Assembly (NCBI GenBank): GCA_034687125.1
Contig: JAQGBZ010000035.1
Location: 62,001 to 126,000 of the forward strand
Reading direction: 5' to 3'
DNA from: Neelides folsomi
Taxonomy: Eukaryota > Arthropoda > Collembola > Neelipleona > Neelidae
DNA length: 64,000 bases
Each line of letters starts with the position of its first letter. Position 1 is the stretch's first letter. The translations under genes were made by a program, and so were the position numbers. This document shows positions 1-64,000 of the stretch, piece after piece. The notes under the pieces were generated by a model that worked only from the letters and a program-made list of their open reading frames with translations, had not been told where the DNA came from and ran no database searches.

Positions 1-2015
1 ATTGCAGTAGACCGTATTTTACCAGTAATGCATAAATGTAGCATACATATTTGCATATGAATACTCTACTATAATTGTAAGTGTGGTATATAAAATAACA
101 TATATTATTTAATTTTGGTAAATTACATATATTATATATACCTACCTACATACATACTCTATTAATACCCAATTAGTATCTGTTTATGTTTTATCTTCCA
201 ATACTTTATTGTGAGTTATGGACACCTACTATTTAATTCATGTGTCTAAAAGTATAGAGAAGAAATAGGATTTTTTGACTTTACAAACATTTCTAGTTAT
301 ATTAATTGTAAAATAATGAATGGTAATAATACATTTATGCATTCTTGTGAGTATGAGAAAAAAACACCAGAAAGCTCTTTTAGAATCGCGTTTGCACACC
401 TATGAAGTTATTTGATGAGAAGTTCTCAAGAAAGGGTTTTCTTTCGTATTTCCATTCCTTAACTATTTGTAACATTAATTTATTAGGTATACAGGTACTC
501 TATAGATAGATATTTGAAAATTCTTCTCAATGACCTTTTTAAATTAAATGTTCATTTAGCTATAAATTTCACTCTCCCATTTGATCATTTATCCGAGCCT
601 TCAAACAAAGGCAATACTATGGTACATGTAAAATGTAATTAATCATACTTAATACTGTTTTTTAGGTATATTACCTATACCTTATTTTATTTTGACTCAT
701 TTCAGCAAGAAATTAGCACAATCAAACTCAAAAATTCTCAAATATTTCGTTACCAGATTGATACTACTAACAAGGAAACCTTTTTATATGTATCTCGCGT
801 ACCGACCTTAGGGGTATTGAACAATTAAGACCATCATTGGGAATGATCAATTAAAGAGAAATTTGTCTGCTAAAATGAGAGGTCAAATTTTGATGAATTT
901 TTGAAAATTCGATTTTTAAAATGTATATATGTTGGTAATCTATTCTCAATAACTCAAATTGCTAATAATTGTACACAAAAATGTATAAGTATAAAATTTA
1001 TTTAACAATAAATAACAATATAAATAGGTATTATTTATACATACCTTACAAATGAACTCAACTGTTTAATATACTTTTAAATATAAATAATAATAGAATA
1101 AATTCTATTTATGACGAACTCTAAAATTTTCATACTTTTTTTATTTCCTTAACAATGCTTCGATAACGATAAATTATTATCATAACTTCATCTACTTGAT
1201 AAGGAAAGAAAAGTCGAAAGGCGTCAGAGTTCAATAATGCGTCATGAGAATGTCTTCTTTGTCTACCTAACTACCTACATGTAATAAATATATATATATG
1301 GCATATGTATATTATGTATCGTAAATTGTAATATATATTAATTCATAAGTACAAAAAGATTTGTTGAACAAGCTCACAGACAATGAGATCAATTTTGACC
1401 TTCGTACTTTCTGCACGGTTAATTCGTTATTTAAAATATTTGCCAATTTTTGCATCTTTTGCCAACACACATATAGACGAGTATGTACATGTTTATATAA
1501 ATCTATAGCATAGGTATATTGGTGTAGCAAGTATTATTATATGTAAGAAAATACTTATCATATGGTATACAACTTGAATAGAAAGAAGTGTGAATCATAT
1601 CCGCACAGTTATGCAAATTTAAAATATTTATGTGTGTAAATTCATCCATAAGTAATTATTTATTATCAGCAAACTCAAGAAGTGTTTTGACTTATATTCA
1701 GAAACATGAAATCACTGCTCGCGGAGATTAACACTCAATCAAATCTTAATGTTCTTCCTGGTTTAATTATTTGGACAAAGATAATAATAAATGATAGAGT
1801 TTTGAATGGAATATTATTTTTGTAAATTCGTTTGAGTAAGTAAGAAATGGAAGTTAATTGCTTTGTTGAGAAATTAGAGGATGCCTATTTTAATTGGAAA
1901 GATGAGGGGATTTGATAAGTTGAGGTTAGTAATCGCCAGAACCGTACTTGATTAGAGAGCGCTTGTGGGAAAAAGATTGTAGATCTAAACCATACATATA
2001 AAGTATAGATATAGG

Positions 2016-2391
2016 TATTATGTCCTCGTTTTCTCTTGGTACCTAAACCATGACTTCAAATTTAAGGGAATTTTGTCAATTATACATACATGTGCCAAAA
2101 TCAATGATCGCAAAGTGAATTAATTTCAAATCAAAAAATTAAATTTATAGGTACTCTCTATGTCTGAGAGTTATGCCGATTTGATGAAATTTATTGTATA
2201 TCATATGATATATCAGATGTATCATACACATACATATTACATATAATATATCAGATGCATCATACAATCCATGTATGTGTATATTTATATTATTATTAGT
2301 TTTATTGCATTAAATTGAAATTCACATGTATGTGAAATGGGTGGGAAAATGAGTGGTCGTTCAGGTATCAAGAAAAAACGTGGGCACAGTA
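2016..2391. mobile_element. Degenerate MITE-like element with imperfect terminal inverted repeats
   Basis: The left part (about 2021-2098) and the reverse complement of the right part (about 2318-2390) align over roughly 60-70 bases with many mismatches. They share a CGTTTT-TCTTG-TACCT block near the ends and CATACATGTG further in. Both ends abut TA. A single related end lies at 6988-7075 in a GPCR intron. There is no coding capacity. The family is unnamed; only the inverted arrangement and the related copy support it. Confidence 0.55.
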
Positions 2392-3337
2392 TGTACCTAC
2401 ATACGCAGATTTTTTGGGAAATTTGACTCTAATTCATTAGTTATATTATGCATAATACTTTGGTATAAACATGTATTTTTAACTTAAGACATAAGTTCAA
2501 TTTGTAAAAGCTGTATATTGCTAATATATACAGGTGTGTATGTAATGTAATGTAATATTGTATATTTAGGCAATACCAATACAAAATATAATATCCTTAT
2601 ATAGTAGATGTACACGTACTTTTAATACTTGCATACAAATAAATATGTAATATAGTAGAGTATACATTCTAAAGTACGAGATATAATGTAATAGTTTTTC
2701 TATATCGAATTTATTAACGTAGAATGACACAATTAGAAAAAAAGTTGTTTGTTTTCTCATAAAAATCATATTAGCTTGATCATGTGGCCACTGTATCTTA
2801 TGAGATGACTTTAGGTTCCAATTAGAATTTCTATTTATTTTCATTAAGTTACCTCTACCTATAATCTGCAATAAAATACACAATATTAGTTCTGCGTAAC
2901 TCAATGTCATTCCAGCATGGGATTTTGACGCATATTAAGTATTAAAATGTAAATATTCAGTTCGCCATATCTTTACATGTACTTCGTAACATTCAATCAT
3001 CAAGAATTTATAATGAGCTAAATGATCACAGTTGAAAAATAACTTACGAGTAAAATATTACCAATCTGTTAAAGTCGAAATGAATCATCGCATTGACGAA
3101 CATTAGGAGAAATTTTAGACGGTGGGAGAGATTTTAAATGGAAATGGAAAGATCGGAAAGGATCATTCAGGGCTGTTCCTGAAAGATCAACTAACACACC
3201 AAGTATCAAATGTCATGCGTAACTATTTAATATACATAATACATATAGGCATCTCCTTTACCCATTACCAGATTATTTTAAGAGCAAACATGTACGATAT
3301 TTCACAATGAAATGGAATTCTATGCTTGGTATTCACA

Positions 3338-3728
3338 TACAGAGTGGCCCAGTAGTCGATAGGTTTTTTTTAAATCGATAATAACTTTGAGATGGTTAAT
3401 ATTAAGATATTCATAAGATGGGGATAAGATACAATATATTATTATATGGCAAGCTATAAACTGAAATTTTCAAACCCTAAATAAACGACAGCTACTTTTC
3501 TTTGAGTCTCCCTGCTTTTCGCTTTTCATCTTTCTCATTTATCTCCAACTTTAAAAATGGATAAACAACGCCATTTAAGTAAAGAGAAGGTTCATCGAAG
3601 TTAATGGGTCTCAATTGACGAGTTAAAGCTTATTTTTATATAACATGATATTTTTATGAAATTCGGTTACTGAATAAAAAAGATATTACTGATTTAAAAA
3701 AATCTATCGACTACTGGGCCACCCTGTA
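3338..3728. mobile_element. MITE with mariner-like TA-flanked terminal inverted repeats
   Basis: Terminal inverted repeats of about 38 bp are visible. The left arm starts at 3338 and the right arm ends at 3728; both contain GGCCCAGTAGTCGATAG and run into a T-rich stretch followed by AAATC. The outermost TA on both sides fits the TA target duplication of Tc1/mariner elements. The 391 bp interior has no transposase frame, so this is a non-autonomous copy. Confidence 0.85.
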
Positions 3729-5372
3729 CAAACCTATTTGATTTAAAAAGATTCATATAGTAAATATATGTAATGTATCTCATCCAAAGATCCAATTGAA
3801 TGAAAGTAAAATAACCCTCATCTGTTCCTGTTACACATTGATAAATTAAAATAATAATATCTAGATTATAATAAGTAATTATTGGTAAATAAGATATTAC
3901 ATATAATTATAATTTCTTTAAATTGTTATTCATTATTATGAAAAAATATAAAGTACTACCATATATACATACTTATGTATTATTCATATTATCATAATTT
4001 CATAATATTAACAAATTATTGTAATATTGTAATTGTACGCACACATACGTATATAAACAATGTATTGTAATTGTAAATGAAGATTTTACGAAAGTTCTTA
4101 TATATTATTTCGTTTGCACTATTATTTGTATTGTTTTAGACCAAACAAAATACATTATGGATTTAATTATTATAATTATACTCTTTCGGCATTTTTCTTC
4201 AAATAATATTCAAAATACGGATTTCATAATTATTATTGAAAAAGAGGGAAGATTTAAGAAGAACAATTGATGAGGTCAAAGGAGGTTTTCAGTAATTTTA
4301 CTATCTGTAATTAGAAGTTTTACGTTCTTAATGTGAGTTGCAATATTATGTAAAGTGACATAGGCATTCACTTTTCTGTCACACCATGACGTGACCTTCC
4401 AAATAGACCATTACTCAAACATACACAGTTTACTTCTCAAATTCCCGACTTTCAAATCATGTAGTGGGATAGTTCAATAATTACTGGCACTTTTGCATAG
4501 GCTTAAATATGTTACTATTATTATGTAATACTGCCTTCCTTAATGAAGTTCAAGACGGTACTATAAGTACCATCTTTAAACACTAGTGTACGTAAGATAT
4601 GTACGCATCGTTAGTACTTACTCTAGGTCACACATATTATATAATTGGCATGTTTTCCTAATACAATTATTTCAGGATCAATTAACAATTCTTATAAATG
4701 ATTATAAATAACAATTCAATAATAATTATAATTACTTTGAATGATAATAAAATAATATTATTTCTATAATAAATATATTAAAGTACCGCATTATGTAGAT
4801 ATATGTATTATGTATCTGAAATAGTGCAATGTGCATCCTGGATTCCCTAATAATCACATATCCATACATATTATATGTACCATATTTTTATATAAATACC
4901 TATTGACGTGATGTATGAAATATAAAAATGAAACATACTATCATACTACATATCTATTTGTATTATTATTTAAACAATTTTAAAACTTCCTTATTTAGTA
5001 GAATAAAGGTAGAATGATATTGCGATGAAGATACCTGCTTGCTTAATTATATCTCGTGCTCTCAAATTTTATTATTAGGAAGAATGTACCTATTTACAAA
5101 CAAACAAAGTAACTCATTGGATTATTAATCTCACCATTTAATTCATTTTAATTTCATCAAACATGACAAATGAATTAACTTAATATTCTCTTACATATCC
5201 ATGTTCACTAATAATACCTTCTCCATGTGTTACTGCAAAGAAGTTAAATGCAGAGTAAATTAATATTTTCATTGCTAATGTGCCGAAAGCTTGGGAAGGA
5301 GAAAGCACAAATCTTAATTGGCTTTCAACTTATCTAAAGTAATTAATCCTTTGTATTTCAATTTGAGAAGCC

Positions 5373-8300
5373 ATGGGGTATTTGGCAGTCGAAGCCGGAG
5401 TCCTCATCTTGCTTTTTGCAATTGGGGTCGCCGTCAACACTCCTCTCATCATCATCTACTTCCGTTCGAAACATATCCGATCAACGACAGACAAGTAAGC
5501 TACACGATCACTTTTATTACCATATAATCTACTCGTATAAAGATAATATCTCAAGCTAGTTAATATTTCATATAAATATAACAATTTCCAGGTTTCTGTT
5601 CAACATGGTCGTCGGTGATGTTTTCTCTTTGGCGTTCCTCTTCCCTGCCATTTTCCTCGACTTGGTGGAAAAATATGGAGTGATAGGGTCGACTTTTTGG
5701 TGGCTGTGTGGGGTCAAGGCGGGACTATTATCATCCTTGGCCACCCTATCGGTCTTTGCTGCTTTTGAAATGGCTGTTGAGCGATTTCTAGCTGTTGTCA
5801 CTCCGCTGCATTACCACAAACTTCTAACAAAGCCTTCAGTGGTTGCGGCTTCAACTGCCGGATTCTCAATTTCAATCGGTAAGATTTATTCTCTATATTA
5901 CAACTTTACAACACTTTAGATTCCTGAAATGACTTCTTCATAGCATTAAAAATGTATTATTTGTAGGATGAAGGGCATCCTTCTAAACCTGCAATTAAAA
6001 TCTAAAGTTGCCATTTAATTCCCCTTTTTTCACGAACCTCTAAATTTATTTACTTTTTATATTTCTTAGGCGTTGGAATTGTTGGGAGCCTTTCTCCGTT
6101 GCAGTGTTCTCTGTTTCATAACTGCGGCACTGAAGATATTGTTGATATGTTTTGGTGGGTGATGGTGAGCTTGACGCTCACCTGTCTCACCTTCATAATT
6201 CCTGTCCTCTCCATGGGGATCATTTATTCGAGGATTTGGGTGGAGGCGAAGCGTCAGAAGGCAAAGCTCACCCAACGCTACAAACCCATTTACGCCACTC
6301 ACATGAGCAACATTGGTGAGAATTTTGTTTTGATTGATTGCAAAATCGCAATTTCACATTATGTTGGTGTATAAACTATAAATTTACACATAGTATAGTT
6401 TCAGTGCTTAAACCTTCATTCAAACGTTTGTATTTATTTACTGCATCCTCTTCTGTAATACTTTTAATTGGTTAATTAAAAGGTTTAATTGTACTTTAAA
6501 TAAACCACCTACATGTTGGATATATCTTACGTACCTAAATATATTACACATATTTTATAAGAAAGCTATATTATCTTCTGCTTCATAACAACTCATATCA
6601 AATAGCATAGATTTTGTAATTGCATCATATTATTTAAGTTCAAGAGGAATTTTAATGTATATAGTTGGGTAGTTAAATATGCTTTATTATTTAATTAAAT
6701 AAATAAATAACAATAAATTAAATGAAAATATCAATTATTTAGTATATTACCTAGATCATATAGTATATCTATATATTATATATTTTATATATCTACGTAT
6801 AATAAATATAGGTATATCTATTATTAGTACCTATTTATACCTATAATAATCAATTTATTGATGATTAATATATTGATTATTAAAATAATAATACACATGT
6901 AGGTAATCTATTATAAATATATATAAAATCATATAACAATATATTGAATTTGAATTTATACTAAATGCAAGATTAACGAATTATTTGTTTTGAAATTCAC
7001 ATGTATGCATAAAAGACCAAAATTTCCCATATTTGAAGTCATGGTTTATGGCCCAAGAAAAAGTGATACCATAATATGTGTGCAGTTGTAATCTATGTTA
7101 TGTAGTAGTAGGAGGTAAACTAAATAATTAATAACGTAACTACAGATAGGTTCAATGTGGGATTTGATTGACAATGAGTAGGATTTGCCCAAATATTCCA
7201 TCGGAAAAAAGTTTATATATTTAATATAGTAAGGTTGTTATGTGCATGTACATAAAAAAATCTTACATAGTATTTTATCTACGATGCAAATCGCCATTTA
7301 TCGAATCCTGAATCGTAGTTTGTTTGAAAGTGGAGGAGTGAAGGCCAGGCAGGATCTTATAATATTATTTATAACATTAAATTTAAATAAATAAGGATTA
7401 ATGTTCTATGAAAATATCTTGAACGGGTAATATTGTGGAGCTCATGTTGGCACTGTTTCTTCAATTTATCATTTTTAGTCTTGAGACTTTGACTTTGAGC
7501 AGGCAGGTCATGTCTCAAAATGAGGGAAAGGAGGAAGATTGGGACAGCCCAACTTGAACTTGGCATCCCAACCATTCATTGTCAATTGAAACCACACATG
7601 TCTCCCGTCTTCCGTCTTCCGACATGTCTACCTTAACAAAAACAAAGCGAGAATTGAAAAAATGGGATTTTTTGAGCAAACCACTGAAGTTTGAGGATTT
7701 GTTCTTGGGGCAAAGAAGGTTAGGTTGAGAAGGTTTGAGTTGGCGGTGAAGCTATCTGCTATTTTTACATCCTCAATCTCTTGGCCAGCTTCTCAAATGC
7801 CTCTAGGAATAGGAAATGAAGGAATGAAAATGACTCTTGGCAAAATTAGAGATTATCTCGTAATTAATAGACCAAAATCATTTCATGATAACTCCCATGT
7901 TTTTATAGGATGGTTCTCAACTAGTTTTAGATTTCAATTAATAGTCAAAAATATTCTAATACAGATACATTGTAGACATGCAGTCCTTTTAGCATTTATA
8001 ACTTCCCAGTCCCAGAGTCCGTTTAATTAAAATCTTTGTATATAGGTATAATATTGATCGTAAAAGTATATATTACATTATTATGTATATACATTTATAG
8101 ATTTATACATAATTGTATTGGTATAACCTTATACTTCTAATAGTTACTTAATATACTCCATCATGTCATGTGTATATAATCTGTTGTGCGTATGAGAATT
8201 TTAAGAAACAGGAATGGGAGGTTTTTTCGCGAATATAGGTACTCTATACGTTAGATATACTATAGTATGTACGATATTTATAATGGCATATTATTCATAT

Positions 8301-9730
8301 TATACATGTCGCTAGAATCGTATAAATACTGCATCATTTACATTAAACCAAACTAAGAATACTCCTGAATATGTTTGTATCAAAATTTAAAAAAATCCTT
8401 TATTGTTCTAGAAGGAGACGTTGAAGGGAAGCGCAGTGTTCTTTGGCCTGTTTTCCGTGTGCGGGTGAAAGTCCTCCAGCGTTTCCGCACTGGGCGAGTG
8501 AACCGTGCAGCGAAAGTGGCCATTCTCGCTCTCTTCGTTTCGATGGTGGGTTGGGGGCCTCTTCATCTATTCCAAACTACTCAAGCTCTCGTCGCTCTTT
8601 TCGTAAGACACGACAATTAATTACAGACATGCTTTTAATAGTTCTGCCCTCCCGAGCCAAATCCCCGATCTCGGGATTGAGTACAATGGAAGGTCTGCCC
8701 TGCCAAAGTTGTCCTTTGCCAATTGCCCAACACCCTCGTCCTCCTCAGGGCTAACTGTAGTTAATAAGGGACTTGGGGGAGATCATGACTCAAGCCATAA
8801 TATTTATTTATTAGCCAATACAATTGATGGGGTCTTTAAATATTTCCCTTCAATATCAAATTGCATTGCAGCTAGAGGTTAAATTTAATGCTCATTCATG
8901 ACATTCGAAGGCTGGAAGATCACTTTCCCGATTTTTCCTCACTTTTATACACAACTAGGGGATCCGTTCTGCCGACAGGTCCCATGTTCGTTTATCTCAC
9001 CGAGTACCGTAAACTCTTAATATTTAACATTTTTAATAAATCCACAAAAGTATTTTCAAGGTTTAAAATGCACGCTTCCTTAAATTTGAATTTTTATAAA
9101 TTATGTTATTTTAAGTTCAATGCTGTCAATCAATAAGTTAAAGGCCTTTTGTAGTTTTTACATATATTGAACAGAACAGTAGTTATATTACATAGTAAAT
9201 AATCCACCCTGCTTTTGAGCAATACAGTCTTGAGCATTTTTTTTAAACTAATAATGTTCTTATCTTTTAAATAGGATAACTGGGAATCTGCAAAGGGAGT
9301 GTGGGGAGAAAATGGCCAATCGATCGTTGTATTTTTTGCTTTACTTCATCCAATACTCGGCCCAGCCTTCTACGCTTATCGCTACAAGCGTCTGAGAGAA
9401 GAGCTTTGGAAACTCTTTCCTCATTGGACTCTCTTTGGGCCGGCGATGAAGCGTAAGAGGACCTTCGTATGCGACGTTGTTGCTGGAGGAGGAATTGAAA
9501 CTCGGGCAACTATGGCCCTTCCTTTGCCCCCTCGAGTTCACCTCGAAGAGGAACCTCAGAGCGATGAAGAGAATCGGACTGAATTGGGAGCCGCTCAAGC
9601 TTTCAACTTTCTCACAGTGTGGATGTATGGGAGACGATGGGGACGCCAAAGAGAGTCCGTCACAAGCACAGCGTCGTTCATAGCCCTTCTCTCATCAAGG
9701 AATCGACCTCAACCAGTTACTCACGTTTGA
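5373..9730 (+). CDS. Prostanoid-receptor-like class A GPCR (five exons)
   Basis: Exons are 5373-5494, 5592-5878, 6070-6315, 8412-8602 and 9275-9730; splice phases agree and give 433 residues. The start ATG has an in-frame stop just upstream (5364-5366). Seven hydrophobic segments are readable: TM1 in exon 1; TM2 and TM3 in exon 2, ending in ERFLAVVTP in place of the E/DRY motif as in prostaglandin receptors; TM4-TM5 in exon 3; TM6 with GWGPLHLF in exon 4; TM7 with HPILGPAFYAY in exon 5, where NPxxY/DPWxY is expected. It probably signals through G proteins at the plasma membrane. The Arg of TM7 and the ECL2 WCF motif that mark vertebrate prostanoid receptors are not seen, so the ligand is open. 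The basic and acidic tail after about residue 330 is low-complexity and its last part could be spliced differently. Insect PGE2 receptors are the closest family I can name. Confidence 0.75.
6316..8411 (+). other. Large third intron of the GPCR gene
   Basis: This 2.1 kb intron begins with GTGAG after ACATTG and ends at TTCTAG. It interrupts the coding sequence between TM5 and TM6. Open frames inside it (7369-7575 on minus, 7725-8030 on plus) have no recognisable domain and I treat them as chance. A MITE end related to the element at 2016-2391 lies at 6988-7075. Confidence 0.7.
6988..7075. repeat. Solitary end of the MITE-like family also present at 2016-2391
   Basis: The reverse complement of this stretch matches the left end of the 2016-2391 element, including AAACCATGACTTCAAAT and the ACATGTGAATTTC block of that element's right arm. 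No partner arm was recognised nearby, so it is probably a truncated copy inside the GPCR intron. Confidence 0.5.
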
Positions 9731-10849
9731 TCTTAAATGTGACCAAATTGTGTCAACGTGGAGAACGGACCTTCCTTTGGAGATTTTTGATATCGACAAC
9801 TGTCATAAGATCCTTATTTATACCAAATGAATATGGAAACTTATTAAGACGTTCATTTTTAATTATTTTAACTATTTTACAATACAACTCGTTCCTATTA
9901 CTTTCGGGACATTTTGCTCAACTGTAAAAAGCATTTTATATTGATAAATTATACTTTTCGCATTTCATTGTTATGTAATTTTAATTGAACTAATGATTAA
10001 ATTATACATATAGTCTTGGAAGTAAATAAAATATACGTCATTTTATGATTGTATTGTGTGTACCTGTCAAGTGAATATATTATATTTATACATATATGCA
10101 ATGAATGTTACTGAATCTGCATGTATGTTTGAGAGAATTGACCTCAAAAGAGGAACTGACGAGTTTATTAATTAATCCATAAATCAAAAGCTATAAAATC
10201 TTGACGGTTAAGAATCAATTAAAATTGAATAAAACAATTTTTTATGAAAGCACATGAATTATTTTTCACCCATGTTTTTAAACATTAAAAATGCATTATG
10301 TATCATTAATCTTTCTAGTTATAAGATGAAGTTCCTTTAAATTTTTGTTTTACTGGATACTATCGCTATATAATTAGTAGTATTAAATTTTAATGTCAAG
10401 TTATCTTCTAGGTTTACTTGATGTTTATGTTTATAGTGCAAAAATGTTAATTAATTGTGTTAATCAAAATTTATTATTTTATCAAGGTAATACTTTATTA
10501 TCATTATTAATAATTAGATTAATTAAATTTCCAACTACCTATGTTTACTAGAGGATATTTTCAAAATAGAATAATTACTGATAATATTATAATATTTAGA
10601 TAGTTCTTAGACTTGTCGATTGATTCAAGAAATGTTAAAATTAAACTATTTTATTATATTTAAAGAATAAATTTATATAATAATTTTTCCATCACATTTG
10701 TAAATAAACAAACAAAGTAGGAAATACCTTGGGTAACCTCTACAAGTTTGTGTAATCTTATAAAATCTGTACATAAGTTGATTTTAAAAATAACTTTGTT
10801 GTTGAAAATAATTGAAAATGATATAATCTAGAGTTGATGGTCTTTGTAT
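9731..10849. other. Spacer between convergent GPCR and Dsp1-like genes
   Basis: AT-rich, no gene seen. It must contain the 3' UTRs of both flanking genes, which converge here. An AATAAA at about 10025 downstream of the GPCR stop is a possible poly(A) signal for that gene. Confidence 0.5.
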
Positions 10850-11566
10850 TTATTCGTCGTCTCCTTCATCATCATCATCATCTCCTTCATCGTCGTCGTC
10901 CTGTGGAGGAGCAGATTCCATCTTAGCTTTCTTTTTGTACGCATTCATTTCCTATAATTTATTAATGCAAAATAAGTTAAGAGTCAAAAAATATAATGAC
11001 TATACTATAAATGTAATTACAATACAATTATATGAAATAAAGATTAAATTAAAAAAAATTAATTATCAATGAAATACCTTTTCATAACGTTCTTTATCTC
11101 TTTGGGCCAAGGCTTCATATTTTTTCTTTGCTTCAGGATCGGTCTCGGACCAAAGCTTGCCAAGTTCTTTAGCGATGTCTCCGACTCCAAATTCGGGGTT
11201 TTCTTGCTTGATTTTTCCTCTCTCGTCATTGCAGAACCAGAAGAAGGCAGAAAGCGATCGTTTGGGAGCATTTGGGTCCTTGGTTTGTCGCCTTTTCTTT
11301 CCACGGCCCTTTTCCCCCTTGGGAGGAACGTACTCGAGCATTTCGGATTCGTAGCGTTTCTTATCACGATCGGCCATTTCTTGAAATCGCTTCTTTTCTT
11401 TCTCCACCATGGTTTTCCACCGATCTGCACATTTACGGGAAAATTCTGCGAAAACGACTGATTCATCCGGATGTTTCCGCTTGTGTTCCTCGCGACATGT
11501 TTGAACAAAGAAAGCATATGCGGTCATTCGACCTCGCGGCTTGGAATCATTTTTCGATCTGGGCAT
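10850..11566 (-). CDS. Dsp1: HMGB/Dsp1-type protein with two HMG boxes
   Basis: Coding exons are 11078-11566 and 10850-10951 (minus strand); the phase-0 junction gives 196 residues. Box A starts near residue 10 with [18 protein letters not shown]; box B follows a basic linker near residue 95 with [17 protein letters not shown]. The protein ends in a KKK stretch and an acidic D/E tail of about 20 residues. This layout matches HMGB1-3 and Drosophila Dsp1: a DNA-bending chromatin protein, a co-repressor in flies. It lacks the long Gln-rich N-terminus of fly Dsp1. A splice acceptor (CCAG at 11587-11590) lies 20 bases upstream of the ATG, so the start sits in a second exon; a matching donor is near 13125. 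The open frames on the plus strand over this gene are shadows. Confidence 0.95.
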
Positions 11567-11586
11567 CTTCAAGTGAGAGTCGTAAA

Positions 11587-13124
11587 CTGGAAGCAAAGAA
11601 AAAAGGTTCAAATTATAAAAAATGGGCATTATCAAAGATCGTTTAAATATAAAAATTTACTACTTGAACTCTATGTAAAATGTATTATTATTGTCAAATA
11701 TAATAGAATTGTGTGGAATTCCATTATATTCAATAGGTTTAAGGATTAACATTTTGAATGTTTGTTTATTTTTATATTTTATTTATATTTAACTTGTAGC
11801 TACCACTAGATATTTTGTAATATAAAGGTTCTAAAGCAGCTACAGATAGCAATGGAATTTCCAGTGAAAATACCTATAGTGTAGGCATGTTAAATATATT
11901 ACTTAAGAATGTACTGGTCAAATAATTTAATACATGCGATAGGGTATGTTGTTTTGTATGTAAATAATATTCGAGTTTTATTGGTACATAGTGTGGTAAA
12001 ATTTTATAAATAAATAAGGTACCTTGTTGAAAAGGATTTTACATTTAATCCGAACTTATACCATGATTAACATAAAGAGAAATATTTCTCGTTTTAAGCT
12101 TAAAAGGAACCTTTATTCAGAAGCTTTGAATCGCTCATAAAAGGGCTCATTTATTTAACATCCCTCTCAAATAAAACCTTATATTTACTTATTCATACAA
12201 TTTAAAATTAAGCCATTTTATCAATTTTATACATTATTTTCATTATTATGACATCCACATTTCTTAAATTATGAATTCCCCAAATAGAACCAGCAGGTTG
12301 TTGTTATCAGTAAATCAAATACTGAAATACGACTGACCATAAAAATTGATTATAAAATTTTATTTGCTTCTCTCTTATCGATGCTTTAAGATTAAATAAA
12401 TATCTAGATATGAATATACCTAGATATGTAGTTATGATTAAATACAATAATAGTATTACCAATGCTTCCATTACAATTTACAACTTGTCAATGAATGGCC
12501 CAAAGAAAGACATATGTAAATAGATTTTAAGCCATTAAAGAGCAAATAAATACCTACTTATGCTACTTATCACTAACAAGTACAAATCTTACGAATAAAT
12601 TTGCCTAATTCAACAAGGCCTATGATTGCAACCTACCGGCGTTTATTCCCTGCAAGTATTTTAAATACAAGATTTACAAAGATATTATGCATTTGAATGA
12701 AATAACTAGATTCTTTCATGACAATTGCATTAAACTCTTTGATAGTAATTGTCATAAGCTCTCAATATAGAAAAGTACTTAATGTTTAAGTAATGAAACT
12801 TGATTTTAATAATACATACAGCAATTAGCATCTACCATAAACGAGTCTAAATCCTCATTGGAAAAATCATAAAACCTTAATTCCTCTATTAATTGATAAA
12901 AGTCACTATGATATAAATAATTTCTATATAGATACCCTTGTATATTAATTATTATTAGATTATATTGGAAAGACTATATTATAATATCTTGTAAAGACTA
13001 TACAAGTATTATTTCATGTAAATATCTGCTCATGTTTTATAATTAACTACCTAATTGGTAAAATGGGAATTGGACCAAAACTGGACTTAATATTTGGTTT
13101 AACGTGTATATAAGATTCAACGCA
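11587..13124 (-). other. Probable 5' UTR intron of the Dsp1-like gene
   Basis: On the minus strand the sequence CGTCCAG followed by GTGCGT near 13120-13128 is a good donor, and CTTCCAG before the Dsp1 start is a good acceptor. Between them is AT-rich sequence without a gene. The first exon would then be the more GC-rich block at about 13125-13360. This is inferred from splice signals only. Confidence 0.45.
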
Positions 13125-13363
13125 CCTGGACGAAGATGATCTTGAAGCGTAGGTGTAGTAAGGACGTGTGTGGGACTGAAGAGACTTGACGAGATTGAAG
13201 AGAGATTGAATGGTATTTGGTATTGAATGAATCCTATCCTGGACGTGCCTTCCGCGTTCCGCGTCTTTCTATTACCAGAGGACAGGACCTTTAGGGTCTC
13301 ACTCCCCATTTGTCCGTTCCTCTCCCACTCTTTTTCTCGGACCAATGAGCGTTGGACGACCAT

Positions 13364-13435
13364 CAGCCCAACTTTGAATTAAATCCATCAAGTATTTTCC
13401 ACACTTCCACGGGCTCTCGCTGACTCGCTGCTAAA
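13364..13435. promoter_or_regulatory. Likely bidirectional promoter between Dsp1-like and DNAJC2 genes
   Basis: The DNAJC2 start codon at 13436 and the inferred non-coding first exon of the Dsp1-like gene (about 13125-13360) face away from each other across a short GC-richer stretch in an otherwise AT-rich neighbourhood. No specific transcription-factor site is claimed. Confidence 0.35.
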
Positions 13436-16400
13436 ATGGCTAAATCGGCGAATTTAATTTTAACAAATCATAGCAAGTGTTCGAAATCTCTCGTCGTAGC
13501 AAAAGAATCGGGTAATTTGAACAACCATTTACATATTTAGTCACATCTTGACCAATTCCTCTTTGGATGATAATTGAATTAAATCGAAACAATTTTTTGG
13601 ACTAGATATTTTGTTCAAACCTCTTGCGGATGGAGGTGTCAGCGTATTGGAGATTCAAAAGGAGAAGCTCCGAGTCAAGAAACAGTTCCACATCGACAAT
13701 TTTTCCTTTCTGAAAGAAGATGATGAAAAGGCTCACTTGTCATACCTGCTTACTCTTGATCCTGCCAATTGGAAGGTTCGCCATCCGCCACATGATTATT
13801 AATACTTCATTAAATTCCATTGATCCATAATATAAAATTTTACACCCTTTTCATTTCAAAATTGATATTCCAGGATCAAGATCATTATGCCGTGATTGGG
13901 CTTAAAAAAGCTCGTTATCTTGCAACAGATGAGGATATCAGAAAAGCATGTGAGTTCTGTTAATTGTTCATTTACGATGGTGGGTGAGAGAATCAGACGT
14001 TACAAAGTAGTGCAACAAACTAAAAAAAGGTTTCACTAATTGTGAAGGTGGTTTGAACATAAGAAAGTGTTTAAATGCAATCTCGGTGTTTTTATTAATT
14101 GTAATTATGAGATTCATTCCAATTGAAAGGTTTGAAAGCTTTTCCATCCTCAGTTTCCTCAGCCGAATGAACCTCATTATTTTTGTGATTTGAAGCTTCA
14201 CTTTGTATAAAATCAAGTCATTTTAATTAATCTATAATAATCAATATGCGGTATATGGAACTTCCAATGATAATTTCGGATAAATAATGGATTTAGATTT
14301 CAATCCTTCAATTTAGGGGTTAAAATCTTGTTCGCTTTACAACACTGATTTTCATCACCTTTTTGCTTAATAACTTCTTTCACTTAATAAATAGAATAAC
14401 AACAACATCTATTAAATACAATATGTGAATTATTAGACCGAGCTCAAGTTCTGCGTCATCACCCAGATAAGCGCCAAGCGCAAGGGGAAATCATTAATCC
14501 CGATGGTGACTACTTTGCCTGCATTGTCAAAGCTTATGAAATTCTTAGTGTTCCTCTCAAGAGAAAAGCTTTCGATTCAATTGATCCATATTACGAGGAC
14601 TGGACTCCTTCAAAAGTCATTGCTGATGCCGACGATTTCTTCACAGTGAGTTCTCATTCATTTAATTTCTTATTGATCATGTTTTTCTTAATCTGATTAA
14701 CCCAATGAATTCATTTTTTTTAGATATTCGGAACATGGTTTTGTATGTATTCAAAGTTTTCAAACATCCAACCTGTTCCAATTCTCGGTAACATGAACTC
14801 AACCCGTGAGGCTGTAGAAGAGTTTTACGAGTTTTGGTATAGTTTCGATTCCTGGAGGGAATATTCTTACCTTGACGAAGAGGACAAAGACAAAGGACAA
14901 TAGTAAGATTGTTAAAATTAACTAAAAATCAATTATTAATTAATGAATCAATTGTTAATGAATCGATTGCCAGTGTAAATTGATTTAATAAATAAATATA
15001 ATATTAGTCGAGAAGAACGACGGTGGATTGAGAAGCAAAATAAGCTTGCACGAGCGAAGAGGAAGAAGGAAGATAGTCTCAAGACAAGAAAAATTGTAGA
15101 CATTGCCTACAACTATGATCCACGCATTAAAATGTACATGGAATTTGATAAGCAAGAAAAGCTGGCAAAAAAGCAAGAGAGGCAAAATGCCGTTCGCATG
15201 AAGCACATGGAGGAACAGAAAGTAATTTTAATTTTTCTTCTGCAAGATTTAGTCTACTTATTTTACTTGCTGAGTAGGTTTAATATTAAAGTTAAATCAT
15301 TTGTTTATTCAACCTTTCAGATTCTCATTGAAACAGCTGAAAAAGAACAACGAGAGAAGGCTGAGAAAGAAGCGATCGAGAAGGAGCAAGAACTCGCAAT
15401 TAAACGTGAGCGAGAAGCCATGAGAAAATCTTTGAGGAAAGAGAGGAAGATTTTCCGAACCTTTTGCAAGGATCGAAATTATTTCACCGAAAAGGACAGT
15501 GATATTGTAAGAAATATGACTCTTGTGGAAGACCTCTGTGACAAACTTGCATTGCTTGAGTAAGTCCTTAATACAATTATTGTTTATTGACAATTTAACA
15601 AAGTTTACATAGATTGTAATTCCCATCAATATACTCCCCAACGTCAGCCGGGTTTGCGCGCTCCCTTTTATCACCTTACCCGTTCATTTCTAATTAATGC
15701 AATGATTCCTTTTCAACTTTTTAATTTATATGGCGAAAGGAAAAGCAACATCACAAGAGATAGTTAATTTAATTAGAATTAAGTTTTTAGAAAGAGCTCA
15801 TTAAAGTTAAAGGAGATAGTACGAAATCTTAATATTTTTCTTGGTTTTATAAACTTAATAGTAATTTGTAGTTTAAGTATTATTTGATTTAATATAATAC
15901 ATTTTGTTAATTTCAAATGATACTCTTTTTAATCCAAACTAAATAAAAAATAAAATATTTCTATGTAAAGACCCAATTCTTGATGAAAAAGAAGGAAAGT
16001 TGTCAAAACCAGGGAACGCGCAAACCCGGTTGACGTTGGGGAGTAAGGTGATGATTTAACTTTGAGGTTGAAAAATTGGGATGTATAAAATTTGTTAAAA
16101 TTTAGGCTTGAGAGCTTGAATAAAGAGATGCTCGCGACGAGGTCTGAAGATGCAGCAAAGGAATTGTTCTTTACGAAAACTGGTCTTTCCCTTCCGAAAC
16201 AAGATGAAAAGCCGAAGATGAACGGAGAAGGAGAGAAACTGTGGAGTCCGGAAGAACAAAAGCAGTTTGAAGCGGCTCTTAAAACTTATTCAAAGTCAGA
16301 CCCTCAACGCTGGGTTCGTGTGGCAGAGGCTGTTCCAGGGCGTACGAAAAAAGAATGCAGAGATCGTTTCCGAGTAATTCAATAATTATTTAATTAATCA

Positions 16401-16560
16401 GTATTATAAATTAAAATGCAATAAACTCTATTAAATAGTTTATATATTTACATTGTTGATGTCAAGTTTATTTTCTTAATTTTTGTAGGAACTTGCTGCT
16501 CTTGTTAAGGCTAAAAGAGATGGGACAACCTTGGATGGAGAAGACCCCGGAGAAAAATAA
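13436..16560 (+). CDS. DNAJC2: DNAJC2/zuotin (MPP11) ribosome-associated J-domain protein
   Basis: Nine exons: 13436-13511, 13606-13775, 13874-13949, 14437-14645, 14724-14902, 15008-15221, 15321-15559, 16106-16373, 16489-16560; all phases close, giving 500 residues. The J domain begins with DHYAVIGL (about residue 84) and has [10 protein letters not shown] with the HPD that activates Hsp70. Next come the zuotin homology region ([20 protein letters not shown]), a long charged helix (residues about 215-330) and one SANT/Myb domain ([33 protein letters not shown]). In animals the protein forms the ribosome-associated complex with HSPA14 for nascent-chain folding and also acts on chromatin. Human MPP11 has two SANT domains and about 620 residues; the first SANT domain is absent here, at the intron 15560-16105, which carries a MITE. 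Confidence 0.95.
15632..16045. mobile_element. MITE in DNAJC2 intron (family also at 25633-26038)
   Basis: Inverted repeats of about 33 bp lie at 15632-15666 and 16011-16045. The arms share ACTCCCCAACGTCA and CCGGGTTTGCGCG. TA flanks each end, as for Tc1/mariner insertions. The interior shares a core, GGAAAAGC followed by AGATAGTTAATTTAAT, with the copy at 25633-26038. No transposase frame is seen. The element lies wholly inside the intron 15560-16105. Confidence 0.85.
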
Positions 16561-18135
16561 CTATAATTGATATTGATATTAATATTTATTTCGACTCGTC
16601 CATGGAGCGTCTAAGTTTTAAAATTTACAATTGTTATTCAACCGGAAATCACATTTATATGTTTACACAAATTAATTACCATGTATTGATATATATATAT
16701 ATATACTTATATAATATATATATATATATTATTTAATTTACAAAGAAACAATTTACAAGCTCGACTTTTAATTTCCGACTTCTCATGTAACAAATGAAAT
16801 TTACATTTTACTCTATATATTTATAATGTGTACCTCTAATATATAATAGATGCAAATATGTATGATGCGTGTATTGTACTTATTATACCTTATATGCGAA
16901 CTAACTTTGTAGTTAAATAACCAGCAAGTAAAACGCTCAAATGTTATTCTATTTAATCATTTCAACACATGGAATAATAAAACTCTTCTAAATTAGACTC
17001 AATTTATGTGTTGAGAACTCCTGTTGTTCATCATATCCGAGACACTTTTATATTTCTTCATTTTGAGAGATTTAATAAAGTTTTAAATATCTACTGTTTA
17101 TATAATTGTTATTTTCTATAATATTTTAGTAGCATTTAGTATTTCACTATTTTTATTTTCAAAATGTCCCCAGTGGGGATTTATGGCCTGGCATGTTTCT
17201 AGTTTCATTATATAATACATCATATGTACGTTTTACACAATTACTGAAGTTCTATATTTTATTAAATCATTAAATTAAATTATTAAATCAGCAATACGAT
17301 TGTTTAAAGTTACATTCAAGTTTCATTACTAAATATTAACATCTTTCTCTAGTAAAATAATTAACAGCTTCACCCATGTTCTTTATCTCCAGATTTAGTT
17401 AGAAATTAAAATTATTGACAATAATTAAGCAATAACATTACTCATTCTCATATTATGTATTCTCATATTATGATTTAAACCTGAGTTAACGGGTAAACCG
17501 AACTTTTACATATACTTTTATATGGATTGTTAGCGCGGGATAATAAAAGCCAATGGTATACGCCTCTCGCCTCAATTTTGCCTCCATGCATAATAGTAGG
17601 GATTCCTTTTTCAATGAGTCTAAATTAGTTTACTCCATGTTATTATTCTTGTTCCTTTTGTTTAATGAATAATAAAATGTTCACTATTGAGATAAATAAG
17701 ATCAAATGATTTAAAAAAAAACTCTTTAACAAGGAAAGATTCGTAAAGCGAAAAATCTCTCATTTTCAACGATTAAGGTAAAAGAAACTAATCTGAGGCC
17801 TTTGGGTTTTTATTGTACAATTTTACATCAACTTCACGCATTTCAACCAAATGTTGATTGTAGCATTAAATATAATTATTTTACTTTAAAATTAGTGAGA
17901 TAAATCATTTAAAATGGTAAAATAATATATCCTTTAAATACATTATATGTATTTTGTCAAGTTAACTTTACTGGAAGTAAAGTACATTTTTACGCATTTT
18001 TTACATTTTGCTTAAAAATTGTTTTTTGACATGTATTATTTGAACATTTGACGAATTTAATCTTTAAAACTTTATACTTTATTAAAACATGCACTATTTA
18101 TTATATTTCGACATTGCAGATCGTGAGGAGCAAAA
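16561..18135. other. Spacer between DNAJC2 and NSMCE1
   Basis: AT-rich, no gene seen. A TA dinucleotide repeat cluster is at about 16688-16735. A splice acceptor (ATTGCAG ending at about 18119) lies 16 bases upstream of the NSMCE1 start, so an untranslated first exon of NSMCE1 is probably in this stretch, but I could not place it. Confidence 0.5.
16688..16735. repeat. TA dinucleotide microsatellite
   Basis: Two runs of TA repeats separated by a short interruption, in the 3' flank of DNAJC2. Confidence 0.8.
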
Positions 18136-20026
18136 ATGGAAACAAGGCGAATGACAAGAAAGATGATCCAAGAAATTGAGCAGGCCGAGGCCCTGTTGAA
18201 CATTCCACCAGTTGTTGAATCTCAAGAGCCTACACCCATGGAAATTGACGTCGTTGAACCTCAAGTTCCTCAAGATGCGGTTAGAGACCAAACGAACGTA
18301 GGTCAAGTTCCAAATGAAGGTCAACCTGATGAAACCCCGGCTGATCCCGCGACGACTCCAGGTACGGAAGTGAAAGCGGATGGAGCGGAGGCTGGAACGG
18401 TAGTTGATCCAAATGCAACTCCACCAGAAAAACCTGTTGCGGAAGAAGATCCCCGGATGAAAGAATTCCTCGAAAGAGGATTTGGCGACCTTCATAGGAT
18501 GATTCTTCAGGGAATTATGAGAGCTGGATTCCTCGACGCCAAAGGCGTCAAAAAATTGTTCTCAGAATCCTCCAAACTTTTGAAAAGTAAATTTATACAT
18601 ATACTTTATTTTTAAATGAATTATAAATCCATTACAAATTTAAATGACTGGATTTGATTTTGAATTAAAATAAATTTAAGTTACCGATGACACGACCGTG
18701 TCAATGCAATTTGCTCAAAGAGTCGTGAAGGAAATTAATGAAGAATTGAAAAGATTTGAGTTGGCCATTCGAAGTGCTTCCTGCGAACTCACTGGGAAAA
18801 AATATTACATTTTCCTCATCCTCGTTGAGAAGGATATCATGAGGCGAGTGAAAATCATTTTTCAATCTCTTACTAACAAAATATATAATTTGCATTTTAT
18901 TCTAACAAGTAAATGCAAATAAATGCTCAAGATTATTATTATTATTAATTTTCTATTTATTATAGATTCCAATCTTTCTTCAGCAATTTTGAACTTGATA
19001 TGTTTAAAATGTCAATGGATCGAATTTTGAGGAAATACGCCAACTTTGCCATTCCCTATACTGAATGTATTAATTTGACAAAAAAAGTCGGTCCGAACCA
19101 CACGCTGCACCAAGGAGAAGAATTTGTAGAGAAAATGCTCAGCTTGCTTTATTTTGCAAAATACATGATTACAGTAAGTCGTATTATTATCCTATCAATC
19201 CAGCAAATATTTATAACATTTTAATACATAATACATATTTAATAATATTATTACATATTTATAAAATTAGTTTTTTTACCATTTATTTAAAAATTTCAAT
19301 TTGACAATCTCCATTAAAATTGTATATTTGTTTTAGAAAGTGGAATTTCAGATTTCCCTTGGAATTCGTGCTATACGAGAATTTGAGCCGATTCTGAAGG
19401 AACTGTACAAAGATATGATCGGAAAGTGCGAACATTGCAATCAATGCCTTCTTCACGGGTATCATTGCAAAAACTGTGGATATCTAATTCACAAGTCATG
19501 CTATGTTCGAGTTGTTCAAACAACAAAGATGTGTCTCAACACCAATTGCAAAGTGACATGGTCAAGAGAGAGGGAAATGATGAGGCGAACGAGACCTGAA
19601 AATAATCCCGACTCCTACTTGGAAGATCAAGAGGACCCTGTTTCAACAGCCGCTGCAGAAAAGTTTAATCAGCTCAAAATCAACGAAGATGGCGAAGAAG
19701 ACGGTGATGAAGAAGAGAACGGCGAGGAAGATGAGGACGGCGAGGAAGCAGAAGAAGGAGAGGAGGGGGAAGGAGAAGGACACGAAGAAGATGCAAAAGA
19801 AGACGCAAAAGAAGATGAAGGTCAGGAAGAAGAGGAAAAGGAAGAAGAGGAAGAAGAAATAGTTCAAACACGAAGAGGTCGTGGACAAGGAAGCCGTGGA
19901 ATCAGAGGAGCACGATCTATTCGAGGATCCTCGCGAGGGAGACGGGGTTCCGGGAGACGTGGACGGAGCAGGGTGGCAGACCAGCAAATCCAATCTTATG
20001 AATCTTATGAAGAATACGACGAGTGA
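18136..20026 (+). CDS. NSMCE1: NSMCE1, RING subunit of the SMC5/6 complex, with extended N- and C-termini
   Basis: Exons are 18136-18586, 18681-18843, 18966-19173 and 19337-20026 (503 residues). Intron 2 must use a GC donor (GAG/GCGAGT at 18844) to keep frame; every GT alternative breaks it. Residues about 105-345 follow the Nse1 winged-helix region; the RING-like domain begins with CEHCNQCLLHGYHC and ends with CLNTNC, fitting the C4HC3 pattern. Nse1 with Nse3 and Nse4 makes the kleisin subcomplex of SMC5/6 in the nucleus, for DNA repair and replication. Unusual here are an approximately 100-residue Pro/Glu-rich N-terminal extension and a long tail: a Glu/Asp/Gly-rich block (about 390-445) then an Arg-Gly-rich block with RGRGQGSRGIRG. 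Human NSMCE1 is about 266 residues. The identification rests on the RING and neighbouring helices. Confidence 0.85.
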
Positions 20027-20550
20027 AATGAAACTTAACATGTTCGAAATATAGTTTTTTTAAAGATCAATTAACATTTTTATTTCTTGTATTTAAGCTA
20101 TTCTACCTTGCCAAGCTACCAATTGTAATACTTTTCTACTTAAGATATTATTATTTTTCAAATGAAATTAAATAAAAATAAAATATTTAAAAATTTCATC
20201 TTTATTAAATTAAAATATTGAGATAATTCACAAATGTACCTTTACAATAGATAAATTATATTAATCAATCAATCAACTTTTATTCGCAAAAATTAGATGT
20301 CATAAAATTATAATTTTTGACGATTTTACAAAGGTCAAAATGCTCATAACAATGATCTTCCACAAAGTATATATTACAATATTAACTTAAAATCTCAATC
20401 ATCAATTATACCTTAGCCTAGGATTATAAATAATAATGTACATAGTACTCGGTAATTCAAAAATATCTGTAATAGTTAAAACGCATGAGCAATAATCCAA
20501 GTCAGTCAAGTCAAAATCTCTCAATAATTTAATATAATATTTTTAAATTA
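20027..20550. other. Convergent 3' spacer between NSMCE1 and the fusion gene
   Basis: About 520 bp, AT-rich, no gene seen. An AATAAAAATAAAATA cluster near 20171-20185 could serve as poly(A) signal for NSMCE1. It must hold both 3' UTRs. Confidence 0.5.
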
Positions 20551-23500
20551 CTAGTCGTAATCCTCATTTCTTTCTCCAGATAATTTTCTCGTCCTTGATT
20601 CAATTCCTGTTTTGTCAATGGCGTAAAGAGGGTACATAGCACTTCGAAGCGCACCGTAAAGATTTGGGAACAGGAGTTCCTGAGCAGCTAACAATTGCTT
20701 GACCCGATGGCGCTCTTTAGGCTCTTTAAAACACGCTGGGCAGTTATCCGGAATGACTGGAAGGCCGCGTGATTCTGCAAATTCCCTCAATTTTTCTTCA
20801 CGCAAGTAGACGAATGGTCTTATTACTCGAAGATCTTTCTCACTATTAAAAAATATAAATTAATATTTAATCAATAAATTTATTAAGATTGAAAAATTGA
20901 GAAACTTACTCAACAGTGTAAGATGCCTTAATTGTTCTCAGAAATCCATTATGAAAGATTGACATAATGAAGCTCTCGGCAAGATCGTCTAAATGTTGGC
21001 CAAAGGCAAGGACATTGTATTTATTTTCTCGAGCCGTTGCATATAAAACACCTCGTTTCATTCGGCTGCAGTAACTGCAGATGGACGTCACTTTCATTTT
21101 TAATGCTTCGTCCATGATGTTTTGACTCTTATAAAAATATTGGACTCCCAAAGAGGCCAAATAAGGAATTAATGGTTTCGGATCGTAAGAACTGCTTTGG
21201 GGATCAACAGTGACAGCTCCAATTTCAAAATGGATTCCTTGACTTTTTAATACAAATTGAGTTTGTCTCAAAGTGTGAAGGAGCGACAATGAATCTTTCC
21301 CTCCAGACAAGCAGACCAATACTCGGTCACCATCATCTATCATAGAAAACTCCTTCAATGCCTAAAATACAAACATCAAACAATAATCAAATATATAAAT
21401 TGAAAATTGAAAAAATTAATATTCATTTATTAATATTGATTTAATTGTAGTAAATACCCGCATTGTGGATTTGAAGATGGAATTTGGTGGTGAATGCCAT
21501 CTTGCCGTTGAACTCTTTGCTGGTACAATCATTGTTTTTCTTTCGCAAATTCCTTGTTGGGGTGTTTTGTAATCATTCACACTGTCCTTTTCAACTTGCC
21601 CAGGAACTTCAATATTTGACCCATAGCTTGAGATCGAGTCACCCTCAGATGACAATGCATTCCAATGGCTATTATCATCTTCGAGGGAATTGTCTACTTT
21701 TACTGGCGATAAGTTACAATTTGTCTCAAAAAATTTGTCCAATGACATTGGCTCGGTTGCAATTTTTTTAATTATTCGAGAAACCTTTTCAGCTATTTCA
21801 GCTTCAGAGTGAACAGGACTTTCCGAACGTCCGAGAGCAGTAGAATCCTCAGTGTTTCTCAATGAAATATATTCATTCTTCTGTAGTTCACCGCTCCCAT
21901 TAAATGGAACGTTTTCCATAAAATTTCCATTAAATTCACATGTATCGTAATTTTGTTCAAGTTTCTCATAATTTTCCATTTCCCTATGCGGTTGAAATGG
22001 AAAGGGGAAATCAGTCAAAGCATTCATTTCTTTAATAATCGTATCATTTATAGCAAGATATCTGCTATAATCGACACATGAATATTGTTTGACAGAGAAT
22101 ATTTTCTCTGAGCGGATGTAATTTGTTGAGCCATGTTTAAGGAATCGACTCGCTTCAGAAGGCAGGATGAACCAACGAAGAAATGAAGTCGACTGTTCAA
22201 AAAGAACTCTTTGGTCTGGATAAGAAATTCTTCGGCACAGCTGGAAATTACAAATAATGATTAATATTATATTACTTATTAATAATTTATCTAATTATGA
22301 CCTAGTAAATAAATTGGGAATTCTACAAACATAAAGTACAATAAAATGTAGATCACATTAAAATAACAATCACCTCTTGAGATTTGGCAAATGCATCTTT
22401 TGCCTTTGCCATGCATTCTGTCAATTTCAATCCTTTAGGTGCATTCTTATTGTTAGACAAATCGGACAATCCCTGCCCGTCAAAAACAGCATTGCTGAGC
22501 CATTTACGTTCCACCTATAAATGATGAAATCATTAAATATTGTTAAATTGGCAAACATTGTTACTCAAAAAGTATTAAAATTGCCAAATAAAATAATAAC
22601 AAATACGTAGAATTAAACTCACAATTTCAGCACTATGTTGGAATTCTCCCTTTTCCAAATCGTATTTATAAAGCGGAAGGAGTTTCCAGCCCTCCTGGGC
22701 AATGAGTCTAATCGCCTCAATTATAAAATCAACTTCCTCATCGGAAGAATAATAGGCGAAAGATAGCCTTGTAAATCCAGGTCTATATATCTCATATTGA
22801 GAACCTTCCTGATAGCGTCGAAGATGTTTTCGATTCAAACGACTAAAAAATATAATTACTAAAAACAACAAGTGTTAAACAAATGCTTTTGACGCATTTT
22901 TAATCAAATTTCCATAAAATCATAAAAGCAATTCTATTATAAATAACTATTATTAAATATAGTGTGGATTGGTTTACCAATCTTCGAGAAGAAGTTCTTC
23001 ATATTTGTTGGCTATTTCGCTGTTGATGTTGAGCAATTTATAAGCGTAAGGTGCTGCACAAGCACAACCTCCCCTTGCTTGAATGCCGAATAAATCGTTG
23101 AGAAGAGCAACCACAAAGTTGTAGTGAAGGAAGTATCCCTTTGAAAATATATTAAGTAATAAATTAAAGAACAAAATATGAGTTGAGCCCATAATAAATA
23201 TTTTTATTACCGAGTCAGGATGTTCGATGAGAAAAGATAAAATGGGCAACCGAGGATGTGACAAATTGCCCAAAATTTTTAACTCGGGAATTTGCTTCAA
23301 CTCCTTAATTGCTCGACTAAATTAAGTTTTCAACATTAAACTTGAGCTAAGAGAAATATTAGTCAATAAAATATAAATAATATAAACAATACTCACTTAA
23401 TGTATTTTTGCTCTCTCGCTACAATGGCCGGAGCTGTGAGAGTTTCTTTCAGTCTGAACACTTGACCCAATCTAATGGCTTCAATAATAGCAGGGGTTCC

Positions 23501-24937
23501 GCCTTCTTCTCTATATTCGGCATTCTTTATTAATCAAAAGAACAATTGAATATTACTAACTCGATTAAAAGATGATTAAAATGAAAAGTTGATGGTTAAA
23601 ACATTCCTTATTACGTACCTTCAAATACCGATGATGGTCATCAGTGACAAAGAAGACGGATCCACCGCCGCCACCGTTGGCAAGCTCATTAGTAAACAAA
23701 TCATCTTTAATGATGAGGACACCTGGAATGAATATTGTATTAAATGATTTGTTCCTAATAGTAATTAAATAGCAATTAATTATGTGTAAACCTGGGGTTT
23801 GAGGACCGCCGAGGAATTTGTGCCCCGAGAAAAAAATTGCATCTTTTCGGGCTAATTCTCCATGCACAGGGTCAATGGGATTCATCACTATTTCGACGTG
23901 TGGTGCAGCAGCCGAATAATCCCAAACAGCAAGTCCCCCATATTTGTGCATCAATACTGTCATCTCAACATCTTTGGCGACTACTCCAGTAATGTTCGAA
24001 GCCACAGAAAAGGATCCGATAAGCCTTCGATTAGGAAATACCAAAGCCGCACTTCGAAGTCGATCTTCTAATTGATTTAAGTCAATTAAGCCATCTGGAG
24101 CTTCAGGAATTGCAATGACCTAATGAATAACATAAAATGGATGAGTATGGATGAGTATATTGTTAAGTAAATATTATTTAAATAAATGTCATTTAAATAA
24201 AAGTTGTTTTTTACCTCACATCCAGCATCCCTCCAAGGGAGAATATTCGAATGATGTTCGTATGGGCTAGTGAACACGATCGGCAATTTCTTTACTCTGG
24301 ATGTTAGAGCATGGACTAATTTGTGTATAGCCCCTGTGGCTCCAGAGCCACACAGAATTACAGCATCGTGTTCTGAGGCCTTGACTGCATTTCGAATAAT
24401 CCCCCTGGCTTCATGCCTAACAAAAATTACAAAATAAATATGTAATTTGATAGAGCAAAATGAATATGAATTTCACCTGAAGTTAGTCGTAATCGAAGAT
24501 GTGAACGTCGAGGTCGTATGGGTGTTCCCATAGTAAGGCAAAACGTTCTTTTGAATAAAATCTTCGATACATCGAAGAGATTCCCCGGTTGCAGTGTGGT
24601 CACAGTAGATAACTAGATAAGAAATATGGAAAGCTTTAAATATAAATAATTTTGGTATTGTATTAGATAAACCTGATAAACGTGTATTAAAACTATGAAT
24701 CATAATTATATTTTAACAATTAGACAACGAAATCAGAGAAAAAATAATTTAATTATTACCTTTTCGTGGTCCAAAAGGTCCTTCATGTACTGCTCCACTT
24801 ATAAACAAATTCCGGCGAATCATGTCCACGAGTTCTTTAATTCCTTCCTCTTTTGACAAAATCCTCCGAAAAGGTGGTCTTGATGATTCAGATGCTTCGG
24901 ATCTCCCGTTAAGAGTAGCGTCGTTAGCCGACTTCAT
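20551..24937 (-). CDS. Fusion: class V aminotransferase (cysteine-desulfurase type) + TtcA-like tRNA thiolation domain
   Basis: Thirteen exons (minus, 5' to 3'): 24760-24937, 24477-24612, 24215-24416, 23792-24119, 23619-23722, 23397-23524, 23211-23316, 22978-23138, 22623-22842, 22374-22514, 21458-22240, 20910-21361, 20551-20842. All twelve junctions keep phase, giving 1076 residues. N-terminal half: PLP fold with GNTHTTS (88-94), GSGATGA, WDYSAAAPH, SGHKFLGGPQTPG with the Schiff-base Lys near 273, and GGCACAAPY with Cys near 419 and 421, placed like the active-site Cys of SufS-type desulfurases. Residues about 525-825 are a linker with no known domain. C-terminal part: SGGKDS PP-loop (848-853), CSYCSRMKRG (Cys 924, 927) and NCPACF (1014-1017), matching TtcA, an iron-sulfur enzyme that puts sulfur on C32 of bacterial tRNA. 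It is inferred to pass sulfur from cysteine to tRNA. No targeting peptide is evident. Confidence 0.9.
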
Positions 24938-25562
24938 CCTAACCTCTTTGTGAAGGCTTACTCTAATACGGAAAATGAACCTTTGGAAAATCTTGTCAAT
25001 TATCGCAGACTGAAATAAATAAAATATTTTTCTTAGTTGATGTTGAATCGTGCTTAATTTGTTTAGACGAATAAAACAAAGGCATCTCTAAAGCCGTAAA
25101 TAATGAAATCTTCAAACCCGGCATCTCATTATTATTTGATCATTATGCTTATAAGTTTTATATTAATGAACAATCAAAGCTTATTACTATTATAGCTCTT
25201 ATATAGTTAATATAGTACATAAAATTACAAGTATTTAATAAAAATGACAATTTTGATTCCATCAAAAACTTACAAAACTTACCTAAAAATTAATTTATGA
25301 ATGGGAAATGTTGATGATTTCGAGACTCTCGAGCGCGGTTGAAGCGTCGGTAGTCTCGATAGGGAAATTTGACCCAACACGCCCAGCTCAACTCCAAGAA
25401 GCCAACAACGAGAACAAGACGGCGAAGGAATAATGGCTGCAGACGGGACGGCAGGCACGGTACGGTCACGAAACCAGCAACCACGATACGATGACGAAAC
25501 CACGAGGTTAGCGAATCCCAATGAAAAAACCTCCACTGCTCGTTTATCCAATTAGAGAACAC
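24938..25562 (-). other. Non-coding 5' exons and intron of the fusion gene
   Basis: On the minus strand an acceptor (TTTCAG) precedes about 25009 and a donor (TTTAG/GTAAGT) follows about 25283. A first exon from roughly 25560 to 25283 spliced to 25009 is therefore likely. The joined frame meets stops before the ATG at 24937, so these exons are untranslated. The first exon is GC-richer than its surroundings and contains short open frames that I regard as chance or uORFs. Confidence 0.55.
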
Positions 25563-25632
25563 GCAGATTTTAATCCTACTCCAAATTATCCCAATTAACC
25601 CATATTAACAAAATATTATTAAAAGACGAAAA

Positions 25633-26038
25633 CTACTACCCAAGAGCATAACGGCTTGCGCTCCCTGGTTTGACAATTTTCCTAATTTTATCTCATCATT
25701 TTATTTCTCACCAATGATTTTCTTTTTTACAATAATATGGGGAAGGAAAAGCTACACCACCAGAGATAGTTAATTTAATAAGATTTAGAGAAGAAAAATT
25801 ATAGAAGATAAAAGTGTTATAGATAGATAATATTCAAAATGAGTTATGTAACGTCTTTACATAGTGTATATTTATATAGGTATATGTATATTTATATATT
25901 TATAATAGATACTTAATAATTTCAACTTATATTCTCTTTTATAAACTAAATGTAACGCAAAATACATTTAATTTACCCATCAAAATAAAAAAATCGTCAA
26001 ACAAGAGAGCGTGCAAACCTTTATGCTTTTGGATAGTA
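25633..26038. mobile_element. MITE, second copy of the DNAJC2-intron family
   Basis: Inverted repeats of about 45 bp lie at 25633-25679 and about 25990-26038; both contain TTGC-GCTC-CT and GTTTGAC, with a few mismatches. TA is found at both ends. The interior shares GGAAAAGC and AGATAGTTAATTTAAT with the element at 15632-16045, and the length (406 bp) is nearly the same. It lies just upstream of the fusion gene's first exon. Confidence 0.85.
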
Positions 26039-28130
26039 TATTTGTGTAAAATCTTAATAAAAAATGCTCGCCATGAAAGGATTTTATTAGATCTTTTTTT
26101 ATTACATTTATATAAATCTGTATTAACTTTACTTTATTTATACCTTGAAACGGTCTGCATGCAGATCCCATTCATAATAAATAATCCTAATTATATTTTA
26201 ATATAACAGTAATTTATGATTTAAATGTCAAATACAAGTTCAAAATCATGGTTCGAAGAAATTATAGTATATACAATTTTACATATATACTTACATATAT
26301 GAAATTTTAAGAGCTAGTAAGTATATTTATAATTTAACATTGCATTACATAAGGATATAAAATTATATAGTCATTGTTAGATAAAAAGAGTTAGGTATAT
26401 AGCTACATAATTAGGATGATGCGAATAGGTTCACATTTATATAATTTTTAAAAGTAAGGCGTTTAAGTTGCGTTTGTTTAAAAGTAACGTTGTTCCTATT
26501 GATGGGTTGTTTGAATTAATTGTATAACAATTTAAAATAAAATAACTAAATTTTAAAGTCAAATAATAAAATTATGGCCCATTTAGCATAATGCACATTC
26601 TTTAACGTCATTCACACCCTGAAGTCTGATATAGCACCACTTTAATATTTTTAATAAATACAATACACACATTATTAAACATTTAAAATTAACATATCAT
26701 GCGTCACGCGTTGAGTAAAACCTTCAATAATTAAATAATATACGTACACGTTAATTGTTTAATATCTAAATTGGTTGAAACCGTGATGACTTGTGGAAAG
26801 GCTTAACAATTAAAAGTATTATATTTCATATCACACAGGCTCATCATTAAATTCGGGTTAGTGGAAGAATTAGAAGTAAAATAGATATTTAGTTTAACCC
26901 GAACTACATACAAATTGTAAATACGTACCTACTTAACTTTTCGTGAATTTAACTAAAATTGTGGGAAGGATATTACAGAAGAAACTCCTCAAGATTTGGA
27001 AATACATAATACTCTGCTCATTTAAGTTCATATTTACTATCTTTTAAAAGTAAAGTAAGTAACTTTTTAAAGAATAAGTTCATCCTCATCTTCCAATTAA
27101 TGATTCTTAAATAAAATATTCGATTTGTTTTTTTAAACAAACGATGAAACTTGACATAGAATAGAGCGCTAAAAGGAATAATTAAAAACATTTCTTTTAT
27201 AAATACAACTACATGATTGTATGTATAGAGTAGACATCACATTTTCAAAAATAATGATAGTGAGTGGTTTTAAAAATCAATCACTATTACATATGTCAGT
27301 ATTTCTCCAAGATGTAAAAGAATACTTTATATATATATATATAATATATTATATGTATATACTCTATTTATAATGTCTTTAATAAGTATGTATGTAAATT
27401 GTCAAATAAAATCCGTTATAAAATTATAATACATATGAGAAAAGACAATAAATGCCACCGGTATTCAAAAACCAATTAATTTCAAAACGAATTCAATCAA
27501 GAGTGTAGCAGGGGTACAGAAGATGAAGTAAATTTTTTGACTTTTGAAGCTGTTACTATGTAGTTGTTTACTATAAAGTTAAATAAGACTAATCATTCAT
27601 AGGGATTTAACATTATATAGGGAAATTTAAACAGGCATGGATTCTACTATACGCCATACTAAGAACATATACATACAAGTATGTACCTATACTATAGGTA
27701 TAGAGTAGTTCATTCATATTTATGAAACAGTATCTACAGTAAAATATTTAAAGATAGAGAAATGAGTATAAAAATACGCACAATTAAAATATCACTTGAA
27801 AACGGTATTACTAGTAAATATTAGTCGATATTAGAACTGTGAAGGGGTTAAACTGTCAATTATACCAAGGCACATTACAACAGTAATTATAATTAACTTT
27901 TTAGTCATAGTAAAATTAACTCAAACTTGATAAAATAATCGCAGACCTTTCAGATGTTATTTTTTAAAGGGGGATTTGTGACTTAACTTTTTGTAAGCTC
28001 TCTTAAATCATCAGCTTGACATCGGAATTTAGTTCAGAGTTATAAACCCAATCATAGAATCCTTTTCGTACAAGAATTAAAGAAAAGATCTAAAGTGGTT
28101 AAAAATAAGTTTGACCATATTAATATAAAA
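26039..28130. other. AT-rich spacer with no recognised gene
   Basis: No supported coding region. The stretch is strongly AT-rich, with a TA microsatellite at about 27329-27350. Nothing else could be identified by reading. Confidence 0.5.
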
Positions 28131-28658
28131 AAGGTGATCGACTCTACGCGGAATGGAACTCTAATTTCAATTTTCTGTTTTGTATTTTTTAATATAAGGG
28201 TTATTAAGAATATTAATGAATAAAATTCATTTTGTTTGTCAGGATGCCTTTTAAATCATTTAAATGAATAAATAAAAGGATTAAAATACTAGATCGTTGT
28301 ATTATAAACCAAATGAACATTATGCTCGATTAAACATATCGGCCCTAACCAAAGTGGTTTTGGGTATAAGAGAGTATAAGGCGGTTTAGTTATTCCCACT
28401 TATCAAAAAATTATTCCCGGTTATTCCGGGTATAAGATCCTAACCAAAGTGCTTAATAGCGGTATATCCCCGAAAACCCCTGATAACTTTTTAATAGCTT
28501 ATTCCCGGTATAACTTTTTCTTATACAATAAATGGTGCGCGGTCAGTCTGAATTTCATTGTTATTGTATGTAAGTATATAATACAACATATTACTTTATT
28601 ACATACTTATATGTCCGTATATAATACATATAAATACATTTAATCTACATATAATACA

Positions 28659-29030
28659 TGCAACAAAAGGAGAAGGTCTTGTGTGTTATGAATGTGTATA
28701 AATCATAGGACAACTTTTAAAATAATTCATATGGCTTTCTAGTACTTTATTTTTGGTCACTTCAAAAATCTTTGCAACCAAAACAATCTCATACCATTGC
28801 CGAATTAAAGCATAACATTCAAGATGTTGTTGATTCAATCACTCCAAAAACCTTAAAGAATGTGTTCGCAAATTTACAAAGAAGAGTACGATTATGCCGT
28901 GAGGAGGGAAGACACTTTGAGCATCTACTATAAAGCCATATGAATTATTTTAAAAGTTGTCCTGTGATTTATACACGTCCATTACACACAAGACTTTCTT
29001 CCTTTGTTGCAATCCTTTTGGACCTCCCTG
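28659..29030 (+). mobile_element. Internally deleted Tc1/mariner-like transposon
   Basis: Left arm 28659-28740 and right arm 28932-29030 are long inverted repeats (about 75 bp aligned). Both carry GTCTTGTGTGT and GACAACTTTTAAAATAATTC. The right end finishes in GGACCTCCCTG next to TA; the matching outer part of the left end is missing. Between the arms is the C-terminal end of a transposase (28742-28933). Confidence 0.8.
28742..28933 (+). pseudogene. Tc1/mariner-like transposase, C-terminal fragment
   Basis: An open stretch ending in TAA at 28931-28933 encodes about 63 residues, including HTIAELKHNI, LKNVFANLQRRV and CREEGRHFEHLL. This is the usual C-terminal end of arthropod Tc1/mariner-related transposases, where the helix pattern precedes a final EGxHFExLL. 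The DNA-binding domain and the DDE catalytic region are absent, so the copy is dead. It runs straight into the right inverted repeat, as expected for the native order. Confidence 0.75.
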
Positions 29031-29895
29031 TATGTGCTCAAACATTATTATAAGGACTGCAGTAGTAGCGGATCTTGATTTAAAATTGTCACCTATAGAG
29101 TTTTCACAGTAAATGTATTAAAGATTGTTAAAGGGCATTTTAATTTGGCTAATATAATATTAGCAATTTTTAAAACTACAATTAATCAAGGGCTTATTAA
29201 ATTAAAACGAGTTTTCTAAGACTTGTAATATTTGATAAGTATAAAAAGAAATTTCTAACCTTAAAAGACCTTCGATTTTCCATAAAATTATTAAAAATTC
29301 CAAAAAGATCTGAACAATCTTCAAATTTCTCGACTTATTCCTGCTCAGGAGCGTGTATAACTTTTCGGCAAAACTTCTCGAATTATATCTCACTATTAAG
29401 CACTTTGGTTGGGAAGCCTCTATTCCTCCTTAAACCCAAATCCTGACCAAAGTGCACCTAGAATAGCTTATACCACTTTTCACTTTGGTCAGAATTTTAT
29501 TAAGTTTTAATAGCGCTACTTATACCTCACTATTCAACCACTTTGGTTAGGCCCATCATGTTTATCAAAAAACTATTTGGGGATAATAATTAGCATATAC
29601 TTGAAGAAATTATATAAAAATGTCATAAGTGTTCCGCCTGGAGTCGATCGCCATTCTATGTATGCTTAGAATAATTAAAATTTATAATATAATTTTTTTC
29701 CTCTTTCTTCATTCGATTGCATCCGATTGCCTTCTGAAAGTCCTCACATTTAATTTAAAAAATTAATTTATAGTGAAATCTTAAATTAAATAGCTTTCGT
29801 AATTCCTAAATTTCAACCTTCGATGCATAAAATTCATTCAAATTAAAGAATAAATTGAATGAATTATTTTTGAACAAGATATTCTCATGAATAAA

Positions 29896-32800
29896 TTAAA
29901 GATATTGCCATTCTGTAGTGACAATTGAAGTTGTTTTTTCATTTGAAAGTCCAATTTCTTCAGGGATTGAATGGAGGATCCAATACCGTCGAAAGACTTC
30001 ATATTTCCCACTACTCAGACTCATTGGATTCCCTCGCCGAAAGCCCTCATCAGTTTCACCATATTCATCCAAATAGGGCGTGGGGTAAAACCAACCTAAA
30101 AACATAATTATGTACAATGTGAGTTAAAAGAAATGAAACTCTCATTTATCTCCACAGAATAAACATTCTTACCTTTGTTAAGTCCGCTTATACAAAACAA
30201 TTTGCATTCTCGAATCCTCAGAAAAATTCCAATTCCTCCACCACAATAATAAGAATGATGAGCACAAGCTCCAACACGCAGTGGAGTCACCGACGTTTCC
30301 AACTTCTTTTGACAACAGTAGCTCTATAAAAAACAATAAAATGGATTGAATTACAATTACAATTGTAGAAATACTTTTTCTTGACTATTTCAATACTATA
30401 AAAAAATATGAATGAGATGTTTCTTGGAAATTAACCTGTGAACAGAGGATTGTTCCGCAAATGAGACAAATCGACGGGGATCTTGAGTCATGAGAGAAAT
30501 GAGCTTCCCCATTTTGGCACGAAAAGAGGGAGACAGAATTGATGAGTTCGGAGTAGTCTTGGGGGAGAGAGACGAGTCGGGCGAGTTTACGGGGATAACT
30601 TGGAGAGATCGAATCAGGAATTAGCTTTAAATCAACTCGCTTATCCCCGCTCTCTTGGACGAGTGAGTTGTAAAGAGAATTTTGTTCTAAAATGCTACGA
30701 GTCCTTGGGTGATTGATCCATCTAAAATATTATTTATTATTAATAATTACATTAAGTAAATAAATAAAAACGTACTTGAATATTATCGTCTTGATTCTCG
30801 GTTCTTTAAATAGTTCGTTCCTTGATTTGGGAAGTCCCAAATAAGTGGTGAGGTCTTCAAATGAGCAGTTGACTTCGGTCAAACTGGCCGGTGGTGAAAT
30901 CATCGTTGCATGCTCGAAGAATTTGGCACAACACCGTAAAAAAGGAATACTAAAATAAGAAAATTCCCACATTGTACGTAATTTCATTAATATGTTTTGA
31001 TTTCATGATTAGCTCGTAACATTAGATCATTAAGATTATAACTTACGCAGCATCACATGCAGACACCCAAACTTTATCATAATCTTCAAAATTTGAAGGG
31101 AGTTGGGCGGCCTTTCGAATCATTTTAATAATTTCATCATTACAGGGATCAGACTCATCGCGCATTCCGCTTTCATCTTCCTCAACTTCCATCAAATTCT
31201 CTTCAGCTCCTTGAAACGAATTGACAAGTAAAATCTGGACAATGTGCACCGTAAATATGAGCTCGAGGATGAAATAATCCTAAAAAATTATAGTTTTTAA
31301 ATAAAGATAAAAAAGAATGTGAATTTTAAGTATTTTTTAAAAAAAAATTTTGGTCGGCATTTACCCCCACTTTTCCCGTAGGCATTGCAGGAAAAAATAA
31401 GTGATTATGTCCCAGGACATTCTTTCCTCCTTCATCGAAACAAAAAAGGAAGGGATAAGAAAAGCAGAGAGATACGAGAAGTGAAAACGAGTCGGCCTCA
31501 AGAATACACGGGTAGTCAGGTGGACTCTCCATCAGAAATTTAACCAATTTGATCCCAGCACACCTCAGCAACTGTTTGATAGATACAGTAATAAGTAAAT
31601 ATATATATATATAATTACATAATTTATATATATAAATTATGTAATAGAACATGGTATTTTAGAATAATCTTGTTTAGTCATACATTAAAATCTTGAAAAG
31701 CATATGTAGAAGTGGCAGCAATTCTCAAAAGATATTTATGACAAAAGGATTGTCGACGAGAAACTTCTTCTCCAAAAAATGGAATTTGTTGGTCACGATG
31801 GTATGCTTCAGAAGCCATGATGGTATAACTCAACGTTTGCCAAAGGATCAAAGGTGGGCGAAAATCACCTTCGTTTGGTTGCGTATCAAGCCCAATCTAT
31901 AAAATAATATCAGTTATAATTAGTATATTGGCGAAACAGCGAAACTACTAACAATAAGTAATAAGTGTTTTTAACATATTCATCCTGTATTTCCAATTGT
32001 CAAAAGGTTTCTACCGTAAAAACGAGCTGTAAGAACGAGACAGCGAGATCAAGAAATCCTTGGGCAAAATCCGCCTTGTAAATTGCTTCATCCACCGTAG
32101 ATCGAAAACTAGCAATGTCCTCAGGTTTCCATCCATCAGCAACACCAATATCCTCAATTGAAATCATAGACAATTGCTTGAGAAGATAACTTCGCTCCTT
32201 TAACCATTGCTTTGAATCTTCATCCATAGGCATCGTATATACGTCGTCAGTCTATGAACGAACAAAAATTATTTATTTAATTAGATAGAATGATTTGTTT
32301 AATATGATTTGTTTGTAGAAGTATTTGATTTTTGACTTTATTTATATATATTTATTTAGATTATATTTAAATAGTATGGTGGAATATATTACTGATTTAT
32401 CTATACAGCTTTGAAGACCACGAATCCATAAATCATAGGAACATTCCTTGGTTTCTTCGGAGTCAGGGGCAGGAGTGAAAAGGGCGACAATTGGCAAACC
32501 AAGAGGAATCACCGTATTGCTAATGCATTGGCACAGTGGGCACAAATACTCATGCTTGTCAATATCGAAGCTCAGAGGTTGACGAAGTCTAAAAGAGTTC
32601 AAAGTCAGGATCGTAAGGAATTTAATTTGTTTTATTAAAATAACCTGTATGGGCGTCGACGTTCTTTGAGCGTCATATGTTCATAATACTCTGACCAACA
32701 ATTAATGTGCATGACATGACCGCAACATGTGATCACGGGTCCTCCAAGCAATTCAGGAGAAATGATCAGTGGATCGCGTTCTTGAATGTGCCCCTTTCCT

Positions 32801-35800
32801 TCATCTTTCCCAGCCTTAAATGATAAAAAGTGAATGGTTAGTTAAAAGTTTTTGTTTAAAATCAAAATCAAAGTCGGCATTTTTACTTCTTTAAGAAGCT
32901 TTTCTCTGAAAGAACAAAGAACGGTGGATCGCTGAATGAAAGCTGCCATCACGAAAGGCTTTGAGCAAACATTCACATCCCCTTCTTCTTGGCATAAGAT
33001 GCAAATATGCCTAACAATAAATTATGGTAACAACATGTAGATAAAGAATAATAATTAAATGAATTTTCAATATATATTAATATTTTTTATAATAATTATT
33101 TATAATAATGTAAAATGTATTTGATTCAGATTTAAATTTCACCTTTCTGTTACAAATTGAGGAATCGATTGGTTGAGACCAAGGGCGACTAGTTTCGTAT
33201 CTTCTTGCATTGATAGGAATCCACACTGAGGAGGAGAACTCGTTGTTTGGTCCATAGAGGAATCTAAATGACAAGAAGAATTTAATATTGGGAATTTTAA
33301 ATTAAAAACATTCAAACCATCTTCAAATAAGTCAGCATTGACAGTCATAAAGTTCTTCTGTGCTTCGTTCATTTTTGCCAATAATTTAGCTCGACTTTCA
33401 GCAGCTCTTTTGGCATTTTTCCTCCTTTCCTCCTACACATTAAAAAGTTTATTTTGTTAATAAACGTAATTTAAATCTTTAATTACAATATGAAATTGTC
33501 TTAATATATGAAAAGTTACCTCTTGTTTCCCTTCTACATTTGGTAAAGTGGCAATATTCTCGTTTGGGTTAATGATATAATGATATTTGCTGAGGATCCA
33601 TTTGATCAGCTCGTGATGTGATGAAATCGAAGATTCTCCCAAAAGTTCTTCAATCAAATTTGGAATATTAGCTTTTGATAATGGTTCTGTGAAGTTGAAT
33701 TTTAAATTTTCATCTTTCTCTTTTCCTCGAATTTCTTCGTTGAGTCCATGGGAGATTAAATGAAGAACTTTCCGCAATTGCATATCAGAAGAACTCCGTG
33801 TTTTCCCCAATGATCTATATCAATCATTATTAGAATTCTTTAGGAATTACTATGAATTCTATCAATAATGAATGATTGTCAATAAATATAATCAACAAAA
33901 GCAAGAATATTCCAAGTTTACCTTTTTAGCACATTAGTAATGATTTGAATCATCGTATCAGAATTTAAAATGTTCACAATAGGAGCAAATGAATCGCAGA
34001 ATGCTGGCAATGTTGGTGGGGGAAACATTTGCGCTTCTTTGGCTTCTTTCTTTCGAAGTCTCTGGGCTTCTTCAGCTTTCGATTGCTCTTCCCGCGAATA
34101 GTGGAAATGAAAACTATCAAATTCCGCATACAATTCTACCCATAATAAAAGTAATGGAAATGAAAATAATTACAATAATGTGATAATAATCCTTTGATGG
34201 ATGTCAAAGTTGAAAAGTTTTCTATGAAAACGAACCTGGTTTAAGCTCAAAAGTTCCACCAGACGTCGGGTTTCTCTTGAAAGTAGCCACATCTTCGATG
34301 ACAAGTTCAAGCCCCGTTTCGTTGTTTACATTCTCAACAAGCATCTTGTTAAGAGCAGAGTGAGTCATTGAAGAAATGCACAGAATTTGAATCACTTCCT
34401 TTTTAATGCACTCAGCCTTAGTCACCTTCAATCAAACCAAAAATAAATCAATCTTTTAAACCCACTGATACAACAAATGCACATTAATAATACAAATGGT
34501 TATTCAAACAATAAAATTACTTTTCCAACTCCAGGGACGTAACGTGCTGCAAATAGAGTGACGACGAGGTTTAAAAATTCCTCAGCTATTATCAATACTG
34601 ATTTCATCGATTCGTCCTCAGGTGTATTCGACAACTACAATAAATATATTTTTCCCATTATGCCACATTATTCAACAAAATATAACCAATGTTGAGAAAA
34701 TATCATCATGATTTGGATTTAATAGAAATTGTATGTAAATATAGCACGGTACATTATTTAGTAAAAAATATTACCCGAGGCCTATCATCATAAGAAGAAT
34801 CAGCCCAGTCTACCAAATTGTATCGATTGAGACAATGAATGAGAAATTCATCTGGATTGATCACAGCTGCTCCGATTTGAAGAGCCAAAATATCCTTGTC
34901 GAGCATTTCACTACGGCATCGAACATTTTGATAAAAATATAGTTGATTGAGAATAGCATAACCATTTCGTTTCCACATTCCACCAGCAACCTATGTAATT
35001 ATAAAAATAATTTTATGATAATAATGTACATAAACCCCGGTCAACAAACTTCAAACATGAGTAAATCGTTAAATAAATTAGAAGAATTATTAAATAACAT
35101 TAATAAGAAATCAATTGATTGTACTTGAGCTGATAGAACTTGAGTTCTGAGAGATGGTTCAATAAGAATCTCCGGACTAAGAACTCCATTGAACTCAGTG
35201 GATGAAAATGAGAGGCCAAATGATTCTAAATTCACATGCAACGCCGCCCAGAATCTTGTCAGGGGCAAATGGACGGAGACAGGTTGAGAAGCAATGTCAT
35301 ATACGAATGACATGACGGAATGAGACCCAACCTCTTTCTTCACTGTTCTCATCTTATATTGTGAATACAATCCCGACAGTTTTAAAATCACTTGTCTGTT
35401 GGTAAAAAATTTGTTTTATTAATTTTTCTTATTTTAAATCTGTATACCTACTCTATGTATTTACATATTAGCTTAAAATAATGAGGACATGGGATTACGG
35501 AAATAAAGAAGTGAAAATCTAAAATCTACTAGCTTCTAATAAATTATTATTCATAATTTCATTTTTTTAAAATATCGTGCTTACCTGTAGATCTTTGTAC
35601 AAAGTTCTTTGTCCGTTGTGCACCATTCGGCCAGTTGGGAAATGACGGGAGCCAATTTAATGTGGAGATTAAACGCAGTTTCCCATTCAGGTTCATATTC
35701 CATGTGCTGCCCAACTTGACGAACAACAGCATCCATTTCCTATTACAATTCAATCATAAATATGAGTAAAATATATCTTTACAACTATTAATATAATATA

Positions 35801-37783
35801 TTTAAAAGATTTAAAAGGGAGTAATATGAAATATGTAAATGTACCTGAATGAAGCTCATGAGTTCGAGCAGAACAAGGGTGGCATGAAATAAGTTTTTCC
35901 TTAAAGTCATGTTCCATTCAGCTGGCGGTGAAGTAAGAAGATATTTTAAATCTAACATTGCGTAATTGATCCTTTTAAAATTGCTATTCGTGGTTCCCTT
36001 TTCAAATTGTAATTTACGATCTGGAAATGTGAAATTGGAATTTTAACAAAACTCTAAATTATTGTAAATAGAATTGCAATGGTAATCATAATAATTAGTT
36101 ATTAAATTAATTCTTCCTTGCCTGTATTTAGCTTCCTCTCGCATTCCCAAAGAAGAGTTCGGACAATGGTGTAGAAAATGTCATAATGTTCAATTAAATA
36201 ATGAGCAATTGTGGGAACCGTGTAGATTTGAACAGAGAGAGATGTGATCGAAAAAGAATGTTCGTGATCATCGTCAATAAATTCTTTCATTAATTGAACG
36301 TAGTGTTTTGAAAATGCCTTTAAAAATAAACAATTACATTAATTTCCCAATAACTATCTAATATTAGACACATAAGAAATAAATGTTACAATTGCAAAGT
36401 CCTTCTTCGTGTCATAGTCTTTCAGCATTCCAGTTATGAAAAGCCGATGCCACGCGGCTCGAGTTGCCTTCCAAAGGGAACTGTCCGCCATTAAAACGCC
36501 TTCGAGAATGGTCGGACCATCGTTTCTTTCGCGTAAAATAGTATCTCTGAAAACAGATCTAAGGCCTGTGGATTGACCCAAGAGATATTCGAGCCATCCG
36601 AGCAATTTGGTAGCAAAAGTCTCATGAGCAATGACATGACTTTGCATCACAACGACCCTCAACGGCTTTGCCCCGTTCCTTGACGTTTGTTTCTCAATGA
36701 TCACCTTGACTGTATGACAAGCTGAGAAATCAGAGCAATTGACAATGCTCCTCCCTTCCCGATCAATTATAGTTGCGAATTCCACAGCGTCTCTCTCTGT
36801 ACACTCCACTGCCTTTTGAAGGGTTTGGATGACGAGGTCAAAGGTGTGGGTTTCATCGTTGTAAAGTACTGTGCCGTACACTTCCCCAGATGGTATATCC
36901 AGCAAAGTGATTTCGGGATCAAGGAGTTTCCACTCAGTTGGCACTTGGTGCTTCGTGTGCCCTGTTAGAAATATATAGCAATAGTCAAGGACGATTTCAA
37001 AGATAAATTCGGCCCTTTTTGCGAGGTCTTTTGGGAAATAGGACAACTTTTCGTCTTGTTCAGACTTGGGAAGATGCGAATCGCAATAAATGTGAGCTTT
37101 CCAAGCTTCTGGATCACCGCAATCACAGTAGCCACCTCCAGAAGAAGTAGATATTTTATATCTGCATTAAAAAATTGAGCACATTATAAATATTTATGAA
37201 CAATTAAACTTACAGGTAAGTATGGAATTAAAACTGAAGAAATTATAATTATTTAAAACAGATTTATATTATTATTTATAATTTAAAAACTCACTTATGA
37301 GAGTTATGCTTCGACTGCTTGAAACACGCGACGCAAAGGACGCATGTTGGATCTAAAGCACAGTCTCTACATGTGTAAGTCGGTTCCCCAGACTTAAATA
37401 CTTTTCCGCAAATCGATGGCGGAGTTTCCATTTGTGATAATTTCTGTAAATTGTAAATATAATGAATAAAGAATGCTATATAATTAATTAAATAAAATCG
37501 AATTGATTCTGTGTCTCTGTACCTTAAAGAATTCCTCGGGTTCCTCTTTGTTTGCAAGGAAGAGGTCAAGGAGGCCGAAGAGACGTTGGTTCGCCAATTC
37601 GTCATTGTAAGTAATTTGGAGACAATTGACATGTCGTTCAGGGCTGTAGATTTTAGGGACGTATGTCCGCCACGTCTCTTTGAGGTTAATTGATTCAAGC
37701 TCTCCTCGTTCGAAGGCCTCGAGCCAATGCGTGACAATTTCGTAAGGGTCTCTGTGGTAAATCGAGACGTATGCATTGCTCAT
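29896..37783 (-). CDS. Ubr1: UBR1/UBR2-type N-recognin E3 ubiquitin ligase
   Basis: Twenty-four coding exons (minus): 37523-37783, 37295-37443, 36372-37161, 36122-36317, 35845-36020, 35585-35739, 35125-35395, 34775-34990, 34521-34634, 34236-34425, 33922-34135, 33520-33814, 33143-33432, 32887-33010, 32645-32814, 32393-32588, 32015-32251, 31684-31896, 31365-31571, 31047-31279, 30776-30949, 30436-30721, 30173-30323, 29896-30095. All phases close; 1835 residues. The UBR box (about 98-167) has [13 protein letters not shown] and [10 protein letters not shown]; the ClpS-like N-domain follows. The RING (about 1109-1230) shows [19 protein letters not shown] and CPLCQC. The C-terminal domain has [13 protein letters not shown] and [15 protein letters not shown], and the protein ends in WQYL, close to WQHL of human UBR1/2. 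It recognises N-degrons and works with a Rad6-type E2 in the cytosol. Intron 4 uses a GC donor. An acceptor at 37806 shows an upstream untranslated exon. Confidence 0.97.
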
Positions 37784-39178
37784 CTTGACCTCACTTCTGA
37801 AGAATCTAAAAGAATACAATGCACAAAATTATTAACAGAAAATTATTAAAATTATTCTAACATCAATAGCAAAGCAGTTCCAATTCCCAATGGAATTTTT
37901 AGCAACTGGGAAATATCCATCTACGTGTCCTTTAGACATTAAATACAATATGGTTTAATTATATTTACTCATTAAAATACCCCAAGAAAATATATTGCAA
38001 TAAAACCTAGGAATCTGTTGGGAAGAAGTGATTGATTTTAATGATTTTATTATTTGTTATTGCAAGTTACATATTGATCAATCAATTCCTCTCGTGGCGA
38101 GACAATCAGGAGTGAGATTTTGGGATTTCTATGAATAATTTTGAGCTCCTGGGCAATTAACAAATGATGAATTGATTCAAGTATGGTAGGATGACGCTAT
38201 GAAATTGAATCACAAGATTCGGGAGGAAATTAAATTTGAAATAACTCACCAATATTCCGAAATGAGTCCGTGAGGAGGTGATAAACGTAATTTGTAGAAG
38301 TTTTGGGTTGATTAAGACTTCAATTTGATGGTGGAAATGGCGATTAAAAGAGTTGTAAATATTATATATGACTTTGTAGGGTTAAGGGACACGAAAAGAG
38401 ATTCGCAGTTGATTGAGAGTTTGAGAGAATGTCTGCATGTGCAAAATTAGAACTCGGCCTCAATACACATGGTTAGAAGGAGTTGGGAGGGGGCCGGCCC
38501 CAACCCACGGGGCGACCTGACCACAACCCCCGAAATCCAATCCTCGACCCGGTTCTCGATCTTTCAACGAGTGGGAAGGAGGAAGAAACCTCTTTAAATC
38601 CTAATTAATTGCCGTATATTCATTGTCAAGATCACTATGATATCTCCTCTAACGTCCCAACTCTGGTTGCTTATAAACTTTGCAAGTTAAGTCTTGTTGT
38701 TCAAAATTCTATTTTTATGCAGAATCAATCGAAACAATGACGACGTTTAGTTTAAACTAAATAGACGAATTAAATGTATTACATAGATATACTGTTATAA
38801 TAAAGTATATCTATGAAGGTTTTATCTAAAAGTGAGTTAAAACTATAATGACAGTATAGCTATAGGACTATAATTTGTAGTTTATATACAACTTTAAGAG
38901 ATGCTCTAGAAATAATAATGACATTGACTTTACAAAAAATGAGTTGTTAAGATGCTTTAAATAACTTACAAACAATTATTTAACAATTCAGATTTACTGC
39001 TACTTGGTTTGAAATTAATTTAATAAGTAAATAGAATGTGAACGCTTAAAAATTGTTTGATTAGAACAATTTCCATTTATTGACTGTGTTCACACATAAG
39101 AAAGTACTAACAAACTTTTTGCAATTTATCGCAAAAATGTAAAAGAAATGAATAAGATAAAAGTCGAAGATTGATTTC
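37784..39178. other. 5' flank of Ubr1 with probable non-coding first exon
   Basis: On the minus strand a donor (ATTG/GTGAGT) near 38248 could end a non-coding first exon that splices to the acceptor at 37806. The GC-rich block at about 38480-38560, which includes the palindrome GGGGGCCGGCCCC, is a candidate promoter. The remainder to 39178 is AT-rich and holds the 3' UTR of mRpL23 on the opposite side. Confidence 0.45.
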
Positions 39179-40037
39179 TCAAGCAAGCCATTTAGGAACA
39201 TCTGGTCTCAATTTGTTAACTCGCTCCAACTTAACCATGCTCTCCTGGATCATCTTTTTGTTCTTTTCTGCTTCTTCATCTGATTTTTTCTCTTTTTCCT
39301 CGGGAAAGAGATTGGGATATTCGAATGTCGTTCCTTTCGGCTAAAATGTAAAATAGTTATTTCAATTAAAAAATAGTTCATAATACTAATAAATTAAAAA
39401 TCAAAATTAATAATACATATATAGAAAATACAGATAGTGATATTGAAAATAAACTTACAAGGCGGACTATGGCATATTTCAAATCATCATCTTTAACTAC
39501 TATTCTTCTATCCGTTATTTCTTTTGTAGGACCTTGAAAAGAGAAAAAATATATTATTAATAATCAAGAATAACTGAATAACTAATCTTTTACTAATACT
39601 ATGTTGTATATAATGTAATAATGATTATATAATAATAATGAAAATTATTATAATAATAATAATAATTCGAGTTAAAAAATAGGCTTTTTAAAATTCAAAT
39701 TCGTTTACCCATTTTAATAAAGCAGCGTACGTTGACCACAGGAATTTTATACAGTTTTTCCAAATAGTTTTTCACGTCATTGGCACTCATTCCCATCGAC
39801 ACGTGAAATGTGACATGATTCGACGGGGTCAAATTTTCGTGATTCTTTATCAATTTCATCCAAAAGTTTGGTAGAAAAATACGCAGTTGAGGATTTCCTT
39901 TTTGGTACAGCGGATAACTAAAACGAAAACAAATAAATTATTCTTCAATTTTAATACCTTCGTTCAAAAATGCACATAACATAATTAATGAAAATTGATT
40001 GGTAATTTTTTATTGTTCTCTACACTCTAGACGACAT
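39179..40037 (-). CDS. mRpL23: Mitochondrial ribosomal protein L23 (uL23m)
   Basis: Exons (minus): 40024-40037, 39709-39917, 39459-39532, 39179-39340; 152 residues. The 14-nt first coding exon encodes MSSR plus part of a Val codon and is chosen because it is the start that gives the family's N-terminus (YPLYQKGNPQLRIF follows) with a GT donor in the right phase; it is the least certain exon. Further family signs are NYLEKLYKIPV, DDDLKYAIVRLPKG and the FEYPNLFPEE block. It belongs to the large subunit of the mitochondrial ribosome near the exit tunnel. No long cleavable presequence is seen, in line with the mature-like N-terminus of animal homologues. Confidence 0.92.
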
Positions 40038-40809
40038 TGTAATTTCTTTTCCTCTCCCACTGGTCTTTTAGCAGTTGAAGGCCGGATAGTAAATAATTAA
40101 AGTGAGAAGAAATTAGAAAGGTCCTTTACACTTGAACTTTTAATTTAAAATTGAATCGAATTAAAAATAAAAGGACATGTATTTATATTTGTATTCTCAC
40201 TATTCTCTTCGATCGGAAGTTTCGGAAGATTCGACTTAGGCGGGTGAGAATATAGTTTCTTATACATTGACTTGTCTCATAATGACCGCTCCTTGTTTTG
40301 CCTCGTTTCGAATGGGTTTTCGTTTCGGAGCATTCCCCTTTAACCTCTGACCCCTTGCAAGACCTCACACCATATCAAATCAAGAATATTATTTTTGGTA
40401 ATAATGTACCCTACACTGCCGCCTTATCCTAAAACAACAGTTTTATTATGCAAATAACACCTATAAATAATTACATAATTATCTTTTATGGTTTGCTATT
40501 TCTTAAAATTAACTACCTGTAAATACAAGATTTAATTTGATGAACGCTTCTCATAATTCAAAACAATAAATTAGCGAATCACTGATCAGTTTATTCAATG
40601 AAAATACTGATAACATTTAAATACAGGGTGGAGTACATAATATGGTAAAACAATGAAATCAATCACACGACCATCGAAAACATCAACCCACTGACAACAC
40701 GGTTTCGTTAATATATTAGAATATCGAAGAAACATGAAAAAGTTTTACGAACTTTAAAATCTATATTAGTTATATCATTTAGGAAATTAGAATTGGAATA
40801 AACAATTGT
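40038..40809. other. Spacer between Rab21 and mRpL23
   Basis: About 770 bp. The part near 40190-40380 is somewhat GC-richer and probably holds the mRpL23 promoter and 5' UTR; the rest carries the 3' UTR of Rab21. The open frame 40183-40368 (minus) has no recognisable product. Confidence 0.45.
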
Positions 40810-43605
40810 TTATCCACAACAACCAGACTTTGGCTGAGGCGTTTCTTGTTCAACAACGACGACGTTCCTTCTTCCGCTCGTAGGTTTCCGCTCAACTGCT
40901 TCAGAAGCTTCTACCATTCGTTCACTCAAATCAAGGAATAAATCTTCAATGTTGCTATTTAATTTAGCTGAAGTGTGGAAATGTTTTGCACCGACTAATG
41001 ATGCATATCTTGAGGAATCCAAAGAAAGTATAATTTAATTTCATCCTAACAATTTGTTCTTGAATTTATATATTAAATAATTCATCTTACGTTTCAGCTT
41101 CTTCTGCACTCACGGTCCTCTGCTTGTCCAAATCAGTCTTATTGCCAGCAATCGAAAGACAAATATCATTTCCAAGCATTTTCTTTAGCTCTTTTACCCA
41201 ATTTTTAACCTTCAAGAAAATAAAATTCAAAAGTCGTCCAATTAACATCTAAACATTGATTTACAATTTTAAAAAGGTTTTAAGAGTATTAGCAGTACTT
41301 TTAAAAAGGAGTCTTGGTCGGTAATATCATAGACTAAAATGGCTCCATTAGCATCACGGTAATAGATTGGGCCGAGGGCATGAAACCGTTCCTGACCAGC
41401 TGTGTCCCATATTGCGAGTTGAATCCGGCGACCGGATAAATTAATCTTTTTTTGAAGAAATGAAGCCTAAAAATGATAAATGATGTAATGAATTATAAAT
41501 GATTAAAAAATAAATGTATCTTGATTATTGAATAGATTCAAATACTTCAAGTTATTATTTATGCAACATTCATCTAAATTGGTTCTTATAAGGGACAAAC
41601 CAATGTATCGAAAGATACTCATGTCAGAGATCATATAACTGCAAAGCTAATTAAGTCAGGGCTAACACTGATTTAGCCCAATTGTCAGTGATTTTAGCCC
41701 ACCTCAGTGATCGAAATATTAGCTTGATTCGAGATTAGTAATAAAAAAACTAAAACAGTCGCCATTATTTCTTTCAAAACTATTCATTTCTCCCGGCGAG
41801 ACGGCTCAGCCTGCGAGGCAGCTCGATTACATCGCATGCCGCGATTCGCTGCAATCGCGATCCCCCCCCCCTCGCTCCCAATCCATAATTGTGGATCGCA
41901 ATCCTCGACCTTTACTCAATTCGGATCATCTTCCTCGCTCAAATGCATTCTTTAACTCGGCGATTGTTGGAGTGCTTTTGGAATAAACCCCCTCTTGACA
42001 TTACACCGCCAAAAGAAATCCACCAGTGTAAAGTCATGAGATCGGGCCGATCGGGGTGGCATGGCCACTCGAAAGGTCCGCCTCGTCCAATTCCATTTTT
42101 GACCGAAGATCTTACTCAACCAGCTTCTGACCAACCTGTCGAAATGTTGAGTTCAAACTGGAGTACAATCCCCGATGGTAAGTTAATGAATGAATTGAAG
42201 CTTTTGATGAAACTCAAACTGAATTAATATGTAGAAATGCATTTAAAGAATTTTCCATTGTATTGAGGCAAACGGAGCTCAAGTATCAAAATAAAGATTA
42301 TCCCTATTACATAACATGCAGATATTTTTACCATCAATAATTAAATTATCCAGTAGCATGTTTTGTTACTAATCAAAATAAACTGCTCTATTTTAATTTT
42401 TTAAATATATATATTAGTTCCCCCCACAACAATTTTATTACAAAAATGAGAGGTCAATGAATATCAAATTATAAAATTCATTGCTGAACTGAGGTCAGTG
42501 ATTAAATACATATTTACTTTGGTTCCTTGGGTCAAACTATGTACCGGCCTAGCTCGAAAGATAGCCTGAGCTATATTTGAAAACTCGTACCCCAACTATG
42601 GGCTATAATCTATAATAAAATAACTTTTATCCCATTTCCATCCTCTGACTTGTTTAGGAGAGATACGAAAACGATTGTAGTTTGATTTCCATTATCATTT
42701 TTTAAAGTCCCACGGGCTATCTTTTGAGCATGCTCAGCTTTCGAGCCAAACTGATATACGTATATAAAATAGCAAAAAATTCTTTGAAACTACCTAAGAT
42801 TGTATCTACGCAAAAATACATACAAGGTAATAATATAGGAAGTCGACATTTCTACCAAAATGGATTTAAGCTAGTAAAACCGAATTTAACAAAAAACTTT
42901 AAATGTATTTGGTCTTTATATTATTACTTTAGCAGTTATACAAATCTTTGATTTAAATACAATGTTTATATAATATATATGCCTTTCTCCCACAACATAT
43001 TAAAATGGTCACAATTTATCCTATTACAATTTAAATATTAATATATATAAATATAATACATAATAAAATCATGCGACTTGGAAATATGAAAATTGTCAAA
43101 TTCTTAGATACCCAGATAGGGTCATTATCATATTTTTACTTTTAATTATTAAATAAGGTATTACATTAGATGTAATATATCTGTATTTTGCTACCGTCGA
43201 AAACTAAATGATATATTTAATAGATTAATTATTTCCATGTTACACAATAAATACAATTTTTAAGCCACTAATAATTATATAAATTCAATTACTTGCAGAG
43301 TAGTTTGATGCTTATCAGTGAACGAATCTAAAAGAGAAATTAAATTGCATTTTTTAATGGCTTTTGATATATGCACATACATAAATTAAATTGTTTGTAA
43401 ATCTGTACTATATAAATATTTACCCTCGACGTAGCGAATTACGAGGCTTGTTTTTCCAACACACCCTTAAAAATATTATTATTAGTTAGTACTGGATATA
43501 TAAAATAAAAAAGAACTGTAATAATATATGTTTAATACCTTCCCCAAGTAAAACGACTTTAAAATTGAATGATCGAGACGATGAAGATGAATTGGAACTA
43601 TTCAT
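40810..43605 (-). CDS. Rab21: Rab21 small GTPase
   Basis: Six exons (minus): 43539-43605, 43424-43465, 43293-43327, 41299-41466, 41091-41209, 40810-41008; phases close to 209 residues. A Ser-rich N-terminus is followed by the P-loop GEGCVGKTS, switch I with TTLQASF, WDTAGQERFHALGPIYYRD (switch II), NKTDLD (G4) and HTSAK (G5), and ends in SGCCG with two prenylation cysteines. GEGCVGKTS and the FHALGPIYYRD run are diagnostic of Rab21 among Rabs. It is a Rab5-group GTPase of early endosomes that handles integrin traffic. The 1.8 kb intron between exons 3 and 4 (41467-43292) holds a candidate antisense exon. Confidence 0.97.
41943..42177 (+). CDS. Candidate 5' coding exon of an unknown gene inside the Rab21 intron
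   Basis: This open stretch on the plus strand runs from an ATG at 41943 (an earlier in-frame ATG lies at 41889) to a very good donor, GATG/GTAAGTTA, at 42178. It would encode 78 residues, starting MHSLTRRLLECFW, rich in basic and Pro residues, which could suit a mitochondrial N-terminus. A GC-rich leader with a run of C (41820-41885) lies upstream, like a promoter. I found no partner exon downstream in the required phase, and I recognise no family. It may be a real antisense gene, a non-coding RNA or chance. Confidence 0.35.
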
Positions 43606-45900
43606 GTTTGAATTCCTTTCGCTGTTCATAACTGATTCTTAACTTATTCCATTTTTTTTCAATTTAAAATGACCAAAACTTAGATATTATTCATTGCTAA
43701 ATTATATACTCTAATTTTTTTTACTTAAGATGTCAATACTCCAAACTAAACTTACTATTTCAGCATATGGTCCTCAACTTAAATCATTTAAATTAAACGA
43801 TATAATGTGGATAGATTCTCGATAAAGAGATGAAATAAAGAGATTTAAATTCTGATCCTGCTGAATCACCTAAATTTGAATAATATTTGAATCGTTCCGC
43901 CAATTTCGACATATCTTCACCAACATATGTTAAGATATAGGCTGAAATCAAGATCGAATTGTTAAGTAGCAAGGCCGAAAATTCAACTAAACTTCGTAAT
44001 TATAATTAAAAACAAGTCAAAAAATCGTTTGCAAAGTTTTTTCAAAAGAAATGACGGTTAATTCTTAACATGTTAATTAGGGGAAAGTATCCAATTCCAT
44101 AGGTTGAGCCTTAAGTTTATGGGCGGAGCTTTGGGGCTTGAAAGCGGATGCCCAACTGAATTTGAAGGCATATGAATAAGCAGAGCCGTGGCTAGCAGTC
44201 GGATACCACACACCACTTACCTGTCACTTTGCAAAAATTTACCGGCGAAATCGCAACCACACTTTTGAAGGTATGGAAAAGATCCTTAATTGGTTAATTG
44301 GTCCATAATAGACTTAAATATCGGCTTAATCAAGAAATGTTTGTTCCTTTTGCATTTGTTCCGAAAATCCACCGGGACCTTTTCCCTCCATTCCTCAAGT
44401 TCCCTGACTTCGTATATGTATAAAAAGATACGCGTTTCGACCCAACACTTTCTCTTTTTCCTTATTAACTCCAAATTTCACTTATCAAATTCCCCGTTTG
44501 CAGCATATTTCGATTACCGTTTTAGAAATATACTGGGTGTTTCATCAGAGTTTAAAATCCGGGCCTGTGATTTGAAAGAGAATACTTTAACTTTTAAACC
44601 TTTTTAACCGGTTTTCCCCATTTCGACCTCCAGCTGCTTGGATTTTCAATTCTTCTCAATGGAATTTAATTGTTAGACCCCATATGACATGAGTTTGTTC
44701 AGCATTTTAATGTTGGAATTCAATACATTTGTCGCATTATGTTCCATGTGTATACATATATTATATGAGTATTTCGAATCGTCAAAATCTGTAAGGGTAT
44801 GTTGGCATATTTTTGAGTCTGCTTTTTGGGATTGTGCAAGTTGAGAAAATGTCTAGACTCTCACTATGAGTCCATTTATTCGTTTCCTTACTATCACAAT
44901 TGAAGGATTTTGTCAAGTTTATTGACCATTTTTCCTCCTACCGTGTCCATTGATTGATAAAAGAGGACAGGAAAAGTAAAACGCTGACATACTTTTTTAC
45001 AATTCGCCAATTTACTGATAGTCACTTAAAATTAGTTAGGTAAGCTTATTAATATTTTAATTAGTATAGTAGAAATGTTATATGTATACTCTCAACTTTT
45101 TTAATGTTCACGTACATACTAAGCAACTTTTGACGCACCCTGTATATATATATGTATGTACCATATACACATATATTTGTAATATTACATTATGTGATTT
45201 TCCCAATCAACATTTTTTATAAAAACTGTAACTAAATATCTAAATATGAAATTTATAATGAATATGTCCATATTAAATCTATAAAATGATAATGGCCAAC
45301 CTTAAATTCCTAATAAACTACAGATTTAATATTATTTAACGATTTTTTATGTATATGCGAATAATTATGAAAAATATATCAAATTCAATCACTACTGCTT
45401 ATATAAAACATTTTTATACACATACTATATAATATTACATATTATGATTTATGATGATGCGAGACACATTTAACGGGCTAAAGTCGGCCATAACGCTCAT
45501 TCATTGACTGGATTTTCAACGGCTTATTTGAAAAATCAATAAGATGATAAGTATTGAATACAATTCGATTCGACTATTTAAACATTGTGTATTTATTTAT
45601 TAGTATACTGTACATAATAAATAAGTACAATCAAATTTATGTTGCAATGTACCAGATTATTAATACCATTTATACGACGTCTTTTGATGGCCATTTTATT
45701 TACACTTTAAATGTAGGCTACGGACTCGAGTCGTATTTGCACTCGCACGACCTTGTGTCTGTTCAATGAATGTTGTAAGAAGATTCCTTCGTCAAAGGCG
45801 GAACATAATATTCCCCACTTTAATCATTCCCATTGTTAATTGAGTTAAAAGAGAGGTAAAGGGTCAGTGAATGTGTCCAGACAGATAGCCTTAAATATTT
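43606..45900. other. Spacer downstream of the Rab21 promoter
   Basis: AT-rich; no gene supported. The short open frames (44286-44607, 45554-45769) lack domains. A solitary transposon-like end, AAGCAACTTTTGACGCACCC, lies at 45121-45144 ending in TGTA, and resembles the arms of the hairpin at 55345-55431. Confidence 0.45.
45121..45144. repeat. Solitary inverted-repeat end related to the 55345-55431 hairpin
   Basis: AAGCAACTTTTGACGCACCC followed by TGTA is the reverse complement of a mariner-type end TACAGGGTGCGTC. It shares the GGTGCGTC and AAAGTTG words with the hairpin at 55345-55431. No partner arm was seen. Confidence 0.5.
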
Positions 45901-47700
45901 CATTCATATCTTCATTTATTATTTATTTGTACTTCCCTAATTTTGTAACACTCGAGAGAGATAATCAAGGTTTCTTTGAGTTCCTATCTGAGTGTTCCCA
46001 TTCAAAAATGTCGGTTGTCTCCTGTAATCAGAATCAGAAGGCTACCAGAGGAAAAAAATCATTTTTATCGCCATTGTGCTCCATTCCAAATGGGTTTAAA
46101 AAAGGATTTGGACGCGGTTTGGGACTCATGGTGGTTAAAGGGGAAGTCTTGGAGAGCCCAACGTGGAAGAATTTTTCATTTCTCCATTTACCGAATTTTT
46201 CATTGTAATAAATGAGTGTCTGGTTGATGGTTGTGAATGTTGGATGATTTGATGGTGTCGGAATCTCTCGTTCCTGCTTCACTACCAACCCTGCCCTTAA
46301 AACCCAAATACTTTCATGGGGTTTCTCCTCCTTAGGGGGGTTCGTCCCCCAGAGGGTAATTCCGCCTCTTGAGGGGGGAAGGAGGAAACTTCCACACCTG
46401 CCTTCACTTACCACTTAAGGAATAGGTCAGGTTTATGAGAGCAATTAACACTTCATAGCCCTTGACATTATTAATATCCGATTGATCTCTCCATCAACAT
46501 CCGCATTTGATTCCATTTAAACATGTTCTTTTGTCCATGAAACTGTACCGAAATTTGCTAACGCTGAATGACTCCTAAAAACTCCCTCCTTAATCCTTAA
46601 AGGCACATTATGAAGAATGGGGATTTTCTGGACGTATTGAAATGGTGGGAAATTAAAGGATTTCCTTCATCTGTGGAGAAGAAGGTTTTTGAGAGAGTGA
46701 ACGTTGGATGTTGTAGACGGTGAGCCGCTGAGGTCAAAACCCTCGTTCGGTTCATCACGATGTGTAGCGCGTAGTAAGTGGGGGAAAACGTGGTTGTGGG
46801 TTGGTGTAGTTGTTCCAGGTGATTTCCCTCCTCTTTACCGGCGGGTCCATCGACTCCCGAAGGTTACACACGTGCGTTCCCCTTACATTTGAATACAAGT
46901 CCCTGTGTACAAGTGTGCTCCTCCACCAGCCAGTCCCCCAAGACTCCATTGATTGGGTCCGAGGATGAATGTCTAATTACTCATTTCGGCTCCCGAACTG
47001 AAGGTCGCCGAGGGATGTTCATTGATGTAGTGGGGAGTGAATGACCAGGTTGGTCTCAAGAGCAGAAGTGTTACGGGCGTCCTCCGTGGAGAATGACAGG
47101 TGGACCTTCGTAGGTACGAGAGGGAAGGAGGTGAATGGCCGCTTCATTCAAGGCTACGACCAACTCAATCCTTCCATTTATTCCTCAAATTCTCGGCGCC
47201 CACCTTCCGCACTCCTCAATATAAGAAGAGATTCAACAATATAGGGAAATTGAATGGGCAGGATAAAAGGGATACGCCTCACAACCCGAGAGTTGAAATG
47301 AAATGAAACCAGAGATCATGTTGAAGAAAGTGGTCGTCGGCCCAACACGTTTAAAGATGGGCCGTGGCAGGTGCTTGGCCTAATAAGCCTCCAAGACCTC
47401 TCAAGAGAACTCAAAAATGATTCTGTAACGGGACTCGCGGGATTCAAGAGATCTTCATTCAAATTTGTTAAAGTTGATGAAGGAATGGAGTAGGCTCTTC
47501 CTCCTTGTGAAGCTACGGCAATGTGGGAACGTTAGGGGGGTTGGACGTCTAGACGCTTCGGTGTTTCAACTCATTCCTCATTAGTAGGATGAGAGTATAG
47601 GGCAATGATGAAGAATTCCTTTTAATGCGACTCTCTCCTCTGTGAACCGTTATCTTGCGTTCATTCGCTTTTATAAAACTACACACGTGGACAAATAACT
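45901..47700. other. GC-richer block without a recognised gene
   Basis: Base composition rises clearly over the surrounding AT-rich spacer from about 46.0 to 47.6 kb, and several medium open frames overlap on both strands (for example 46034-46414 minus, 46704-46892 plus). None has a recognisable domain or a consistent splice partner. Possible explanations are untranslated exons of SINHCAF, a long non-coding RNA or a fast-evolving gene. Reported as unexplained. Confidence 0.35.
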
Positions 47701-49099
47701 CCTACGCATTCCATCATCAAGACATTGCAAAAATTATGATCTTCCATGGACCCCATTCATTCACATTTCCAGTGTTACCAATAGGAGATTGACCAATTAA
47801 ACCTTTCATATACAAACCCTTCCATTAATTATTCTTAAAAATTGGAATGAATACCAATTCAAAAATTAGTATTTAATTAAATAGTCTACAATGAATTCAG
47901 AATTCTTAGAAAATTTCAGTCGTAATTGCTTATTCGTTCTTGGAAATTCTTATTTAACTATAAATTTGTGAATTTATAGTTATGAATTTACTGATTTTGT
48001 TCCAAATGCTCACAAAGAAATTCCACAAATAATATTGATGCTAAATACTTTTTATAGCACCATTTCTGATTTAAATCGAATTATTTTATGTACATACTCA
48101 TATATGGTACTAGTATATATCTGCATACATACTATGGTACATCATGCGGAAAATAATATTTTGAGCTTACTGATTAGAAACGAATAAACTGACTTTGGAT
48201 TATAATTAATAAAATAGATATTCTTAATGTCAGTATTAGCCTATCGTGACATTTGTACATCATCATACATTTTATTTATTTTGGTATGTCGATGTCGTCG
48301 ATGCATATATGTATTAACAGTTTCTGGGAGCATGTGAATACTCCTAATTGAGATACATAATAAGAGTTATATAACTTTCTACAACTATTGTTCACTTTAC
48401 TAAATCATCTGTAGTATTCTGTTGTTATAGTAAAATAACACTTTATAACTGTGCATTGTCCATTCTAGATGTGTTAAATTTGTGGAAGGGAAAAATATAA
48501 AAATACTAATGGACCTTCAGGTTTAGGTCTCGTTGGCCCGATGTCGATTATTCTTTCTACGTCAATAGTTCTGCTTGCAATTTCTAATTAAATTGCGTGC
48601 GTAGTTTTAAATAAACACAGCTCACGAATCCACGAGATGCCACGTATACTTACACAGTGAATACATGTGAAATTGTGAATTAAATGAAAAGGGAAATAAA
48701 AGTGATCGTTTCATTCAATGAATGGCTTCAACTCATTCTCTGATCATTCAATAGATCCTACTGACTGGATGTGAATATCAATTCTATCATTGCTCAACTA
48801 CGAATATTTGTTTCTATTAATTTTTAAAGTCGTCAATACATGTAGAGGTTCAATAAAATGTAAGCATGTGGATTCTCATACATTGGATAGATGTAATAAA
48901 GTCGTTATGGGCTTTTTACACACTTGGCCACTCATTACTTAAAACATTAATAAGTTATTAAGGGTTGTAAAAGCAATTTAAGTATCAGCAAATGGGGGTT
49001 TATAAAATGGAACATACACGGAGGATGGGATTCGATATATATATCCATAATGGTGGTTGGAGGAGTAAAAAAGAGATTTGTGCAGTCCTTGAATAGATC

Positions 49100-50690
49100 T
49101 TGAGAGATAGATGGATATATTTTTATGCCGGGTTTCGGTGTTTAGGGAAGTGTCGGCACACGCGGGGGCGAGAAAAGAACGAAGTTCATTGACACGGAGT
49201 AAGGAACGAGAGGAAGTCTGGTATCGATCCTTCTCCTAATACCCATAGGCTTCCTTATTCAATCCTCAGCTAGATATAGAGCTGGATTGGTCTAAGTGGT
49301 TAAGAAGTCCCTCAAGGTCCCCTTCTTCCTTTTCCTCTGCTCTAGAGGGAAGATGGGCCGAGCCTGGAAGGGTCCCTATGTCCCTTTTGATGGTCCTTGG
49401 GGCCTTCGGAGTTGTGAGAGGACAGGATACGGCAACAGGGGTACACGTGCGTGGAAGTTTTGCCGTTCTCGGAGAATAGGGTAGAAAGTCGGGACCCAAA
49501 CCTCCCACTTTACTCTTAGCAACTCGGGGGAAACGAAGCCAACCAACCTCCAAGTTTACTATATTAACCCTCATATCGCAACGAGGCTTCCAATCACACC
49601 GGCCATCCGTTGACGTTCATTGAGAGGAAGGTGAAAGTGGGGCGTCATAAACGGTCTGACGTCATTGGAGAATTCCGAGTAAGTCTTGAGAAAACTATTC
49701 AAACTAAATACTACCTAATATAGACAGCCAACAATTCGGCACATATTGATTCCCATCCCTGTTCTCATGTTAACTCCAACGGCCGTACTGTGACTCAGGT
49801 AATAATATTACACCTCGGTCCTTTATTATCACATCTTTGGAAGCAATTATTGCTGTACTAGGCATGTGTCTGGATCCATCCCAGAATTGTCCTCTTGTCA
49901 GATGAGATGAGTTGAGGAGATTGGTGGGATTGTTCTTGCATCCATTCCTTCTGTTTCCATCATTTTGATTACCATAATTATTATTACAATTAATACATGA
50001 GGTTTTCTCCACTTTCCTCCTGTGTAATCGCGAGGGACGAGATGACGAGGGTTTTTGTAGCAGTGCCGAGTGGCGCTCTAGACTCCTGACCTACTTCCCC
50101 ACCCACCATTCATTCTCCATTTATATCCTCTACCCCAAATCGGGGAAGGCTCGACGTGCTCTCTTATATATACATATATTATTTTTATATGTATCTCGTT
50201 ATATAGGAAGCTCCCTTCCGGCTTCTTCTATTTTTACTATGAGCTCTTATTTGAACATATTACCAAGACCTCTCTCCTTCTTTTGCATAATAAATGACGA
50301 GGTATGCAGAGATATGCATTTATGGTTATATTGTACAAAAGATAAAATTTTGTTAAGGTGAAGGGCCATGGATTTGTAACATGTCTGGGAAGTTGGGGTG
50401 ATTATCCAACTCACTCAGAATGGACTATTATTGGAATGGGTCCGGAGGGTTGACACAGGTGAAGGGACGGAAGGGCCCATAATTTTTCTCTCGTTGAACC
50501 TCTGAGGTCGTTGAGGGGGATCGATGGGTTTTATAAGACTCGAAATAGGATTCCTTGTGGCATTCGCGTGTTTCCCTTCTCCTTCACCTTCCAATAATTT
50601 CACCACACAAGAGAGCTTGACCCATTTCTTCACTATTTTCCCGCAATGCCTAGGCTCTTAATCCTCCCTACTACCAAGATGGTTTGATGC
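49100..50690. other. Second GC-richer block without a recognised gene
   Basis: Like 46.0-47.6 kb, this part is GC-richer than its flanks and has overlapping short open frames (49266-49574 minus, 49770-50012 minus, 50415-50633 minus). I see no domain and no coherent exon chain. It is 3-5 kb upstream of SINHCAF on the same side, so it could hold regulatory sequence or 5' UTR exons. Confidence 0.3.
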
Positions 50691-53600
50691 ATTTTTTGGC
50701 TCATCCAGAAAAATGTACAAGTTTGAAATATTTTAAAACCTTGTGTAATATGAGGTCTTGGATGGGAATTCTATTTATGAAGGTCTTTTAAATAAGAGAT
50801 AATTGGAGTTTAAAGATTTAAAAGGATGCTGAGTCATGAAATTGAAGTTCAAAGATGATATAAGAGACCATTGAGTTAAAAGGAGAAAGTTGGGAAGTTG
50901 TCATTTGGAGGAGTCATATTTCATATTTGGTTAGAATTGAGTAATTTGAGCCGACTCGAACCCTTTTCCCCGTCTTATCAGCTTTGGTTGTATTAAAAAC
51001 CGTAGAGTCGAAGATTCCAATGGACCTCAATGGAGATGGACGTGGGGATAAGGCACTTGCAAAGTTAAGGGTTCAACGAGGTTTTTAATCCCCCTCATTT
51101 ATCTTTAGAAAAATGTGTATATTTGTAATGTGCACGCTGTTCAAGGAATTCATTGAGTCTGAAGATTTGTATCATTTTGGCCTCGATGTTACGAGACGGT
51201 TCCTTCGTTGAAGGCTATCGATTGGATCTAAACCTACATGGAACCACACGGTTTGTATTTTTCCATTATGTAGGGCAAATCACCAAATTCCGCACACCTC
51301 CATTCATGAAATGACGATATTTATTTATTATATATGCGCCTAGCATATGTATATGAATTTATCTAAATAATAATATACTCTACTTATTGACTGTTCTCAT
51401 TCTTTTACTTAAATTTACCCATTTTCATCTAAATGGGTTTTGAAGACTCTGTCAAAGTCAGGGCCAATTTACGATTCCTTTTCATCATAGTGGTGAATTG
51501 CTCAATTGTGTTAAAATGTTTTTTATGAAATATGTGGAAGCTAATATTTCCATTAAGGTAAAGGTTGAAGTGTAATACTAATAGATATGTATCTGTATTT
51601 GTATGTTTTTTATACTAATAGGCATATTTGATTGTACAAAATGTTTTAACCTTCTCTCAATGCCATTCACTTAGAGCTGCTTTTGATAGTTCAAGGATTC
51701 ACTCCATTCAAATTCTTCTTCCTCTTACCAAAAATTTAATATTTTATTAAATTGAATTATAAATTTTAATTCATCTTCCATTTAATATCAAACATGTACA
51801 CATGTTTAATTTATGATCCAATTACCAATTGACACTTGTTTTGCCTAGTGTTTATTTATATGTTTGATAGAAAAACTACAATAGTAATAATCGTCATTGG
51901 GATTAAACATAATATGATTAGTTTGACCATTGCCTACTGTTTGGTAACATAAATTATTAAATAAGGCTGTTATTTATGAATTATAGTGGCCAAACGTGGG
52001 ATGTGAAATTGATGAAGTAATCTATTTCTCTAGAGAGCCATAAATTAATTCCTATTCGATAATTTCTTCTCGTCAATTCATTTGAAGAGGTGGGGAAAAC
52101 GGTAGGAAGATAAAACGAGTGTTTCTAGGTCATAGTCCACCATATTATGAACACATGGAAGTTGATCGTAGCAAATGTAATGATAAATTGGTTCAACTCT
52201 CATTCACAACCTATTCAATTTCGTCAATCACCGAAGACTCAATCTTTATTTCCTTACTTTGCATTCTCATAACTTTCATTAAAAGAAATGAATATTTATT
52301 ATATATTCGCTCTACTATACATTAAAATGCGACCATGAGATAAATTTCAGATAAGAGGAATCATTAAAAGTTTCAGTAATAATCATAATGATAATTTTCA
52401 AATCTACTCATGGAGCACAAATGTGTCCATTATGGAACATTTCAATTACCAACCATTTGAACGAGATACTGTGAGATATATAGCCATCGTTAACATGTAT
52501 TTATGAAGAACATCTCTTCCTGTAAACGTCATTAAATAGTCATATTGCTAAGTATGTGTTTATGCAATCTGGCGGATCATTGAATTAGAAGATTCCTCCA
52601 TATATTCTATATTATGTACCTTGGTTTATAGTTTGTTCCAAACTCTTCTGACTCTTGTGAGTAGAGGAATGTTATTGAGTAAAGCAGACGCCACATTACA
52701 ATTCAATTCTATATTGAAAATTATATGTAGGGCGTCCTTACTGAATCAACAGACTATTTATATATTTGCTAAATTACAAATATACCACATACAAATGACA
52801 TGATCTGGTTAATTGAAATGATATTTTAGATTTTATAATTAAGTTTCCTCATTCACATGATGCGTAGTTAGATATAATTTTTTACGTTCGTTAGATATTA
52901 ATGTACATACTAGTACACATTTGTATATGTATTATATATAAACTATATACCATACATATCTGTTGATTTAAAATGGACATCTTCCTGGTCTTTAACTCTA
53001 TGTTTTGACTTAACGACGAATTCTCTTTTAGCCAATGATACTAAAAGCCATTTAAAGTTATATTAACATATATGAATTATTTTCAAGAGATCTTGGTATA
53101 AGAACTACTTAGCGAGTAAATAAGATTATATTTCAATGAATTAACTTACGATCCAAATGAATGGCGAATATTCGAAGTCATTTAAAAGAATAATTTGTAA
53201 ATATTTTGAGCTCATTGAGCTAAAAAAATTCATTTATAAATTTCATTCAATGTCTAATCGTTGAGTAAGCTGGTAAATAAACTTTATCAATATTAAATGC
53301 ATACATACTTAAATATCCGCACTTGTGCGCACGACAATATAATACTTATGTAAGTTAGTAAATACAAGTATTCTAGTTTAAAACAGATATTAAAATATTA
53401 TAAAACCTTAAACCTTGTAGACTACTTTTATAATAATGTGATGAGTTACATAGTAGTATGTAGGATATACTTATTTTATTATTTTACTTATTTTAAGTCT
53501 ACCATACAGTGGAGTTGTAAGTGTTTTTGCTAGAATATTTTGTAATACAATTCGATTTTCATATCCTTTAATTTAATTAATTCAATTCATAGTGAATTAA

Positions 53601-53907
53601 TATTAAATTAATATTAGATGTTATTTTATAAAGACGCCAATTGGCGTGTGTGATGGAGATGAAGTGGGAAAGTAGGGCAAACCTTGAATTTCTCTCTTGC
53701 CGTAATAATGAGGGTGACGAAAATAGACGATTGTATCTACTCATTCCGTTTAAGTCCTGAAGTAGGGTCGGTGGAATTGCATATGGGTTATGTGGTAGCT
53801 GCACAAACCACATCCCGACACTTCCTCTCTGACTCTCATAGTGGTTCTCATGAAAAATTTCTTCTTCTTTCTTCCAGAAATCAATCCTATGAAATCCTGA
53901 AGAAGCC
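50691..53907. other. Spacer upstream of SINHCAF
   Basis: AT-rich, no coding region supported. A splice acceptor (TTCTTCCAG at about 53870-53878) lies 30 bases upstream of the SINHCAF start, which shows that at least one untranslated exon is further upstream; I could not place it. Confidence 0.45.
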
Positions 53908-55851
53908 ATGTTCAGCTTCCATAAGCCAAGGATTTATCGCTCACAATCCGGCTGCTGTATCTGCAGGGCGAAATCAAGCAGGTACTGGCCAATCAAACAT
54001 TTATTTTTAAAGTACTGTGATGTAATCTTGATAGTGGGCTAATATTAAATGTTAATTATAAATTCATTTGTTTGAATGTACTTTTGTTTATGTTTCAGTT
54101 CGAGATTTACGGACAGTCGGAGGTACGAGGATGATTTCTTCGAGTGTTTCAAACTGGACGAACGACGGAGTGGGGAAGTGTGCAATGCTTGTGTTCTCCT
54201 CGTCAAACGATGGAAGAAACTTCCGCAAGGATCCCAAAGAAATTGGCAACACGTAATTTTCATTTTAAAAATTGCATTCTTTTGGGAAAGGGGGGGGGGG
54301 GTCCTAGTATTTATTAATTTGAGTTTCTAGAGAATTCGAAAATTTAATTTATTTGATCTTCAATATAAATAAATGATACATCACGTATTTCAACAAATTA
54401 GGGCAACATACATCATTGACTATCAAATGGTTAAAACATGATATCTTTGTCTATCAATCGTTTGAAAATAATTTTGAAGGGACAATCTTTGAGCAATTTG
54501 GCATTTGGCTTATTCTCATTTTCATTTTTAATTCTGAATAAGCATCGTCGATCAACATGAATAGGGTAAAGTTTTTTGGACTGGTCTCTTAATGTTAACG
54601 TTGGGTTGTTTGATTGATTTTTATAACAAATAAAGTAGTGATTGAGATTCAGATCAGAATATTTGTTTTTTAATTAATTAAACAAAAAAATTGATGAATT
54701 CCTCTATGTAACTAAAATTTATATTAAAGTTCAAATTTCGAATTCTCTAGAAACTCAAATTAATAAATACTAACATTAAGACCCTACTTATTCATAAAAG
54801 GCCCCTATACAATTGCATTTGACATGATTCATTAATTCTCTTATTGATCATAAAGGTTGTTGATGCGAGAGCTGGTCATGGAAGTAAGCCTTTATCGAAG
54901 ATCAACAAAGTTAAGAAGAAGAAGGTGAAAGTTGAAGAAGTTGAAATAGATGTTCATTTGAAGAAAGAAGTTTTATTTCCACAAATGAACAGAACGAGAG
55001 ATCCAAGTCCTTCTGGGTTAAGCGATGATGTTCAACGTAAGAGTTGTATAAATATTAATTGAAATTATTAAAATGTTATTAAAATTTGTGGGTATCTCTT
55101 TGCAGTTGAATGTCTGTCGAGTGAGAGTGGGAGTTACCACTCGAGTCTTGCTGCTTCCCCCATCCCGAGCCCAGGAGAGGTCGGAGAAGAGGAGAACCAA
55201 AAAGAAGTACAAAAAGGAAGGAAGAAGGGAAGAAGAGGAAGAAGTAAAAGTCGGAATCCCGAGAAGTGTCGATCAAACATGAACAGTTTTTTGGATCTCA
55301 ACTTCTGGAAAAGGTACATTAAATGATCATTTAATAAACACATGTCCAGGGTGCGTCTAAAGTTGGTTTCTTTTTTTACATGATTGTATATTATGTTAAA
55401 AAAGAAAGCAACTTTTGATTCAATCTGTATATACTATACTGATAGGTATACTGTTATATTAAATATGTATATTAATTAAACCTCAATAGTTCATAATTAA
55501 AATGTTTGATTATTAGCAATTGAAATTAATGGGGATAATGTATGATTGGTTTTCAGGGAGAAAACATGTTGTGGGGTCATTTTCAAAGGACCTTGCGGTG
55601 AAGTTTTAATAGACAAGAGAATTATTAATCCATGTTTCTGCCGACCTCCTGCTCCCTCCACACTCCCTCCATTGAAGATTGAAAAGAGGCTGGAGATTTT
55701 CTCCCTCGACTCCGGCTATGACGACTCCTCCAACTCGACCATTCCGATCTCCGAAGAACCCTTTCGCCTTGTCACAGCCCGTCCTGAAAAGAAGCCCAAT
55801 CTCATCGTTGGTTCCTTCATCTCAACCTTCACTGTGGAATCGACAATTTGA
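53908..55851 (+). CDS. SINHCAF: SINHCAF/FAM60A, SIN3-HDAC complex subunit
   Basis: Exons are 53908-53981, 54099-54252, 54856-55036, 55106-55313 and 55557-55851; 303 residues, phases consistent. The start gives MFSFHKPRIYRS, matching the human MFGFHKPKMYRS start. Next come CCICRAKSSSSRFTDS and CNACVLLVKRWKKLP, a conserved Cys-rich zinc-binding region, and NWQHVVDARAG. A Lys/Arg-rich middle follows, then SFLDLNFWKR and CCGVIFKGPCGEVLID near residue 210, which are the C-terminal FAM60A blocks. Human SINHCAF is 221 residues; this protein carries a longer middle and a Ser/Pro-rich end of about 70 extra residues. It is a nuclear repressor component that tethers to SIN3 and HDAC1/2. Confidence 0.95.
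55345..55431. repeat. Short hairpin MITE in SINHCAF intron 4
   Basis: Two arms of about 33 bases, 55345-55379 and 55397-55431, are imperfect inverted copies around AAAGTTG and TTTCTTTTTT, with a loop of under 20 bases. The ends, CAGGGTGCGTC and TACAGATTGA, look like mariner-type termini. A related single end is at 45121-45144. It lies in the intron between SINHCAF exons 4 and 5. Confidence 0.6.
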
Positions 55852-56905
55852 ACTCTGTCTGAATCCAAAGAAATCCAATAGAAGAATTATTTACTTTTAG
55901 TTTAAGAGATGGCCATGTTTCTAACAAACATTAAGTGACGTAGGATACTCTCGAATATGCAATTTCCAAATATACCCAAATATTCACCGATACATTATTT
56001 CTCCAGATTTGATTCGTAATCGTATTTAAAAGGGTCAGTCTCGTAATTGATTGCAATATTTTATACAATGTTGTGTAACTAAAAGTAAGTTTTTTTTAAC
56101 TCAAATTCTTCTTCGTACTCCTTCCGTTTAAGATTCAACTGTGCGACAATTGTTCACTTTTTTACAAAAAAAAGTTCATTCTTGTCAAACGAAGTGCGTG
56201 TTTGTGATGTTTTAAATTAAGTATATATTTAAATCGTATTTTATATATTAATTATGAAATGCGAAAATCATCACACTACTTACTAACGTCGTTGTAAATA
56301 TGTTACGAGTGCGAACTCACATCACTATTACTATTAGTAAATAGAGATTTAAAATATATATTTTCTCAAATAATGTTTAAGATTTTTGGATATTCTCCCT
56401 GGCCTTTTCAAACTCAATGACAACTCGATTACACACTCATGGCGAAGAACGTCAAGACAGACTTCGAAGTCCAATTTGGCTCAACAGTAGTTCCATTTTA
56501 ATGCCTTTTATGGGTATAATAAAGATCATTGAAGATTTCAATGTGACGGAGTGATTGTGAGTCAAATTGAAAACTCAAGCTCAAACAATTTTGTATGTAA
56601 TCAATACTTATTATGTTATTATTTGGCCTCTGCGGCGAAGTGCAAATATTCAGTTTCCCCATCTTAAAATTGTAAATATTTACTAAATTTAATTTTTTAT
56701 TTACTTTTAAGAAATGTACATGTACCCCTAAGGTACTTAATTACTCGTGTATAAGTAAAACTAGTAAATTCTTCTGGATGAAATTAATTTAATACAAAGC
56801 GTTGTTAGCCAACACTTGTTAAATAAATTGACAATTATCTTATTTTATTATGGATTCTAACTTATAATTATCTAAATATCCAAATAGTATATATCATTTG
56901 CTAAA

Positions 56906-57129
56906 TACAAGGTGTTTCTAAAGTTGATTCTGATCTTAGCTACCATTAGTAGTGCTCTTATATTAAAAAACAAAAATGATACGTACTAATTCAAAAATAA
57001 AAACTAGCTGCTCATACCTTATTGCTGAAGCTTATCAAATATGATCCAGTAAAGGAATGTATTACCTGTAAAATGAATTTGAAATTATTGGACAAGAAAA
57101 TTTTGAATCGGTTTTAGAAACTCCTTGTA
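56906..57129. mobile_element. 224-bp MITE with mariner-like ends
   Basis: Left end 56906 onward (TACAAGGTGTTTCTAAAG) and the reverse complement of the right end (TACAAGGAGTTTCTAAAA, ending at 57129) match with few differences over about 27 bases. Each is bounded by TA. No coding frame lies inside. Confidence 0.8.
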
Positions 57130-57300
57130 CAGATACTATCAATTTGACGCAATTTAATAATTCATTTCAAATTTTGATAAATAGATAATGAAAAAGACTC
57201 CTGTGGTTGTTTTTTATACAAAATTAAATGCGCTAATTGAAATGATGATAGTGTGAAGCTTTAATTAGAGTATGTTACTATTAATAAAAGCAGTTTCTAA

Positions 57301-57604
57301 ACCGACCTTTCCAACCCTAGAAAATCTTTGGAAATTCGTAAGCTCTTAGCAAATTTTACATCATTTTAACCATATAGTCAAATATATTCATTTTGAACTA
57401 GTGATGTCTAAATATTCTTTTGTTGTAATACAATATATTATTGTATTTGTTATATTGTTTGTCAATCATTCAAAATTATTTTACCAAACTTGTAATTCTT
57501 TTAATAGGCAATTAATTTAATATATGGTTAAAGTTGCAAGGATTGTTAATGGTCTAGAATAGAACCAAAAATTAAAGATTTTCTAAAGTTGGAAAGGTCA
57601 ATTT
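57301..57604. mobile_element. 304-bp MITE-like inverted repeat
   Basis: 57301-57330 and the reverse complement of 57574-57604 share GACCTTTCCAAC and TAGAAAATCTTT, about 26 of 30 positions. The interior is AT-rich and non-coding. The ends differ from the neighbour at 56906-57129, so it appears to be another family. Confidence 0.7.
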
Positions 57605-58244
57605 GTGAAAAGAGTAAACTATGTGAAAGGTAATATGTGTACGTGGAAGTTATGCTATCCTTCCAAAGTTACAAATGAGATGATATTTAATTGTGTTTCA
57701 CCAAATGTCTCCATTTAAAGGACGCTTCATACTCCTGGTCACATTGAGTATCGTCGTTGATTCGATTGACTTGACTGTGTAGTTAAATATAACGACTCGT
57801 TGTACTTGAATCTATTAAAATAGGTTATATATATATTATATATATGTATATAAAAGACGACGAATTCTTTATTTCGACTAGACGTTCAAGTGTTTAAAGA
57901 CGATTAGAATAAATAATGTAAATAAGTGAAATATAGTTGTTCTTAATAGATTTGAAAATAAATAAGTATAAAGTTGAATACTTCCGATTAATAAACCTGA
58001 TTTAATCATCACCATTCACTAACATTACTAAACATCATATTACCTACATGTAGTTTCGGTTCGGAGTTTCTGACTTTTTGGTGGCTCGAAAGATCACGTG
58101 ATGGGAAAAGCACGTTCCACTGCACTGTGGCGAATTTCATAATTTCTTCACTGCTTTGTCTTTCCGCTTCTCCACTTTCACTTTTCGCTTAAAATTTCTT
58201 AATTACCAATTAGAATTTTTTAAACTTGTTCTTCGGCAGACAAA

Positions 58245-59584
58245 ATGGTCAATGTCATCTGCAATCAGTGTGGGGTATTCAAGGGAGGTCAGCCGATGAC
58301 CTTTTATCTCTTCGAGTGTGGTCATGTCTTCTGTCAAAGATGCCAAGAAGATGGTGAGATTTTTTGGCAATTAACTTAATGATTTTGATGGCATCATTCA
58401 TTGGCATTGTGTCGATATCCATTTATTTGTTTTGGTTTTAGGGAAATGCACCAAATGCTTGACCGGGAACCGCTTCATGATCATCGATGATGATGTCCAG
58501 GCTCAATATTTTTCACCGACCACCCAATTTGGAACACTTTCCCAGGCGATCCATTTGCAAGAGAGACAATTCGAACAGCTTGGGAGTCTTTACGCTGCTG
58601 CTGTCAACCAAAATGACGCTTATGTGAAGCTTAAAACATTTGGATTATTTTTATTAATTGGACCATTATGTCTTGATTTCAAATTAACCATTTGTTCAAT
58701 TTAAAAGACGAACGAGCTGGAAGCTTATAGAAAGCAGGTCCAAGAATTTGACCAGAGGCTTACGAGAATGGAAGCCGAACTTGAAAATGCTCGTCGTTTG
58801 TTGAGGGCGAGCGAGGACGAGAATAGGCGCTTGGTCATGGAGGATCGACTTCGAGGAACTTCAACTCGCGACATAGAAAGGAGGGAAGAAGTAAGAAGCC
58901 AGGGAAGCAATACCCAGGAAGAGAGGCCTTCATCGACTCTAACGAGGGTCGTGAATGTTCGTCCGAATCCGTTTATTCAGAGGCAGCCGCTCCCAACGCC
59001 AGTGAGGACAACTTCCTCGACCAGCATTACTTCGACAGTCGCTCGCGAATTGTTGAAATGCAACTTGGATGAGTAAATGCCATACAATTAATTAATTAGC
59101 TATAAACCCTGATTTTAATTAATTCATTTCTAAGCATAATCACAAATATTTATTTCTAATAACATAACAATTATGATTATAATAATAATAATTTTATTAA
59201 TAATATTTCAGTAGACGCCAACGTGGCACCGGAGTTGACAACATTCGGCGTGGGCGTGAGAATTTTGCTCCAATCGGAAACGGGAGTGATTCATTTGCTC
59301 AAAACTCCATGTATGATTTCACATTCCCCAAAACTGTTAATTTCCTTCAAATCCAAACCACAATTTGTATGTTTAGCATTCGTCCAACTCCACGGCCAAA
59401 CATGAGATTTGGGAGGGTGACCACGGATTTACGGGTCAACCCTGGAGCTGCAATCACGGAGATGTTGAGGGTTCCGGCAAATCGTCGAGTTGATCCGTCG
59501 CAGCGTCGAATTGATCCGCCTCAGCAGAGAAGACCTTCTCAGCGTTCGTGGCTCAACGGTGGGAATTCTGGACCCCGGAATTAA
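58245..59584 (+). CDS. RNF212: Zip3/RNF212-type meiotic RING E3 ligase
   Basis: Exons are 58245-58353, 58442-58623, 58708-59072, 59212-59310 and 59377-59584; phases close to 320 residues. The N-terminal RING starts at residue 6: CNQCG, then ECGHVFCQRC, and CTKC, with the spacing of the Zip3/ZHP-3/RNF212/Vilya group. A predicted coiled coil with TNELEAYRKQVQEFDQRL follows at about 98-150, and the tail is Ser/Thr/Arg/Pro-rich with NP and RR repeats, probably disordered. Members mark crossover sites on the synaptonemal complex in meiotic prophase by SUMO or ubiquitin transfer. Which of the paralogues (RNF212, RNF212B, Narya/Nenya/Vilya) it corresponds to cannot be told by eye. An acceptor-like CGGCAG just upstream of the ATG may mark a spliced leader exon. 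Confidence 0.85.
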
Positions 59585-62500
59585 AAGAGACCGAGCTTTA
59601 AGCGGATCTAACATTTACTCATATTCACAACAAGAAATTCCCTAGTTAAGTAAGTTAATTCCAATTTAAAATTGTACATTTTAGTTGACAGCTTTTTAGA
59701 AGATTACTTTTTTGAAGCTTACAAATTCTTTGTCTATTTAATTTTCATCCGCAAGCTTCCTTAAAGCTGCGACAATTCAAAATTTACATTTCCTCCATCT
59801 GAGATACTTTATTGAACTTGATTCTTGATTCTATATTCTTACTTTTATCCTAAATACTTCAACTTTACCCTTAACTGAGGACTAAATTCTAATATTCCCC
59901 ATAGATTTAACTGTTCACATAGTTTGTTGACTAACGATAAATATAAAGTTACGAACTGTGACAATAAACCTATTTTCTAACAACTATTATATTGGATTTT
60001 GGGCTCATTTTTTACTTTTGAATTTAGTTCTTAAACTCTTTATTCGCTTCACACATTTATTAATATTAAAATTGGAAATGTTTAATTAATTTTAGTCTAC
60101 GGTTCATTCATTTTTTGCAAAGTGACATTTTAATTAGAAATTTTAGACATTTGAAAATATTCTCAAATCTGTTTTTGTTTTTAAAATAGCACATTTTAAT
60201 TTCACTTGTACTTTTATATAAATTTCAAAATATTAAAAATATTTTTAACTATTTAAATGTTGCTTCAACATAAATATTCAATTTCACATTCGCTAGGTAT
60301 GAAATATTTAATTTCATCTTTTACCCCAACTTGTTAAAATGTAAAAGTCAATTAATTTGATAAAGCTTTTCGAAACGGACGTTTAAAATATGCACATCTG
60401 CACATTTTCTATTAAGCACGAGGTTCTTCATTAGTTAACAACGGAGCTTTAATGGTATTTGTAGTTTGTACATAATTAATCTACATATATGTATGCGAGT
60501 TCTCATGTTGGGACTCACTCACCTTCACTCTCTCACCTCCTACATTTCCTCTCGGGAAGTCTTCGAGACAAGGACGATTCCTCTGCTCCAAATACCGACA
60601 GTCTAAATACTATTTTACAAACTGTGAGTTGAAACATTCTCTAATTCTTTACTTTTATTTATATTAGCAAAATATATAATATAGAACCATTGGCAGATAT
60701 TTTACAAATGAAATTTAAGAATACTGAACGTCTTTTTTAAACACTATTACCAATTTACTCAATATACAATTTACTCAATTGGTATTATATTACTTGTCTA
60801 GTGGACATATAAATAATATTCATTGGTTCATTTTGAACGCTGAAGGTAAAAGTGTTTATTATTGAATAAGAGGAATGCTCGATGAATATGGATCAATCGT
60901 GTAGAAGGCTAAATGATCGTAATATGGATTTCACTGAAATCAGAATAATTCATTAAATACTGATACTACATGTCCGCAGAATAACCAATTTCTATTGCCG
61001 TATTCCATATTAGTAATCTTTTTTTCATACCACCTGAGAATCTTTTTTATTTTTATATATTTACATATTAAATGGTTTTACACGTGTATACGTGAAAAAT
61101 CCATTTTAATTTAGTTCATTATTAACCATTTATTATATTTACAACTATATTTATCTTCATAAATAATAATTTACTTGCATATAAGCATAACTACTAAAGA
61201 AAATCAGATTTACTATGATATATAATATAGAAATGAATCAAATGAACGGTTTAATTTCTAATTTTTGTATATCCCTACTTTATCTATTTAACTCTCAATT
61301 TATTCTTGTACATAATAAGGAGATTTTGAGTGGCAGAGCAAAGGTGTTTTAATTCACTTTTGCCTGGAAATGAGTCAGATTACGTCAAAGGCATTTTCTT
61401 CCAGACGCTATGAGAAAACCAGGATTTGTTTCTAGACAATGTTTTAATATTCATATTCATGTCTCGACCTCTTATGCATCATTTTTTTATTATGCATTCA
61501 TGTGATGTGTTTAAAGTATATGTAATAGTCGTCTGCTCCAATAAACTCCTTGGCCTTCCCCATTCATCTTTAAACGAGAGATTACATGTAGTTAATGTTC
61601 AATTTTATTTAAATGTAGGTTATATTTATGTATATTCTGACCCAAGGGAGAGGCATGCAAATTTGTTTTTTTTTCGATATACGAGTAAATTGGCAAGTTT
61701 GATAATATAATATCGTTGTGATATTATAATTCATTTTATAGAAATATATTAATAAAAGGTATTCGATGTGTCAAAAGACTAGAGCGGAAGTTAGATAATG
61801 GATATATCGTATCCCTGTTGTGATATAAACTCCAAGGCGGCATGAATTTTAGTTCATCATATATTGAATATATCTACAACGCAAATTATACAAATGGTAG
61901 TTAAATGTTAAATATTTCCATTTATGCGTATATACCTAAGCTAGTACTCAAAAGTACATTATGTTTAAATAATATAAATTCCAGCTTGGTAAATAATCTA
62001 ATAATATTCGGTATGGGTATGTTTATTAAATAAGAAGGCTTTTCTCCAACCTTCCCGGCACGCGAAATTCTCTTCTTGAGCAAAAAGGGAGAGAAATTAT
62101 CGTCTACAGGGTTTTATCTCGTCACTCATAGTCGGACTTTATGGTTTAATTGTATTCCGGGTTTTGATTCCGTTACCTCCCTTCAAATTGCATCAAATTA
62201 CAGCTTCATTAAATTTTCCTTTTCAATGCAGAGCCACTAATGGATGGCCTTTGCTCAAGCGTCGACCTAAACCAATTTGATCCCAAACGAGGAGACTTCA
62301 TGTTTGCGGACCAACTTAATTAACTTAATGAATTCAATTACAAAGCTAAAGTCCATTAATTCATTAAATTTAATTTTCTCTTTACCTACACGTCCATTGT
62401 ATTAATATTACATTTAGGGAAGGTTCGCCAGCAAGCCAATTGTATTTTTATTATTGCATGCGATTAGAATAGACATTTCAATTTAACTTGCCACTCTCCT

Positions 62501-63455
62501 AGTATATGCAATTGATGAATTGTAAAGTGATTGTAAAAACATTTTTTCTCATCGTGATAAACTTTAAGGTTTAGATATACTAATACAAATGCTACTTATA
62601 TGAGCCCATGTCTCGTGAGATTTAATTCATCACAAGAAAAGGTTTTAAATGTAAATTTTGTGTGAGAGGAATTGACCTCATATGAAAGGTCTTTTTATAT
62701 CGAGGGATTTCAATTTCCCATTCAGTCATGTTTTGGCCTTCAAACCTTTCGGCCTTCTTCACGCGCTCCAAAAATCTTACCCCGGAGTCATGTTATAAAT
62801 ATAAGATTGGAGCTTGGGAAATAGTTTTATCCAAGAAAGGAGAATTTACATACTATTAAAGAAACTAGAGTAGATATTTACATTATGTATATATTACATA
62901 ATATACAAAATTATAGGATATTACTATATATATATATATAATACCTGCCAATCAATTCGGGATATTTGATATGTTGTAACTAATTATATATACCAAGGTA
63001 TATGGTAGTTAAATATAATAATGCATAATTGGCTATAATTCATAATTTTAAATTGAATGAGTAATTAATTTCTAATTACATATAATAATATACGTATTTA
63101 GGATAAAAGTAAGAATATAGATAATAAACGTATACATCCTGTATATTGTGTAGTTCATTGCTATAAGGTAAACATATATTACATAATATACATACTTAAA
63201 CATGATTTCCCTTATTCTGTTTTAACAGGAGAGTTTTGTGAGAGTTTCTTCTTTAGTACCCTTAAAAGCAATCTGGATATTACTTTCATTTGGATATATC
63301 CACATTCTTTAAAATGAAGTACCTAATGTAACAATATGTAATGTATATTCAATTTGGAAAAAAACTAACCTACTTAAATATATTATAGGTACTATTGCTA
63401 CTCCTTACATGTACTACAGTAGATACTTATGTACAGATATGTAGTGTATCGGAAT
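59585..63455. other. AT-rich spacer downstream of the RNF212-like gene
   Basis: No gene is supported. A GC-richer stretch at about 60500-60625 ends in a donor-like ACT/GTGAGT and could be an untranslated first exon of a plus-strand gene. Another GC-richer stretch is at 62035-62300. A TA microsatellite is at about 62923-62942. Confidence 0.4.
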
Positions 63456-63696
63456 AAAAGTATATTTGAAAGATTTAAGCAAGATTAGCGAACGTGAAGA
63501 TGAATTTAATAAGGAAGAAGAAGTAGTGAAACCGAAATCGGAGTGTATCCCCCTCCGAGAGGTGCTCAAGCCCCGATTGAGATCTTTCGCAGGGGATTTA
63601 GTGGGAGTTAAGAATAGTCTCCGACTTTCAATCCCCAGTGGCTCTCGAATCCAAGGGAGACTCAGCACTTACGGAAAGCTCTCCACTTTCTCATAA
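63456..63696 (+). CDS. Unidentified C-terminal exon or short ORF
   Basis: An open stretch of about 75-80 codons ends in TAA at 63694-63696. It contains EREDEFNKEEE, PLREVLKPRLRSF and LSIPSGSRIQG, and its GC content is clearly above the flanks, which suggests coding selection. There is no good ATG at its 5' end; an acceptor such as AAAAG at about 63455-63459 would make it a terminal exon. I do not recognise the family, and no upstream exon was located. Confidence 0.35.
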
Positions 63697-64000
63697 CACT
63701 ATCTTTTAGTACAAGAGCCAAATCCCATTTTCCACAAGGATTAAATTCTCCTTAAACCCGCCTTTGAAAATTTAGGGAGGAATATAAAGGTAAAACTATT
63801 AAATTCTTATAATTTATTCTCTCTATAAATATTTCTTCATTTTTATCAAGTAAGAATACCTCTAATTCAATTAGTATACATGTTGTACAAACAAATTAAT
63901 ATTCAATTACACGCATAAACTAATTAACTTCTATGTAGAAATTTAAATATTTAGGTTAGAAAACATGCCACCATCAAAATGTCCTGTACTATCGGTTGTG
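63697..64000. other. Window end, no gene recognised
   Basis: About 300 bp, AT-rich, holding the probable 3' UTR of the preceding open stretch. Nothing else is identified. Confidence 0.4.

Follow-up and report, generated by a model that had tools for sequence, protein, structure and literature searches.

An apparent single gene for a desulfurase-like enzyme joined to a TtcA-like tRNA thiolase in the collembolan Neelides folsomi

Structure of the Gene

The minus strand of the window, as the whole analysed stretch of 64,000 nucleotides is called here, carries a gene of 13 exons from position 24937 to position 20551, and all features described below lie on this strand. Its coding region comprises 3231 nt, or 1076 codons with one terminal stop. 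Independent re-splicing of the window sequence gave the same coordinates as the initial annotation, which had proposed 13 exons in a single 1076-codon frame with agreeing phases. Exons 1–5 occupy positions 24937-24760, 24612-24477, 24416-24215, 24119-23792 and 23722-23619, exons 6–10 positions 23524-23397, 23316-23211, 23138-22978, 22842-22623 and 22514-22374, and exons 11–13 positions 22240-21458, 21361-20910 and 20842-20551. All 12 introns have GT-AG borders, are 60–147 bases long and agree in phase; their AT content is 77–88%, compared with 59% in the coding sequence. Reading through the introns gives an in-frame stop in 9 of the 12 and a frameshift in a tenth (intron 3), the exceptions being introns 4 and 7, both open and with a length divisible by 3.

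Consensus sites predict a part of the 5' UTR at 24938..25009, following an acceptor with an AG that ends at 25010, and a strong donor, likewise recognised by its consensus, is situated upstream at 25282. Together they suggest a 5'-UTR exon upstream of the coding region. The nearest upstream exonic ATG is at 25603; with this splice in use and a transcription start downstream of that position, the first ATG would be the one at 24937. A 3' UTR is predicted by motif at 20279..20550, ending at an AATAAA that begins at 20284. Scanning of the window for tRNA genes and Rfam families gave no matches. Evidence for an animal context of the gene comes from 39 matches to PF00379, a cuticle domain found mainly in arthropods.

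Evidence for One Gene

The protein consists of an N-terminal half resembling cysteine desulfurases and a C-terminal half resembling the tRNA thiolase TtcA, and exon 11 (21458..22240) contains the end of the former, a linker and the start of the latter. Near its 5' end is the motif LRWFILP (residues 589–595, 22160..22180), an instance of the LRWFxLP signature that marks the C-terminus of the bacterial relatives of the N-half; LRWF is present in 80 of their 84 aligned rows. The 3' end of the exon corresponds to a bacterial thiolase N-terminus: its last 12 residues, SPPNSIFKSTMR (21458..21493), match those preceding the equivalent point in 15 bacterial TtcA-like proteins. None of the 249 other windows of exon 11 scored as high, and only 5 of 100,000 shuffles did so. 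The linker of about 215 residues (598–813, 21506..22153) has no Pfam domain, and a 636-nt stretch of it is open in the coding frame, whereas the remaining two sense frames contain 10 and 28 stops; none of 20,000 random order-1 linkers stayed open.

Both families are represented within exon 11, the linker is open and the next intron (intron 11, between exons 11 and 12) is only 96 bases long, and for these reasons the two halves appear to form one gene rather than two neighbours. Erroneous joining of two adjacent same-strand genes, for which an AATAAA at 21431 within intron 11 could speak, is very improbable in view of these features, and the open frame of the C-half begins at the acceptor, its first Met falling inside the conserved N-terminal stretch. 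Thus the earlier claim of a single nuclear gene of an animal holds, on the strength of the shared exon, the open linker and the PF00379 matches.

The N-Terminal Half

The N-half (residues 58–597, 22154..24766) is a SufS-like class-V PLP enzyme, with a Pfam Aminotran_5 match at residues 61–486 (E 5.8e-42) and the C-terminal LRWFxLP extension common to bacterial relatives. Its nearest relatives form a SufS-like class-V PLP family that is widespread in bacteria, with identities of up to 46% (44% over 91% in one comparison with bacterial enzymes). These bacterial proteins, e.g., WP_265385135.1 and WP_283983934.1, are stand-alone enzymes of about 500–590 residues with a GGCxCAxPY motif and usually an LRWF tail, and they align with the animal half over the full length, the C-terminal extension included, at 40–46% identity. 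A 16-residue insert at 449–464 of the animal protein is absent from all 84 bacterial rows. One scan of viral contigs gave a single relative of the N-half with 25% identity.

The catalytic residues are retained. D239, K273, C419, C421 and R473 are invariant in the 84 bacterial rows and kept in the animal protein, and three of them align with SufS-type chains, namely the predicted PLP-binding lysine K273 (in SGHK, 23817..23819), the persulfide cysteine C421 in the active-site loop C419-A-C421 (23058..23066) and the substrate arginine R473. The fold, PLP lysine, active cysteine and arginine are common with SufS/CsdA, but the N-half has a CxC loop and, near the PLP-binding aspartate, alanine instead of glutamine. 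A242 occupies the position of SufS Q203, where 82 of the 84 bacterial relatives likewise have alanine, and because of this alanine the active site differs from that of SufS.

A profile built from 16 bacterial relatives matched 43 PDB sequences, nearly all of which are named cysteine desulfurase or selenocysteine lyase, and the structure model of one bacterial relative had SufS as its top match (TM 0.61 by query length, 0.84 by target). At the same time, the scores are far from the curated cut-offs (133.2 vs. 475.1 bits for SufS, 66.6 vs. 493.6 for CsdA), and the half is also far below that of IscS. Thus, the designation "cysteine-desulfurase type" is justified as regards the SufS/CsdA type and the catalytic residues, but by sequence the N-half is a member of a separate bacterial family of about 500–590 residues and not a textbook SufS/CsdA. 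Of the 133 columns with at least 97% conservation among the 84 bacterial rows, 29 have a different residue in the animal N-half, which might point to a decaying gene or an inactive enzyme; against 1076 codons free of stops and frameshifts, with the catalytic residues of both halves kept, there is little chance of this.

The C-Terminal Half

The C-half (residues 814–1060, exons 11–13, 20602..21505) is a TtcA-like PP-loop ATPase with a match to Pfam ATP_bind_3, a PP-loop family, at residues 843–1013 (E 7.8e-14). TtcA (tRNA 2-thiocytidine(32) synthetase, NF007972) of the E. coli and P. aeruginosa type likewise contains the PP-loop LSGGKDS and two Cys-X-X-Cys motifs, and it aligns with the whole domain at mostly 30–40% identity. 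The corresponding elements in the animal protein are SGGKDS at residues 848–853 (21290..21307), as in TtcA, C924-S-Y-C927 (21068..21079), the same motif as in TtcA according to the cited part of PMC6082896, and C1014-P-A-C1017 (20731..20742). The former pair and one cysteine of the latter are the predicted ligands of a [4Fe-4S] cluster, itself a prediction from the presence of both motifs. The second motif is NCPAC in the animal protein, whereas canonical TtcA has CNLC. The animal half also differs from TtcA in being fused to a desulfurase-like half and in occurring in an animal.

Among the curated models, TtcA fits this half best by a wide margin, with a profile E-value of 1.8e-53 compared with 5.6e-15 for TtuA and 3e-5 for NcsA/CTU1. 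The scores led to rejection of TtuA, TilS and LarE as identities. According to the initial annotation, alignments placing the PP-loop part within CTU1 would refute its reading, and this refutation did not come about. CTU1 shares with the C-half the PP-loop tRNA thiolase superfamily, but it was rejected on scores, on the tree, where CTU1/NcsA lies far outside, and because a separate CTU1 gene with 25% identity to the C-half is present elsewhere in the genome. No second copy of the C-half was found among the best candidates scored in the 75.1-Mb assembly.

The assignment to TtcA itself stands only in part: the half is nearer to TtcA than to NcsA/CTU1 or TtuA, but with 181.8 bits it falls below the curated equivalog cut-off of 272. 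All six lower-identity proteins of the canonical TtcA type used as controls pass this cut-off (422–472 bits), and all nine bacterial members of the C-half subfamily tested fall below it (197–238 bits). In the tree, the C-half groups (100/100) with this TtcA-like bacterial subfamily apart from canonical TtcA (17 of the 42 rows are in the clade), and a long branch of 2.73 separates the two; its position inside the clade is uncertain owing to long branches and a bootstrap not fully settled. By sequence, the C-half thus belongs to a sister subfamily of TtcA and is not canonical TtcA. The subfamily, an unnamed one from Betaproteobacteria (loci L117 and L131–L144), shows 50–58% identity to the C-half and, together with L118 (46%), shares its clade and NCPAC motif; its proteins are stand-alone, about 250–280 residues long, and were found without any fused N-half.

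The first matches of a structure model of one bacterial relative were the Fe-S thiolases TtuA and NcsA. The match to TilS models is nearly as good as that to TtuA, and the reaction can therefore not be read from the fold.

Distribution in Bacteria

Among 150 genomes sampled from a single betaproteobacterial order, the C-half subfamily was found in 30, canonical TtcA in 114 and both in none, so that the subfamily seems to replace canonical TtcA. Such mutual exclusion among the 144 genomes that gave a match is expected if both do the same job. This argues against a fusion that is real but thiolates another tRNA base or another RNA instead of C32, as does the TtcA profile being the best one. In favour of such a target are the long branch and the score below the TtcA cut-off, and also the fact that the TtcA/TtuA/NcsA group, to which the fold matches TtuA and NcsA belong, modifies bases 32, 54 and 34 (cited passages of PMC5372739). 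In our opinion, a target other than C32 is unlikely.

Relatives of the N-half (E 1e-40) occur in 1 of the 30 genomes with the C-half subfamily and 3 of the 114 with canonical TtcA. In the single genome containing both an N-half relative and the C-half subfamily, the two are on different contigs. No TtcA was found beside the N-half gene in 84 bacterial loci (80 of at least 582 relatives plus four plasmid loci), many of which end at contig ends. The N-half was not found near the two best C-half loci (14.0 and 10.5 kb), nor in 18 loci fetched around TtcA matches; some bacterial TtcA matches sit in long open frames of up to 842 aa. A pre-existing bacterial fusion as the source of the animal gene was rejected, none having been found in the N-half loci, the C-half loci or the 150 genomes.

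Neighbours of the bacterial N-half genes were picked by a simple ORF rule (157 genes), and 73 of the 75 same-strand ones were scanned. There was no sulfur theme among these 73, and no family occurred in more than three members among the best 25 of 86 families. On one plasmid the neighbours are a TauE sulfite exporter and an MBL-fold hydrolase, and on another an L-2-amino-thiazoline-4-carboxylic acid hydrolase; these sulfur-related neighbours on single plasmids are anecdotes.

Proposed Function and Origin

On the basis of the frame, domains and catalytic residues, we consider the product to be a one-chain desulfurase-like and TtcA-like protein that would relay sulfur to a tRNA base, most likely C32, with a probability of roughly 0.55; its expression, activity, relay, tRNA target, location and origin are what we infer from these features. 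In the N-half, K273 would bind PLP, and C421, perhaps together with C419, would accept sulfur from L-cysteine in persulfide form. This sulfur could then pass to the C-half, helped by the flexible linker. There, a [4Fe-4S] cluster would be held by C924, C927 and one of C1014/C1017, and the enzyme, using ATP, would swap the 2-oxygen of a tRNA base, most likely C32, for sulfur.

An arrangement without internal relay, in which the N-half would work in cysteine breakdown or in the general supply of sulfur or Fe-S, and NFS1 would provide the sulfur of the C-half just as IscS does for TtcA, appears slightly less probable even than a different target. Two observations agree with it, namely that the N-half family has no link to TtcA in bacteria and that the neighbours on the two plasmids suggest cysteine or sulfur catabolism, but the wider survey of neighbours had no theme, and an enzyme of a sulfur-releasing type is here joined in one chain to one of a sulfur-using type. 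A natural desulfurase–rhodanese fusion from Pseudorhodoferax was shown to be bifunctional (PMC8931425, passages cited). It resembles the animal protein in combining a desulfurase with a downstream sulfur acceptor, but it is bacterial, and its acceptor is a rhodanese and not a tRNA thiolase.

For the relay enzyme, s2C32 in cytosolic tRNA is plausibly the product. The protein is probably cytosolic; assuming the start at 24937, no clear mitochondrial presequence was seen by eye. Each half resembles a stand-alone enzyme of a different group of bacteria; the most probable history is therefore that bacterial genes were transferred and then joined in a eukaryote. The thiolated base s2U34 is made via the NFS1-MOCS3-URM1 route. 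The fullest version of our reading, that s2C32 is formed in the animal cytosol by a self-sufficient one-chain enzyme bypassing this route, with halves that came from different bacteria and were fused in a eukaryote, is offered tentatively and is somewhat less probable than its opposite.

Conclusions

In the titles and abstract openings listed from the open-licence literature, neither a desulfurase–TtcA fusion nor TtcA in animals was found described. The cited part of a paper on lateral gene transfer into mites (PMC6275457) does not mention thiocytidine or sulfur, and that of PMC6082896 gives bacteria and archaea as the only reported sources of s2C32. The mechanism of the sulfur transfer step in TtcA is described as unclear (PMC5372739, cited passages).

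If the enzyme is active, an anticodon-loop thiolation known from prokaryotes would exist in an animal, and a compact system would become available for studying how a desulfurase hands sulfur on to an Fe-S thiolase. The fusion further draws attention to an unnamed TtcA-like subfamily of bacteria that seemingly replaces TtcA.

Gene Structure

The gene located at 24937..20551 on the minus strand is real and unusual, with a SufS-like enzyme (N-half, residues 58–597) joined to a TtcA-like enzyme (C-half, residues 814–1060). Independent splicing of 13 exons gave 3231 nt, or 1076 codons with one terminal stop, and reproduced the single frame of the initial annotation; GT-AG borders were found at all introns. 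Pfam places Aminotran_5 at residues 61–486 and the PP-loop family ATP_bind_3 at residues 843–1013. The fusion is not classed as TtcA or SufS proper, because the curated cut-offs tested were not reached.

Exon 11, encoding residues 569–829, carries near its 5' end LRWFILP, the C-terminal motif of stand-alone bacterial N-half relatives, and its last 12 residues match the residues found just before the equivalent point in 15 bacterial TtcA-like proteins that stand alone (an equally high score in 5 of 100,000 shuffles and in 0 of 249 other exon windows). The linker between LRWFILP and the TtcA-like start (636 nt tested) stays open in the coding frame, whereas both other sense frames are closed; of 20,000 composition-matched random sequences, 0 were open. 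Since both families thus share exon 11, the linker is open and intron 11 spans 96 bases, the existence of two separate genes appears very unlikely from the sequence. Introns 4 and 7 may be retained in the message, as both are open and have lengths divisible by three. The gene may begin with a non-coding exon, given a strong donor at 25282 and an acceptor that ends at 25010 (24938–25282, minus strand).

Desulfurase-like N-Half

SufS was the top NCBIfam model for the N-half (E 1.1e-38), with a score below the curated SufS and CsdA cut-offs. Stand-alone enzymes from Rhodococcus plasmids show 44% identity over 91% of its length, and across many bacterial phyla there are enzymes with up to 46% identity. 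The relatives number at least 582, and the best 80 were fetched. The 84 bacterial loci compared (L009–L011, L013–L093) represent a widespread class-V PLP family of about 500–590 residues, with a CxC active-site loop in 84/84 and an LRWF tail in 80/84. D239, H160, K273, C419, C421 and R473 are invariant in all 84 rows and present in the animal N-half, which has a different residue in 29 of the 133 columns conserved at ≥97% among the bacterial rows. A 16-residue insert (residues 449–464, 23058–22842 region, exons 8–9) is absent from all 84.

In alignment to solved cysteine desulfurases, K273, C421 and R473 fall on the PLP lysine, persulfide cysteine and substrate arginine of SufS; the N-half differs from SufS by its sub-cut-off score and by alanine at the glutamine position near the PLP aspartate. 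A profile from 16 relatives retrieved 43 PDB sequences, almost all of them labelled as cysteine desulfurase or selenocysteine lyase. For one bacterial relative, B. subtilis SufS was the first match of the AlphaFold2 model (mean pLDDT 82.2). The cysteine-desulfurase type assigned initially therefore holds for the leading model and the catalytic residues, but not for the cut-offs or the glutamine, and in our best reading the N-half is a putative cysteine desulfurase.

No general theme was found among neighbours of the bacterial N-half genes; those on single plasmids hint at cysteine or sulfur breakdown. A 306-kb viral contig (L094) encodes a relative with 25% identity.

TtcA-like C-Half and Its Bacterial Subfamily

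TtcA was the top NCBIfam model for the C-half (E 1.8e-53, residues 821–1049), below the curated cut-off. Matches at E 1e-10 or better were found in 115 of 299 sampled Pseudomonadota genomes, two of them outliers at 57% and 46% identity and the others at 30–38%. By 16S, the genome with the 57% match is nearest to Niveibacterium (92.6%), then to Burkholderia and kin, so we take it to be a betaproteobacterium. A sample of 150 genomes of that order (the order sample of G254) yielded a single match per genome at E 1e-20 or better in 144 of them; 30 of these matches were of the animal-like type (50–58% identity) and 114 lay at 30–40%, with a wide gap in E-values (1e-68 versus 1e-40). The 114 were called canonical on scores; two tested members, L124 (472 bits) and L125 (443 bits), exceed the TtcA cut-off. 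Overall, 6/6 lower-identity proteins tested scored above it and 9/9 animal-like ones below. Both types together occurred in 0 of 150 genomes against about 23 expected if independent, a comparison that treats the genomes as unrelated, so that a few events may account for the exclusion. It is as if this unnamed subfamily, which has an NCPAC motif and is represented by loci L117 and L131–L144, and the canonical kind replace one another.

A tree was built from 42 rows: the animal protein and its CTU1, 15 of the 30 animal-like loci together with L118, and 24 further TtcA-type matches. Support of 100/100 places the animal C-half inside the subfamily clade. Where it sits within the clade is uncertain because long branches meet, and the bootstrap had yet to settle fully. 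The possibility that the PP-loop half lies within CTU1, considered in the initial annotation, is thus contradicted, the genome's CTU1 standing apart. TtcA remains the nearest named model, but the identity proposed must be narrowed, given the cut-off and the grouping with a separate subfamily. SGGKDS and both Cys-X-X-Cys motifs are kept across the subfamily. PMC6082896 describes this cysteine layout for P. aeruginosa TtcA too (C115-x-x-C118, C203-x-x-C206). When bacterial L134 was modelled (mean pLDDT 84.4), TtuA and NcsA, both Fe-S thiolases, were the leading structural matches, and TilS followed closely.

Genomic Setting and Origin

Contig C35, which carries the window, belongs to an assembly of 840 contigs and 75.1 Mb. 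Elsewhere in the window there are ordinary eukaryote genes: pieces of a rhodopsin-family receptor and a zuotin/DNAJC2-type protein (5560–5916 and 14979–15560, plus strand) and UBR-type N-recognin exons (zf-UBR, ClpS, PRT6_C; 30388–37779, minus strand). A convergent neighbour (19337–20023, plus strand) has a C1-type zinc-finger match followed by a long acidic and RG-rich tail and resembles NSE1. The cuticle domain PF00379, mainly an arthropod domain, has 39 matches in the genome, pointing to an arthropod; nematode cuticle collagen gave 0 matches, in a search that was also without a match in the control. Among the best candidates scored in the genome there was no second copy of the C-half, the sole other match being the genome's own CTU1.

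In bacteria, the two halves are unlinked. TtcA was not found in the 84 N-half loci. Of the 80 N-half relatives fetched, the genomes of 35 were searched, and 15 of these gave a TtcA-type match at E 1e-6. At E 1e-40, a relative of the N-half was present in 1 of the 30 genomes that have the C-half subfamily, where it lay on a different contig, and in 3 of the 114 genomes with the canonical kind. From this lack of linkage, the different closest bacterial groups of the halves and the introns present in both, we infer transfer from bacteria followed by fusion in a eukaryote.

Proposed Sulfur Relay

According to PMC5372739, E. coli TtcA needs IscS and an Fe-S cluster, its detailed mechanism being unsettled. 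A bacterial desulfurase-rhodanese fusion, described as bifunctional in PMC8931425, likewise joins sulfur donor to acceptor and serves as a precedent. Beyond the domain identities we infer every step, and most likely the sulfur of L-cysteine would form a persulfide on C421 and be carried across the flexible linker to the C-half, which would use ATP and a [4Fe-4S] cluster to thiolate a tRNA base, C32 being the likeliest.
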